Shown here one piece after another: positions 1 through 41,917 of a stretch of 41,917 bases of DNA. The DNA lies in contig WJOY01000009.1 in assembly GCA_009619075.1 (NCBI GenBank), forward strand, positions 1 through 41,917, in the 5' to 3' direction. The stretch is from Dehalococcoidia bacterium (lineage in GTDB: Bacteria; Chloroflexota; Dehalococcoidia; GIF9; AB-539-J10). How positions within the stretch are numbered: the first letter of the stretch is position 1; every line of letters begins with the position of its first letter. The notes beneath the pieces are model-generated. The model had not been told where the DNA came from and did not search any database. It saw nothing but the letters and a program-made list of their open reading frames with translations. Both the position numbers and the translations under genes were made by a program.

Positions 1-22
1 CTTGTTTCCAGCTCAATCTTTT

Positions 23-691
23 TCATAGAGATTGCTTCGTCGCTTCCCCTTCGCTTTGCTCAGGGCTTCGGCTTACCCTCGCAATGACCCCTTGGTAGGA
101 AGTATCATTAAATGCTACCAAACGCGGCCCATAATCCTCAAACTCAAGGATGCTTACCCCTCCAAGGTCTACCTTGAATTTGGCGAGATAGTCCAGCGGT
201 AAATCCAAAGCTTTAAAGATGATAGCCAAGATGACAAAGTAATGGCTGACAGCTACCACCATGCCATCTTTATGCTCTGCTAACAAACGTTCGATGCTCG
301 CCCAGGATCTTTCCTGTAGCTCAACAAGGCTTTCCCCACCAGGCAACCTTTCCGACCCTCCCCCCTGCCACCACCGCATCAAGAACTGGCTAAAGGTAGT
401 GCTCAAACTAGACACAGACAAACCCTCCAATTCACCAAAACTAATCCCCTTAAGTCCGGCATCAATTTCTACAGGCAATTGATGCTGGCTAGCTATAGCC
501 TCGGCTGTACTTACAGCTCGCTTTAGGGAACTGGAAATTATGGCATCAATATTCTTATCCTTTAGCCATGAGGCTAACTTATTAGCTTGTTTTAACCCAG
601 CCTCGCTTAACTCAGTATCGCTGCCGCTTCCCTGAACACGCCGCTCTTTATTCCAATAAGTTTCACCATGCCTAACTAAGATAAGTTTCAA
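23..691 (-). CDS. Histidine phosphatase family protein (phosphoglycerate mutase-like)
   Basis: N-terminal LILVRHGETYWN RHG motif; C-terminal tail (VSRSPEQSEGEATKQSL) is encoded by a dispersed repeat. Confidence 0.9.
   Translation of the reverse strand: MKLILVRHGETYWNKERRVQGSGSDTELSEAGLKQANKLASWLKDKNIDAIISSSLKRAVSTAEAIASQHQLPVEIDAGLKGISFGELEGLSVSSLSTTFSQFLMRWWQGGGSERLPGGESLVELQERSWASIERLLAEHKDGMVVAVSHYFVILAIIFKALDLPLDYLAKFKVDLGGVSILEFEDYGPRLVAFNDTSYQGVIARVSRSPEQSEGEATKQSL
27..92. repeat. Dispersed repeat (…CTTCGCTTTGCTCAGGGCTTCGG…CGCAATGACCCC)
   Basis: Shares the 'cttcgctttgctcaggg…aatgac' pattern with 2262-2345 and 15060-15152. Confidence 0.6.
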
Positions 692-728
692 GAAATTGCC
701 TCCTTTATCAGCTATCAGCTATCAGTTT

Positions 729-1670
729 TCAGCTAGGGACTGACTGCTGAATGCTTTTATGAACTAACTTCACTCTCTCCCCATAAGAGGGATGGTCATA
801 AAATAAAATCTTTGCCCACTTACCAGGCTCAGCTTCAATCAAGTTCTGGTCAGTTAACTTAGTCATCAAGCCAATGAAAGCTTGAGGATTATTGCTTAGC
901 TTCAGTGCAGCCTCGTCTGCTGCCAGTTCAATGCGACGATTATACCAATTAAGAAGTGGCTGTAATATCAACATAAACACAGCTAAAACCAGAACTAGCC
1001 AAGGAAAGCCAGCCACATCACTTATCCCTTGGAAGGAAAATAACACCACTCCAGCCGTAAGAGCTAGACTGGTTAAATAAAATGCCAGCAAAAAGGCGAC
1101 TGGCCGAATCAGCATGAGCTTAGGAATATCGCGATGAATGTGGTGACCTAGCTCGTGAGCTAAAGTTACCTCTATCTCATCAAATGAATAACTCTGGAGC
1201 AAGGTATCACTGATAATAACACGTCTGGATTTGCCCCAGCCACTCAACATGGCATTGGCTGTAGTGGCTTTACTACTTAGATTCATGCTAAGCACATCCT
1301 TAACATCAACCTTAGCTCGCCTGGACAGATTCGCCAACCTCTCTTTAAGCTCTCCTTCCTTCAGAGGTTCCAATTTGAAGAACAGGGATATAAGAAGCGT
1401 AGGGGCTAGACAGGTGAGAAACAGAGTCAGCAAAAACATAATTAATCCCACAGCTAACCACCACAATGAAGGGAGACGTCCCATAAGCCAGTAAATAACT
1501 GTGACCAGACACAAGCCCAATAACAATCCCAGAGGTAAAGATTTAGCTTTGTCTTTCAGCCAGCCGACCACATTTTGGGTTGACAAGCCGTAGCGATGAG
1601 GCAACACAAAGTCCTGATAATAGCCCAGCGGTGCCACGATTATACCATAGCCTAATACTAGAATCATCAA
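729..1670 (-). pseudogene. M48 family metalloprotease, C-terminal part (HELGHH) of a gene split by tandem duplication
   Basis: HELGHHIHRD zinc motif; N-terminal ~70 aa duplicate the end of ORF 1667-2092. Confidence 0.8.
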
Positions 1671-1899
1671 ATATCAGCTAACCACCACAATGAAGGGAGC
1701 CATTCCATAAGCCAGTAAATAACTGTGACCAGACACAAGCCCAATACCAATCCCAGGAGTAAAGATTTAGCTTTGTCTTTCAGCCAGCCGATCACATTTT
1801 GGGTTGACAAGCCATAGCGATGAGGCAACACAAAGTCTTGATAATAGCCCAGCGGCGCCATGATTATTCCATAGCCTAATACTAGAATCAGCAAATATA
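1452..1899. repeat. Diverged tandem duplication, ~224-bp period (copies ~1452-1675 and ~1676-1899)
   Basis: 'agctaaccaccacaatgaaggga' begins at both 1452 and 1676; the copies then align nearly throughout. Confidence 0.9.
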
Positions 1900-2092
1900 A
1901 GGCTGCTGACCATGGAGAAGCAAAGGGCAAAAAACTAACTAGCCTAGCGGAAACTCCTGTAAAGAGAAGAGCTAGTAGCAAAATAGCCCCTATCCCTAGC
2001 TCAAGAGATAGCAGACGCCGTGAGAGCTTACTATATTCCCGAGCTTTTTGCTGGCGAGCTGGGTCAGGGGCATTCTGAGCTAGAGTCATCAT
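1667..2092 (-). pseudogene. M48 metalloprotease N-terminal membrane part, truncated by the duplication
   Basis: TM-rich; ILVLGYGIIMAPLGYYQDFVLPHRYGLSTQNVIGWLKDKAKS is repeated in the downstream ORF. Confidence 0.75.
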
Positions 2093-2121
2093 GTCTAGTC
2101 GCCTGAGGCTATTCCCCAGGC

Positions 2122-2850
2122 TCAGGGAGACATTCCTTTCAAAATGAGCTTGGTACGGTGAATAGCTTCAGGATATTGGGGGAAACCCAAGGCAACAACT
2201 ACCTGTTCTGGCCTACCGCTACCTTTAGCATCACAGCGCAATCTCATTCCCAAAATACATATAGACCCTTCACGGAGCCTGCCCTGAGCAAGATTCTTCG
2301 GTCGCTTCTCTCCCTCAGAATGACAAGCAGCGAAGGGTTCAGGATGGTGGCCGATAACCCATAAATCATCTATTAAGTCTCGCAAATCATATAGCTTCAT
2401 TTTGTCACCTCGGGAGTGATGCCAGGGTAACTCCCTGGCCTGAAGCAAGGAGTGAAGTGAGGCCTCTACATCTTGCTTGCTTTTCCCTGACTTTACCTCA
2501 ACACGGTACTCGGCGAAAGCAAGGCAAGATTGGAGCGAGGGGATATTTAGCCCTACCTGCCAGGCATCGAATATCTCAAACCCGCAAGGCAATTGACTCT
2601 TCACCCACATCATAAGAGATTGAGGAGGCATCCAGCAACTTAGCCATACATCCATGAGTTCAGCCTCACTGGTTACCCCTACAGCTAAAGGCGCTGCGAG
2701 TGAAATTCGTGGATGGGGGGTAAAACCTTGAGAATAAGCCAAAGGTATTTTTGCCCGCCTGAATGCCCTTTCCCAAAACCTCACCACATCAAGATGAGAA
2801 ATAAACTTAACCTCATCCCCACGACCAAACCTAAGACGCAGGCGTTGCAT
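2122..2850 (-). CDS. TIGR03936/DUF2344-type radical-SAM-associated protein
   Basis: RLRFGRGDEVKFISHLDVVRFWERAFRRAKIPLAYSQGFTPHPRISLAAPLAVG is typical of the family. Confidence 0.85.
   Translation of the reverse strand: MQRLRLRFGRGDEVKFISHLDVVRFWERAFRRAKIPLAYSQGFTPHPRISLAAPLAVGVTSEAELMDVWLSCWMPPQSLMMWVKSQLPCGFEIFDAWQVGLNIPSLQSCLAFAEYRVEVKSGKSKQDVEASLHSLLQARELPWHHSRGDKMKLYDLRDLIDDLWVIGHHPEPFAACHSEGEKRPKNLAQGRLREGSICILGMRLRCDAKGSGRPEQVVVALGFPQYPEAIHRTKLILKGMSP
2262..2345. repeat. Dispersed repeat inserted inside the DUF2344 ORF
   Basis: 'cccttcacggagcctgccctgagcaagattcttcggtcgcttctctccctcagaatgacaagcagcgaaggg', terminal CCCTTC/GAAGGG. Confidence 0.75.
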
Positions 2851-4108
2851 CTTTTTCCCTGGTCACCATAACTTTCTCTATCTTCACCCCTCGCATTTCA
2901 GTGATAACGAATTTCAGGTTCCGATACTTCAATTGCTCACCTTGCCTGGGTATCCGCCCAAGACAGCTCAGAATAAAGCCCGCCACAGTCTCATAATCAC
3001 CAAGAGGCAGTTCTAGTCCTAGTTCATCGTTAGCCTCCTCCACCCGGAATCCACCATCCAACTGAAAGACATTATCACCGGTTACCACGAAGTCCCTATC
3101 TTCCTTAATCAATTCATGCCGAATATCGCCCACAATCTCCTCAGTGAGCTGCCCCAAGGTAACCATTCCAGCTATACCCCCAAATTCATCGACAACAATT
3201 ACTACGTGATAACCGCCGTCTCTTATCTCGGTGAGAAGCTCTCCCAGATGCTTGCTCTCTGGCACAAAGTGAGCCGGTCGTATCAAACCATCAATAACAA
3301 TTTCTTCGCTTGCACAGTTATCAGTTAACTTCATAAGCACATCTTTAGCAAACAAGATACCCACCACATTATCAGTATTATCTTTATAGACGGGAAAGCG
3401 GCTATAAGGCGTTTGAGCATAGATAGCTAGAAAAACGCTTAGCTTCGTTCCTTGCTCTACCCAGGCGATTTCCGTCCTGGGAATCATTACCTTACTTACC
3501 GGGCGATCAGTAAACTCAAACACTTTGTGCAGCATCTCTGCCTCATCCTCTTCTACCACTCCTTCATCCTCACCGGCGCTTATAACGGAGCGTATCTCAC
3601 CCTCGCTCACTAGCTTCCTATCCTCCTCAGTCTCAGCCACCATTTTAATAAACCCTAAACCAATACGATCCAATGCCAAGACAAAGGGATAAAGGCACCA
3701 CTCTATTATCCTCACTGGATTAATATAAAGCAGCGATAGTCGCTGAGCACGGTGGACAGCTAAAGTCTTGGGGATAACCTCTCCAAAAACTAAAATCAAG
3801 GCTGTCACTCCAACAGTGGCTATGATTGGCCCCCATGGCAAGCCAAAGACAGCCACTGCCATAATAGTGCCCAGCGTAGCTGCCGCCACATTTACCAAAT
3901 TATTACCTAATAAAACAGTGGCTAAAAACCTCTCTGGTCTATCAGCAGCTTTAGCTAGCTGCCTTGCTCCCTTAACACCGCTTTCTACCAGATATCTTAT
4001 GCGAAGCTTGGGCAGAGAGATAAAAGCTGCCTCAGCACTGGAAAAGAAAGCTGACAGAGCTAAGCAGAGTAGAAAGGCTAACAAAAGCCAACTATCGGCG
4101 TCGTCCAC
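2831..4108 (-). CDS. Hemolysin/CNNM-type membrane protein with CBS domains (TlyC/CorC-like)
   Basis: DUF21-like N-terminus (AFFSSAEAAFISLPKLRIRYLVESG), VMIPRTEI, CBS and CorC-HlyC C-terminus. Confidence 0.92.
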   Translation of the reverse strand: MDDADSWLLLAFLLCLALSAFFSSAEAAFISLPKLRIRYLVESGVKGARQLAKAADRPERFLATVLLGNNLVNVAAATLGTIMAVAVFGLPWGPIIATVGVTALILVFGEVIPKTLAVHRAQRLSLLYINPVRIIEWCLYPFVLALDRIGLGFIKMVAETEEDRKLVSEGEIRSVISAGEDEGVVEEDEAEMLHKVFEFTDRPVSKVMIPRTEIAWVEQGTKLSVFLAIYAQTPYSRFPVYKDNTDNVVGILFAKDVLMKLTDNCASEEIVIDGLIRPAHFVPESKHLGELLTEIRDGGYHVVIVVDEFGGIAGMVTLGQLTEEIVGDIRHELIKEDRDFVVTGDNVFQLDGGFRVEEANDELGLELPLGDYETVAGFILSCLGRIPRQGEQLKYRNLKFVITEMRGVKIEKVMVTREKDATPAS

Positions 4109-4306
4109 CTATCACCACCCCCCAAATCCTCCGCTAAATAAACTGACCATACTTTTACAATTAAACCCTTGGGTTAAAATCTTCCCTTATATAAGTTATA
4201 ATAACATTAGCTAGCAAGCCTGTCAAAACAAAAACTTTTGACAGGCTCCCAATCCTATGATATTGTAGGCTTTGTTGATTATTTTGGTCAACAAAGCAGG
4301 GATTCA

Positions 4307-4777
4307 ATGAAGCTCTCCGCTAAAGGACGGTATGGAACCAGAGCGCTTTTAGATTTAGCCCTTCACTGGGGTGAGGGACTAGTTCCATTGAAAGATGTTG
4401 CTCGAAGACAAGAGATTCCACTGCCCTACCTGGAGCATTTAATCGCGCCTCTTATAGCAGCGGGAATAATAAAGAGCACTCGCGGGCCTCGGGGTGGAGT
4501 TTCACTGCTCAAGCACCCAGAGGAGATTAAGCTCAGCGAGGTGATTCAACTTCTCGAGGGCTCGATTGCTCCGGTAGAGTGTGTCGATAATCCAAAGTCA
4601 TATCCTTGTTCAGACCTTTGTGTCACTCGCGACATCTGGGGTGAGGTAAAAAAAGCCATAGACGGAGTTTTAGAATCTACGACTTTACAGGATCTGGTCG
4701 AGCGGCAAACTAGGAAAGAGGCAACTGCCAGGTGTAAAGTCAGAGAGGTAGTATGCCAGCTAAGATTGACAAAGTAG
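4307..4777 (+). CDS. Rrf2 family transcriptional regulator
   Basis: MKLSAKGRYGTRALLDLALH start; Cys triad CVDNPKSYPCSDLC; ORF-track start at 4238 is probably too far upstream. Confidence 0.92.
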   Translation: MKLSAKGRYGTRALLDLALHWGEGLVPLKDVARRQEIPLPYLEHLIAPLIAAGIIKSTRGPRGGVSLLKHPEEIKLSEVIQLLEGSIAPVECVDNPKSYPCSDLCVTRDIWGEVKKAIDGVLESTTLQDLVERQTRKEATARCKVREVVCQLRLTK

Positions 4778-4984
4778 ACTTGTTTCTTGCCCGGAGATAA
4801 AATAGCCTTAATAAAAGAAGTCCTATTGAAATGCAAAATGACAGAGCAAAAGTTAAAAAGTTTGCATTTTGAATTGTCATTTTGACTCTTGCCCTTTGAT
4901 TTTTAATTTTCTATAGGGAATCTATGTTTCGAGCAATGTCGGAGTTTATAGTAGAGGCTGAAGCTAGAAGGAAGGAGGTTAATT

Positions 4985-5203
4985 ATGCGAGAGAAGATAG
5001 AAGCAGCACTAGAGCAAATAAGACCTGCTTTGCTAGCAGATGGCGGTGATGTCCAGCTGGTAGATGTCAGCAACGGTGTGGTCAAGGTGAAGCTCACCGG
5101 TGCCTGCGGAGGCTGTCCAATGGCGACCATAACCTTGCGACAGGGAATTGAGCGTGTGCTTAAAGAGCAAGTGCCTGAAGTTAAGGAAGTGATTGCCATC
5201 TGA
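4985..5203 (+). CDS. NifU C-terminal-domain protein (Fe-S scaffold)
   Basis: IRPALLADGGDVQLV…GACGGCPMATITL motif; RBS aggaggtt. Confidence 0.93.
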   Translation: MREKIEAALEQIRPALLADGGDVQLVDVSNGVVKVKLTGACGGCPMATITLRQGIERVLKEQVPEVKEVIAI

Positions 5204-5257
5204 TTAAAGGACTATGCTATAAGAAAGAGACAAAAGGGGAACTAGCTAGGGACTGAA

Positions 5258-5542
5258 ATGCCAAAGGCTTTTATTTGTCATTCTTGTGATGAGAGAGTGG
5301 AATTCTCCCCTGAGAAGCGACCTTGCGAGGCGCTCAGCGGCTGGCTTACGGTTTCGCACTGGAAAGGCTTGGGAGCAGTTGAGCAGTACAATTTCTGTTC
5401 CTTTACTTGCCTTAAAAGATGGGCAGATGCTCAGGTTCCCAAAATCCCCGAGGTGTTCCTAAAGGCTTTTGAGAGAAAAAGGGATAAAAAAAGAAAGGCT
5501 ATGCGAGGAAAATACAACCTTGAAGGAGGAATCGCTCCATGA
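5258..5542 (+). CDS. Small Cys-rich (zinc-finger-like) protein
   Basis: CHSCDE … CSFTCLKRW Cys pairs; position within the Fe-S gene run. Confidence 0.6.
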   Translation: MPKAFICHSCDERVEFSPEKRPCEALSGWLTVSHWKGLGAVEQYNFCSFTCLKRWADAQVPKIPEVFLKAFERKRDKKRKAMRGKYNLEGGIAP

Positions 5543-5633
5543 GAGGATCGGGGCTTCCCAATAACCCCAGAAACAAAATGCCCTTCCAGCGGTTCATAAT
5601 TTTTATGTTTGAAGAGGAGATCGAGCGGTAAAA

Positions 5634-5867
5634 ATGCCTATCTATGAATATTTTTGTCCACATTGTAATCTTAAGTTTGAATTACTTCGCCCCTTATCCC
5701 AGTCAGACGAAATTGCCTCTTGTCCTTATTGTCATAACGGCGCTAAGCGAATGTTCTCTTCCTTCGCTTGCCCTTCTAACCACACGGAAGAGGAATCCGC
5801 CTCGATCGGTGGAAGTTCCCCTTGCAGCACATGCTCTGCCGTAAGCTGTGCTGCTTGCAAAAGATAG
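5634..5867 (+). CDS. FmdB-type zinc ribbon protein
   Basis: MPIYEYFCPHCNLKFELL…CPYCHNGAKRMFS. Confidence 0.88.
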   Translation: MPIYEYFCPHCNLKFELLRPLSQSDEIASCPYCHNGAKRMFSSFACPSNHTEEESASIGGSSPCSTCSAVSCAACKR

Positions 5868-5879
5868 TGCCATCGGCGA

Positions 5880-6620
5880 TTGAAACCAAAGGAGAATGAG
5901 CAAGTGTTAGAAGTAAAAGGGCTTAAACTAACGCTAAATGGCAAGCCTATAATCAACGGTTTAAATCTAGAAGTGAAGAAGGGCAAGATACATGGCTTAT
6001 TGGGGGTAAACGGGACTGGAAAGACAACGCTGGCTAACTTACTAATGGGGATAGGTTACCCAGATGAGGGAAGCATAATATTTGAAGGTCGAGATATCAC
6101 CAAGTGCACAATTTCAGAGAGGGCAAGGATGGGGATAACTCTGGCCTGGCAAGAGCCGGCAAAGTTTGAAGGGCTTAGCATAAAGGAATATTTGAAGTTA
6201 AGCAGGAATTTGGACTCAAACGAGAGCGAAAGTTATCTCTGGATGGTCGGGCTTTCCCCAGCAGAATATCTAAATCGAGCCGTTGATGTGAGCCTAAGCG
6301 GAGGAGAGAGAAAAAGGGTGGAGCTTGCCTCCGTCCTGGCTATGAAACCGAAATTGGCTATTTTAGACGAGCCTGATTCTGGCATAGATGTAATCTCACT
6401 GCCCCATATCATGAATGGGATAGTTGAAATGAGTAAACAAGGCTCTGCGGTGCTTTTAATCACGCATAGTGAAACAGGCATAGAAATAGCAAATGGGGTC
6501 TCTGTGATGTGTGCCGGAAAGATAATTAATACCGGAGCACCAGAGGAGATGTGTCAGTGGTTTAAGAATAATTGCCGGACATGTGACCATATCGGTGAGC
6601 CAGCTTATGAGGGGGCTTAA
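5880..6620 (+). CDS. sufC: SufC-like ABC ATPase
   Basis: Walker A GVNGTGKTT, signature LSGGERKRVE, Walker B LAILDEPDSGID; TTG start. Confidence 0.9.
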   Translation: MKPKENEQVLEVKGLKLTLNGKPIINGLNLEVKKGKIHGLLGVNGTGKTTLANLLMGIGYPDEGSIIFEGRDITKCTISERARMGITLAWQEPAKFEGLSIKEYLKLSRNLDSNESESYLWMVGLSPAEYLNRAVDVSLSGGERKRVELASVLAMKPKLAILDEPDSGIDVISLPHIMNGIVEMSKQGSAVLLITHSETGIEIANGVSVMCAGKIINTGAPEEMCQWFKNNCRTCDHIGEPAYEGA

Positions 6621-6623
6621 GAA

Positions 6624-7571
6624 ATGATTGTTGTCAACGAATACGAAGCGATACTCGAAGCCTACGGTAAGGCAGGTGGGAGTCTTGATGCCCTAAGAAG
6701 CAAGGAAGTAGGCAATCTTGTTATCCATAAAAATAGAGTCCTCAGTGCTAACGAGGTCAAAGGGATAAAAGTAGAGACAGAAGAGACAGAAACTGGTGTT
6801 AATATCTACTTTTTAGTGGAGGAAGGGGCGAAAATCAAATACCCAGTCCACTTATGCTTTGGTGTTTTGCCTAAGGAGGGGCTGCAGGAAATTATATTGA
6901 GAGTAGAGGCACAAGCCAACAGCGAGGTAACCGTGATTGCCCATTGTATTTTCCCCAATGCCATCAATGTAATACATAAAATGGACGCCGATATAAAAAT
7001 TGGGAATAACGCCAAGTTTTGCTACCAAGAAACTCATTATCATGGGGAGTCCGGCGGAGTTAAGGTTATCCCAAAGGCAAAAATCGAGGTAGGCAAGCAA
7101 GGTGTCTGGCAAAGCACCTTCACCTTGATCGAAGGCTGCGTGGGCATGTTGGACTACGACTTTGAGATTTTTGGCGAGGAGAAAAGCATAAATGAGCTTT
7201 TAGTAAAGATCTTTGGTAAAAAGGAAGACGATATAAAAATCGTAGAGAAAATCCACCTTGATGGAAGAGGAGCCAGGGGTTTGGCAAAAAGTCGTCTGGT
7301 ATTAAACGATAACGCCAAAGCAGTGGTTATGGGCGAAACGTACGGCAATGCCCCTTTTGCCAGAGGTCATGTTGACTGCCTCGAAATCGTGAATGGAAAA
7401 GGAGTGATAGCAAGAGCAATACCAATAGTATATGTGAAGAATGAGCAGGCAAAGGTTACTCATGAAGCCGCTATAGGTAGTATAGATAAGAAGCAGATGC
7501 AAACATTGATGGCAAGGGGATTAAATGAGGAAGAGGCAGTTGACGTCATCGTAAAAGGTATATTGCAGTGA
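6624..7571 (+). CDS. Short SufB/SufD-family Fe-S assembly protein
   Basis: Adjacent to SufC; C-terminal AKVTHEAAIGSIDKKQMQTLMARGLNEEEAVDVIVKGIL is SufB/D-type. Confidence 0.88.
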   Translation: MIVVNEYEAILEAYGKAGGSLDALRSKEVGNLVIHKNRVLSANEVKGIKVETEETETGVNIYFLVEEGAKIKYPVHLCFGVLPKEGLQEIILRVEAQANSEVTVIAHCIFPNAINVIHKMDADIKIGNNAKFCYQETHYHGESGGVKVIPKAKIEVGKQGVWQSTFTLIEGCVGMLDYDFEIFGEEKSINELLVKIFGKKEDDIKIVEKIHLDGRGARGLAKSRLVLNDNAKAVVMGETYGNAPFARGHVDCLEIVNGKGVIARAIPIVYVKNEQAKVTHEAAIGSIDKKQMQTLMARGLNEEEAVDVIVKGILQ

Positions 7572-7677
7572 TCGAAGTAAGAAAGGACTATCTTTTCGAA
7601 ATATTGCCCTAGGGTTTTTCTTAAGCGGGTGGGGCCAACGAGGGTTCTAAATTTTCAAACGAAAGGAGGCTAAAAAC

Positions 7678-7833
7678 ATGAAAATCGTAAGCCTATGCAG
7701 CAAAGGCTCCTGCTGCCCAGTAGTCAAGATAACTGATGAGCAAGTGGAAATAGGAGAGAAAGACAACACCTGCATTCTCACTAAAGACCAGTGGAAGACC
7801 CTCAAAGAGAAGATACTCAAAAAAGAACTCTAA
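7678..7833 (+). CDS. 51-aa Cys-rich small protein, absent from the supplied ORF track
   Basis: MKIVSLCSKGSCCPVVKITDEQVEIGEKDNTCILTKDQWKTLKEKILKKEL, preceded by RBS GAAAGGAGG. Confidence 0.75.
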   Translation: MKIVSLCSKGSCCPVVKITDEQVEIGEKDNTCILTKDQWKTLKEKILKKEL

Positions 7834-7942
7834 GACAAAAACCACAAAGTCAAACTCCGTAAGCCCCACTCGCTCCACAGAGAATTATTTGCTAAGGTAA
7901 CCTAGGATGGGTTTGTTAAGGCTAGAGAGAGGATAAAAGTTC

Positions 7943-8836
7943 ATGCCGAAAATCAATCTTCTCGATTCTAAAACCTGCACCTTGGTAGGGCTTGTCACCA
8001 ATATAGCTCTAGCAATCTTCAAGTTGCTTGCCGGTATATTTGGCTTCAGCTACGCCATGATAGCCGACGCTATTCACTCCATGTCCGATTGCCTCGCCAC
8101 CGGGACTGTTTATGTAGGCCTACGAATTGGAGAAAGACCGCCAGACGAGAGCCATCCTTATGGTCATGCCAATGCAGAAAGTATTGCCGCCTTCCTGGTT
8201 GCCCTCATAATCCTCGCTACCGGCGTCTTTGTCGGCGTTTCCGCTGTCGATCTTATTGCCCAGAGGCACCTGGAAACTCCAGCCACGATTGCTCTAGCAG
8301 CGGCTGCCATTTCCATAGTTATAAAGGAGGGGATGTTTCATTATACGCTCAAAGTAGGAAAGAGGAACAATAGCCCAGCCGTTATCACCAATGCCTGGCA
8401 TCACCGCTCAGATGCTTATTCCTCAGTGGCTGCTTTGGCTGGCATACTTGGAGCAAGGCTGGCTTTTCAATATTCAGACCCCATAGCTGGACTTGTGGTC
8501 TCAGCCCTTATTGTTAAGATGTCCTTCCCCCTTCTCCGCTCAAACATCGGAATCCTGATGGATGAAAGACCAGAGCCAGCAGTTTTAGATAGCGTCAAAG
8601 CCACAGTCTTAAAGGTTGGAGGAGTTAAAGCAATCGATAGTATCAAAGTACATCGCCGTGGTTCTACCTTCACCATTGATGTAGAAGTAGCTGTGGACAG
8701 CAACCTCACCGTGGAGCAAGGTCATCGGGTCGCCTCCGAACTAAAAAACAACCTCCAGAACAAGATTGAGCATGTGCAGGATGTCATGGTCCATGTTAAC
8801 CCTTATCAACCAAGGCAGATTTCAGAAAAGAAGTGA
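7943..8836 (+). CDS. Cation diffusion facilitator transporter
   Basis: MIADAIHSMSDCLATG; HPYGHANAES; HHRSDAYSS. Confidence 0.93.
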   Translation: MPKINLLDSKTCTLVGLVTNIALAIFKLLAGIFGFSYAMIADAIHSMSDCLATGTVYVGLRIGERPPDESHPYGHANAESIAAFLVALIILATGVFVGVSAVDLIAQRHLETPATIALAAAAISIVIKEGMFHYTLKVGKRNNSPAVITNAWHHRSDAYSSVAALAGILGARLAFQYSDPIAGLVVSALIVKMSFPLLRSNIGILMDERPEPAVLDSVKATVLKVGGVKAIDSIKVHRRGSTFTIDVEVAVDSNLTVEQGHRVASELKNNLQNKIEHVQDVMVHVNPYQPRQISEKK

Positions 8837-8839
8837 GTT

Positions 8840-9778
8840 ATGTTGAAAACCAATAGAGATTTGCCTTTAGTGGAAAAGATTTTGAAGCTGAAAAGGGATA
8901 GGAATGCCGTAATACTCGCCCATAATTATGTTCGCCCAGAGGTTCAGAGAATGGCGGGCTTCGTTGGTGATTCCTTGGAACTCGCCAGGAAGGTAAAAGA
9001 AGTAGATGCAGAATATATTGTATTTGCAGGTGTGGACTTTATGGCAGAAATGGCGGCCATATTAAATCCCGATAAAAAGGTTATACATCCAGACCCGTGT
9101 TCTAAATGTGCCATGGCAGCAAGGATAAAGGCTAAGGATATCTTAAAGGCAAAGGAAAAATATCCAGATGCCGAGGTTGTCACTTATATAAACTCTTCGT
9201 CAGAAGTGAAAGCGGTTTCAGACGTTATCTACACCTCCGCAAATGCGGTAAAGTTAGTTAAGAGCATGAAATCAAACAGAATAATCTTTGCCCCAGACAA
9301 GAATCTTGCCCATTATGTAGCCACACAGACGGATAAAGAGCTAATTCCAGTCCCGGAAAACGGATGCTGTCCCGTCCATCATGCATTAACACCAGAGGAT
9401 ATCGCCAGAAATCTTGAGAGGTATCCAGAGGCGGAGGTAATTGTCCACCCAGAATGCACGCCAGAGATTATAAAGCTTGCAGATTTTGTTGGCTCGACAT
9501 CCGCCTTAATCCACCATGTTAAAGAAACCAGTGCAAAGACAATCATTGTAGGCACAGAAATGGGCATAATCTCAAGGATGAAAAGGGACTCACCAGAGAA
9601 AAACATCATACCAGCCTCTAAATATCTGGTATGTCCTGATATGAAGATGCTTACGGCTGAAAAGGTGATAAAAGCGATGGAGCAAAAAGAACCAATTGTT
9701 CATGTAGATGAGGATGTTTGCCAGGGTGCCAGAAAAGCACTGGAAAGGATGTTTGAGCTTTCCACTCCGGAAAGGTAG
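8840..9778 (+). CDS. nadA: Quinolinate synthase
   Basis: ILAHNYVRPEVQ…VGDSLELA; HPECTPE; VGTEMGI; CPDMKM. Confidence 0.96.
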   Translation: MLKTNRDLPLVEKILKLKRDRNAVILAHNYVRPEVQRMAGFVGDSLELARKVKEVDAEYIVFAGVDFMAEMAAILNPDKKVIHPDPCSKCAMAARIKAKDILKAKEKYPDAEVVTYINSSSEVKAVSDVIYTSANAVKLVKSMKSNRIIFAPDKNLAHYVATQTDKELIPVPENGCCPVHHALTPEDIARNLERYPEAEVIVHPECTPEIIKLADFVGSTSALIHHVKETSAKTIIVGTEMGIISRMKRDSPEKNIIPASKYLVCPDMKMLTAEKVIKAMEQKEPIVHVDEDVCQGARKALERMFELSTPER

Positions 9779-9935
9779 TCCCTTGGATAAGTGTATGCTT
9801 AAAGAGCACCACAAACTAAAGAAGTAGATCTAGCCTTGGAATTTTGAGATAACCACAAATAATGTCTAGCTTTGTTTTCTTGTCATGTCATACAGTCCAA
9901 TAGATATCTCACGCATTATTCCGGGTTAACGATTT

Positions 9936-9964
9936 TTGACTCCACTTCATATATGAATTACAAT
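9936..9964 (+). promoter_or_regulatory. Promoter TTGACT-17bp-TACAAT with palindromic operator TTCATATATGAA in the spacer
   Basis: -35 9936-9941; palindrome 9946-9957; -10 9959-9964; further TTCATAT copies at 9964 and 9980. Confidence 0.7.
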
Positions 9965-9984
9965 TCATATAAACAAGGGTTCAT

Positions 9985-10344
9985 ATGACGGCAGAGGAGA
10001 ATCAAGCAAGATTTTTAAGGTGTATTGGGGAGCCTACGCGACTCCAAATACTTAAGCTGCTGACTAAGGGTGAGAGATGTGTTGGTGAACTCGCCAGGGT
10101 TCTGAATAAAGAACAATCCCTCATTTCCCACCACCTCAAAGCCCTTAAGGAGTGCAACATCGTGAAGGATAGACAAGAGACTCAGAAGGTTTACTATGAG
10201 ATCACGAACGATAGGTTAGCCAAGTTAATTATTGATAGCGAAGTCCTGATGAAAGAGCTATCGCTGTGTAAGTGTCAGGAGATGAATTATGGAAGAGAAG
10301 AAAATCAAGGAAGTGGTGAAGAGGAGATACGCTCAGATAGCTAA
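9985..10344 (+). CDS. arsR: ArsR-family repressor
   Basis: RFLRCIGEPTRLQILKLLTKGERCVGELARVLNKEQSLISHHLKAL. Confidence 0.92.
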   Translation: MTAEENQARFLRCIGEPTRLQILKLLTKGERCVGELARVLNKEQSLISHHLKALKECNIVKDRQETQKVYYEITNDRLAKLIIDSEVLMKELSLCKCQEMNYGREENQGSGEEEIRSDS

Positions 10345-11056
10345 GCAAGACCAACAGATCTGTTGCCCAAGTTGTGCTTGCGGAGCCAGCCCCCTGTCCC
10401 AAGCTGAGGCTATCGGATACTTGAGAGAGGATTTGGAACATATTCCAGAAGAGGCAGTTATAGGTTTGGGTTGTAGTAATCCCACCACTATAGCAGCCCT
10501 GAAACCGGGCGAGGTAGTCCTGGATTTAGGGTCGGGGGCAGGGGTAGATGTATTCTTGGCAGCTAATAAGGTTGTCCCCACCGGCAGGGTTATCGGAGTT
10601 GATATGACGCAGGAAATGGTAGACAAGTCAAAAGACATCGCCAGGAGTTATGGCTACTATAATGTAGAGTTCCGCCTCGGGGAAATTGAGAAACTTCCCA
10701 TCGAGGATGAATCTGTGGATGTCGTTATCAGTAACTGCGTTATCAATCTATCACCAGATAAATCTAAAGTCTTCAGGGAGGCTTACCGGGCTCTGAAGCC
10801 CGGGGGAAGACTCATAGTCTCTGATATAGTTTCTGGGAGAGAACTCCCCGATGAGATAAAGAATGACCCTGATGCCTGGACAGGATGTATCGCCGGGGCT
10901 TTAGAGCAGCAGGAATACTTGGGCGAGGTAAAAAAAGCCGGCTTCGAGGATGTGATGGTGGTGTCCAGCAGAGAATTCTATATAGAGAGCAAGGGAAACG
11001 GAGCTATAGAAAAGCTTCTGAGCATTACTGTGAAGGCATGTAAGTTGAGAAAATGA
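10289..11056 (+). CDS. arsM: Arsenite S-adenosylmethionine methyltransferase
   Basis: VVKRRYAQIA…CCPSC; VVLDLGSGAGVDVFLAA; SNCVINLSPDK. Confidence 0.94.
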   Translation: MEEKKIKEVVKRRYAQIAKQDQQICCPSCACGASPLSQAEAIGYLREDLEHIPEEAVIGLGCSNPTTIAALKPGEVVLDLGSGAGVDVFLAANKVVPTGRVIGVDMTQEMVDKSKDIARSYGYYNVEFRLGEIEKLPIEDESVDVVISNCVINLSPDKSKVFREAYRALKPGGRLIVSDIVSGRELPDEIKNDPDAWTGCIAGALEQQEYLGEVKKAGFEDVMVVSSREFYIESKGNGAIEKLLSITVKACKLRK

Positions 11057-12156
11057 GGCGCAATATGGCCCAAGAAAGGGAGAGAAGGCTTGGAGTTTGG
11101 GAGAAATACTTGAGCCTGTGGGTAGCACTTTGTATTGGTGCCGGGATAGGGATAGGAAAGGTTTTCCCTCAAATCTCCGATATATTAGGTGGGCTAACTG
11201 TTGCCAACGTCTCTATCCCGGTTGCTGTCTGCCTGTTCCTGATGATCTATCCCATAATGGTACAGATAGATTTCAGCCAGGTGGCAAAGGCAGTCAGAAC
11301 CCCAAAGCCAATAATCACCACTCTTGTTGCCAATTGGGCCATAAAACCCTTTACCATGGCTTTCTTCGCCTGGCTGTTCATGGGCATAGTCTTCAAGGAT
11401 TTCTTATCTCCTGAAGTGGCCCAAGAATACCGAGCCGGGATGATTCTTCTTGGAGTTGCCCCCTGCACTGCTATGGTTTTGATGTGGAGCTATCTGGCAA
11501 AAGGGGATATGGGGCATACGCTGGTAATGACTGCCATAAACTCGCTCTCAATGGTGCTCCTCTATGCCCCGCTGGCCCAGTTTCTCCTGGGAATTTCGGG
11601 AATTGTCATACCCTGGAAAACGATAGCCTTTTCCGTGGCAGTCTATATTTGTCTCCCCCTCTTATGTGGCTACTTCACCAGAACTCAGACGATTAAAAGA
11701 AGAGGTATAGTATGGTTTGAAACAAAACTCGTTCCTCCCCTGCGGACCGTGTCGATAACCGCCCTCCTCATCACCCTGGTGATCCTATTCAGTCTGCAGG
11801 GAAACATAATCACGGAACTTCCGGCAGCCGTGGGTATGATTGCCGTCGGGATATTCTTAAATATCCTTTTTGTCTTTGCCCTCACCTACCTCATCTCTAA
11901 ACCTATTCGCCTCTCCTACGAGGATGCGGCACCAACAGCAATAATCGCTGGAAGCAATCACTTTGAGGTAGCCGTTGCCGTAGCAACGACCGTATTTGGC
12001 CTCTCTTCAGGAGCAGCGCTGGCTACAGTTGTTGGCGTTCTCACGGAAGTCCCCTTTATGCTCTTTTTGGTATGGCTCTGTAGGAAAACAAGGGGGTTCT
12101 TTTACCAACCACAGCTTCAATACGCCGATGGTGACAGCGAGGGAGCAAGTAATTGA
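11053..12156 (+). CDS. acr3: ACR3-family arsenite efflux permease
   Basis: GVAPCTAMVLMWSYLAKGD and IAGSNHFEVAVAVA motifs. Confidence 0.95.
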   Translation: MRRNMAQERERRLGVWEKYLSLWVALCIGAGIGIGKVFPQISDILGGLTVANVSIPVAVCLFLMIYPIMVQIDFSQVAKAVRTPKPIITTLVANWAIKPFTMAFFAWLFMGIVFKDFLSPEVAQEYRAGMILLGVAPCTAMVLMWSYLAKGDMGHTLVMTAINSLSMVLLYAPLAQFLLGISGIVIPWKTIAFSVAVYICLPLLCGYFTRTQTIKRRGIVWFETKLVPPLRTVSITALLITLVILFSLQGNIITELPAAVGMIAVGIFLNILFVFALTYLISKPIRLSYEDAAPTAIIAGSNHFEVAVAVATTVFGLSSGAALATVVGVLTEVPFMLFLVWLCRKTRGFFYQPQLQYADGDSEGASN

Positions 12157-13160
12157 TAGCCCAGTTTTTCATTGTATTTAAGGATTACCTTATCGAGGTA
12201 TTGCCCTTCCTGGCCATAGGGTTTTTCCTCAGTGGCTTGATCCACGAATTTGTTCCCACGGGGTTGGTAGAAAGACACCTCGGCGGGCAGGGAATAAAGC
12301 CTCTTCTCTATTCCACCCTCGCCGGGACAGTCCTTCCCATTTGCTGCTTTGGCTCTCTTCCGGTGGCGGTGAGCCTACATCAGAAGGGGGCGAGGTTAGG
12401 CCCAGTTTTAGCCTTCCTGGTGGCAACACCGGCTACCTCTGTAAGCGCTCTCTTGGTTTGCTATGCCTTGCTGGGGATAAAGTTCACCGTGTTTATATTC
12501 TTTGCCGTGATTTTGATGGGGTTAGTTATGGGTGCTATTGGCAACCTTATCAAGTTTGAGTCCAAGGGTTTGGCAAACCCCCTTCAGAAAGCAGAGATTG
12601 CTACAGATCCCGTTTGTGGCATGAGCGTGGATACAGAAAAAGGATTAACAAGTGAGTATGAAGGCAAGAGCTATTACTTTTGCTCTCCCCGTTGCCAGGC
12701 GACCTTTGAGAAGGAAGCGCAGAAATACGCCGGCGAGCATGCGAAGGGTGCCAAGGAAAGATTGATCTCTGTTTTCAGGTATGCCTTTGTGGATATGGTG
12801 AAGGAGATCGGCCCTGAGCTGCTTCTTGGTCTGGCCCTGGCAGCTCTGGTGGCAGCGATTACACCTATAGGGAAATTTGTGGGAAGCTATCTCAGCGGCG
12901 GATTAGGGTATCTGTTCAGCCTTGTTTTTGGACTTTTGATGTATATCTGCTCCACCGCCAGCGTTCCCTTGGTTCATGCATTCGTTTCGCAGGGTATGAA
13001 CATCGGCGCCGGGATGGTGCTGCTCTTAGTAGGTCCGATTACCAGTTGGGGAACTATCCTTGTTCTGAGAAAAGAATTCGGCGGCAAGACCCTGCTTGCT
13101 TATTTAATGGTCATTGCTATAATGGCTTTGGTTTTGGGCTGGTGCTTTTCGATGATATAA
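12153..13160 (+). CDS. ArsP/SO_0444-type permease with an internal YHS domain
   Basis: LPICCFGSLPVAVSLHQKGARLGPVLAFLVATPATS; internal DPVCGMSVDTEKGLTSEYEGKSYYFCSPRCQATFEK; TTG start overlaps upstream stop. Confidence 0.88.
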   Translation: MIAQFFIVFKDYLIEVLPFLAIGFFLSGLIHEFVPTGLVERHLGGQGIKPLLYSTLAGTVLPICCFGSLPVAVSLHQKGARLGPVLAFLVATPATSVSALLVCYALLGIKFTVFIFFAVILMGLVMGAIGNLIKFESKGLANPLQKAEIATDPVCGMSVDTEKGLTSEYEGKSYYFCSPRCQATFEKEAQKYAGEHAKGAKERLISVFRYAFVDMVKEIGPELLLGLALAALVAAITPIGKFVGSYLSGGLGYLFSLVFGLLMYICSTASVPLVHAFVSQGMNIGAGMVLLLVGPITSWGTILVLRKEFGGKTLLAYLMVIAIMALVLGWCFSMI

Positions 13161-13182
13161 ATTCTAAATAAAAGGAGGAAGT

Positions 13183-13731
13183 ATGAAAGTAAAGGCAGAA
13201 AACTTTTACCAAATCCTGTCACCCAGATGGACAGCTCTCATCTCGACTATAGACAAAGAGGGCAAACCAAATGCCGCACCATTTAGTTTTGTTACCCCCG
13301 TCTCTTCTAACCCACCTTTGGTGCTTTTTGCCGCAGCACCACAGCGACATACTTTAGCTAATGTGAGGGAAACCCATGAATTTGTGCTAAACATTGTGCC
13401 GGAGCAACTTTTGGATAATCTTTGGATTTGCTCCAAGGCATTTCCAAAGGGAGTGAATGAAATAATTGAGTCCGGCCTTAGCGAAAGAAAGTCCAGGATG
13501 GTTAAGGCACCCGGCATCAAGGAGTGCCTTGCTTGGATTGAATGCCAACTTGAGTTTGAGAGGGAGGCAGGAGATCACGTCCTTGTAGTGGGAAAGGTAA
13601 TCAATGTAGAGTGCCAAAATGAATTTCTCAAGCAAGGAGAGTTCGATGTTTCCCGGGTGAAGCCAGTGATGCATATTAATGGCAGGAGATTTGCCGTTGC
13701 CGAAAGAACAACACAGCCCAAAGTGCAATAA
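13183..13731 (+). CDS. Flavin reductase-like domain protein
   Basis: LISTIDKEGKPNAAPFSFVTPVSSNPPLVLFA. Confidence 0.9.
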   Translation: MKVKAENFYQILSPRWTALISTIDKEGKPNAAPFSFVTPVSSNPPLVLFAAAPQRHTLANVRETHEFVLNIVPEQLLDNLWICSKAFPKGVNEIIESGLSERKSRMVKAPGIKECLAWIECQLEFEREAGDHVLVVGKVINVECQNEFLKQGEFDVSRVKPVMHINGRRFAVAERTTQPKVQ

Positions 13732-13759
13732 TACTGCTATCGCTTTAAGGCAAAAGCTA

Positions 13760-14080
13760 ATGGAGGCAGGTAAGATAATCATTCTTATAACCACCGGTAG
13801 CGAGGAAGAAGCTCACAGGATAGCTGACCAGCTACTTAATCAAAGGAAGGCTGCCTGTGTAAATATTGTGCCTAAGGTAGACTCACTCTTCTGGTGGCAA
13901 GGCAAGCTCGATTCAGCCCAAGAAAGCCTTATAGTCATCAAAACCAAAGCATCCAAGCTCAAGGAAATCACTGAATTGGTTAAAAGGGTTCACAGCTACG
14001 AAGTCCCTGAGGTAATCGCTCTACCTATCGTTGGCGGCAACGAAGATTATCTCAAATGGCTTGATACTACCCTAGAATGA
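13760..14080 (+). CDS. cutA: CutA divalent-cation tolerance protein
   Basis: ARRIAD-like AHRIADQLLNQRKAACVNIVPKVDSLFWWQGKL…VPEVIALPI; start revised from 13679. Confidence 0.93.
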   Translation: MEAGKIIILITTGSEEEAHRIADQLLNQRKAACVNIVPKVDSLFWWQGKLDSAQESLIVIKTKASKLKEITELVKRVHSYEVPEVIALPIVGGNEDYLKWLDTTLE

Positions 14081-14172
14081 TAAAGATACCAAAAATTGGC
14101 TATCAAATAGATCATCATCATGTCTGGAAAATTAGGTCGTAGAAAGAGTATACTAAACGAGTAGTCAGCAAT

Positions 14173-14220
14173 GTAGTGCGAGGCTTTAGCCTCGTGCACG
14201 ACCCTAAAGGGTCGCACTAC
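14173..14220. repeat. 48-bp palindromic element with nested double hairpin
   Basis: GTAGTGCG…CGCACTAC enclosing CGAGGCtttaGCCTCG and CGACCCtaaaGGGTCG. Confidence 0.88.
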
Positions 14221-14247
14221 GAAGCTGGTGGCTAATAGCTAAGAATA

Positions 14248-15027
14248 ATGGATGAGGTCATTATTTCCAAGGCCATAGTTGAGAGCTATATAAAAGACCT
14301 GCTTGAGGCAATGGAACTCGATGTTGCTATAGTGGGTGCTGGCCCAGCAGGAATGACTGCCGCTTACTACCTGGCAAAGGAAAAGGTTAAAATAGCCATA
14401 TTTGAGAGGAAGTTAAGTGTTGGCGGAGGTGTATGGGGAGGTGGCATGATGTTCAACAAAATTGTAGTCCAACCTGAGGGTAAAGAAATCTTAGATGAAT
14501 TTGGCATTACCGCCACCGAATACCAGAAGGGCTATTATGTCGCCAATGCTGTAGAAGTGGCCTCAACCCTTTGTTCTCTAGCTGTAAAAGCTGGAGCCAG
14601 GATATTTAATCTAATCAGCGTTGTGGATGTAGTCATCAGAGAAGCTGACAGAGTTAGCGGCCTGGTGTTAAACTGGAGCCCTGTTTCCATGGCGAACTTG
14701 CATATTGACCCTTTAGCCATAAGGTCGAAACTGGTGATAGATGCTACCGGGCATGACTGTGAGATTTGTCACCTGGTCACTGAGAAAGTAGGCGGGAAGC
14801 TGAGGACAACAACCGGAAAGATAATTGGAGAAAAATCAATGTGGGCTGAGGTAGGCGAGAGGCAGGTTGTAGAAAACACCAAGGAGGTTTACCCTGGATT
14901 GATAGCCACCGGTATGGCCGCCACTGCCGTCTTTGGCTCCCCAAGGATGGGGCCAATATTTGGTGGTATGCTGCTATCAGGCAAAAAGGCAGCTAAATTA
15001 GCTATAGAGTTGCTCAAAAAAGGCTAG
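14248..15027 (+). CDS. thi4: Thi4-type ADP-thiazole synthase, predicted sulfide-dependent type
   Basis: [30 protein letters not shown], His in NLHIDPL at the position of the sacrificial Cys. Confidence 0.93.
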
Positions 15028-15174
15028 AATTATTATGTCAAGAAGATTTTAATTGTCCCCCTGAACCAAAGCTCTGAGCAAAGCGAAGAGGCTAGTGAAG
15101 GGTCTCTAGATTCTTCCCCTTCACTTTGTTCAGGGTCAGAATGACAAGCGGAGTTGCTAGAATTATTATGTCAA
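15023..15174. mobile_element. Small palindromic dispersed repeat flanked by 19-bp direct repeats
   Basis: GCTAGAATTATTATGTCAA at 15023-15041 and 15156-15174; internal CCCTGAAC(C)AAAG/CTTTGTTCAGGG and GTGAAGGG/CCCCTTCAC inverted repeats. Confidence 0.75.
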
Positions 15175-16376
15175 AAACAATCGCTGAAATTAACCAGAAA
15201 ATTAAAAGGGGCAAGGCAGTGGTGGTCACTGCCGAAGAGGTGATTGACATCACCAGGGAAAAAGGTGGCAGACAGGCAGCAGAGGAAATTGATGTCGTCA
15301 CCACTGGCACTTTCAGCCCCATGTGCTCTTCAGGTGTCTTTCTCAATATCGGCCACTCCAAACCCAGAATAAAACTCGGCGGTGGCAAGGTTTACCTTAA
15401 TGATGTTCCAGTCTACACCGGGTTAGCTGCAGTGGATGTCTTTCTCGGAGCAACTGCTCTCCCTGACGATGACCCCAGAAACAAATTTTATCCCGGCGAA
15501 TTTAACTACGGCGGTGGACATGTCATTGAGGAACTTGTGGCCGGAAAAGATATCAGGCTAATAGCCACTGCTTATGGCACCGATTGCTATCCCAGGAAAA
15601 AGCTAGAAACATGGATCAATCTCAAAGACATCAATAATGCCATTCTGTTTAATGTCAGAAATGCCTATCAGAATTATGATGTCGGTGTGAACTTGTCAGA
15701 TGAAACGATTTACACTTACATGGGAGTGCTAAAGCCAGAATTGGGCAACGCCAATTATTGTACCTCAGGAGAGCTTTCCCCCTTGCTCAAGGACCCTTAT
15801 TACAAAACTATAGGCATAGGAACTAGGGTATTTCTTGGTGGCGACATTGGCTATGTTGCCTGGCATGGCACACAGCATAATCCACACGTTTTGCGCACAG
15901 ACAACGGCACACCTAAAGGGCCTGCTGGAACCTTGGCACTCATCGGTGATCTGAAACAGATGAAACCGGAATGGTTAGTCGGAACAAGCATGCTTGGCTA
16001 CGGCTGTACGCTAACTGTGGGCATAGGCATTCCCATACCCATACTATCCGAGGAAATCCTACGCTATACTATGGTAAGCGATGCTGCTATCTTTGCTCCC
16101 ATTGTGGACTACTCTGAAGCCTATCCACAAAGGAAGCCAGATATTTTAGCAGAGGTTAGCTACGCTGAACTCAAAAGGGGGCATATAACCATTCAAGGAA
16201 AAGATGTGCCCACGGCATCCTTATCCAGCTATCCTAAGGCAATAGAGATTGCCAATATCTTGAAAGGCTGGATAGAAAGAGGAGAATTTTTGCTCACAGA
16301 ACCTGTAGCCCCTCTACCCGGGGCGGAGTCAGGCATAACCTTTAAGCCACTTAAAGAAAGGCCAATAATGGAGTAA
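15168..16376 (+). CDS. COG1900/DUF39 homocysteine biosynthesis protein (L-aspartate semialdehyde sulfurtransferase-type)
   Basis: CSSGVFLNIGHSKPRIKLGGGKVYLNDVPVYTGLAAVDVFLGAT; start set at ATG 15168 inside the second direct repeat. Confidence 0.92.
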   Translation: MSKTIAEINQKIKRGKAVVVTAEEVIDITREKGGRQAAEEIDVVTTGTFSPMCSSGVFLNIGHSKPRIKLGGGKVYLNDVPVYTGLAAVDVFLGATALPDDDPRNKFYPGEFNYGGGHVIEELVAGKDIRLIATAYGTDCYPRKKLETWINLKDINNAILFNVRNAYQNYDVGVNLSDETIYTYMGVLKPELGNANYCTSGELSPLLKDPYYKTIGIGTRVFLGGDIGYVAWHGTQHNPHVLRTDNGTPKGPAGTLALIGDLKQMKPEWLVGTSMLGYGCTLTVGIGIPIPILSEEILRYTMVSDAAIFAPIVDYSEAYPQRKPDILAEVSYAELKRGHITIQGKDVPTASLSSYPKAIEIANILKGWIERGEFLLTEPVAPLPGAESGITFKPLKERPIME

Positions 16377-16440
16377 GTTTAAGCGAAGGGCTCGGCATGA
16401 CAAGCAAAGTTGCTAAAGAATTTGATAACGGAGTGACAAG

Positions 16441-16851
16441 ATGGATATCTCTAGAAGAATAGTGCTTCATTTTCCTCCCCGTGTGACAGGACAGCCGGTT
16501 GTTTACCATCTGGCCAAAGATTTCGATCTCACATTTAACATTCTTAAAGCCTCGATAACGCCCGGAGAAGAGGGCTTGCTAATCATGGAACTAAGCGGTG
16601 ACCAGAGAAACTATGATAAAGGCATCCAATATCTCAATGAAGTGGGGGTAAAAATCCAGTCCTTAAGCCAAGACGTAGTCCGTGACGAAGCCAGGTGCAC
16701 TCACTGCGGAGCTTGTATCAACCTTTGCCCCACTATCGCTTTCTCTTTAGAACCAAAAACCAGGAGGGTGCTCTTTGACCATAATAAGTGCGTCGTTTGC
16801 GGGTTATGTGTCAAGGCTTGCCCTCCCCGAGCTATGAGACTGTATTTCTGA
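16441..16851 (+). CDS. NIL-domain 4Fe-4S ferredoxin
   Basis: N-terminal NIL-like domain; CTHCGACINLCPTIAF and CVVCGLCVKACPPRAM. Confidence 0.92.
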   Translation: MDISRRIVLHFPPRVTGQPVVYHLAKDFDLTFNILKASITPGEEGLLIMELSGDQRNYDKGIQYLNEVGVKIQSLSQDVVRDEARCTHCGACINLCPTIAFSLEPKTRRVLFDHNKCVVCGLCVKACPPRAMRLYF

Positions 16852-16861
16852 GCCTTTAGCT

Positions 16862-17587
16862 ATGTACCAGCCACAGGCCTATCGCCATTGGATTAAGGAC
16901 AGCGACTTAGTTTCCTTCAATGTAGTAGTAAAGCAGACAGACTTATATATCCGAGCCCGGCGCAACCTCAAGGAGAAAGCTCTTAAATCCGTGTTAAAAC
17001 ACCGTGCCTCTCTTGAGAAATACATCGAGCATCACCCACTTTTTCTAACTACATTGGAACCTTACCAGACTGAGAAAGACGCTCCAGCCATCGTTAAAGA
17101 GATGACCAAGGCATCGCAGTCAGCTGGCGTCGGTCCCATGGCCGCAGTTGCTGGCGCCATTGCTGAAGCCGTAGGCAAAGACTTGCTCCCCTTTTCACCA
17201 GAGATAATTGTGGAAAACGGTGGCGATATCTTTCTAAAGATATTGAAGAAGAGACTAGTGGGAATTTATGCCGGCCAATCACCCTTTACAGGAACAATCG
17301 CCCTGGAAATCAAGCCAGAGGAAACACCTTCAGGTATATGCACTTCCTCGGCAACCATAGGTCACTCCTTGAGCCTGGGCAGTGCCGATGCCGTTATCGC
17401 ACTTTCACCTTCCACTCCTTTAGCCGACGCCATAGCTACTGCTATAGGCAACGTGGTTAAAGACGCAGAAGACATTCCTAAGGCAATCGAGAAGGCTCAA
17501 AGAATAGAGGGACTACACGGCATAGTTATCATCAAGGATGACAAAATAGCAATTTGCGGCAAAGTAAAAATTGTGCCTCTTAGCTAG
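16862..17587 (+). CDS. UPF0280/COG2122 family protein
   Basis: SQSAGVGPMAAVAGAIAEAVG; VENGGDIFLK; CTSSATIGHSLSLGSADAV. Confidence 0.9.
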   Translation: MYQPQAYRHWIKDSDLVSFNVVVKQTDLYIRARRNLKEKALKSVLKHRASLEKYIEHHPLFLTTLEPYQTEKDAPAIVKEMTKASQSAGVGPMAAVAGAIAEAVGKDLLPFSPEIIVENGGDIFLKILKKRLVGIYAGQSPFTGTIALEIKPEETPSGICTSSATIGHSLSLGSADAVIALSPSTPLADAIATAIGNVVKDAEDIPKAIEKAQRIEGLHGIVIIKDDKIAICGKVKIVPLS

Positions 17588-17596
17588 AGTTCTTAT

Positions 17597-18559
17597 TTAA
17601 AACGCACATGCTGAACAAGTCTCCACTGTGAAAACTATGCTCTTGCTAACCATATTGCCATAAGCGTCGGACACTGTTACCGTAACGGTAACTTCAACTG
17701 CCCCATCCGGGGCAGTCCAGGTAATCATAGAGCCCTCCCCGGAAATCTCGCCTCCGTCAATCTTATCTCCACTGGCCAACCACTCATAGCTTAACTCATC
17801 GCCATTAGGATCAAAAGCAACACACTCAATATCGTAGCTTTTACCCTTTAAGACCCTATACACACCTGAGTCTACATCCAAATATTTAGGTTCTTTGGCA
17901 GTGACAACTAGCTCTTTAATAATCGGCGGACGGAGGACTGCTACGCTAATAGTCAGCATTCCTGTGTCTTCACCACCATAGCCATCGCTGACGACAACTG
18001 TGATAGTATAAAGGCCTTCTGCCTCGGGAGCAGTCCAGGTAACTATCGAACCTGTGTCAGAAATATTACCTCCGCTAGCTGACCACTGATAACTTAACTC
18101 ATCATCATCGGGGTCTTCAGCATGACATTCAATACGACAACTGCCTGAAGGAGTCACCCAATCCGCATCGGCTATCAAGCTGATAGTCGGTGGATGATTG
18201 TCCTTCACCTCGATAGTTACAGAACCAGTAGCTTCGCCACCATTGCCATCGGTTACCCTGACCATGATATTATAGATATCTTCAGTCTCGGGGGCAGTCC
18301 AGGCAACAGTAGCTCCATCCCCATTTATATTGCCCTCCCCGGCCGACCACTCATAGCTTAACTCATCACCATCTTCATCCCAAGCGACGCACTCAATTAC
18401 ACAACTGTCCAGGGGACCAATTATGCTCTGCTTGGCTTCGATACTAGTGACGAGCGGCGGGTGGTTAGTTGGGGAGCAACCACCCAGGAAAAAAATAGTA
18501 ATGAGCAAGACAGCAAAAGCAGACATCCATTTATTTAGTTTAAAGAAAGCTAATTCCAT
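17597..18559 (-). CDS. Lipoprotein with three tandem Ig/PKD-like repeats
   Basis: Lipobox FFLGGC; repeats of IEC.A.D.DGDELSYEWSA…VTWTAPE. Confidence 0.85.
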   Translation of the reverse strand: MELAFFKLNKWMSAFAVLLITIFFLGGCSPTNHPPLVTSIEAKQSIIGPLDSCVIECVAWDEDGDELSYEWSAGEGNINGDGATVAWTAPETEDIYNIMVRVTDGNGGEATGSVTIEVKDNHPPTISLIADADWVTPSGSCRIECHAEDPDDDELSYQWSASGGNISDTGSIVTWTAPEAEGLYTITVVVSDGYGGEDTGMLTISVAVLRPPIIKELVVTAKEPKYLDVDSGVYRVLKGKSYDIECVAFDPNGDELSYEWLASGDKIDGGEISGEGSMITWTAPDGAVEVTVTVTVSDAYGNMVSKSIVFTVETCSACAF

Positions 18560-18695
18560 TCCAAACCCTTTTCTTCCTATTAACAAAGCAGAGCTGAGAA
18601 TCCAAAAATCTCCCGGTATGAAACACTAATATAATCAAACCCACGAAATTAGGCAACTCTCGTCCTTGGAGCTAGACTTTGTAAAGGATTCTTAT

Positions 18696-19412
18696 CTATT
18701 CCTCGCTGGGATTTCCCTGATTGTGCTTCTGTTCCTGTGATCCTCCACCGGAGATTTCTCCTGGCTTGTGATGTCGCGCTTCCAATCTTTCTTGGATTCT
18801 TATTCGGGTCTCCTCGCCCACGTTACTGAATTGAAGATTGAGTTCTTCCTGATATTGTTCCATTTTCTGCTTCCCCTGAATTCTCTCAATGGCGTTCTCC
18901 AAATCAAAACTTGAATTTTCAATAGCATTAAGAATCCCCTCCTCTGCCTGCTCTGGCACCTTTTCTAATACGCTGGCTAAAACTTGTTGCTGGCGGAAGT
19001 GGTTTTCTTTTAATTTTTCAATCAATGCCTCGACATCTTTACCTTCTTCTCTTACTCTTTCCATCCTTTGAACAGCTCTTTGAAACTGCTCCTGGAATTT
19101 TTCACAGTGCTTCTCAGCAAGTTGGCATTTCCCTTTGTCGCACAGTTCCTTAATTGCTAAAGCATCCTCATTGGCAAATCTCAACGCCAGCTCAGCCTTT
19201 TTCTGGGAATTAAAAGCGAAAGAAAGCCGGATGGCTCTTCCCCAACCTTTCACAAAGTAAAAGGGTGAATCGGGCAGAATTCCAGGATCAGAAACCTCGC
19301 CAATAGAAACGTCCTCTTCCCCTGCTCCATCTTGCGCCCAAACTGGACTTGCTGGAAATGCCAGCCCGATAATCACAAAACTGGCAAGGATGGCAAAGAA
19401 CTTTTTACTCAT
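18696..19412 (-). CDS. Secreted DUF5667-like protein
   Basis: Signal peptide; DPGILPDSPFYFVKGWGRAIRLSFAFNSQKKAELALRFANED. Confidence 0.8.
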   Translation of the reverse strand: MSKKFFAILASFVIIGLAFPASPVWAQDGAGEEDVSIGEVSDPGILPDSPFYFVKGWGRAIRLSFAFNSQKKAELALRFANEDALAIKELCDKGKCQLAEKHCEKFQEQFQRAVQRMERVREEGKDVEALIEKLKENHFRQQQVLASVLEKVPEQAEEGILNAIENSSFDLENAIERIQGKQKMEQYQEELNLQFSNVGEETRIRIQERLEARHHKPGEISGGGSQEQKHNQGNPSEE

Positions 19413-19532
19413 ATTTTTATCCCCCCTATTTTAGTATTTTAACTCCGACCTTAAAAGTATATAACGAAAAAAAGAACATTTGGTTTAGACTTCACTGATA
19501 GCCCCCATTATCTCATTCCATCTGCCAGTCTC

Positions 19533-20249
19533 TCAAGCCTGGATCCAGAGCACCACACAATATATTCCCACCCCTATAAAGACAATGGAGACTATTATGC
19601 GGATGATTTTCTCAGCGCGGTTGACCGCGTTTAGCCAGGTGGAAACCCTGGCCACGCCAGCGGATATTAGCGTACCAAATACTAAAACGGGAAGCCCGGT
19701 GCCAATGGCAAACACCGCAGGTAGTGCCACACCACCGGTAGATTTAAGAGCTAAAGGTATCAATACTCCAAAGAACAGAACAGCACTATAAGGGCAAAAG
19801 GCCAGAGCAAATATAGCACCCATCAGGAACCCGCCTATCATGCCCCAATCAGCGACCTTTCCCCCTATCGAAGCTAGCTTCCCGCTTCCCAAACCAAAAG
19901 AAAGCCTGTCGATGTTTAGCATTAACAAACCTACCACAATCAAAAGCGGACCTAAGATTTGCTCGCCAAAATCCTGAAGAAATGAAGCAACTCCAGGGAT
20001 CTCAAGGCCAACCACGATGATCAGGATACCAAGTATGGAATAGGAAAACATGCGCCCCAGCGTGTAGAGTATTCCAGTCATAACGGCGTACCTGCGTTCT
20101 GTCACTTTGCGGCTAACATATGCTACGGCAGCAATGTTAGTAGCCATAGGGCAGGGACTGATAGCAGTTAGCAGCCCCAGAAGCAGCGCTGAAAGCACGG
20201 GGATATTAAGACTACTGGAGAGCTCCTGTATTATGCCACCCAATTCCAT
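19533..20249 (-). CDS. CcdA/DsbD-like membrane transporter, ArsG-like
   Basis: LLTAISPCPMATNIAAVAYVSRKV; FALAFCPYSAVLFF; overlaps ArsF-like gene. Confidence 0.82.
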   Translation of the reverse strand: MELGGIIQELSSSLNIPVLSALLLGLLTAISPCPMATNIAAVAYVSRKVTERRYAVMTGILYTLGRMFSYSILGILIIVVGLEIPGVASFLQDFGEQILGPLLIVVGLLMLNIDRLSFGLGSGKLASIGGKVADWGMIGGFLMGAIFALAFCPYSAVLFFGVLIPLALKSTGGVALPAVFAIGTGLPVLVFGTLISAGVARVSTWLNAVNRAEKIIRIIVSIVFIGVGIYCVVLWIQA

Positions 20250-20702
20250 TACTTTACTTCACCAAGGCTTATTTCGATCTTGCTCTTCACTTCTTCGACG
20301 AATTCTTCATCATTGCCCAGGAGCAGCCATATATCATCTGTCACATCATCAATGTGCTCGGTACCATCTCTTATCGTGTTGACAAACAGGGATGATGTAA
20401 AAGCGCCATATTTCTCAACAACGGCAGCGTTTTCCCCATCCTGTACATTGACTACCTCAAAAGTTAGCTTGCCGCTAGTCAACTCATCCGTAAAATAAGT
20501 CTTTATCGTATGGCGAATGCCCTCTTCCGCATAGATGCAGCCACCGCAGCGCTGTGTCCGATGAAAGTAGACAACTTCAACCCTGTCAGCCAAGACTGAA
20601 GGCGTGTCTGAAGTTGGAGGTGCAGTAGAGGATGCTGTACAACCTAACATTAGAGACAGAATTAAACATGCCAAGAGAAGGGGATATAGAGTCTTGATTA
20701 CC
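20249..20702 (-). CDS. ArsF-like thioredoxin-fold lipoprotein
   Basis: Lipobox LMLGC; VEVVYFHRTQRCGGCIYAEEGI redox Cys motif; likely start near 20702 (ORF track 20785). Confidence 0.78.
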
Positions 20703-20781
20703 ATACTAACTGTCCCTGTATTTATTCCTTTAAAATGGCCTTCACGATGAACTCTTTTGCCCGCAAGGGGAAATCTTATCT

Positions 20782-21324
20782 TCACTCTGCTACGTCCTCC
20801 GAAGCGACTGTCCCGAGCAGCCTGACCAGTGCCTCCTTGTCTTCAGCGAATTCAGGTTTACTTAAAGCAGAACAGTCCTTCAAGCGTTTTTGTCCCCTCA
20901 TCATAGCCACGGCGAAAGCAAAGCAGGTGGGGAGGCCGCATTCCCGACAGTTGGTCTTGGGCAAAAAGTCAACTATATCCTTCGCCTTTATCTCTCCCTT
21001 TCTCTCATAAAGGGGAGTGATACTTTCCCGCCTCTCCCAGGTATCATTTATCAACTCCCTGAGATAATCCAGAATCTTTATCGCATCTTCCTTATATAGC
21101 ACCTGTCCCACATCTATCCCCTGCGGCATAAGGCTTGTAAACCCTGTCTCCATTTTGAAATTAAGGCTTGGCACTCTAGGGGTATACACCGCATTCTTAA
21201 GGATAGCGTTAAGGTAAGGAAAAACCTCGCTGATATCATTGCTAAGCTCAGCTCTTACTGCAATCCATTCCGGATGACACAAACTGCGCCTGACCTTCGT
21301 TATCTTGTAGTTACGGAGAAGCAT
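20782..21324 (-). CDS. 4Fe-4S (CFeSP/Fes-type) domain protein
   Basis: NCRECGLPTCFAFAVAMMRGQKRLKDCSALS; likely start MLLRNYKI at 21324. Confidence 0.82.
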   Translation of the reverse strand: MLLRNYKITKVRRSLCHPEWIAVRAELSNDISEVFPYLNAILKNAVYTPRVPSLNFKMETGFTSLMPQGIDVGQVLYKEDAIKILDYLRELINDTWERRESITPLYERKGEIKAKDIVDFLPKTNCRECGLPTCFAFAVAMMRGQKRLKDCSALSKPEFAEDKEALVRLLGTVASEDVAE

Positions 21325-21334
21325 GGCACACCTA

Positions 21335-21604
21335 CTATTTTTTAACCCCAGCATATTGTCGTTTATACTCCTTGAGCAAGGTCTCTGAGTAATCATTATC
21401 CGCAGCAAATGCCACATAATTGTAAATCTTGACCCTTTGGAGCAATTCCTTTTTGATAGCCTCATCATCAGCTAGCTTCAGGTCGGCAACCTCCTTAAGA
21501 ATGCTTTCCAAATTCAAGATGCCCACCTGGAAACCATCAGGCAAGGTCAGCTTCTTTACCATCCTTGCAGCCGCTGCGGGGCAGCACGGTTTCTCCCCTT
21601 GCAT
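21335..21604 (-). CDS. Conserved small protein in the arsenic-type operon
   Basis: Collinear, tight spacing; CCPAAAARMVKKLTLPDG. Confidence 0.7.
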   Translation of the reverse strand: MQGEKPCCPAAAARMVKKLTLPDGFQVGILNLESILKEVADLKLADDEAIKKELLQRVKIYNYVAFAADNDYSETLLKEYKRQYAGVKK

Positions 21605-21612
21605 TTTCCCTC

Positions 21613-21882
21613 CTATCTACGTAATCTCTCCTCAATCCACTTCTTGATTTCCTTGACCTCAGGAATTCTGCCTTCTGCCATTTTTACTCCATCCACAATA
21701 ATGGCAGGAGTAAAGAAAACTCCTCGAGTCGATATCTGCCTAAAGCCCCTTACCTCTGTCACCATCACCTCCTCACTTTCTTTGAACTTTCCCTCCTTCT
21801 CTAATTCCTCCAGTGCCTTGTTCACATTCTTTTCAGCAGCAATACACCTAACACAGCCCGGTCCACAAATCTCGATCTTCAT
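21613..21882 (-). CDS. Small redox-active disulfide (TM0996/MTH895-type) thioredoxin-like protein
   Basis: MKIEICGPGCVRCIAAEKNV…GVFFTPAIIVDG. Confidence 0.9.
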   Translation of the reverse strand: MKIEICGPGCVRCIAAEKNVNKALEELEKEGKFKESEEVMVTEVRGFRQISTRGVFFTPAIIVDGVKMAEGRIPEVKEIKKWIEERLRR

Positions 21883-21909
21883 AGTGCACCTCCTTAATTC
21901 TATCTTCTC

Positions 21910-22953
21910 TCAAGATAAGATAAACCCGGCTACCCAGCCAACGAGGGTTCCCAGAATAATGATGGTCGGGATATAAACCAGAGCCTTCTTAAATCCAAAT
22001 ACCCTCCCTATAGCCAGCCAATTAGGTAAACTGATGCCTGGGCCAGTAAGCAACAGAGCTAAAGCAGGACCCTTGCCCATTCCCAGACTCATTAGAGTAT
22101 CCACAAACGGAGCCTCAGTCATAGTGGCAAAGTAAGTTACTGCCCCAATCATAGTAGCCAAAAAAGACTGCCTTAGCCCGGCTCCTCCCAGCCAGATCTC
22201 TATCCATTCCTGTGGCAGAACAGCACCGATAATTCCGACTGTAAACACGCCAATCAGAAGGAAAGGGGATATTGTGCGCACAAACCACCACGACTCTTTT
22301 AACCATCCCTTTATCTCGTCCCAGCTTTTAACTCGCCAGGCATAAAAAGCCGCTACTGCTGTCACCCCGGCCCATACATAAACCTTACTTAGGTAAGAAC
22401 CCCCTCTCACGGCATAATTGGGAGCCAGAAGGGTGACAACTAACAGTAAGAGCAGTATGACATCCTTTCTAGTCATCACCTTTCCACCAGAAGTCTGGAT
22501 AGTTAGCGCCCTCTCTTGTTCTTCCTTGCGAAAGGCAAGGTACATCACTGTGCCAACGATAAAAGACACTGATAGGGCGGCTACCACCCTGGCTATGACC
22601 ATCTGAGACCCGAGAATCGAACCGGTATAGACCAGGGCTAATATATTAGCCGCTGGAGCAACCCAGAGAAGGATGAAGGCGGGGCCAATTCCTGCCCCGC
22701 CGTGATAAATGCCACTAGCAACAGGGATAACAGTGCACGAGCAGACTGACACGAGGAAACTTCCGCCGCCAGCAATGACAAAGGATTTAATCTTGCTGGC
22801 AGCGCTGCCCAGATAGCCAATAATTGTCTCTCGGGAGACAAAGGATACTATTGCCCCAGCTAAAAGGAATGCCGGAACAAGGCAAGTGAGCACATGCAAG
22901 GCAACATATCCTTTCAGGGCATTTAGCCCGGCCTGTAAAAGTTGTTCAGCCAT
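21910..22953 (-). CDS. ArsP/SO_0444-type permease
   Basis: VSVCSCTVIPVASGIYHGGAGIGPAFILLWVAPAANILAL. Confidence 0.88.
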   Translation of the reverse strand: MAEQLLQAGLNALKGYVALHVLTCLVPAFLLAGAIVSFVSRETIIGYLGSAASKIKSFVIAGGGSFLVSVCSCTVIPVASGIYHGGAGIGPAFILLWVAPAANILALVYTGSILGSQMVIARVVAALSVSFIVGTVMYLAFRKEEQERALTIQTSGGKVMTRKDVILLLLLVVTLLAPNYAVRGGSYLSKVYVWAGVTAVAAFYAWRVKSWDEIKGWLKESWWFVRTISPFLLIGVFTVGIIGAVLPQEWIEIWLGGAGLRQSFLATMIGAVTYFATMTEAPFVDTLMSLGMGKGPALALLLTGPGISLPNWLAIGRVFGFKKALVYIPTIIILGTLVGWVAGFILS

Positions 22954-23011
22954 TCAATTCCTTCAAAGTAGAAGCATTTATGCACATAGCCAAATATGAT
23001 TGTCAAAAAAT

Positions 23012-23362
23012 TTATTTGCGTATTGCTCTCGGCCCAACTCGCATAGCGCGACTTAGCCTCTCTCTATCCCACAATATAATCTCCTCATTAACCAGAGAGC
23101 CACGGAGTACTTCAATTAGAGCGGCAACATAGCTATTCATCGCCTGCTCATCAATAGCATAAACCATCCATAACCCCTCTCTCCTAGATTTAACAAAGCC
23201 AGCACCTTCGAGTATGCCAAGATTGCGTGAGGCGCGGGACTGAGAGATGTCCAGTGCTTGCATTATCTCGCAAACACAGCATTCTCTTTCCAGGAGGACT
23301 TTCAAAATCCTAATCCTGGTCTCATCAGATAGAGCCCTAAAAACTTTGACTAGCTCACGCAT
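23012..23362 (-). CDS. ArsR-family regulator
   Basis: VFRALSDETRIRILKVLLERECCVCEIMQALDISQSRASRNL; ECCVCE metal-site motif. Confidence 0.92.
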   Translation of the reverse strand: MRELVKVFRALSDETRIRILKVLLERECCVCEIMQALDISQSRASRNLGILEGAGFVKSRREGLWMVYAIDEQAMNSYVAALIEVLRGSLVNEEIILWDRERLSRAMRVGPRAIRK

Positions 23363-23380
23363 GCCTTGAGTTCCCCAAGA

Positions 23381-23404
23381 CTATATGCACATTTTCGCAT
23401 ATAG
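23381..23404. promoter_or_regulatory. Perfect inverted repeat CTATATGC-N8-GCATATAG, candidate ArsR operator
   Basis: Immediately upstream of the ArsR start on the minus strand. Confidence 0.65.
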
Positions 23405-23551
23405 TGTATAATATCGGGGCGGGGTTTTTGTGTCAATAGTCTATACTGGCTTATATAATTAGGGGGCACATTGGATTCTTATAGTTCCCAGTGTGGTTGC
23501 CACCTTAGAGTTGTTAAAGCTAGAATATAGACTTAAAACAGTACATCCACA

Positions 23552-24751
23552 ATGAATAATAAGCTGACTAATTTTTGTAGAAAAATTTATCACGACCCTT
23601 TCAAGAGATACTTAGTCATATCTTTAATAATCTTGGGTACAGTCCTTCTATTTACCGGTCAGGAATCGGCAATGTCGATTCCCGGCGAAGGTCTTGAAGT
23701 CCATTTCTTTTACGTTTCGGGCTGTTCACCTTGTGAGGAACAAAAGCCATTTAATGAAGAGTTAGCCAACACATACTCAATTGCTTTCATTTATCACGAT
23801 GCTGGGGAACCTGAAGGGTCTGCTCTATTAACACAAATGCTTGCCGATGTAGGAATAAAAGGAAAGCAACTACAATTTCCGGCAACAATTTTCGGTGGTC
23901 AAGCTTTCCTTGGTTGGAAATCAGCAGAAACGACGGGCAAAGAGATTGAAAAAACTTTGCAAGAATGTCTGGCAGGAATTTGCCCGGAAACAGGGAGAGG
24001 GGAACCCGAAGATGAAGCAACATTGCCCATTGTAGGGAAAATAAAACTTTCCGACTATTCGCTTCCCGGTTTAGCCATAATTCTGGGGCTTGTTGATGGC
24101 TTCAATCCCTGTGCTATGTGGGTGCTTGCTTACCTTATATCCTTAATTATGACCTTAAAAGACAAGAGAAGGATATGGCTACTCGTTGGCTCCTTTGTTT
24201 TTGCCTCGGGGGTATTGTATTTCCTCTTCATGACAGCTTGGCTTAACGCTTTCCTCCTCATTGGCTACTACAAGCCAGTGACAATAGTGATCGGATTAGC
24301 AGCTTTGGGTGCAGGGACATTAAACATAAGGGAATTCATAAGAACAAAGGGGGCCATTGTCTGTGAAGTAGGAGATGAAGAATCTAGGAAGAAAACGATG
24401 AGGAGGATGGAGAAGGTTGTCTTTTCCCCCTTGACCTTAGCCACGGTAGCCGGAATCATAGCTCTCGCTTTTGCGGTAAATCTTATTGAATTCGTCTGTT
24501 CCGCGGCGATTCCGGCGACTTTTACCCGCGTCCTATCCTTGAGCCATCTCTCAACCTTTCAATATTATGCCTACATTCTACTATATGACCTCTTTTTTAT
24601 GCTTGATGATCTTATTATTTTTGGCTCGGCTGCTCTTGCTATGACTTCAACCTTGGGAGACCGATATGCCAAGTATTGCAGACCATTCGGGGGAACGATA
24701 CTGTTCATTCTGGGTGTATTACTCCTTTTCGCCCCCCATTTGTTACCTTAA
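23552..24751 (+). CDS. Thioredoxin-like domain fused to CcdA-like membrane domain
   Basis: VHFFYVSGCSPCEEQKPF; then DGFNPCAMWVLAYLISLI and multiple TM segments. Confidence 0.8.
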   Translation: MNNKLTNFCRKIYHDPFKRYLVISLIILGTVLLFTGQESAMSIPGEGLEVHFFYVSGCSPCEEQKPFNEELANTYSIAFIYHDAGEPEGSALLTQMLADVGIKGKQLQFPATIFGGQAFLGWKSAETTGKEIEKTLQECLAGICPETGRGEPEDEATLPIVGKIKLSDYSLPGLAIILGLVDGFNPCAMWVLAYLISLIMTLKDKRRIWLLVGSFVFASGVLYFLFMTAWLNAFLLIGYYKPVTIVIGLAALGAGTLNIREFIRTKGAIVCEVGDEESRKKTMRRMEKVVFSPLTLATVAGIIALAFAVNLIEFVCSAAIPATFTRVLSLSHLSTFQYYAYILLYDLFFMLDDLIIFGSAALAMTSTLGDRYAKYCRPFGGTILFILGVLLLFAPHLLP

Positions 24752-24793
24752 TTGAAAACGCTGGCAAATATCGAGTATAATATTTGTGTTTGT

Positions 24794-24868
24794 GGTGAGC
24801 GTAGCCTAGTGGTTTAAGGCGCCAGGTTGTGGCCCTGGAGATCGTGGGTTCAAATCCCACCGTTCACC
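24794..24868 (+). tRNA. tRNA-His(GTG)
   Basis: Anticodon arm CCAGG-TTGTGGC-CCTGG; T-arm GTGGGTTCAAATCCCAC; GTGAGCG/CGTTCAC acceptor with G-1:C73. Confidence 0.92.
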
Positions 24869-24871
24869 CTT

Positions 24872-24911
24872 GCGCCTATAGCTCAGCGGACAAGAGCACC
24901 GGTCTTCGGAA
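24872..24911 (+). pseudogene. Truncated tRNA-Arg(TCG) 5' half (attL)
   Basis: GCGCCTATAGCTCAGCGGACAAGAGCACCGGTCTTCGGAA identical to 38476-38515, then diverges. Confidence 0.93.
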
Positions 24912-25330
24912 GATGAGCCAGGCATGATGTCTCATATAGTCTGAGATGGTTACGCTGTCCGCTCCGACCCCCCAGCCTACGATGGGACACAGCTAACCAC
25001 AAAGGCTACCACCGACGGGAAGCGGCACGGGGAGCGTCAAAACGGGGAGGTTCACGATGGCATGGGTAGAGCAGCGGTTTCGTAATTCTAGGTTAAGGGT
25101 ATCAAGAGATGGTTTTAGCTTCAAAACAGTGCTATTCCATTTTTGGTTTCAAAGCTAAAATACCATTGGGTAACAACCCGTTGTTGGCAAATTAACGCCA
25201 AATTTCTAGCTTCAGTTTGAGCGTGAAATACTGCTAAGACTGCTAAGAATAATTGAAACTCCCTTTTTCTAGCCTCCCATAAAATGATTGTCCACGCTCA
25301 AGTCAGCCTTGCTTTAATTTGCATTTAAAA

Positions 25331-25496
25331 TCAGGTTCAGAAATACCTTAAAACGCTTTTTTTACTTTGTGCACGTAAACCGCTTAATTTTAGCCTCGTT
25401 GAATTAGATTTTTGAGTGTAAAAAATGATGGTATTTTTTGAAGCTAATATGGCAGGAATATGCAAAAAACAGTATTTTAATTTGAACCTATAATTG
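25331..25496 (+). repeat. ~165-bp noncoding repeat, copy A
   Basis: 'ccgcttaattttagcctcgttgaattagatttttgagtgtaaaaaatgatg…tttgaagctaatatggcaggaatatg' matches 26386-26560. Confidence 0.9.
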
Positions 25497-25541
25497 CCAG
25501 TTAGAAGCTTGTATCCTCAGATTGTTGTGAAGTAAAATGAG

Positions 25542-26285
25542 ATGATGAATTGGATTGGTATATTAGTAGGTATTATTGGTGTTGCTATAGCGATATACTT
25601 TGGTATAGCTTCAAGGAGAAGACGTGAACTAGTATATTCAGTCAATTCAGTTCGCACAAGAGTGGTTATTTCGGGGCAAACAAAGGACCTTGATGTATTC
25701 TATGATGGCAGTTCATTGGGAGATGTAGATATTACGGCTGTTCAGCTAGCATTTTGGAACGCAGGGAATGAAAGCATCCGAAAACCTAATATTCTTGAGG
25801 AAGTTGTTGTAAAAACTGAACCACCGGTGCGTATACTGGAAGCATCTATAAGAGCTCAATCGCGAAATATTGTAGGATTAAGTCTGCTAGATTCGCCCAA
25901 CTCAAGAAAGATTGGACAAGTGCCCATATCTTGGGATATTTTGGAAAGAAATGATGGCGCTTCTATTCAGTTACTATATCTTGGAGAACCGGAGGTCGAT
26001 GTTTCGGTACAAGGTGTTATTGAAGGGCAACGGGAGATTAAACGTCTAAGTGTAAGTACAGATTTTAAATCACCACAAGACCAAAAGAAATCGTTTAGAA
26101 AGAGTGTTTTGATAGCAACTGTTTGCTTCATAATACTTCTAATTTCAATGGCATTGTTGTTTTTCAGAAAGTTGGATCCTGATTATATAGCTATAGTTTT
26201 TTCTGGTTCAGTTATGATATTCTTAATTTCGACTTTGAATGCAATATCTAAAAAGCGTGAAAAGTATCCTCCATTTGGCTTTTAA
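25542..26285 (+). CDS. Unknown membrane protein (N-terminal TM, C-terminal TM pair)
   Basis: Long ORF between the two repeat copies; hydrophobic N-terminus and two C-terminal hydrophobic segments. Confidence 0.75.
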   Translation: MMNWIGILVGIIGVAIAIYFGIASRRRRELVYSVNSVRTRVVISGQTKDLDVFYDGSSLGDVDITAVQLAFWNAGNESIRKPNILEEVVVKTEPPVRILEASIRAQSRNIVGLSLLDSPNSRKIGQVPISWDILERNDGASIQLLYLGEPEVDVSVQGVIEGQREIKRLSVSTDFKSPQDQKKSFRKSVLIATVCFIILLISMALLFFRKLDPDYIAIVFSGSVMIFLISTLNAISKKREKYPPFGF

Positions 26286-26385
26286 ACCCTCTACCTCACG
26301 TTTTTAAAAGGTGATTTTAAGCACACCCTCCACCACATTAGCTTGAAGTAGCCTAATTTAGCCTCGTTTTGTTTTCCATTGGAAA

Positions 26386-26560
26386 TCAGCCTCAAAAATG
26401 CCTAAAAACACCTTTTTTACTTTATGAGCGTAGACCGCTTAATTTTAGCCTCGTTTAATTAGATTTTTGAGTGTAAAAAATGATGCAATTAATGTAATTA
26501 TTTGAAGCTAATATGGCAGAAATATGGGAAAAACGGTATTTCCATTTAGGAACTTATTGT
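26386..26560 (+). repeat. ~165-bp noncoding repeat, copy B
   Basis: See 25331-25496. Confidence 0.9.
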
Positions 26561-26598
26561 AGAAATGTGGTTAAATTCGCAATAAGAGGAGGTTAAAA

Positions 26599-27222
26599 AT
26601 GGGAAGTAAAGCAATAATAATAGCAGATTTGGCAGCTGGTTTATTGATTGGTATGCAGTTTTTATTAACACAAGAAAAGTATAAAAGTTGGGATGAGAAG
26701 CTATTAAAGAAACTACAGGTAAACATATTTGATAGTGATTCATTCAGAATAAAGACAATGCTAATACCTGGATCTTTAACAGCGGTTATTATGTTGGGGA
26801 TAATTATACAGGGAACGATTGTAGATCTTACCGAAGGTGCTCTTAACGTAGGACATATTTTATTGTCTGCCATCAGTTTGACAGGAGGAATGATAATAGC
26901 GATTGGCATTATATTTCTTGTAGTATGGATAAAAAATAGAGTAAGACGCTTCCGGAAATTTAATCCTATGGTGATGGTGTATTTAGTAGGGATGGTATTA
27001 GGAATAGCCTTTTTGTCTGTCTTAATGGTGGTCGTTGGAAGGGTATCTACTCATATTATAGCCCTTATTGTAGCATTTACAGTTGGCGTAATGCTTATGG
27101 GGGTATGGGCTGGGGGAATGAGGTATATCCAGCAGTATTTAACTTTTACGAATGGGCTGTTGATACGTTTGGGAATACTGATTTTCGTAAGTAGTAAGTT
27201 TTTACAATTGATTTATATGTAA
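26599..27222 (+). CDS. Unknown multi-pass membrane protein
   Basis: Good RBS (agaggaggtt); several hydrophobic helices. Confidence 0.75.
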   Translation: MGSKAIIIADLAAGLLIGMQFLLTQEKYKSWDEKLLKKLQVNIFDSDSFRIKTMLIPGSLTAVIMLGIIIQGTIVDLTEGALNVGHILLSAISLTGGMIIAIGIIFLVVWIKNRVRRFRKFNPMVMVYLVGMVLGIAFLSVLMVVVGRVSTHIIALIVAFTVGVMLMGVWAGGMRYIQQYLTFTNGLLIRLGILIFVSSKFLQLIYM

Positions 27223-27277
27223 AATAATTTTATTATAGAATATAAGATATTTCTTCCCTTGAAGAAGGACGGTCAAA

Positions 27278-28015
27278 ATGATTGACATTAGAATAAAATA
27301 TCAAGCATCCATTTTCGTGGACGCTAATGACATTACTCCTTCTCCAGATATAATAAGCCCGCTTATCGACATTTTTCGAGATAAAACCTTCATCCCCAAT
27401 ACGTTTCAAGAGATAGGTCCTGCATCTCCAGTCCCAAAGGTAAGGCTTAGGCTATCCACAACGAATAACGAATGGAATATTGCTTTCGCTACACATAGGA
27501 TTAATATCGATAAAAATCCAATTGAACCGAGAGGAAGCAACCTAGGCGAATTATCTGATTTCTGTTCAGAGGCTATGGATTTCTTCGGAAGAATACTAAA
27601 TAAGTTCAATAAAAGAGCAAACCGCCTTACTCTAAATACTAACGGACTATTTGAAGAAATGACCGAAACCCAGCTTTCTACTATATACACAAAGTTGTTC
27701 AAAACAACTAAGTTCTACAGCGAAAACCCTCCGTTTGAATGGGATTGGAGGTCTGTTTCAGAAATACCTATCAAAATCTTAGAACTGACGGATAGCCTTT
27801 ACGTTATAACCATATTAAAACGTGTAAGGGGCGAAATTGGTGGCCAAAGTGGTGTATCCAAGTTGGATCGCATCCAATGTTCCCCAGATATCAACACCTC
27901 TAGTCAAAATACTAATTATCGATTTGGACTACCCCACATCAAAAACTATTTTCCGCAGGCTCTTGAAATTCATAACATGCTAATTGAACAGATGGAGGAA
28001 TATATTAATGCCTAG
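27278..28015 (+). CDS. Unknown protein, first gene of three-gene operon
   Basis: 245-aa ORF; overlaps next gene start at 28008. Confidence 0.78.
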   Translation: MIDIRIKYQASIFVDANDITPSPDIISPLIDIFRDKTFIPNTFQEIGPASPVPKVRLRLSTTNNEWNIAFATHRINIDKNPIEPRGSNLGELSDFCSEAMDFFGRILNKFNKRANRLTLNTNGLFEEMTETQLSTIYTKLFKTTKFYSENPPFEWDWRSVSEIPIKILELTDSLYVITILKRVRGEIGGQSGVSKLDRIQCSPDINTSSQNTNYRFGLPHIKNYFPQALEIHNMLIEQMEEYINA

Positions 28016-28640
28016 TTTCATTTTAGAAATAGACAGTGGCACAAGTCATGATTTAGCTGAGCAAAGATTATTAAACCTCCTGATTGAGACTGATTATCCT
28101 GATTCAGCTCAATCTACACTGCCCTTACTTCTGAATATTCTTCAGAGTAAAGCAGCTCATATATCAGTAGTTGACGAGAATTATATTAATCAAAGTCGCT
28201 TACTGAAACTAAAAAGACAGTTTACTCCTAAAATACTCAATTTGATATTGGAGTCAGTCTTTGAATACGGCATCGATTCACAAGCAGATGTATTCATTCG
28301 TAGTCAGATGAAGGAAAACTCTCTGGTAACCAAAAATTGGCTCAATGAAATTTTTGTCGAACATTTTTCAAACCCTGTTATTCTTATTGGCATCCTTCGT
28401 ATTATATCTCGACTTTTCTATTACGCGGTTTACCCAGAAGGTCAGCTTATGGCAACTACAGCTCTTTCACACTCTAACGTTGAAGTTCAAGAATGCGGAG
28501 TCCGTGCTTTCGAAAGTTGGGGAACCTTAGATAGTCTTCGTATCCTTAATAACATTAAAGTAGTTACGCCTTGGCTTCAAGATTATGTTAACGAGGTAGT
28601 TAAAGACTTAAGTAGAGGGCATAATGTCCCTGTTGGTTAG
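28008..28640 (+). CDS. Unknown, possibly helical-repeat (HEAT-like) protein, second gene of operon
   Basis: ATG 28008 overlaps upstream stop; helical text ending SHSNVEVQECGVRAFESWGTLDSLRIL resembles a HEAT unit. Confidence 0.72.
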   Translation: MPSFILEIDSGTSHDLAEQRLLNLLIETDYPDSAQSTLPLLLNILQSKAAHISVVDENYINQSRLLKLKRQFTPKILNLILESVFEYGIDSQADVFIRSQMKENSLVTKNWLNEIFVEHFSNPVILIGILRIISRLFYYAVYPEGQLMATTALSHSNVEVQECGVRAFESWGTLDSLRILNNIKVVTPWLQDYVNEVVKDLSRGHNVPVG

Positions 28641-29145
28641 AAAAATCGACAAAAGCAAGTGGCTACAGAACAACATTATTGCTGATGAAGATGTTTCCGC
28701 AGATGCTATCACTATTTGCCTAAGAACGTCTGAAAATACACTCAGCGTCTGGAAGGTCTCGACTGAAAACGATATTGAAGAAGCTATTCTTGCCATGGTA
28801 TCTGGTGGTGACCACCTTGAGTCTATAGATATAATAACAATTGATTGTCAACACATAGCATCTGATAGGATAAATTGTGTCCAAAGTTTAGAACAATCGC
28901 TTACTCGTGTTCGAGACCTTAAAAACGCACATTACGATATAATTGACTTATCTTACCGTAAGCTGGGAGTTATTTCACAGTATATTGTTGACTGTTTTAA
29001 AAAGGGGCAAATAACCAACCGCTGTGAAGAAGGTAAAGTCGTCAGATACACTGAAGGCTATCTCAAGGGAATTATTCAAAAAGCCATAAACAAAGGGCGA
29101 TTGAAGAAAGAAGATCTTCCTGATTCTATCCAAAATAAACTTTAA
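28624..29145 (+). CDS. Unknown protein, third gene of operon
   Basis: Overlaps 28640 stop; 173 aa, no recognisable family. Confidence 0.75.
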   Translation: MSLLVRKIDKSKWLQNNIIADEDVSADAITICLRTSENTLSVWKVSTENDIEEAILAMVSGGDHLESIDIITIDCQHIASDRINCVQSLEQSLTRVRDLKNAHYDIIDLSYRKLGVISQYIVDCFKKGQITNRCEEGKVVRYTEGYLKGIIQKAINKGRLKKEDLPDSIQNKL

Positions 29146-29321
29146 TAATTTCTCTCCTATTCTCTACCATTGCCATTATTCTAAAAACACCTTATGGCTT
29201 TCCCGACGTCCTGTTAGTAGGGTAGGACGTTGCTTTGGCAGTCGGTGAAGATACTGGCAGGACGTTAAGGAAGTTAATCAAGTAGCCGCCAGTTCCCAGG
29301 TATATATATAACCAAAGAGAG

Positions 29322-29345
29322 GAGAGTGGCCGTGGAGCCACTCTC
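29322..29345. terminator. Hairpin GAGAGTGGC-CGTGGA-GCCACTCTC
   Basis: Perfect 9-bp stem followed by TTCGTTT; lies just 3' of the capsid remnant on the minus strand. Confidence 0.65.
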
Positions 29346-29369
29346 TTCGTTTACCTTGCCATGCCCCCA

Positions 29370-29594
29370 CTATGCGTGTTCGGTTAGCAGCACCAGAGGT
29401 TTGTTCGCTATACGCATCACGTTACCTGTTACACGTTTATGAATCTTAAAGCCGACTAATCCAGCCGCACTATAGAGCTCGGTTAGTCGCTGGATGGGCA
29501 TGCCACTCCGGTCGACGACCCTGTAGCCGCTGCGGAAGTCGCCAAATATAGCGATCACCGCGCCTGCTCCTGAAGCGAGAATCCCAGTAATCAT
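29370..29594 (-). pseudogene. HK97-type major capsid protein, C-terminal fragment
   Basis: AVIAIFGDFRSGYRVVDRSGMPIQRLTELYSAAGLVGFKIHKRVTGNVMRIANKPLVLL is typical of the capsid C-terminus. Confidence 0.8.
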
Positions 29595-29644
29595 ACCGAT
29601 GGGACTAACTTACAAAGTGATATAATATACGGGGGCAGGCCATA

Positions 29645-30127
29645 ATGAGAATGGTAAAAACCAAAAGGAAAAGAAAGCCGTATAGCGAAAGAAATGACCT
29701 TGAAAGAATTAGATCCAATTGGAGAAAAATAGAAGGGCTATATCACAAGGGAGAATGGTCAAGTGTCGTAATAAGATCAGCTACAGCTACTGAAATTGCA
29801 ATAAATCTTGTGATAAGAGAGGAGCTTGCAAATAAACGGAAGCTTGAGAAAGACTTTGTCGAAAGCCTTTTAATTTGGGCGAATGGTATTCAAGGTAAAG
29901 TAAACCGGCTGATACGTCCTCTTCTAACAAACCCAGAAGACACTAGAGTATTTAGAGATTTGAGTTCTATGATTAATGATATAAACAATGAACGTAATTC
30001 AGTTGCGCATAGTGGACAATTTAAAAGGAAAACAACTGCAATAAAAATCGTCAACTCATCTAAGGAAGTCATAGAAACATTGGTAGGACGATATAAAGGG
30101 AACTTTGAACTTAAGGATATTTTATAA
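29645..30127 (+). CDS. HEPN-like domain protein
   Basis: Helical 160-aa protein with RNSVAH (Rx4H). Confidence 0.6.
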   Translation: MRMVKTKRKRKPYSERNDLERIRSNWRKIEGLYHKGEWSSVVIRSATATEIAINLVIREELANKRKLEKDFVESLLIWANGIQGKVNRLIRPLLTNPEDTRVFRDLSSMINDINNERNSVAHSGQFKRKTTAIKIVNSSKEVIETLVGRYKGNFELKDIL

Positions 30128-30315
30128 TACCGGATAAAAATGAATCACACAAAACATAGGAATTGGAAGGTTTCTATGGAGTAGCTAGAGCTTAGAGCAG
30201 ATATGAATACGGAAGGAAAACAGATAATAGATAAGTCTTAGTTCAAATAATCAAAGTTAGAATATGTGAAATAAGCAGCATTAAGCATCTAGTAAGTTTT
30301 TCAGCTGGGGGGAGT

Positions 30316-31272
30316 GTGAGAAAGAAAGCTATTCCAAATCTATTCGACCCATCAAAGGACGTGAGTTATAGGTTAGATCTACTTATTCAGCTCCTATATG
30401 ATTTCGATTGCCACGAAAGATTCTACGTAATCCGTGACCTTACGGGAGAATGTGGCATTTCGGCAGAATACAAAGACCGGATCACCGACTTTCTTAAAAT
30501 TCCTACAAGTAATGTTGAATTTTGGAGTATTGACTATTCTATAGACTGGCTTTATGCAGCCCTGTTCCTTTCTCAAACAGAACCCACCGGTTCTATTTAT
30601 GATAACGTTGGAAATATCATTAGAGGCAACAATGAGGATGTAGACATTCTACTGGCGCTCCGGGCTGAGGACAAAATCCATTTGGTTATGATAGAAGTAA
30701 AAATCGAGATACCTTTTAGTGAATCACAGCTTACCTCAAAGGTTAGAAGGCTCGAGATGCTCTTCGGTACAGACGGTAAAAGGTTTCCCCATATTTACCC
30801 TCATTGGCTACTTGCTTCTCCATACAGGAGCCGAAGGATTAGCACGAAGGATTGGCCCAGCTGGATGACAAACGCAGATGATGAATATTTGTGGTATGAG
30901 ATAAAGAAGAATTTCCATAGCATGAAGATAACAAGGTGTGACAGCAAGGGAACTCCATGCAAACATGGTGCCTATTGGATTCTTGAAGGACGAAAAGGTG
31001 TAAAACTAAGTGTGAATCTTACTCTGCAGGAACGCCAAGCTATCTTGAGGAATATTTATATATCTGACCAAGTAAAACTCCCTCTTGAGTCTCTTGGTTC
31101 AGAGCAGTCGACAGTTGACATTTATTACTCGATCCCTGACTTCGTTTCAATTCTCCATGCGGTCTCACAAGAAGCAGAACGAACTAATGATACTAGCCGT
31201 GCTGAATTTCTTAGTGAACTGCATGACAGGTTGTCAACACTTTTATATGACGAAGGAGCAATACTCCCATAG
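30316..31272 (+). CDS. PD-(D/E)XK nuclease-like protein
   Basis: NEDVDILLALRAEDKIHLVMIEVKIE (D…ExK); GTG start. Confidence 0.65.
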   Translation: MRKKAIPNLFDPSKDVSYRLDLLIQLLYDFDCHERFYVIRDLTGECGISAEYKDRITDFLKIPTSNVEFWSIDYSIDWLYAALFLSQTEPTGSIYDNVGNIIRGNNEDVDILLALRAEDKIHLVMIEVKIEIPFSESQLTSKVRRLEMLFGTDGKRFPHIYPHWLLASPYRSRRISTKDWPSWMTNADDEYLWYEIKKNFHSMKITRCDSKGTPCKHGAYWILEGRKGVKLSVNLTLQERQAILRNIYISDQVKLPLESLGSEQSTVDIYYSIPDFVSILHAVSQEAERTNDTSRAEFLSELHDRLSTLLYDEGAILP

Positions 31273-31354
31273 GAAAGTTATTTGAGGTATAATCCGGCCC
31301 ACGAACACAAGTGTAGAATAGTATTGGCGATACTCTTTGGTTAAGGAGCGAAAT

Positions 31355-32332
31355 ATGAATAATTGGTTCGCAGTGCATTCATTAGAAGCCTTCCAGCAAA
31401 ATCCTAGGATGCTTGGATTCGTAGCCAAGACTAAGCTTGATGGGTCCGTTCTCAAAGACCAGAACGACAAGCCTATGCCGGCTATGGACAAGGTCTTGGA
31501 GGTAAAGCCGAGGGATCACATTGTCTACTACTGTAGGGGTGACTATGTAATTAAAGGCATCTATGAGGTTGTGAGGGCTTGTTTCGCTGAAGAAACAAAG
31601 TGGCCGGATTCGCCTTTCCAATTTAAAATAAAACCAATAATTGAGTTAGATGAACCCTTTGACTTTCGCGTTTTGTTGTCCTCACTTGACATGTTTAGAG
31701 ATTTAGAGGATATACGGAAATGGGGAATGCCTCTTCGTGGTACGTATAACGCCCTTAAACGTCTCACCGACCACGACTATGCAACGATTGAAAAAGCCAT
31801 AGTTCAAGCTAGAGACCAGGGCACAGTGAGAGAGGATTACGAGATTGAAGGAAAACTTAGAAACTATAGGCAACACCTTCAGATTCAGTACAAGATAGCG
31901 GAGTGGGGCATAGAAAACGGATATCGAGTGCATATTGCAATTAATGACAAGGGCAAGATAAAAGAGAAGCTTAACAAAATACTCTCGGATATCCCTAGGT
32001 TTCACTCAGACAAGATTTTGGAAATTGCGGAAAGGATTGATGTGCTCTTTTTTGATAAGGAACGAGATATCTTGACGCATGCTTTTGAGGTTGAGCATAC
32101 TCCAACTATGTATTCCGGCCTTCTGCGATTGAATGATATTGCCGAAACCTGCCATAGAGGAACCACAAAATTCTATATCATCTCTGATAAGGGCAATAGA
32201 GACAAGTTCAATCACGAACTCGAAAGACCCTCATTTCAATTGTTGAGAGTGGATAAGTGTGAGTTTGTAAGCTACGAGGAATTGGGGGAAGCGTGGAAGC
32301 AATTACAGAACAAATCTGTGCCGTTGTTCTGA
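31355..32332 (+). CDS. EVE (PUA-like) domain fused to nuclease-like C-terminal domain
   Basis: MNNWFAVHSLEAFQQNPRMLGF…KPRDHIVYYCRGDYVIKGIYEV; C-terminal IDVLFFDKERDILTHAFEVEHTPTMYSGLLRLNDI. Confidence 0.7.
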   Translation: MNNWFAVHSLEAFQQNPRMLGFVAKTKLDGSVLKDQNDKPMPAMDKVLEVKPRDHIVYYCRGDYVIKGIYEVVRACFAEETKWPDSPFQFKIKPIIELDEPFDFRVLLSSLDMFRDLEDIRKWGMPLRGTYNALKRLTDHDYATIEKAIVQARDQGTVREDYEIEGKLRNYRQHLQIQYKIAEWGIENGYRVHIAINDKGKIKEKLNKILSDIPRFHSDKILEIAERIDVLFFDKERDILTHAFEVEHTPTMYSGLLRLNDIAETCHRGTTKFYIISDKGNRDKFNHELERPSFQLLRVDKCEFVSYEELGEAWKQLQNKSVPLF

Positions 32333-32403
32333 GCAGCAGTATTCCACTGACAAGGTGACTAACGCTGTTTCTCAGCCGGTAACTGGTAGGTTCTTGGGTG
32401 ACA

Positions 32404-33120
32404 ATGAACATAATTGGCATTGACTGCGCAACTAAGCAGGCCAAAATTGGTCTGGCTTTCGCTTTGTATCAAGATGGCAAGGCTATTGTGCGAGATGTGA
32501 AAATTGGCAGTGAAACCACAACGGTGTTGGTAACTATCAAGGACTGGTTAGCCTCGGGGAAATTGACACTTCTTGCCTTGGACGCGCCACTTGGCTGGCC
32601 CACCGATTTGGGGGTGAACTTACATTTACATAAAGCAGGAGAATGCATAAATGTAGACCCCGATATAATGTTCTCACGCTATACCGACCGGAAATTATGG
32701 CCAAGGTTATCCAGGAAGCCGCTCGAAGTCGGCGCAAATCTAATAGCCAGGACTGCTCACGCAGCATTGCGATTACTGGGACAGTTACGAGAGGAAACCA
32801 AGTTAACGATTCCTCTAGCGTGGGATCCTAATGTCACTGAGACGTGTGCTATTGAGGTATATCCTAGAGCTACTCTTGAGATGATTGGTATCAAGTACGA
32901 GCAACGGTTGTCTGCGATACGTGAGATTGACGCCCTGGTTATTGAATCGGGAGAGGACAATCTGACGAGTGAGCATAGTTTAGATGCAGTAATATGTGTA
33001 CTCGCCGCAGTAGATTTTATAACTGGTAAGTGCCCAGCGCCAAATATGAGTGAGAAGGTTCTTGCGGATAAAGAGGGCTGGATTTGGGTGCGGGGAAGCC
33101 GTGGAAAGATGAAAAATTAG
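32404..33120 (+). CDS. DUF429-family (RNase H-fold) protein
   Basis: IIGIDCATKQAKIGLA; LLALDAPLGWP; EVYPRATLEMIG; SEHSLDAVICVLAA. Confidence 0.82.
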   Translation: MNIIGIDCATKQAKIGLAFALYQDGKAIVRDVKIGSETTTVLVTIKDWLASGKLTLLALDAPLGWPTDLGVNLHLHKAGECINVDPDIMFSRYTDRKLWPRLSRKPLEVGANLIARTAHAALRLLGQLREETKLTIPLAWDPNVTETCAIEVYPRATLEMIGIKYEQRLSAIREIDALVIESGEDNLTSEHSLDAVICVLAAVDFITGKCPAPNMSEKVLADKEGWIWVRGSRGKMKN

Positions 33121-33132
33121 AAGGGATGATGC

Positions 33133-33357
33133 GTGACTGTTGACCTTAATCAACTGCGCTCTGAAAGAAGAGAACTCTTTGATCGATGCGTGAAGGCGAG
33201 TTCCTTCAATGAGCTATTAGAAATTGAGGTAGCAATTGCAAACTCGATTCGCCACGCACAAGCTACTCCCAGGTTTACTCAGAGCGAGAGTAACAATCGC
33301 TCATTTTGTTACCTCATTGCACTTTCTAGCGTTTTGCTACTCTCGCTGACACCATGA
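33133..33357 (+). CDS. Hypothetical small protein
   Basis: GTG-start ORF just after DUF429 with gaaggga RBS-like sequence. Confidence 0.4.
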   Translation: MTVDLNQLRSERRELFDRCVKASSFNELLEIEVAIANSIRHAQATPRFTQSESNNRSFCYLIALSSVLLLSLTP

Positions 33358-33447
33358 ACCTAAGTCAGGGTGCCATACTATGCGTTTAACATGGATTATA
33401 CGCTAGGCCTTTCAGCAAGGTCGGCCTTGTCTTATATTTGTCCATAT

Positions 33448-33493
33448 TTGTCGCGTATTGTTTAATATTGTATAATTTAGTACTATATGGTAC
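33448..33493 (+). promoter_or_regulatory. Promoter TTGTCG-17bp-TATAAT and palindrome GTACTATATGGTAC upstream of Xre gene
   Basis: -35 33448-33453, -10 33471-33476, dyad 33480-33493, ATG at 33497. Confidence 0.6.
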
Positions 33494-33496
33494 ATT

Positions 33497-33712
33497 ATGG
33501 ACAAGATGGCAACACTTAAGGAATTGCGACTAAACAAGCTATTGAGTCAAGCTAAGTTAGCCAGACTATCTGGCGTTAGTAGAACCACAATAGTAGCGAT
33601 CGAGAACAATCAACATACGCCACAACCTCTGACAATACATAAGCTGGCTAAAGCACTTGGCGTAGACCCAACAGATATAGATGATCATGATAGAACTAAG
33701 CGATCTTCTTAA
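33497..33712 (+). CDS. Xre-family HTH regulator (controller-like)
   Basis: LRLNKLLSQAKLARLSGVSRTTIVAIENNQHTPQPLTIHKLAKALGVDP; overlaps the methylase start. Confidence 0.9.
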   Translation: MDKMATLKELRLNKLLSQAKLARLSGVSRTTIVAIENNQHTPQPLTIHKLAKALGVDPTDIDDHDRTKRSS

Positions 33713-36700
33713 TAAACTAGATTACGATACGTCTTTACATTACAAGCGGGCAGATGGACCGACTGACGTTGAAACAGCACATCTATTCCGTGCCGCTCGT
33801 GATGCAGGGGTTAGCGGCATTTACGTGTTTGAAGCAAGCCCAATCGACACGTATAAATTACTGAGCCCGAGACCCGTTGTTTACGTGGCTCGAGCAAATA
33901 CTGAAGAAGAAGCAAGGCAAATTCACCGCAGTCTGTGGAATCTCGGATATGCTCCGTTCTTACTCATTTTACTACCGCACCAAGTTAGGATTTATACGGG
34001 CTTTGATTATTCAGAAGAATCGGAAGAACAAGGTCTATTGGATGTAGCCAATAATCTGGAGCAACTTGTTGATCTATTGTCTGATTTTAAGGCTCACTCG
34101 ATTGATACCGGATTCATCTGGGAATCTAAATACTATAGAGAAATAGATCAAGATCAGCGAGTAGATAGACGCCTACTTAGCAACCTGGAGCAATTGGGCA
34201 AAGCCTTGGAAGATTCTGGTCTTTCTGACGAACTAGCTCACGCCTTAATCGGTAAATATGTTTACTTGAGCTACCTGAAAAGTAGGGGAATCTTAACAGA
34301 CGAGTGGATTAGAAAACAGCAAATAATGCCCCAAGGCGTATTTTCGCATAATGCAAACGTGGTCAGTTTGCAAAAGCTAGTAGTAGCTTTAGAAGAACGC
34401 TTCAATGGCAGGATCTTTCCTATAGATTTTCAAAAGGAAAAGACTCTTGAGGATAAACATGTTTCTTGGGTAGCCTCGGTATTTAGTGGATCTGAAATCA
34501 TAGAAGATGTTCCGGAATCAGTTTACCAGTTATGTTTTCCATTCCGAGCTTATGATTTCAGCTACATTCCTGTTGAGACCCTTTCAGCTATCTATGAGCA
34601 GTTCATCCGTGATAGGAAAGAGAAGGGAGCAATTTACACACCAGAAGTCTTGGCTGACTACGTACTTTCAGAGATGGAGTGGGCCAAGCCTCTTGAACGA
34701 GGTATGAAAGTGCTCGATCCTGCGTGTGGCTCGGGCGTGTTTCTAGTGCTAGCTTATCGACGTCTTATTGAAAAAGAGATATACCATTTGGGCTTAACCG
34801 AAAAGCTCAAACTTGAAACGCTGCGTGATATTTTGCTAAAAAGCATCTACGGAATCGAGCGGGAACGTGATGCTTGTTATGTAGCTGAATTCAGCTTGAT
34901 CTTGACCTTGCTCCATTATACAGAGCCACGCGATTTGAATAGTCTAAAGTTTAAATTCCCTGAATTACACAATAAGCAAATATTCGAATGTGATTTCTTC
35001 GATATCGAAGGTGAAAAAGATGGAGCCAGGTTTTGGCAACGGGGGCTTAAGTTTGATTGGATTACCGGTAATCCTCCGTGGATTGAACTAAAGCCGGATA
35101 CAGAGGGAGTGGAATGTGTCAGGGCTTGGATTGAAAACCCCAATAATGAGAAGGAGCATCCTGTTGGTGGTAACCGAGTGGCTGAAGCATTTAGCTGGCT
35201 CGTCACTGACTTACTAAACCAAGATGGACTCATCGGACTCGTACTACCAGCTACAAGTCTTTTCAACCGGGAATCTGGAAAATTTAGACAATCTTTCTTT
35301 ACGAAGCACGAAGTTCTGCGAGTTACAAATTTCGCAAACCTTAGAGACATTCTCTTCGGGAGAGAGAAAAGTGGCGTATTACCCGCTATGACCATGGTTT
35401 ATCGCCCATCGGTAGATTCACATCACAAACCACACATCATACATTATGGGCCATTTTCCGTTAATCAGATTACTACGAGGAGAGATAAACCGTGGGTTAT
35501 TACAATCAACGAAAGCGAAATAAAGTCGATACCACCTTATGAAGCCGAACAAGGAGAAATGTTAACCTGGAAATTGGCATTGTGGGGAACATATCGTGAT
35601 AAACGAGCTATAGAGCGCATAAGGCACCTTTCCCCAAATACTCTTGAGGATTTCTGTAAACAGAATGGATGGGGCGAAAGATTGCCAAGGGAGGGTGCAC
35701 AGCTTCGCACTGAACGCGAAAACCCACGATGGTTCAAAGCCAATATAAAGGGACAAAAGAAGTTTGATACAAAAACCTACGATGCGATAAAACCACGCTA
35801 TCGTTTCTCAATTCCAGATGGCAGTGTTCTTCAAGAAATTATAGATGACGTTTATATACGGACGGGTAAAGATACACTATATTTAACTACACCAGCACCT
35901 CATGTTATCTTGTCCGCTAGTTGGCAAAACTTTGCTATATACAGCGATTATGATTTTGTTACTCCTCCGCGACAGATGGTCATCTCAGCCCCAAGATCGC
36001 CTAAAGAGAATGAAGACTACCTGCGAGCACTGACGATCTATCTCAGCTCAAGTCTAGTTGCATATTATCTATTCTTCCAAGTCCCTCAGTGGGGAATTTT
36101 TAGCCAGCGAGGAAGTGTGATAACAAAGGCGGTTCGAAAAATACCCACACCGCTTTTTACCACGAAACAAGCAAAAGAGTTCGCAGATTTCCATAGAGCG
36201 TTAGTTGAGAGAGAACGCTGTGACAAAACTCGCTTTGTCTCAGACTCGTTACAGAGACGAAAGATCTTTGGCCAATTTAATACTGTTGAAGGAAGCTCTT
36301 CGTTATCAAAGGCTCTTAAGACCCTAACGAGCAAGGAAAAACAGGAAATCGATCGTTTTGTTTGGGAAAAGGATGAGGAGTTACAGAGAGACATCGATAA
36401 TAAGGTATACGACCTTCTAGAGATCCCTGAAGACATTAAGCTCTTAGCAAGTGAGTTTGTGCAAACTCGTTTACTTCTAGACAAGCCCTCAGTGAGAGAA
36501 AGAATAACCAGAAAGCCTACCAAAGAAGTATTATTGGCCTATGCTAGACAACTCCAAAAGGAGCTTGATAGTTTTACCACGGGCACAGCCTATCATCGAG
36601 TAAATATTACTCATTCTAATGATTTGATTCAATGTGTAGTTGAAATCACTAAAGAAAACGCTCCTATTGTGGTAAATGAGGATAGCATTAAGAGCGGAGA

Positions 36701-36905
36701 ATTGACTACTGCCAGACTGTTAGAAAAACTTAGTCAGAGTCTGCGAGAGCGAGTTAGCCAATGGGTTTATGTACAGCGCGGATTGCGTCTTTATGACGGC
36801 CCTAAAGTCTATATTTATAAAGCACCGCGTTTAGTTGATTGGACACGAACCCAAGCAATGGACGATGCTGCGGACATCATCGGACAGGCAATAGTAAGCA
36901 CATGA
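33681..36905 (+). CDS. Eco57I-type N6-adenine DNA methyltransferase
   Basis: VLDPACGSGVFLVLAYRRL (SAM motif) and WITGNPPWIEL (NPPW catalytic motif). Confidence 0.92.
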   Translation: MIMIELSDLLNKLDYDTSLHYKRADGPTDVETAHLFRAARDAGVSGIYVFEASPIDTYKLLSPRPVVYVARANTEEEARQIHRSLWNLGYAPFLLILLPHQVRIYTGFDYSEESEEQGLLDVANNLEQLVDLLSDFKAHSIDTGFIWESKYYREIDQDQRVDRRLLSNLEQLGKALEDSGLSDELAHALIGKYVYLSYLKSRGILTDEWIRKQQIMPQGVFSHNANVVSLQKLVVALEERFNGRIFPIDFQKEKTLEDKHVSWVASVFSGSEIIEDVPESVYQLCFPFRAYDFSYIPVETLSAIYEQFIRDRKEKGAIYTPEVLADYVLSEMEWAKPLERGMKVLDPACGSGVFLVLAYRRLIEKEIYHLGLTEKLKLETLRDILLKSIYGIERERDACYVAEFSLILTLLHYTEPRDLNSLKFKFPELHNKQIFECDFFDIEGEKDGARFWQRGLKFDWITGNPPWIELKPDTEGVECVRAWIENPNNEKEHPVGGNRVAEAFSWLVTDLLNQDGLIGLVLPATSLFNRESGKFRQSFFTKHEVLRVTNFANLRDILFGREKSGVLPAMTMVYRPSVDSHHKPHIIHYGPFSVNQITTRRDKPWVITINESEIKSIPPYEAEQGEMLTWKLALWGTYRDKRAIERIRHLSPNTLEDFCKQNGWGERLPREGAQLRTERENPRWFKANIKGQKKFDTKTYDAIKPRYRFSIPDGSVLQEIIDDVYIRTGKDTLYLTTPAPHVILSASWQNFAIYSDYDFVTPPRQMVISAPRSPKENEDYLRALTIYLSSSLVAYYLFFQVPQWGIFSQRGSVITKAVRKIPTPLFTTKQAKEFADFHRALVERERCDKTRFVSDSLQRRKIFGQFNTVEGSSSLSKALKTLTSKEKQEIDRFVWEKDEELQRDIDNKVYDLLEIPEDIKLLASEFVQTRLLLDKPSVRERITRKPTKEVLLAYARQLQKELDSFTTGTAYHRVNITHSNDLIQCVVEITKENAPIVVNEDSIKSGELTTARLLEKLSQSLRERVSQWVYVQRGLRLYDGPKVYIYKAPRLVDWTRTQAMDDAADIIGQAIVST

Positions 36906-37564
36906 ACGCTGACTATACAATTACAATCAAGCCTAGCGAAATATATTTCGGAGTTTACCGCAGTCTATTTAGACAGCAAGTGCATCAGTTGATTGCTTGG
37001 GGACATCGCAGTGCTCGTCATAGTATACAATCGAATAACGAAGAGGAGCCAAATATTACCGGTTATATTACTGAAGCCATTAGGGCACGTCTCGTGACGA
37101 ACAGCCCCCCATGGTGTGTGTATTACTTTGTTCATGAAGACACGCCGATAGCGGCAAGTGGTCGTTCAGGAAGGTCTAGACCTAGACCTGATATTATTAT
37201 TGAAACAAACTTAGGAGGGCGTCCTGAGTACGTTTTTGAAGCAAAGCGGTTAAGAATAAATGGGTTCGAAGCAAGCAAATATATCGATTCAGATGGTATG
37301 GGATGCTTCGTGAGTGGCCTATATGCTTCGAGATATGATGAAGCAGCTATGCTCGGTTACATCCAGAGCGACTCATTGATTCACTGGAAAGATCAAGTAA
37401 AGAAGACTATTGATGAGAATGCGGAACAATTGTGTTTAGAATCTCCGCAGTATGATAAAACAGTAATAGACGTTTTCCCCCTTGAATGGGTCAGTGAACA
37501 TAAACGAGTTAAAGCAGGACATTCCATTGCTATCTATCATATTCTCTTAGACTGCTGTGCCTAG
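36902..37564 (+). CDS. Restriction endonuclease-like protein
   Basis: RPRPDIIIETNLGGRPEYVFEAKRLRI (D…ExK); ATGA overlap with the methylase. Confidence 0.75.
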   Translation: MNADYTITIKPSEIYFGVYRSLFRQQVHQLIAWGHRSARHSIQSNNEEEPNITGYITEAIRARLVTNSPPWCVYYFVHEDTPIAASGRSGRSRPRPDIIIETNLGGRPEYVFEAKRLRINGFEASKYIDSDGMGCFVSGLYASRYDEAAMLGYIQSDSLIHWKDQVKKTIDENAEQLCLESPQYDKTVIDVFPLEWVSEHKRVKAGHSIAIYHILLDCCA

Positions 37565-37607
37565 TAAGCCTATGGATGGGGTATATTGATTAGGAGCGAG
37601 GTAATAG

Positions 37608-37712
37608 ATGAAAACCCTTGCCCAGGTCATTCCTACTTCGGAGCAATTAGCCATTATCTCACACCCCCGTGCGGGTGTTCAGCTGATAAGGGGAGCGGCT
37701 GGCATTGGTTAA
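37608..37712 (+). pseudogene. Decapitated helicase: N-terminal Walker A region only
   Basis: MKTLAQVIPTSEQLAIISHPRAGVQLIRGAAGIG*; resembles the start of UvrD-type helicases up to GAAGSGKT. Confidence 0.6.
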
Positions 37713-37729
37713 TAACCCCGCAAGAGGTT

Positions 37730-37990
37730 TTACCCTCTCACTATATATAGGGCATTGAGTATTGTTGTTGGCGAGGTGAAGCTCAGGTCTGCCAGTCCTA
37801 AGCAATATAGCCGCTTGTCTATCGTGACGGCACCGGCGGCAGCGGTCGTTACTGTGGCTGCTGCCAGGGTGGCATCTTTGGTGAATCCCTCTGGCTGCTG
37901 ATTGTCGTGTCCGGTACCAGCGATGAACGCCAGCTCCTCGGCCTCGGCGACTGCTCTGGCGAAGCTATCAACCAAGAGGTCAGCCAGATT
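37730..37990 (-). pseudogene. HK97-type major capsid protein, internal fragment
   Basis: LADLLVDSFARAVAEAEELAFIAGTGHDNQQPEGFTKDATLAAATVTTAAAGAVTID; real similarity probably ends near 37825. Confidence 0.78.
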
Positions 37991-38446
37991 CTGTATAAGG
38001 GCAGAGGCAGAGTCGAGTTTAAGGAACCAAAGACAGAATATAGCAGGCGTAGGGTCGGCATGACGCCAAAGCTGGCACTATTCTTCAGAGAATATAAGGC
38101 TGAGAGGGAATCGCTTCACTGGCAGCTAGGGGTGCCGCTCACTCTTGATGACCTCGTCTTCGCCAATTACGATGGGAAGCCGATAGACCCTAGCACCTTG
38201 ACCCATAATTTTGGTAGAATAGTAAAGCGTGCAGGGTTGAGCGCCCGCTTCCACGATTTGAGGCATAGCTATGCATCTCTGATGTTGGCGTCTGGCGTTC
38301 ATCCTAAAATAGTCTCCGAAGCGCTGGGACATAGTACGGTGGCCATCACCCTGGACATATATAGCCACGTCACCCCAGGGCTTCAAGAGGCGGCTGCGAA
38401 GCAGCTTGACTCCCTGCTGCCAGTTGGAGTGGCTCGAGCGGCATGA
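37990..38446 (+). pseudogene. Tyrosine integrase, C-terminal catalytic fragment
   Basis: QILYKGRGRVEFKEPKTEYSRRRV…RFHDLRHSYASLMLASGVHPKIVSEALGHSTVAITLDIYSHV; N-terminal part missing. Confidence 0.88.
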
Positions 38447-38475
38447 AAGCGTCACGGGGAGGTTTAGCTATGCGT

Positions 38476-38549
38476 GCGCCTATAGCTCAGCGGACAAGAG
38501 CACCGGTCTTCGGAACCGGGGGTCGTGGGTTCAAATCCCTCTAGGCGCG
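38476..38549 (+). tRNA. tRNA-Arg(TCG)
   Basis: GCGCCTA/TAGGCGC acceptor; CCGGT-CTTCGGA-ACCGG anticodon arm; T-loop TTCAAAT. Confidence 0.95.
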
Positions 38550-38565
38550 CTACTGAGTCACCCTC

Positions 38566-38608
38566 TTTTGCTAACATTTTGCTAACATTTTGCTAACATT
38601 TTGCTAAC
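38566..38608. repeat. Tandem 11-bp repeat TTTTGCTAACA x ~4
   Basis: Units at 38566, 38577, 38588, 38599; last unit overlaps the integrase stop codon. Confidence 0.92.
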
Positions 38609-39773
38609 GAACTTCCGTTTGAGCTGTTTCCGGCTCAAGCAGCGTATCAAAACGCAAAGCCGCTGCTTCCTGGAGTCCTGGCACCACATGGCTATAGGTA
38701 TCGAGTGTTATGCCTATATTTGCATGCCCCAGCCTTTCAGAGACTATCTTGGGATGCACGCCAGCCTTAAGCATTAGAGTAGCGTGAGTATGCCTGAGGT
38801 CGTGAAAGCGAATATGCGGCAGCCCAGCCTTCCGAATGAGCCTGCCAAAACCATGGCTAACTGTGCTCGGGTCCAGAGGGCTGCCATCAGGATGGGCAAA
38901 CACCAAATCGCTACCAGCCAACCTTTCCCCAAGCAGAGCTTTCTGTGCTTCCCGCTCAGCGTGATGCCCACGCAGTAACTTTGCTAGAGACGGTGATAGC
39001 GACACCAAACGCCGACTATGAGGACTCTTAGGCTCTTTTATCACGAATTCCCCACTGCTTAGCCTATATAGAGTTTGAACTACAGAAATTGAAGCCCGCC
39101 CCAGGTCTATATCACACCACCTTAGCCCCAAAAGCTCACCACGCCGCATCCCGGTATAGAGAGCTGCGTAAAATAAAACGTAGTAGGGTGTCCTTCGGGC
39201 AGCATCAAGAAACCTGGGAACATTCTCAGAGGCCAGCGTGGACATCTCGATCCGACCAGGCCGCGGTGGAACGACAGCTTCAGCCACATTCCGAACTACC
39301 ACCCCCTGCTTCACAGCATGGCTTAACGCCTCTGACAGAACACGATGTTGGTGTAACACGGTCCGACCAGAAAGACCCCCCTTCCCATCAAGCCGGCCAT
39401 GTGATAGGGCACCTGAATAGTAATTTTCAAGATGCTGCGGTTGAAGCTGGCAAAGTGGTATTCCACCCAGAGCAGGAACAATGTAGCGGTGCACAATAGC
39501 CCGATACCCTTCAGTCGTCCGAGGTGAGGTGTGTATTGCAGCATAGCTCTCAACCCACTGCTTTAGATATTCACCCAGGCTTACCTTTTGAGGCTTGACA
39601 TAGGCACCTCTCTCCAGGGAATGTAGGGTTTCCCTGAGTTCCCGCTGCGCATCCCCCTTTGTCCCTTTGACCGTCTGCCATTGTTGGCGACGTTTGCCCG
39701 TCTGAGGATCTCTCCCTACATCAATAATGATGCTCCAGGAACCTTTACTCCGTTGCTTAATATGTCCTCTCAT
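38604..39773 (-). CDS. Tyrosine-type site-specific integrase, intact
   Basis: RGHIKQRSKGSWSIIIDVGRDPQTGKRRQ; TGMRRGELLGLRW; RFHDLRHTHATLML; LGHANIGITLDTYSHV. Confidence 0.95.
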   Translation of the reverse strand: MRGHIKQRSKGSWSIIIDVGRDPQTGKRRQQWQTVKGTKGDAQRELRETLHSLERGAYVKPQKVSLGEYLKQWVESYAAIHTSPRTTEGYRAIVHRYIVPALGGIPLCQLQPQHLENYYSGALSHGRLDGKGGLSGRTVLHQHRVLSEALSHAVKQGVVVRNVAEAVVPPRPGRIEMSTLASENVPRFLDAARRTPYYVLFYAALYTGMRRGELLGLRWCDIDLGRASISVVQTLYRLSSGEFVIKEPKSPHSRRLVSLSPSLAKLLRGHHAEREAQKALLGERLAGSDLVFAHPDGSPLDPSTVSHGFGRLIRKAGLPHIRFHDLRHTHATLMLKAGVHPKIVSERLGHANIGITLDTYSHVVPGLQEAAALRFDTLLEPETAQTEVR

Positions 39774-39828
39774 TGCTGCCTCCTTTCTTATGAGTAATTT
39801 TATAGATAGGGATTACATATCCAAGCTA

Positions 39829-40725
39829 TCAGCGTAGCAATTTTGGCTTTCCAGGACACCGGTTGCAGGTATAAAGGATGTAATCTCTTCTAAGCAGGAT
39901 TTCCTCCAGGGAATTGTGGATTTTGGGCTCTAAAGCATTAAGGTCAACAAACAGGGTTGAAAGATTAGCTACAGTTCCACTACTTAAACAAAAGCCTAAT
40001 AAAGCCCGACACCCCTTCTCATAAAACTCTGTATCAACATCGTGCTGATTGAAAATTTCTAAAAGCTCTATCCCCTTTGGGTGGCTAAACATCTGCTTTC
40101 CCTCAAGAAGCGCGCCCCCTTCTAGTGAAATCGTCAAATCCTTCCAGCGAAACTTCACTTCTCTCATATCTTCCCCCTCAAACTTATCTTGCACATAGCC
40201 AAGTATCCAATCCCTGAGTCCTGATGTGAGGTGTGAGAGATTGCTCGTGTCGTCACTCGCAAAATCCAATTTTAGCCCTGTCAGAGCTCCCCTCCGAATC
40301 TCCTCTTGCAACTTCTCACAATTAGCTATATATAGCTTGTATTTGTTCTCCCACTCACCATATTGCCTCCAAAATGTTGGAATGGGTAGGTGGCCTTTTA
40401 GACTGCTATAAAGACGATTTGATTGAGTGAATGTAATGGAGTTTGCCATAACACGGGGAAGAACAGTTACAGGCTGTATCCTAATTCCTGCTTTCCAATT
40501 CTCAATTAGCTGCCGCAACTCAGCTAAATGATCTTTTATGGCATCCTTCAATATCTCCATCCTGGCATATCTAGCTTCCTGCTCTTGCTCAGCTAATTTG
40601 AGATGTCGCTTTAATGTTCTATCGTCAGTAATACCAAATTGTGCCTTTATCTCGGAATCAGTAAGACCTCTCTCGCGAGCTTTGCGCAATTTCTCCCTAT
40701 CAAAAATTGTTATTTTTTTAGCCAT
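39829..40725 (-). CDS. HTH-containing protein of the second integrative element
   Basis: N-terminal LRKARERGLTDSEIKAQFGITDDRTLKRHLKLA helix-turn-helix-like text. Confidence 0.65.
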   Translation of the reverse strand: MAKKITIFDREKLRKARERGLTDSEIKAQFGITDDRTLKRHLKLAEQEQEARYARMEILKDAIKDHLAELRQLIENWKAGIRIQPVTVLPRVMANSITFTQSNRLYSSLKGHLPIPTFWRQYGEWENKYKLYIANCEKLQEEIRRGALTGLKLDFASDDTSNLSHLTSGLRDWILGYVQDKFEGEDMREVKFRWKDLTISLEGGALLEGKQMFSHPKGIELLEIFNQHDVDTEFYEKGCRALLGFCLSSGTVANLSTLFVDLNALEPKIHNSLEEILLRRDYILYTCNRCPGKPKLLR

Positions 40726-40914
40726 TTTTTGCTCCTTTCATATTTTTCTAAAAGTTTAGCACACTAACTCTATGTTGTCAAGTGCTTTTCGGTGTTATTT
40801 GGTGTAATTCCATTTCACGGCACCTCCAATTTCAGGCTTGACATTGGCAATTATACCAAGTAGCATTACGGGTATCAAGCCGATACCCATTTGTAAAGGG
40901 AGGGAGTTGAAGTC

Positions 40915-41115
40915 ATGAATAGCGATGATCTGACTATGACCGTAGAAGCTGCGGCGAAGGCTCTCCACATCTCCAGGAATCTGGCTTATGAAGCCGCCCG
41001 AGATGGCCGACTGCCTTGTATCCGCATTGGGCGCCGCTTACTCGTTTCTCGTCGTGCACTCGAAAAACTACTAGCCGACCCCAAACCTTTGAACCTCACA
41101 CCGGCAGGAAAATAA
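40915..41115 (+). CDS. Excisionase-type (MerR-like) HTH protein
   Basis: MTVEAAAKALHISRNLAYEAARDGRLPCIRIGRRLLVSRRALEKLL; RBS agggaggg. Confidence 0.88.
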   Translation: MNSDDLTMTVEAAAKALHISRNLAYEAARDGRLPCIRIGRRLLVSRRALEKLLADPKPLNLTPAGK

Positions 41116-41265
41116 CCAAAAGTGAAAGCACCTAGCTTCAAAGTTGAAATTCACCCCCCAAGAAAGATAGCAATGAGGACAAAAGCGAAAACACTACACA
41201 AAAATAAAACCAGGGCGAAAGCTTGCTGCTAATCTCCCTGGTGCCCCGCCCCCGATGCTGGTGCA

Positions 41266-41553
41266 ATGAGTGAGCATCTTAATTATAGGCAAGAGTTAGG
41301 TTTTTTGTCAACCCCTGATGAGGATGGGGTCGACTTTCCTTGCTCACCCCCTTTTGTCCGGCATTACGCCGACCTGGGGTTGACCCAGAACTACCCCCCT
41401 GAATTTTACTGGCCCAACATCTCGGCGTTAGAGGAGAAAATCCAGGAACTCGAAAATGAAATCGATGAGTTAAAAGGAAGGCGCATTCTATATAAGTATA
41501 TTCAGCCCATAAAGCCAACACCCAAGTGGAAAGGGTTTGCGGTTGAGAAATGA
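41266..41553 (+). CDS. Hypothetical protein with C-terminal coiled coil
   Basis: ALEEKIQELENEIDELKGRR; stop overlaps the next ATG. Confidence 0.6.
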   Translation: MSEHLNYRQELGFLSTPDEDGVDFPCSPPFVRHYADLGLTQNYPPEFYWPNISALEEKIQELENEIDELKGRRILYKYIQPIKPTPKWKGFAVEK

Positions 41554-41917
41554 ACCAACCCAAGATTCAGCAGCAAGGGGGTATCTACCACCTTACCTGG
41601 GACGAAGGCATCGAAGCACAAGTTGCTAAGGTCCGGGAGCATAGAGATGGCAGAATCACTGCCGAATTGAGCGTCACCACTTCTCTCCCTGGCTATAAAC
41701 CTTACCTATTAGGCCGCAGTCTGTTCAACCTCTTGGCCATTCGCTCAAGGGTTGATATGGCGAAAAACCTGAAAGAACGATGTCCTGAAATTGAGTGGGA
41801 AGAAGCTCTGGAGCAACTATGTCACATAGTCCTCGAAGATTTCCATCGAGGCGAACCTGTCACAGAAATATGGACCACCGATGATATTAAACCCCCCGAG
41901 TATCTCCTCTATCCGAA
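41550..41917 (+). CDS. Partial CDS running off the window (MNQPKIQQQGGIYHLTWDEGIEAQVAKVREHRDG…)
   Basis: Open frame from ATG 41550 (ATGA overlap) to the window end. Confidence 0.7.
   Translation, partial: MNQPKIQQQGGIYHLTWDEGIEAQVAKVREHRDGRITAELSVTTSLPGYKPYLLGRSLFNLLAIRSRVDMAKNLKERCPEIEWEEALEQLCHIVLEDFHRGEPVTEIWTTDDIKPPEYLLYP

Follow-up and report, generated by a model that had tools for sequence, protein, structure and literature searches.

Listed in Table 1 are the features of a 41,917-nucleotide stretch of DNA, hereafter referred to as the window, which derives from a fragmented and incomplete Dehalococcoidia genome (0.94 Mb, 68% complete). Described here is a compact operon of three open reading frames, designated ORF1, ORF2, and ORF3. 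As can be seen, the reading frames overlap at both junctions, just as the initial annotation had reported, and the translational coupling that it read from these overlaps is taken as shown. None of the three is a chance reading frame; homologs of all of them recur elsewhere with their order kept.

Table 1. Features of the window, in order of position.
Feature	Position	Strand	Remarks
Left copy of a 41-nt perfect direct repeat	24871-24911	+	5' part of tRNA-Arg; island boundary
Imperfect repeats	25300-25483 and 26355-26547		136 and 61 nt, ~83% identical
Predicted membrane-protein genes	25542-26285 and 26599-27222		consecutive
ORF1	27278-28015	+	245 aa, ATG start
ORF2	28008-28640	+	210 aa, ATG start; longer TTG-started form from 27984
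ORF1/ORF2 overlap	28008-28015	+	8 nt
ORF3	28624-29145	+	173 aa, ATG start
ORF2/ORF3 overlap	28624-28640	+	17 nt
Hairpin 3' of ORF3	29319-29348	+	12-pair, G+C-rich, weak T tail; possible terminator
Gene for a stand-alone 160-aa protein	29645-30127		weak HEPN similarity (RiboL-PSP, Csm6/CARF-HEPN)
Gene for a fusion protein	31337-32332		EVE-like N-terminal region; type II restriction-enzyme-like C-terminus (PADLOC REase_II, E 6.7e-10)
DUF429 protein gene	32398-33120		E 1e-11; also matches PADLOC candidate family PDC-S44
Type IIG restriction-modification gene	at 33681		
Gene for a 241-aa protein	36839-37564		directly downstream of the type IIG gene; no Pfam match
Tyrosine-integrase C-terminal fragment	37907-38446	+	island right end; PF00589, E 7.3e-18
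Right copy of the 41-nt repeat	38475-38515	+	in the 5' part of an intact tRNA-Arg (38476-38550)
Second, complete tyrosine integrase	38604-39773	-	across the tRNA-Arg from the island

The module sits in a genomic island. The two copies of the 41-nt tRNA-Arg repeat enclose 13.6 kb, and this repeat together with the integrase fragment identifies the segment as a tRNA-Arg genomic island, the integrase of which has decayed. The 24 kb on the left flank have a G+C content of ∼0.41-0.50. Between the repeat copies the value is ∼0.33-0.47, with the minimum within the island (0.33-0.39) falling around the three-gene module. A location in a mobile island next to recognizable defense genes had been proposed from the letters of the window, and both parts of that proposal hold: the defense genes beside the module include one for a type IIG restriction-modification protein. 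The complete integrase on the far side of the tRNA-Arg suggests a tandem use of the attachment site.

Searches of Pfam, NCBIfam, and PADLOC with the three window proteins returned only matches below the cut-offs, in agreement with the earlier view that none of them belongs to a family that can be named with confidence. The PHROG families, on the other hand, are matched one to one, ORF1 by phrog_19817 (E 1.1e-14), ORF2 by phrog_21208 (E 4.9e-8), and ORF3 by phrog_10743 (E 9.6e-31). These are the same families as ORF1-3; PHROGs lists them as being of unknown function and records no link among them. Save for these three unnamed PHROGs, the three-gene unit is new to the family libraries searched.

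Relatives were sought with ORF3 alone, and every ORF of every locus was then compared with profiles of the three families. With near-duplicates removed, the count of loci stands at 34 non-redundant ORF3 clusters, one of which (L008) is a truncated relative of another (L002). All three genes are collinear, on one strand, and separated by short gaps or overlaps in 31 of the 34 clusters. ORF2 adjoins ORF3 throughout (34/34), such that ORF3 without ORF2 was encountered in none of the clusters, and ORF1 is likewise in place in 31/34. The three exceptions (L045, L050, and L067) keep ORF2 and ORF3, with ORF1 absent or broken. Note that the profiles were built from the window, L002-L004, L012-L016, L041, L044-L050, and L063-L068. 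Matches at these loci hold by construction, and thus the 13 clusters outside profile building (L071 plus twelve in the range L075-L094) constitute the real test of linkage; the three genes occur together in 13/13. The initial annotation had proposed asking whether the genes co-occur in other islands, and had named homologs that are always scattered and unlinked, or a clear housekeeping annotation, as observations that would speak against its reading. What was found instead was co-occurrence across phyla, phages, and plasmids, with most clusters complete and collinear, and no clear housekeeping annotation for any of the three genes.

A translated search with ORF3 led to small plasmids from Acinetobacter and Enterobacter and to Acinetobacter phages, and a second seed added ColRNAI plasmids of Klebsiella, 4.4 kb and 8 kb in length. 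In each of these plasmids and phages ORF2 and ORF1 are positioned upstream of ORF3, and the module is cargo of plasmids of 4-8 kb. Scans of genomes revealed three loci in the sample of the window's own phylum, the window included, and further loci in Desulfobacterales, another deltaproteobacterium, Microbulbifer, Runella, Acidaminococcaceae, Shewanella, and a betaproteobacterium. The spread is sporadic, with two to five matches (seeds included) per phylum sample of 247-400 genomes, and one such match, with an E-value of 5e-4, is doubtful. Many prophages were added by scans of viral contigs. Pattern scans of the genome and viral contigs with single proteins gave no match, and a pattern scan of the viral contigs seeded from L066, L067, and L050 gave no relatives.

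The module is flanked by lysozyme and integrase genes in Acinetobacter Vieuvirus and lies amid replication and nin-like accessory genes in lambda-like prophages (genes named by reading the sequences), and in L016 it adjoins an integrase. That many copies occupy accessory positions of temperate phages is what would be expected of a lysogenic-conversion or phage-benefit module, acting in superinfection exclusion or as an anti-defense factor of the phage itself. Such a role fails to explain the copies in chromosomal islands and on small plasmids without phage genes, and is considered very unlikely. Of the chromosomal copies, those of L046 and L049 stand alone between unrelated housekeeping genes, and that of L064 borders a large gene whose sequence suggests an N6-methylase-type restriction-modification protein. 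Located near the chromosomal copy of L063 are genes for an SfiI-type restriction enzyme, a methylase, and a DarT protein. The latter (L063:10641-11816), a single chain of 391 residues, combines a DarT domain at the N-terminus (E 7.5e-40) with a weak match to the Macro domain at the C-terminus, and is possibly a DarT-DarG fusion.

Anti-phage systems concentrate in the interval between gpA and gpQ of P2 prophages, a published hotspot (Rousset et al. 2022, PMC9122126). The module lies in this interval in the P2-like prophages of L041, L076, L081, and L094 (the last three by BLAST to the portal) and, by RefSeq annotation, in those of E. coli loci L095 and L096, where it consists of exactly three hypothetical genes. 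The L096 copy spans 3838-5701. A published system from the same study, the three-hypothetical-protein system 3HP (Rst_3HP), fits this description: it is reported to protect E. coli against phage P1, is composed of three genes without clear predicted domains, and is found in the same hotspot (PMC9122126). The likeness is one of description and location. PADLOC-DB 2.0.0, a release later than the 3HP paper, has no match to the window or to the E. coli copies, a result that counts only if the library holds 3HP. Additionally, 3HP is reportedly abundant in Salmonella Typhi and Paratyphi A and prophage-borne in Salmonella (PMC11305592), whereas ORF3 was found in no Salmonella phage record. The module is also rare in E. 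coli, being present in ∼10 of 5,426 complete genomes, and 169 systems have been curated from the hotspot. This indirect evidence leans against identity, and we regard it as unlikely that the unit is 3HP or a homolog thereof.

The profile and structure searches called for at the outset gave a HEAT assignment for ORF2, mixed folds for ORF1, and weak matches to a single fold for ORF3. The N-terminus of ORF2 is variable, and its conserved C-terminal portion is a HEAT-like helical repeat. The family profile matches HEAT and alphaRep chains in the PDB with a best E-value of 2e-20, and the ORF2 of L063 scores 33.4 bits against Pfam HEAT_2 (cut-off 27.7); the window ORF2 alone falls below the Pfam cut-off. 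On this basis ORF2 is classified by sequence as a HEAT-repeat protein, and the guess that the second reading frame may be helical-repeat proved sound.

For ORF1, the copy in the same operon slot of L066 is a full member of NCBIfam TIGR04255 (sporadTIGR04255), with a score of 115.6 bits against a cut-off of 30. The corresponding protein of phage L041 gives a match of 17.1 bits, below threshold, and the window ORF1 gives none. Because the window copy itself has no match to the model, it is referred to as TIGR04255-like, that is, as a distant relative and not a member. In the literature searched, TIGR04255 is not named. The model of ORF1 (pLDDT 92.7, pTM 0.89) displays a two-layer, pseudo-symmetric α/β architecture, and the fold search returned an AdoMetDC prozyme (E 2e-4), the McsB/guanidino-kinase domain (Z 8.6), and TBP (Z 7.4). 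We take these mixed folds to reflect a common pseudo-symmetric arrangement, and ascribe neither catalysis nor any other function to ORF1 on the strength of the resemblance. A sequence search of the PDB gave no match for the TIGR04255 member and one insignificant match for ORF1.

The model of ORF3, calculated from an alignment of 24 members, has a pLDDT of 90 and a pTM of 0.85. A Foldseek search with it gave nothing significant (no E-value below 0.4), a search of BFVD gave no significant match, and a sequence search of the PDB gave no match; a weak match to AbiEi (E 0.015) was dismissed. Alignment of the Foldseek candidates with VIA-align produced 32 rows with Z-scores of 2.3-5.3, none above 8, and nearly all of these correspond to the ADP-ribosyltransferase (ART) fold. 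The best rows are Tpt1/KptA (Z 5.3), the RES toxin VPA0770 (Z 5.1 over 104 residues), and CC0527 (Z 4.9), which we take to be a DUF952 protein. DarT aligns with a Z-score of 4.4 over 103 residues, and further rows include the SdeA mART, Rhs toxins (Rhs ARTs), and the A chains of cholera and pertussis toxins. VPA0770 is, by published description, a RES-domain toxin predicted to be an ART (PMC12457610), and DUF952 belongs to the Pfam ART clan (PMC7955679). A structural Z-score of 4-5 is below the level at which a single match is to be trusted. Despite the low scores, we infer an ART-like predicted fold for ORF3, because so coherent a list would hardly arise by chance.

Nine residues are invariant in 24/24 diverse ORF3 proteins, namely R6, W13, D27, T30, T35, N38, S41, W43, and H103, and the arginine, aspartate, threonine, asparagine, serine, tryptophan, and histidine residues among them look like an active site. 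Motif I of the ARTs is an arginine or histidine on strand 1, and motif II of the R-S-E type is a serine on strand 2. R6 lies on the first strand of the model (residues 3-8) and S41 on the second (residues 39-45), as in R-S-E ARTs (PMC9503650), with the strand equivalences deduced from order. In the R-S-E clade, strand 5 carries the catalytic glutamate, motif III, at its front edge (PMC9503650, PMC7955679). No conserved glutamate corresponding to motif III of the R-S-E or H-Y-E ARTs is present in the 24 ORF3 proteins; a later strand (residues 103-107) opens with H103 (24/24), followed by D105 (22/24). For this reason ORF3 is not filed as an R-S-E ART, ART catalysis is putative, and the fold could be that of a binding domain. 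If ORF3 is no enzyme, its likeness to the ARTs would be a chance product of a small α/β fold, and the unit would be a structural or sensing complex of its three proteins. The low Z-scores, the absence of Foldseek support, and the missing glutamate are consistent with this explanation, but a single superfamily accounts for almost every VIA-align row, and the first two model strands carry invariant polar residues. We consider it rather unlikely, and retain ORF3 as a candidate effector with an ART-like fold.

The ∼100 residues over which the ORF3 model aligns with DarT and VPA0770 liken the unit to DarTG and RES-Xre, toxin-antitoxin systems of the ART fold. There is, however, no sequence similarity of ORF3 to these toxins, its third strand lacks the catalytic glutamate, and the unit contains neither a Macro-domain nor an Xre antitoxin. 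An addiction or stabilization module of the toxin-antitoxin type, which would ensure that hosts retain the plasmids and prophages and would lack a dedicated sensor of phages, would agree with the occurrence on tiny plasmids and prophages and with the pairing of an ART-fold candidate toxin with a tightly linked partner. Three linked genes of 170-245 codons nevertheless exceed the usual toxin-antitoxin pairs, and the repeated placement in the P2 anti-phage hotspot and in restriction-rich islands fits defense better, making such a module distinctly unlikely. Many toxin-antitoxin systems are also defense systems, and thus the two readings overlap. ORF1 as the antitoxin was set aside, given that three loci lack it yet retain ORF2 and ORF3; the cases are few and provide a lean only. 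CmdTAC is composed of three genes, those for a toxin, an antitoxin, and a chaperone. It is described as acting against phages through an mRNA ADP-ribosyltransferase (PMC11618068), and provides a precedent for multi-gene, ART-based phage defense. ORF3 is instead accompanied by HEAT-repeat and TIGR04255-like proteins, and the putative effector is the last gene. PADLOC returned no CmdTAC match for the three proteins, which counts only if the library holds CmdTAC models.

The analysis shows a real, mobile, three-gene unit that crosses phyla, and establishes its linkage, order, and coupling, its placement in defense hotspots, and the assignment of ORF2 to the HEAT class. The initial annotation had put it forward as a candidate novel defense or conflict module, which the linkage in other islands and the defense-like neighbors and positions support, with the activity itself a candidate. 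The unit is probably a self-contained anti-phage or anti-mobile-element module with a divergent ART-fold effector, a reading with which its sporadic spread and its carriage on small plasmids are in keeping. Upon phage infection, ORF3 would consume NAD+ or transfer ADP-ribose to a component of the cell, and the infection would abort. ORF2, as a small HEAT-repeat scaffold, would bind and hold ORF3, and ORF1 may serve as the sensor or as the partner that sets the activity. What triggers the system, what it acts upon, and how ORF1 and ORF2 divide the work are conjecture. There is a lean toward ORF2, rather than ORF1, as the obligate partner of ORF3 because the two persist in L045, L050, and L067 without an intact ORF1. 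Conversely, ORF3 is broken and ORF1-ORF2 are intact in three damaged phage copies (L008, L042, and L043), which suggests that ORF3 is the costly part; these are closely related copies of Acinetobacter Vieuvirus, may reflect one event, and therefore count for little.

The more specific proposal, a hitherto unrecognized, phylum-crossing defense system in which HEAT-repeat and TIGR04255-family proteins control a new ART-like clade that has R...S...H-x-D as its active site, is tentative, and we place it somewhat short of an even chance. If true, it would provide a first function for TIGR04255 and for the three PHROG families, and activity of ORF3 on NAD+ would make it a new ART lineage in bacterial immunity. 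Three unknown protein families are now joined in a single unit, for which a testable mechanism can be put forward. This unit measures only ∼1.9 kb, occurs in laboratory-accessible hosts (P2-like prophages of E. coli), and is directly assayable.

Several other genes of the island deserve mention. On the basis of their sequences, the 160-aa HEPN-like protein downstream of the module is possibly an RNase, and the EVE-like/REase_II-like fusion may be a nuclease directed at modified bases. Restriction-type genes of the island flank the DUF429/PDC-S44 gene. The 241-aa protein contains an EAK-like motif (YVFEAKRLR) reminiscent of PD-(D/E)XK nucleases. Finally, the two imperfect repeats are positioned upstream of the consecutive membrane-protein genes, and these upstream regions look duplicated.

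Follow-up and report, generated by a model that had tools for sequence, protein, structure and literature searches.

We find that the window, the whole 41,917-nucleotide stretch of DNA analysed here (contig WJOY01000009.1 of a Dehalococcoidia bacterium), very probably carries a decayed, phage-derived integrative island in a tRNA-Arg(TCG) gene, with its integrase truncated and with defence-type cargo held between fossil phage edges. The window is one entire contig of a 936 kb metagenome-assembled genome (MAG; G000) that is 68% complete in 47 contigs. All of the genomes compared with it are likewise draft MAGs, available as assemblies only, and most of the related islands are split over contigs. 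Islands could be followed from end to end in two genomes only, the window's own and Dehalococcoidia A509 (G149, DUEE01000016.1), which provides the one complete relative.

The borders of the island are given by the following features, with tRNAs called by ARAGORN and the tRNA-His by Rfam as well:

24795..24869, plus strand: tRNA-His(GTG), the chromosomal left neighbour of the insertion site
24871..24911, plus strand: attL, the 5' half of tRNA-Arg(TCG), an exact copy of 38475-38515 (41/41 identical)
24912..25042, no strand: conserved non-coding left end, 93.9% identical to G149 (L064 2798-2928) and G049:C8
37962..38446, plus strand: tyrosine recombinase 3' stub, catalytic C-terminal half only (PF00589 40-169/172, 7.3e-18)
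38476..38550, plus strand: tRNA-Arg(TCG), reconstituted at attR (att core 38475-38515)

The att copy beside tRNA-His ends within the anticodon loop of tRNA-Arg, and at the other end 30 bp separate the integrase stub from tRNA-Arg(TCG). An empty site is found in a genome of the same genus (G002:C174), where tRNA-His runs straight into an intact tRNA-Arg and the nearest 2 kb of flank is 92% identical; the order tRNA-His then tRNA-Arg recurs in many other genomes of the family. Given the att repeats at both ends and the uninterrupted site in G002, the mobile unit is a 13,604-bp integrative island, 24912-38515. The first-pass annotation had instead taken the inserted unit to be the ~8 kb between the capsid fragments at 29370-37990, and that block is the right part of the island. 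The island's own integrase is not intact in the window, being reduced to its C-terminal half, which is 91.5% identical to the G149 stub over 106 aa (88% in nucleotides). A full-length integrase of the same kind (395 aa) adjoins tRNA-Arg(TCG) in G049:C70. The left end is also present as two tandem copies in G008:C61, to which that of the window is 83% and 78% identical.

Other features of the window lie outside these borders. To the right of tRNA-Arg there is a second, intact tyrosine integrase (38604-39773, minus strand) beside tandem TTTTGCTAACA repeats (38564-38608), a repeat with 26-36-bp matches in many genomes of the family; together these suggest that another element follows in tandem and that the att-flank repeat is widespread. 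At 729-2092 an M48-type peptidase gene has a tandem repeat of its N-terminal part, 1667-2092 being almost a duplicate of the start of 729-1670.

Inside the island are two remnants of a phage capsid gene:

29376..29573, minus strand: capsid C-terminal remnant (SGAGAVIAIFGDF...KPLVLLTEHA*), PF05065 224-271, residues 328-392 of the G049 capsid at 65%
37817..37990, minus strand: capsid middle remnant (NLADLLVDSFARAVAEAEE...AGAVTID), PF05065 92-149, residues ~198-258 of the G049 capsid

A profile search of the whole genome with PF05065 (Phage_capsid) gave exactly two matches, both inside the window, one at 37817-37993 on the minus strand (model 92-149, E 1.7e-8) and the other at 29412-29552 on the minus strand (model 224-271, E 1.8e-7). 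Both pieces align on one intact capsid of 393 aa in the G049 prophage, and both match PHROG 10 ('major head protein'), at profile positions 460-508 and 575-625. When the IMG/VR viral contigs were searched with a single capsid as query, one capsid was matched by both pieces at 60 of the 69 loci with a capsid relative. The gap between the matched parts was 198-282 nt in the 14 best of the IMG/VR loci, as compared to 8.2 kb in the window. The best viral match to the C-terminal piece (79% identity) is at L163, where the gap is 204 nt, and two viral contigs have the same C-terminus LLTEHA*. By homology, these alignments confirm the two fragments as adjacent, non-overlapping, ordered parts of one HK97-type major capsid protein.

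The earlier claim of two minus-strand fragments of one capsid, on the same strand, in the right order and without the central stretch, was thus borne out when both were compared to one capsid homologue. Its description of them as two halves was less accurate. What survives is a middle piece and the C-terminus, with the N-terminal ~197 residues gone and ~70 central residues gone too, leaving no complete ORF. It had also drawn the internal segment as 37990-37730, of which 37990-37817 is indeed capsid, but the homology stops at 37817 and 37730-37816 is non-capsid. The right piece ends at ~37990, where the plus-strand tyrosine recombinase starts, with the truncated integrase fused to the capsid edge. 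Among the main ORFs of the island, scanned with Pfam and NCBIfam, there were no terminase, portal, tail or lysis genes and the capsid pieces were the sole structural family; the PHROGs search covered only the capsid pieces and the integrases.

The junction of the cargo with the right capsid piece is shared with the complete relative:

37786..37829, no strand: right-hand junction of the cargo with the capsid remnant, 84% identical to G149 (L064 8808-8851, E 2e-8)

It is common to G149 only and over these 44 bp only, of which ~31 bp lie outside the capsid homology. Since G149 has different cargo at this junction, the capsid break at ~residue 258 would appear to be a derived feature that both islands share and that predates their different cargo. 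The direct repeats or recombinase scar suggested as a check on the capsid junctions did not appear. No target-site duplication, inverted repeats or transposase scar was found there, and the longest shared word is 8 nt (0.2 expected), which speaks against the cargo having simply transposed into the capsid. Beside the right junction, window 37600-37712 is 96% identical to G019:C29 350-462 and resembles the beginning of a P-loop helicase-type gene (KTLAQVIPTSEQLAIISHPRAGVQLIRGAAG); this fragment looks like a truncated remnant.

The cargo occupies two slots, the second of which extends over 29574-37803, with defence families assigned by PADLOC:

25542..29145, plus strand: slot 1, five A+T-rich ORFs (GC 0.33-0.39), two of them membrane-protein-like
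29645..30127, plus strand: slot 2, HEPN-like protein (weak; PADLOC CARF_HEPN 1.2e-4)
30316..31272, plus strand: slot 2, 318-aa protein, no family match
31337..32332, plus strand: slot 2, EVE domain with a Type II REase-like C-terminus (EVE 0.0013; REase_II 6.7e-10)
32398..33120, plus strand: slot 2, DUF429 protein, PDC-S44-like (PF04250 1e-11; PADLOC PDC-S44 4e-9)
33497..33712, plus strand: slot 2, Xre/C-protein-like HTH regulator (PF01381 2.6e-16; R-M control protein 2e-8)
33681..36905, plus strand: slot 2, Type IIG restriction-methyltransferase, 1074 aa (PADLOC REase_MTase_IIG 3e-59; Eco57I and N6_Mtase Pfam)
36902..37564, plus strand: slot 2, 220-aa protein, no family match

The slot 1 ORFs had nothing above the curated cut-offs of Pfam or NCBIfam. 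In slot 2, the gene calls of the first-pass annotation agree with ours for the Type IIG restriction-modification (R-M) enzyme, the EVE plus REase_II protein, the DUF429 protein and the Xre regulator, and the HEPN call is a weak one (1e-4). Its nuclease calls for 30316-31272 and 36902-37564 found no counterpart, as these two had zero matches in the Pfam, NCBIfam and PADLOC libraries searched. In all, three of the slot 2 ORFs are small or unassigned. Judged from their families only, the slot 2 genes would be of defence type.

Between the two slots, and downstream of the capsid stop, lies a further conserved element of the backbone:

29195..29375, no strand: conserved ~180-bp backbone spacer with two terminator-like hairpins

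We searched for this spacer in 52 genomes of the family, in G149 and in 32 other genomes of the order. It was found, at 79-91% identity, in nine genomes with the window's own included, namely 8 of the 52 family genomes and G149, and it was absent from all 32 of the others. A ninth family match, in G034 (L026, a MutS2-like gene), is a 27-bp chance match, and hits to its pattern elsewhere, in other phyla and IMG/VR, came on comparison to at most 19-21 bp, which we took as chance. Capsid C-terminal codons lie directly beside the spacer at five places (in the window, in G005 and in G149, and as short stubs in G015 and G002), and every capsid copy found with the spacer is broken, the one in G005 by a frameshift and a stop. 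We read the spacer as phage-derived backbone. It also stands near tRNA-Arg(CCT) in G015 and G003, so that it is not limited to one site, and a role in recombination would be possible for it. Two further ideas about the spacer were given up. As a structured RNA it had no Rfam match and a fold z-score of -1.55, and the folded alignment showed no compensatory changes. As an integrase attachment site, the repeated AACGTCCTG was suggestive only, and this was dropped because the real att sites are the tRNA-Arg halves.

Defence-type genes often adjoin the spacer in other genomes as well, with Shedu in G002, Type III R-M and a caspase in G049, and AbiU and BanI R-M in G051; in G005 there is a DNA methylase elsewhere on the spacer-bearing contig. 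In G005:C9 (L007 6106-7859) acsB- and acsD-like Wood-Ljungdahl genes are interrupted by an inserted DNA methylase (N6_N4_Mtase) with a 236-aa gene after it, and in G002:C17 (L021 3530-3620) the capsid C-terminal codons form an in-frame fusion with an IS3-family OrfA-like start (MFRKTYPPEQIINKLREAEVLLTEHA*).

The comparison to relatives shows how the island has changed. The G149 island is 6.6 kb long and has the same backbone order as the window with different cargo. It runs from tRNA-His through the tRNA-Arg 5' half, the left end (94%), cargo, the spacer (89%) and a capsid end (NKALVLLKEHA*) to a GmrSD-like gene (GmrSD_N 3.6e-27), the 44-bp junction, the integrase stub and tRNA-Arg. This left end and spacer recur on the shorter contigs G049:C8 and G008:C61. 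As in a defence hotspot, the same backbone holds a Type IIG R-M system in G000, GmrSD in G149, and Type III R-M with a caspase (PDC-S65) in G049. The cargo of these islands is not defence alone, given that the first of the tandem islands in G008 carries ArsR and an ArsP-type permease. On that contig (L022 3392-7190 of G008:C61) the two tandem left ends come with tRNA-Arg 5' halves. From these comparisons, the island cargo has turned over while the fossil phage edges persisted.

Additionally, the island DNA has crossed between genera. For one chromosomal gene of the window (15126-16376), identity is 70% to G149, 80% to G008 and 82% to G005. By contrast, the island backbone of G000 matches that of G149 at 88-94%, and the spacer reaches ~90% in G005. 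Non-coding island DNA that is more alike than a chromosomal gene indicates transfer between genera after these had split. Measured against this one gene, the identities show horizontal movement of the backbone between the genera of G000 and G149, and for G005 horizontal movement of island DNA is likely.

Other origins for this arrangement have to be considered. The first-pass annotation had a block inserted in a prophage capsid gene, and part of that stands, since there is one capsid gene with defence-type genes between its pieces and its middle missing. A single defence cassette that transposed or recombined into an intact capsid gene, replacing the middle, would give two collinear pieces of one capsid 8.2 kb apart. 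However, the junctions have no direct repeat longer than 8 nt and no transposase, the 5' part of the capsid is lost as well with the integrase 3' stub fused in its place, and G149 has the same junction with different cargo, all of which makes this account improbable. Still less credible is an assembly artefact, in which unrelated fragments were joined in the metagenome bin. The source is a draft and the window is a whole contig of it, but the same backbone order is seen in the independently assembled DUEE01000016.1, and the att repeats and the empty site agree to the base.

The nature of the ancestor leaves more room for doubt. Instead of a full prophage, it could have been a phage satellite that encoded a capsid, or a capsid-homologue locus standing alone, with the capsid functional beside the spacer before it decayed. 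This would fit with the five places where capsid codons adjoin the spacer, beside which no further phage structural gene was recognised. Against it, the capsid relatives sit on viral contigs, some with the identical C-terminus, the capsid copies with the spacer are all broken, and the remaining phage genes might simply have been deleted. We consider such an ancestor unlikely.

The decayed phage-derived island that we favour arose in several steps. An ancestor that had a tyrosine integrase and the capsid gene of a phage entered the anticodon loop of tRNA-Arg, where the duplicated 5' half of the gene is still seen. Most of the phage genes were then deleted, in an order that we can only infer, leaving the observed fusion of an integrase and a capsid piece that both lack their N-termini. 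The capsid probably broke before the current cargo came, as the G149 junction supports, and the leftover, non-essential phage sequence probably became the place where restriction-modification genes and others of defence type could land, which could have entered by illegitimate or homologous recombination. Relatives in other genera have the same edges with other cargo, and a likely mechanism for this would be deletion and recombination between the conserved backbone segments, swapping the cargo. The capsid fragments make nothing and are fossil markers of where the cargo slot begins and ends. A more tentative proposal, which we think unlikely, is that the left end, the 180-bp spacer with the capsid C-terminus, and the capsid/integrase stub are maintained as homology arms or recombination sites for swaps of defence cassettes between genera. 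If true, the broken phage DNA would act as a cargo dock.

The arrangement itself, a grounded prophage that is integrated at a tRNA gene and serves as a defence hotspot, is already known, and the window shows it with unusually clear borders and with relatives in other genera. Grounded (cryptic) prophages are hotspots of gene acquisition (PMC6379469), and the island resembles them in its disabled integrase, decaying phage genes, accumulating foreign genes, tRNA-Arg site and duplicated end. Unlike the grounded prophages of E. coli described there, it belongs to a cross-genus island family of Dehalococcoidia in which a phage edge of a few hundred bp surrounds defence-type cargo. In the antiviral hotspots of P2 and P4, for which exchange by homologous recombination was proposed (PMC9122126), small variable defence cargo is similarly flanked by two conserved phage or satellite landmarks. 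Those landmarks are functional genes of live elements, whereas here a broken capsid, a spacer and the stub of an integrase take their place. The integrase-only defence islands at E. coli tRNA hotspots (PMC10121019) are also tRNA-integrated and carry R-M and other defence genes with the integrase as the main mark of mobility, but the window island keeps capsid relics and its own integrase is truncated.

Within the literature we searched, the instance is new for this bacterial family, though the kind is not. It offers a base-exact case of a decayed prophage turned into a cross-genus slot for defence genes, in a lineage with few cultured members. Probes made from its ends, spacer and junctions can serve to find more defence cargo in Dehalococcoidia and to learn whether such slots exchange it by recombination. 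More generally, relics of phage genes that flank a defence block can mean old decay and not recent insertion.

Follow-up and report, generated by a model that had tools for sequence, protein, structure and literature searches.

Does the gene at positions 31355–32332 of the forward strand of contig WJOY01000009.1, assembled from a Dehalococcoidia bacterium, encode a restriction enzyme acting on modified DNA, and which modified base would such an enzyme read? The whole stretch of 41,917 nt analysed here is referred to as the window. Phages modify their DNA to evade ordinary restriction, and readers of such modifications are scarce as tools.

The open reading frame is intact and encodes a protein of 325 amino acids, P0001, from an ATG at 31355 to a stop codon at 32330–32332. 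The ribosome-binding site AAGGAG, read directly from the sequence, precedes the start codon at 31343–31348 on the same strand. The protein comprises an EVE domain of the PUA superfamily (residues 1–152, 31355–31810), a short linker (31811–31849, a 14-residue offset between the domain matches), and a PD-(D/E)XK-type nuclease domain (residues 166–320, 31850–32314). Evidence for the presence of both EVE and nuclease parts in P0001 is far above chance. A preliminary description of this locus, made from the sequence, had proposed a modified-base-binding EVE domain at the N-terminus, an acidic nuclease core in the C-terminal half and, from their combination, a candidate modification-dependent restriction enzyme. 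If active, the EVE–nuclease family would offer new modification-specific nucleases with which to map DNA modifications.

The N-terminal EVE domain

Pfam EVE (PF01878) matched residues 49–147 of P0001 with an E-value of 1.3e-3 and 19.1 bits, below the cut-off of 23, so the single sequence by itself leaves doubt. In an alignment of 56 sequences including P0001 (A2), 41 rows matched Pfam EVE at E ≤ 0.01, and the profile built from all 56 rows recovered two solved structures of the EVE/UPF0310 kind, 1wmm and 2p5d, both at E 6e-14. The AlphaFold model of P0001 (pLDDT 85.5) was aligned with 1wmm in the fold search with a Z-score of 18.1 and an rmsd of 1.5 Å over 126 residues. Both the profile and the model thus bear out the proposed EVE domain. 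An insert at about residues 28–46, within 31355–31810, is poorly modelled and is missing in the other rows of the alignment.

Other folds resembling the P0001 model were the EVE domain of VcaM4I (Z 12.6), the classic EVE protein 2eve (Z 11.2), and YTH domains (Z 11–13). The YTH m6A readers, including Mmi1 (Z 12.8) and YTHDC2 with m6A DNA (Z 12.5), are the next structural neighbours after 1wmm, level with the VcaM4I EVE domain and slightly above 2eve; weak profile matches to YTH proteins were also found (E 0.14–0.29), and a YTH domain of archaeal McrB is cited in PMC7641849 as reading m6A. These likenesses would suit an enzyme of the same architecture in which an EVE/YTH-like pocket reads N6-methyladenine and which restricts DNA with foreign adenine methylation. 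We consider this specificity unlikely, since 1wmm, an EVE protein, is by far the best match (Z 18.1); the methylases of the host, considered below, also bear on it.

Aromatic residues are conserved in the P0001 EVE domain at F22, Y59, W/F83, and W123, as judged from the alignment columns. Position 83 is aromatic in 52 of 55 rows (W in 27 and F in 25), and position 123 is W in 53 of 56. These conserved columns suggest W83 (31601–31603) as a candidate base-stacking residue and W123 (31721–31723) as a candidate pocket or wedge residue. In VcaM4I, the EVE domain flips 5mC and 5hmC, and its pocket is formed by P24, W82, and Y130, with Q128 as the wedge (PMC7897488).

The C-terminal nuclease domain

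The PADLOC profile REase_II (PDLC03534) matched P0001 at E 6.4e-10 and was found in all 56 rows of the alignment. The C-terminal domain was modelled separately from 62 sequences (alignment A3) with a pLDDT of 91.3. Foldseek placed EcoT38I first (probability 0.98) and BstEII next (0.90), with an E-value of 0.013, while the modification-dependent enzyme MspJI appeared at rank 4 as a weak match (E 0.09). The best VIA-align Z-scores were 8.7 for the BspD6I small subunit, 8.2 for N.BspD6I, 7.8 for FokI, and 7.4 for EcoT38I. PD-(D/E)XK restriction enzymes therefore head both fold searches, and one superfamily dominates the lists. Neither search scored highly (best Z 8.7 and Foldseek E 0.013), and we count this against the preferred explanation. 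Searching PDB sequences with the nuclease profile yielded nothing meaningful; the fold is therefore assigned from the model, which identifies the C-terminal domain of P0001 as a PD-(D/E)XK-type nuclease.

Seven residues, namely D229, E245, E247, Q178, R258, R291, and P292, are invariant in both the 56-row and the 62-row alignments. D229 (32039–32041) is a predicted metal-binding acid, and E245-V-E247 (32087–32095) is a predicted E-x-E catalytic pair. Q178 (31886–31888) lies on the first nuclease helix and R258 (32126–32128) on the helix following the E-x-E strand. The stretch quoted in the preliminary description, IDVLFFDKERDILTHAFEVEHTPTMYSGLLR, corresponds letter for letter to residues 228–258 of P0001 and contains the invariant acidic site, so that its acidic nuclease core is recovered within a PD-(D/E)XK-like fold. 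The structure prediction called for there was carried out, and the model combines this fold and its invariant acids with the EVE fold. The D...E-x-E pattern was present in 128 of the 130 rows of a wider nuclease alignment, across all N-terminal types; of the two rows without it, one is a fragment. The canonical lysine position of PD-(D/E)XK enzymes is occupied by E247 in P0001, which also counts against the preferred explanation. Replacement of E-x-K by E-x-E occurs in BamHI. R258 is a possible stand-in for the usual lysine. A text search found no paper containing the FEVEHST motif.

EVE domains are able to bind RNA too, and this is a further point against a DNA restriction enzyme. The EVE domain could bind modified RNA and the nuclease could cut nucleic acid and arrest the cell, making P0001 an RNA-directed or toxin-like nuclease; EVE domains are known from translation and toxin–antitoxin contexts (PMC7641849). 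We regard this as very improbable, given that DNA restriction enzymes lead the fold matches of the nuclease domain and that no antitoxin-like partner recurs beside the relatives of P0001.

Distribution and genomic context of the relatives

Of 400 genomes searched in the phylum, 23 had matches, mostly to the C-terminal half of P0001. With P0001 as a single-protein query, no relatives were found in GTDB contigs and none in the phage collection; an alignment query was required. An alignment of ten relatives (A1) was used as the query on GTDB genomes and yielded at least 587 candidate stretches, of which at least 555 were confirmed, and it also matched three viral contigs. EVE–nuclease relatives are very common, with at least 555 candidate loci, and among the GTDB matches listed their hosts included many bacterial phyla as well as archaea. 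Among the open reading frames with a domain match at the loci listed, 73 combined EVE and nuclease domains and 10 had the nuclease with another or cut N-terminus. Possibly decayed copies were seen in two genomes of the phylum: the frame was broken into two open reading frames in one (L021), and the nuclease lacked the EVE part in another (L024).

Methylase motif IV was found in only 9 of 428 open reading frames neighbouring the relatives. A Pfam scan of 130 neighbours detected no DNA methylase among the families common to at least two of them, and housekeeping genes were scattered. PADLOC found occasional defence genes next to the relatives, for example, Gabija and MADS. The lack of a recurrent methylase neighbour is consistent with a stand-alone gene that has no methylase dedicated to it and, together with the EVE and nuclease folds, supports the proposed modification-dependent restriction enzyme.

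The same data bear on another possibility, a type II-like, sequence-specific restriction enzyme whose EVE domain merely aids DNA binding. The PADLOC profile of the nuclease is named REase_II, and some plasmid relatives that share the C-terminal domain but have another N-terminus are annotated as "type II restriction endonuclease". These plasmid names appear to rest on the C-terminal domain only, no listed gene near the four plasmid loci is a methylase, and the methylase neighbour that a type II enzyme would require does not recur among the relatives. A type II-like activity therefore appears quite unlikely.

Comparison with known systems

MspJI likewise couples a reader of modified bases to a PD-(D/E)XK nuclease. 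Its reader is of the SRA type, whereas that of P0001 is an EVE domain, and the C-terminal domains show only a weak likeness (E 0.09).

The preliminary description had suggested EVE-HNH and McrBC-type proteins for comparison. The EVE-HNH enzyme VcaM4I (6yex; PMC7897488) has an N-terminal EVE sensor, a C-terminal nuclease, a similar length, and no NTPase, as does P0001. The resemblance extends to the EVE fold (Z 12.6) but not to the nuclease, which is HNH in VcaM4I and PD-(D/E)XK-type in P0001; no HNH Pfam match was found in P0001, and 5mC/5hmC reading has been shown for VcaM4I only. P0001 is therefore not of the EVE-HNH kind. EVE domains act as specificity modules in McrB (PMC7641849), so the reader is again common to both, while P0001 has neither a GTPase nor an McrC partner. 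Family scans, including Pfam and PADLOC, gave no ATPase or GTPase match in P0001. Of the comparison suggested, the EVE reader thus stood, and the HNH nuclease and the GTPase did not.

Bell, Wolf and Koonin (2020; PMC7641849) predicted a class of type IV restriction endonucleases built as EVE-PD(D/E)XK fusions. By architecture, P0001 belongs to this class, and its general design was already known; the core architecture, the defence context, and the predicted mechanism are common to both. P0001 differs in its divergent EVE domain, the insert, and the shortest linker seen, the comparison being with the class as a whole, as the paper gives it. In the literature searched, which did not cover the modification-dependent enzyme screen of Lutz et al. 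(2019), no characterised member of the EVE–nuclease family was found. The closest EVE sequences to that of P0001 are those of EVE proteins from its own bacterial class that stand alone (L127–L139), with no nuclease domain attached.

Predicted mode of action and target base

We consider it quite probable that P0001 is a solitary, single-chain, NTP-independent, modification-dependent (type IV) restriction endonuclease, its modification dependence being suggested by the EVE domain. Its probable role is in bacterial defence, against phages whose DNA is modified. Like the EVE domain of VcaM4I, that of P0001 would flip the base that carries the modification and hold it in an aromatic pocket, setting the nuclease on DNA close by. 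Two nuclease domains, paired as a dimer and supplied with Mg2+ or Mn2+, could then cleave incoming DNA of phages or plasmids that carries the modification. A partner methyltransferase would not be needed because host DNA would be free of the modification, or free of it in the relevant context.

The methylases of the host give an indication of the target. A type IIG enzyme encoded 1.3 kb from P0001 belongs to N6-adenine-methylase families, and a further N6/N4 methylase is encoded elsewhere in the genome. Host DNA therefore probably carries m6A, which argues against the m6A-reading alternative, as does the finding of no C5 methylase in the source genome, which is 68% complete. The adjacent type IIG enzyme and this negative result for C5 methylases mildly favour a cytosine-type target over m6A. 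Depletion of C5 methylases was not seen in the phylum: they were present in 12 of 19 genomes chosen for carrying the family, compared with 97 of 251 background genomes, and the difference (Fisher p 0.051) was in the direction of enrichment in family carriers; this, too, we count against the preferred explanation. The EVE–nuclease family thus does not avoid 5mC hosts, and indiscriminate cutting at 5mC is unlikely. The target of P0001 is likely a rarer phage modification or one subject to a context requirement.

Other N-terminal domains and the origin of the fusion

The nuclease domain was also found with other N-termini. Four plasmid loci (L002–L005), from Rhodococcus, Komagataeibacter, Enterococcus, and Sphingomonas, encode the same C-terminal nuclease with a different N-terminus, which by eye resembles a helix-hairpin-helix (GLGPAVANLLYFLHP...); no Pfam match was obtained for L003. 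Copper or heavy-metal genes were located nearby in all four. In divergent nuclease relatives (L022, L027, L029, L140, L141, and L144), the N-terminus looks like a HARE-type winged helix, and Pfam HARE-HTH matched L029 at E 0.006 and gave no match for L022. One nuclease clade (L012, L013, L015–L017, L028, L123–L125, and L146; support 100/99) includes several members that share an unrecognised N-terminal domain (MANSIKKAFLQELTARFGS...).

The EVE domain of P0001 is nearer to the standalone EVE proteins of its own class (up to 40% identity over about 100 residues) than to those of the other fusions. In the EVE tree, P0001 is set apart from the other fusions by a branch with support of 98/97. In the AU test, a single clade of EVE fusions was not rejected (p 0.058), and the nuclease tree, with its long branches, gives no decision on the placement of P0001. 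The linker of P0001 is the shortest seen, with an offset of 14 residues compared to about 42–48 in most relatives; short-linker fusions are present in other Chloroflexota (L030, L034, L113, L114, and L118). A separate fusion event is suggested for P0001 by these sequence comparisons.

As a tentative and rather doubtful extension, the E-x-E nuclease may represent a large modular restriction family with swapped readers, namely EVE, HARE-type winged helix, helix-hairpin-helix-like, and uncharacterised N-termini, each aimed at a different modification or lesion, with P0001 as a second, independent capture of an EVE domain. Reader swapping on one nuclease scaffold would be a natural experiment on the control of a nuclease by its reader.

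An island integrated in a tRNA-Arg gene

The P0001 gene lies between two exact copies of a 41-bp direct repeat (24871–24911 and 38475–38515), identical to the 5' half of tRNA-Arg(TCG). The left copy, on the forward strand, marks the left end of an island and adjoins a tRNA-His gene ending at 24869; the right copy, on the same strand, is within the intact tRNA-Arg gene (38476–38550). A tyrosine recombinase gene at the right end (37907–38446, forward strand; Pfam Phage_integrase, E 7e-18) is listed with 179 amino acids and is possibly partial. Relatives, one of them from the same genus, have tRNA-His directly beside an intact tRNA-Arg, without interruption. The repeats and this uninterrupted site indicate a 13.6-kb insert in tRNA-Arg (24871–38515).

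According to Pfam and PADLOC, the island contains, along with the EVE–nuclease, a type IIG gene with an Xre regulator, a HEPN-like gene, and a DUF429/PDC-S44 gene. At 33497–36905 on the forward strand, the gene of the Xre-type regulator overlaps that of the type IIG restriction-methylation enzyme (PADLOC E 3e-59). Since the type IIG enzyme is self-contained and has its own regulator, it was not taken as a partner of P0001. The tRNA-Arg-integrated defence island is a likely vehicle for the spread of the P0001 gene.

The open reading frame upstream of P0001 (30316–31272, forward strand) contains a DILLAL...MIEVK stretch resembling another PD-(D/E)XK nuclease, with no Pfam match; within the class, stop codons occur in several of its relatives. 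It was considered as a partner of P0001 and rejected: among the genomes of the class listed, those with its relatives and those with the EVE–nuclease have only the source genome in common, so no linkage is indicated.

Imperfect duplicated blocks of 136 and 61 nt, 82–83% identical and spaced by about 1.06 kb, are located around open reading frames at 25300–26547. Directly after tRNA-Arg, at 38566–38608, there are tandem copies of TTTTGCTAACA. These adjoin a second tyrosine recombinase gene (38604–39773, reverse strand), possibly belonging to another element at the same tRNA.
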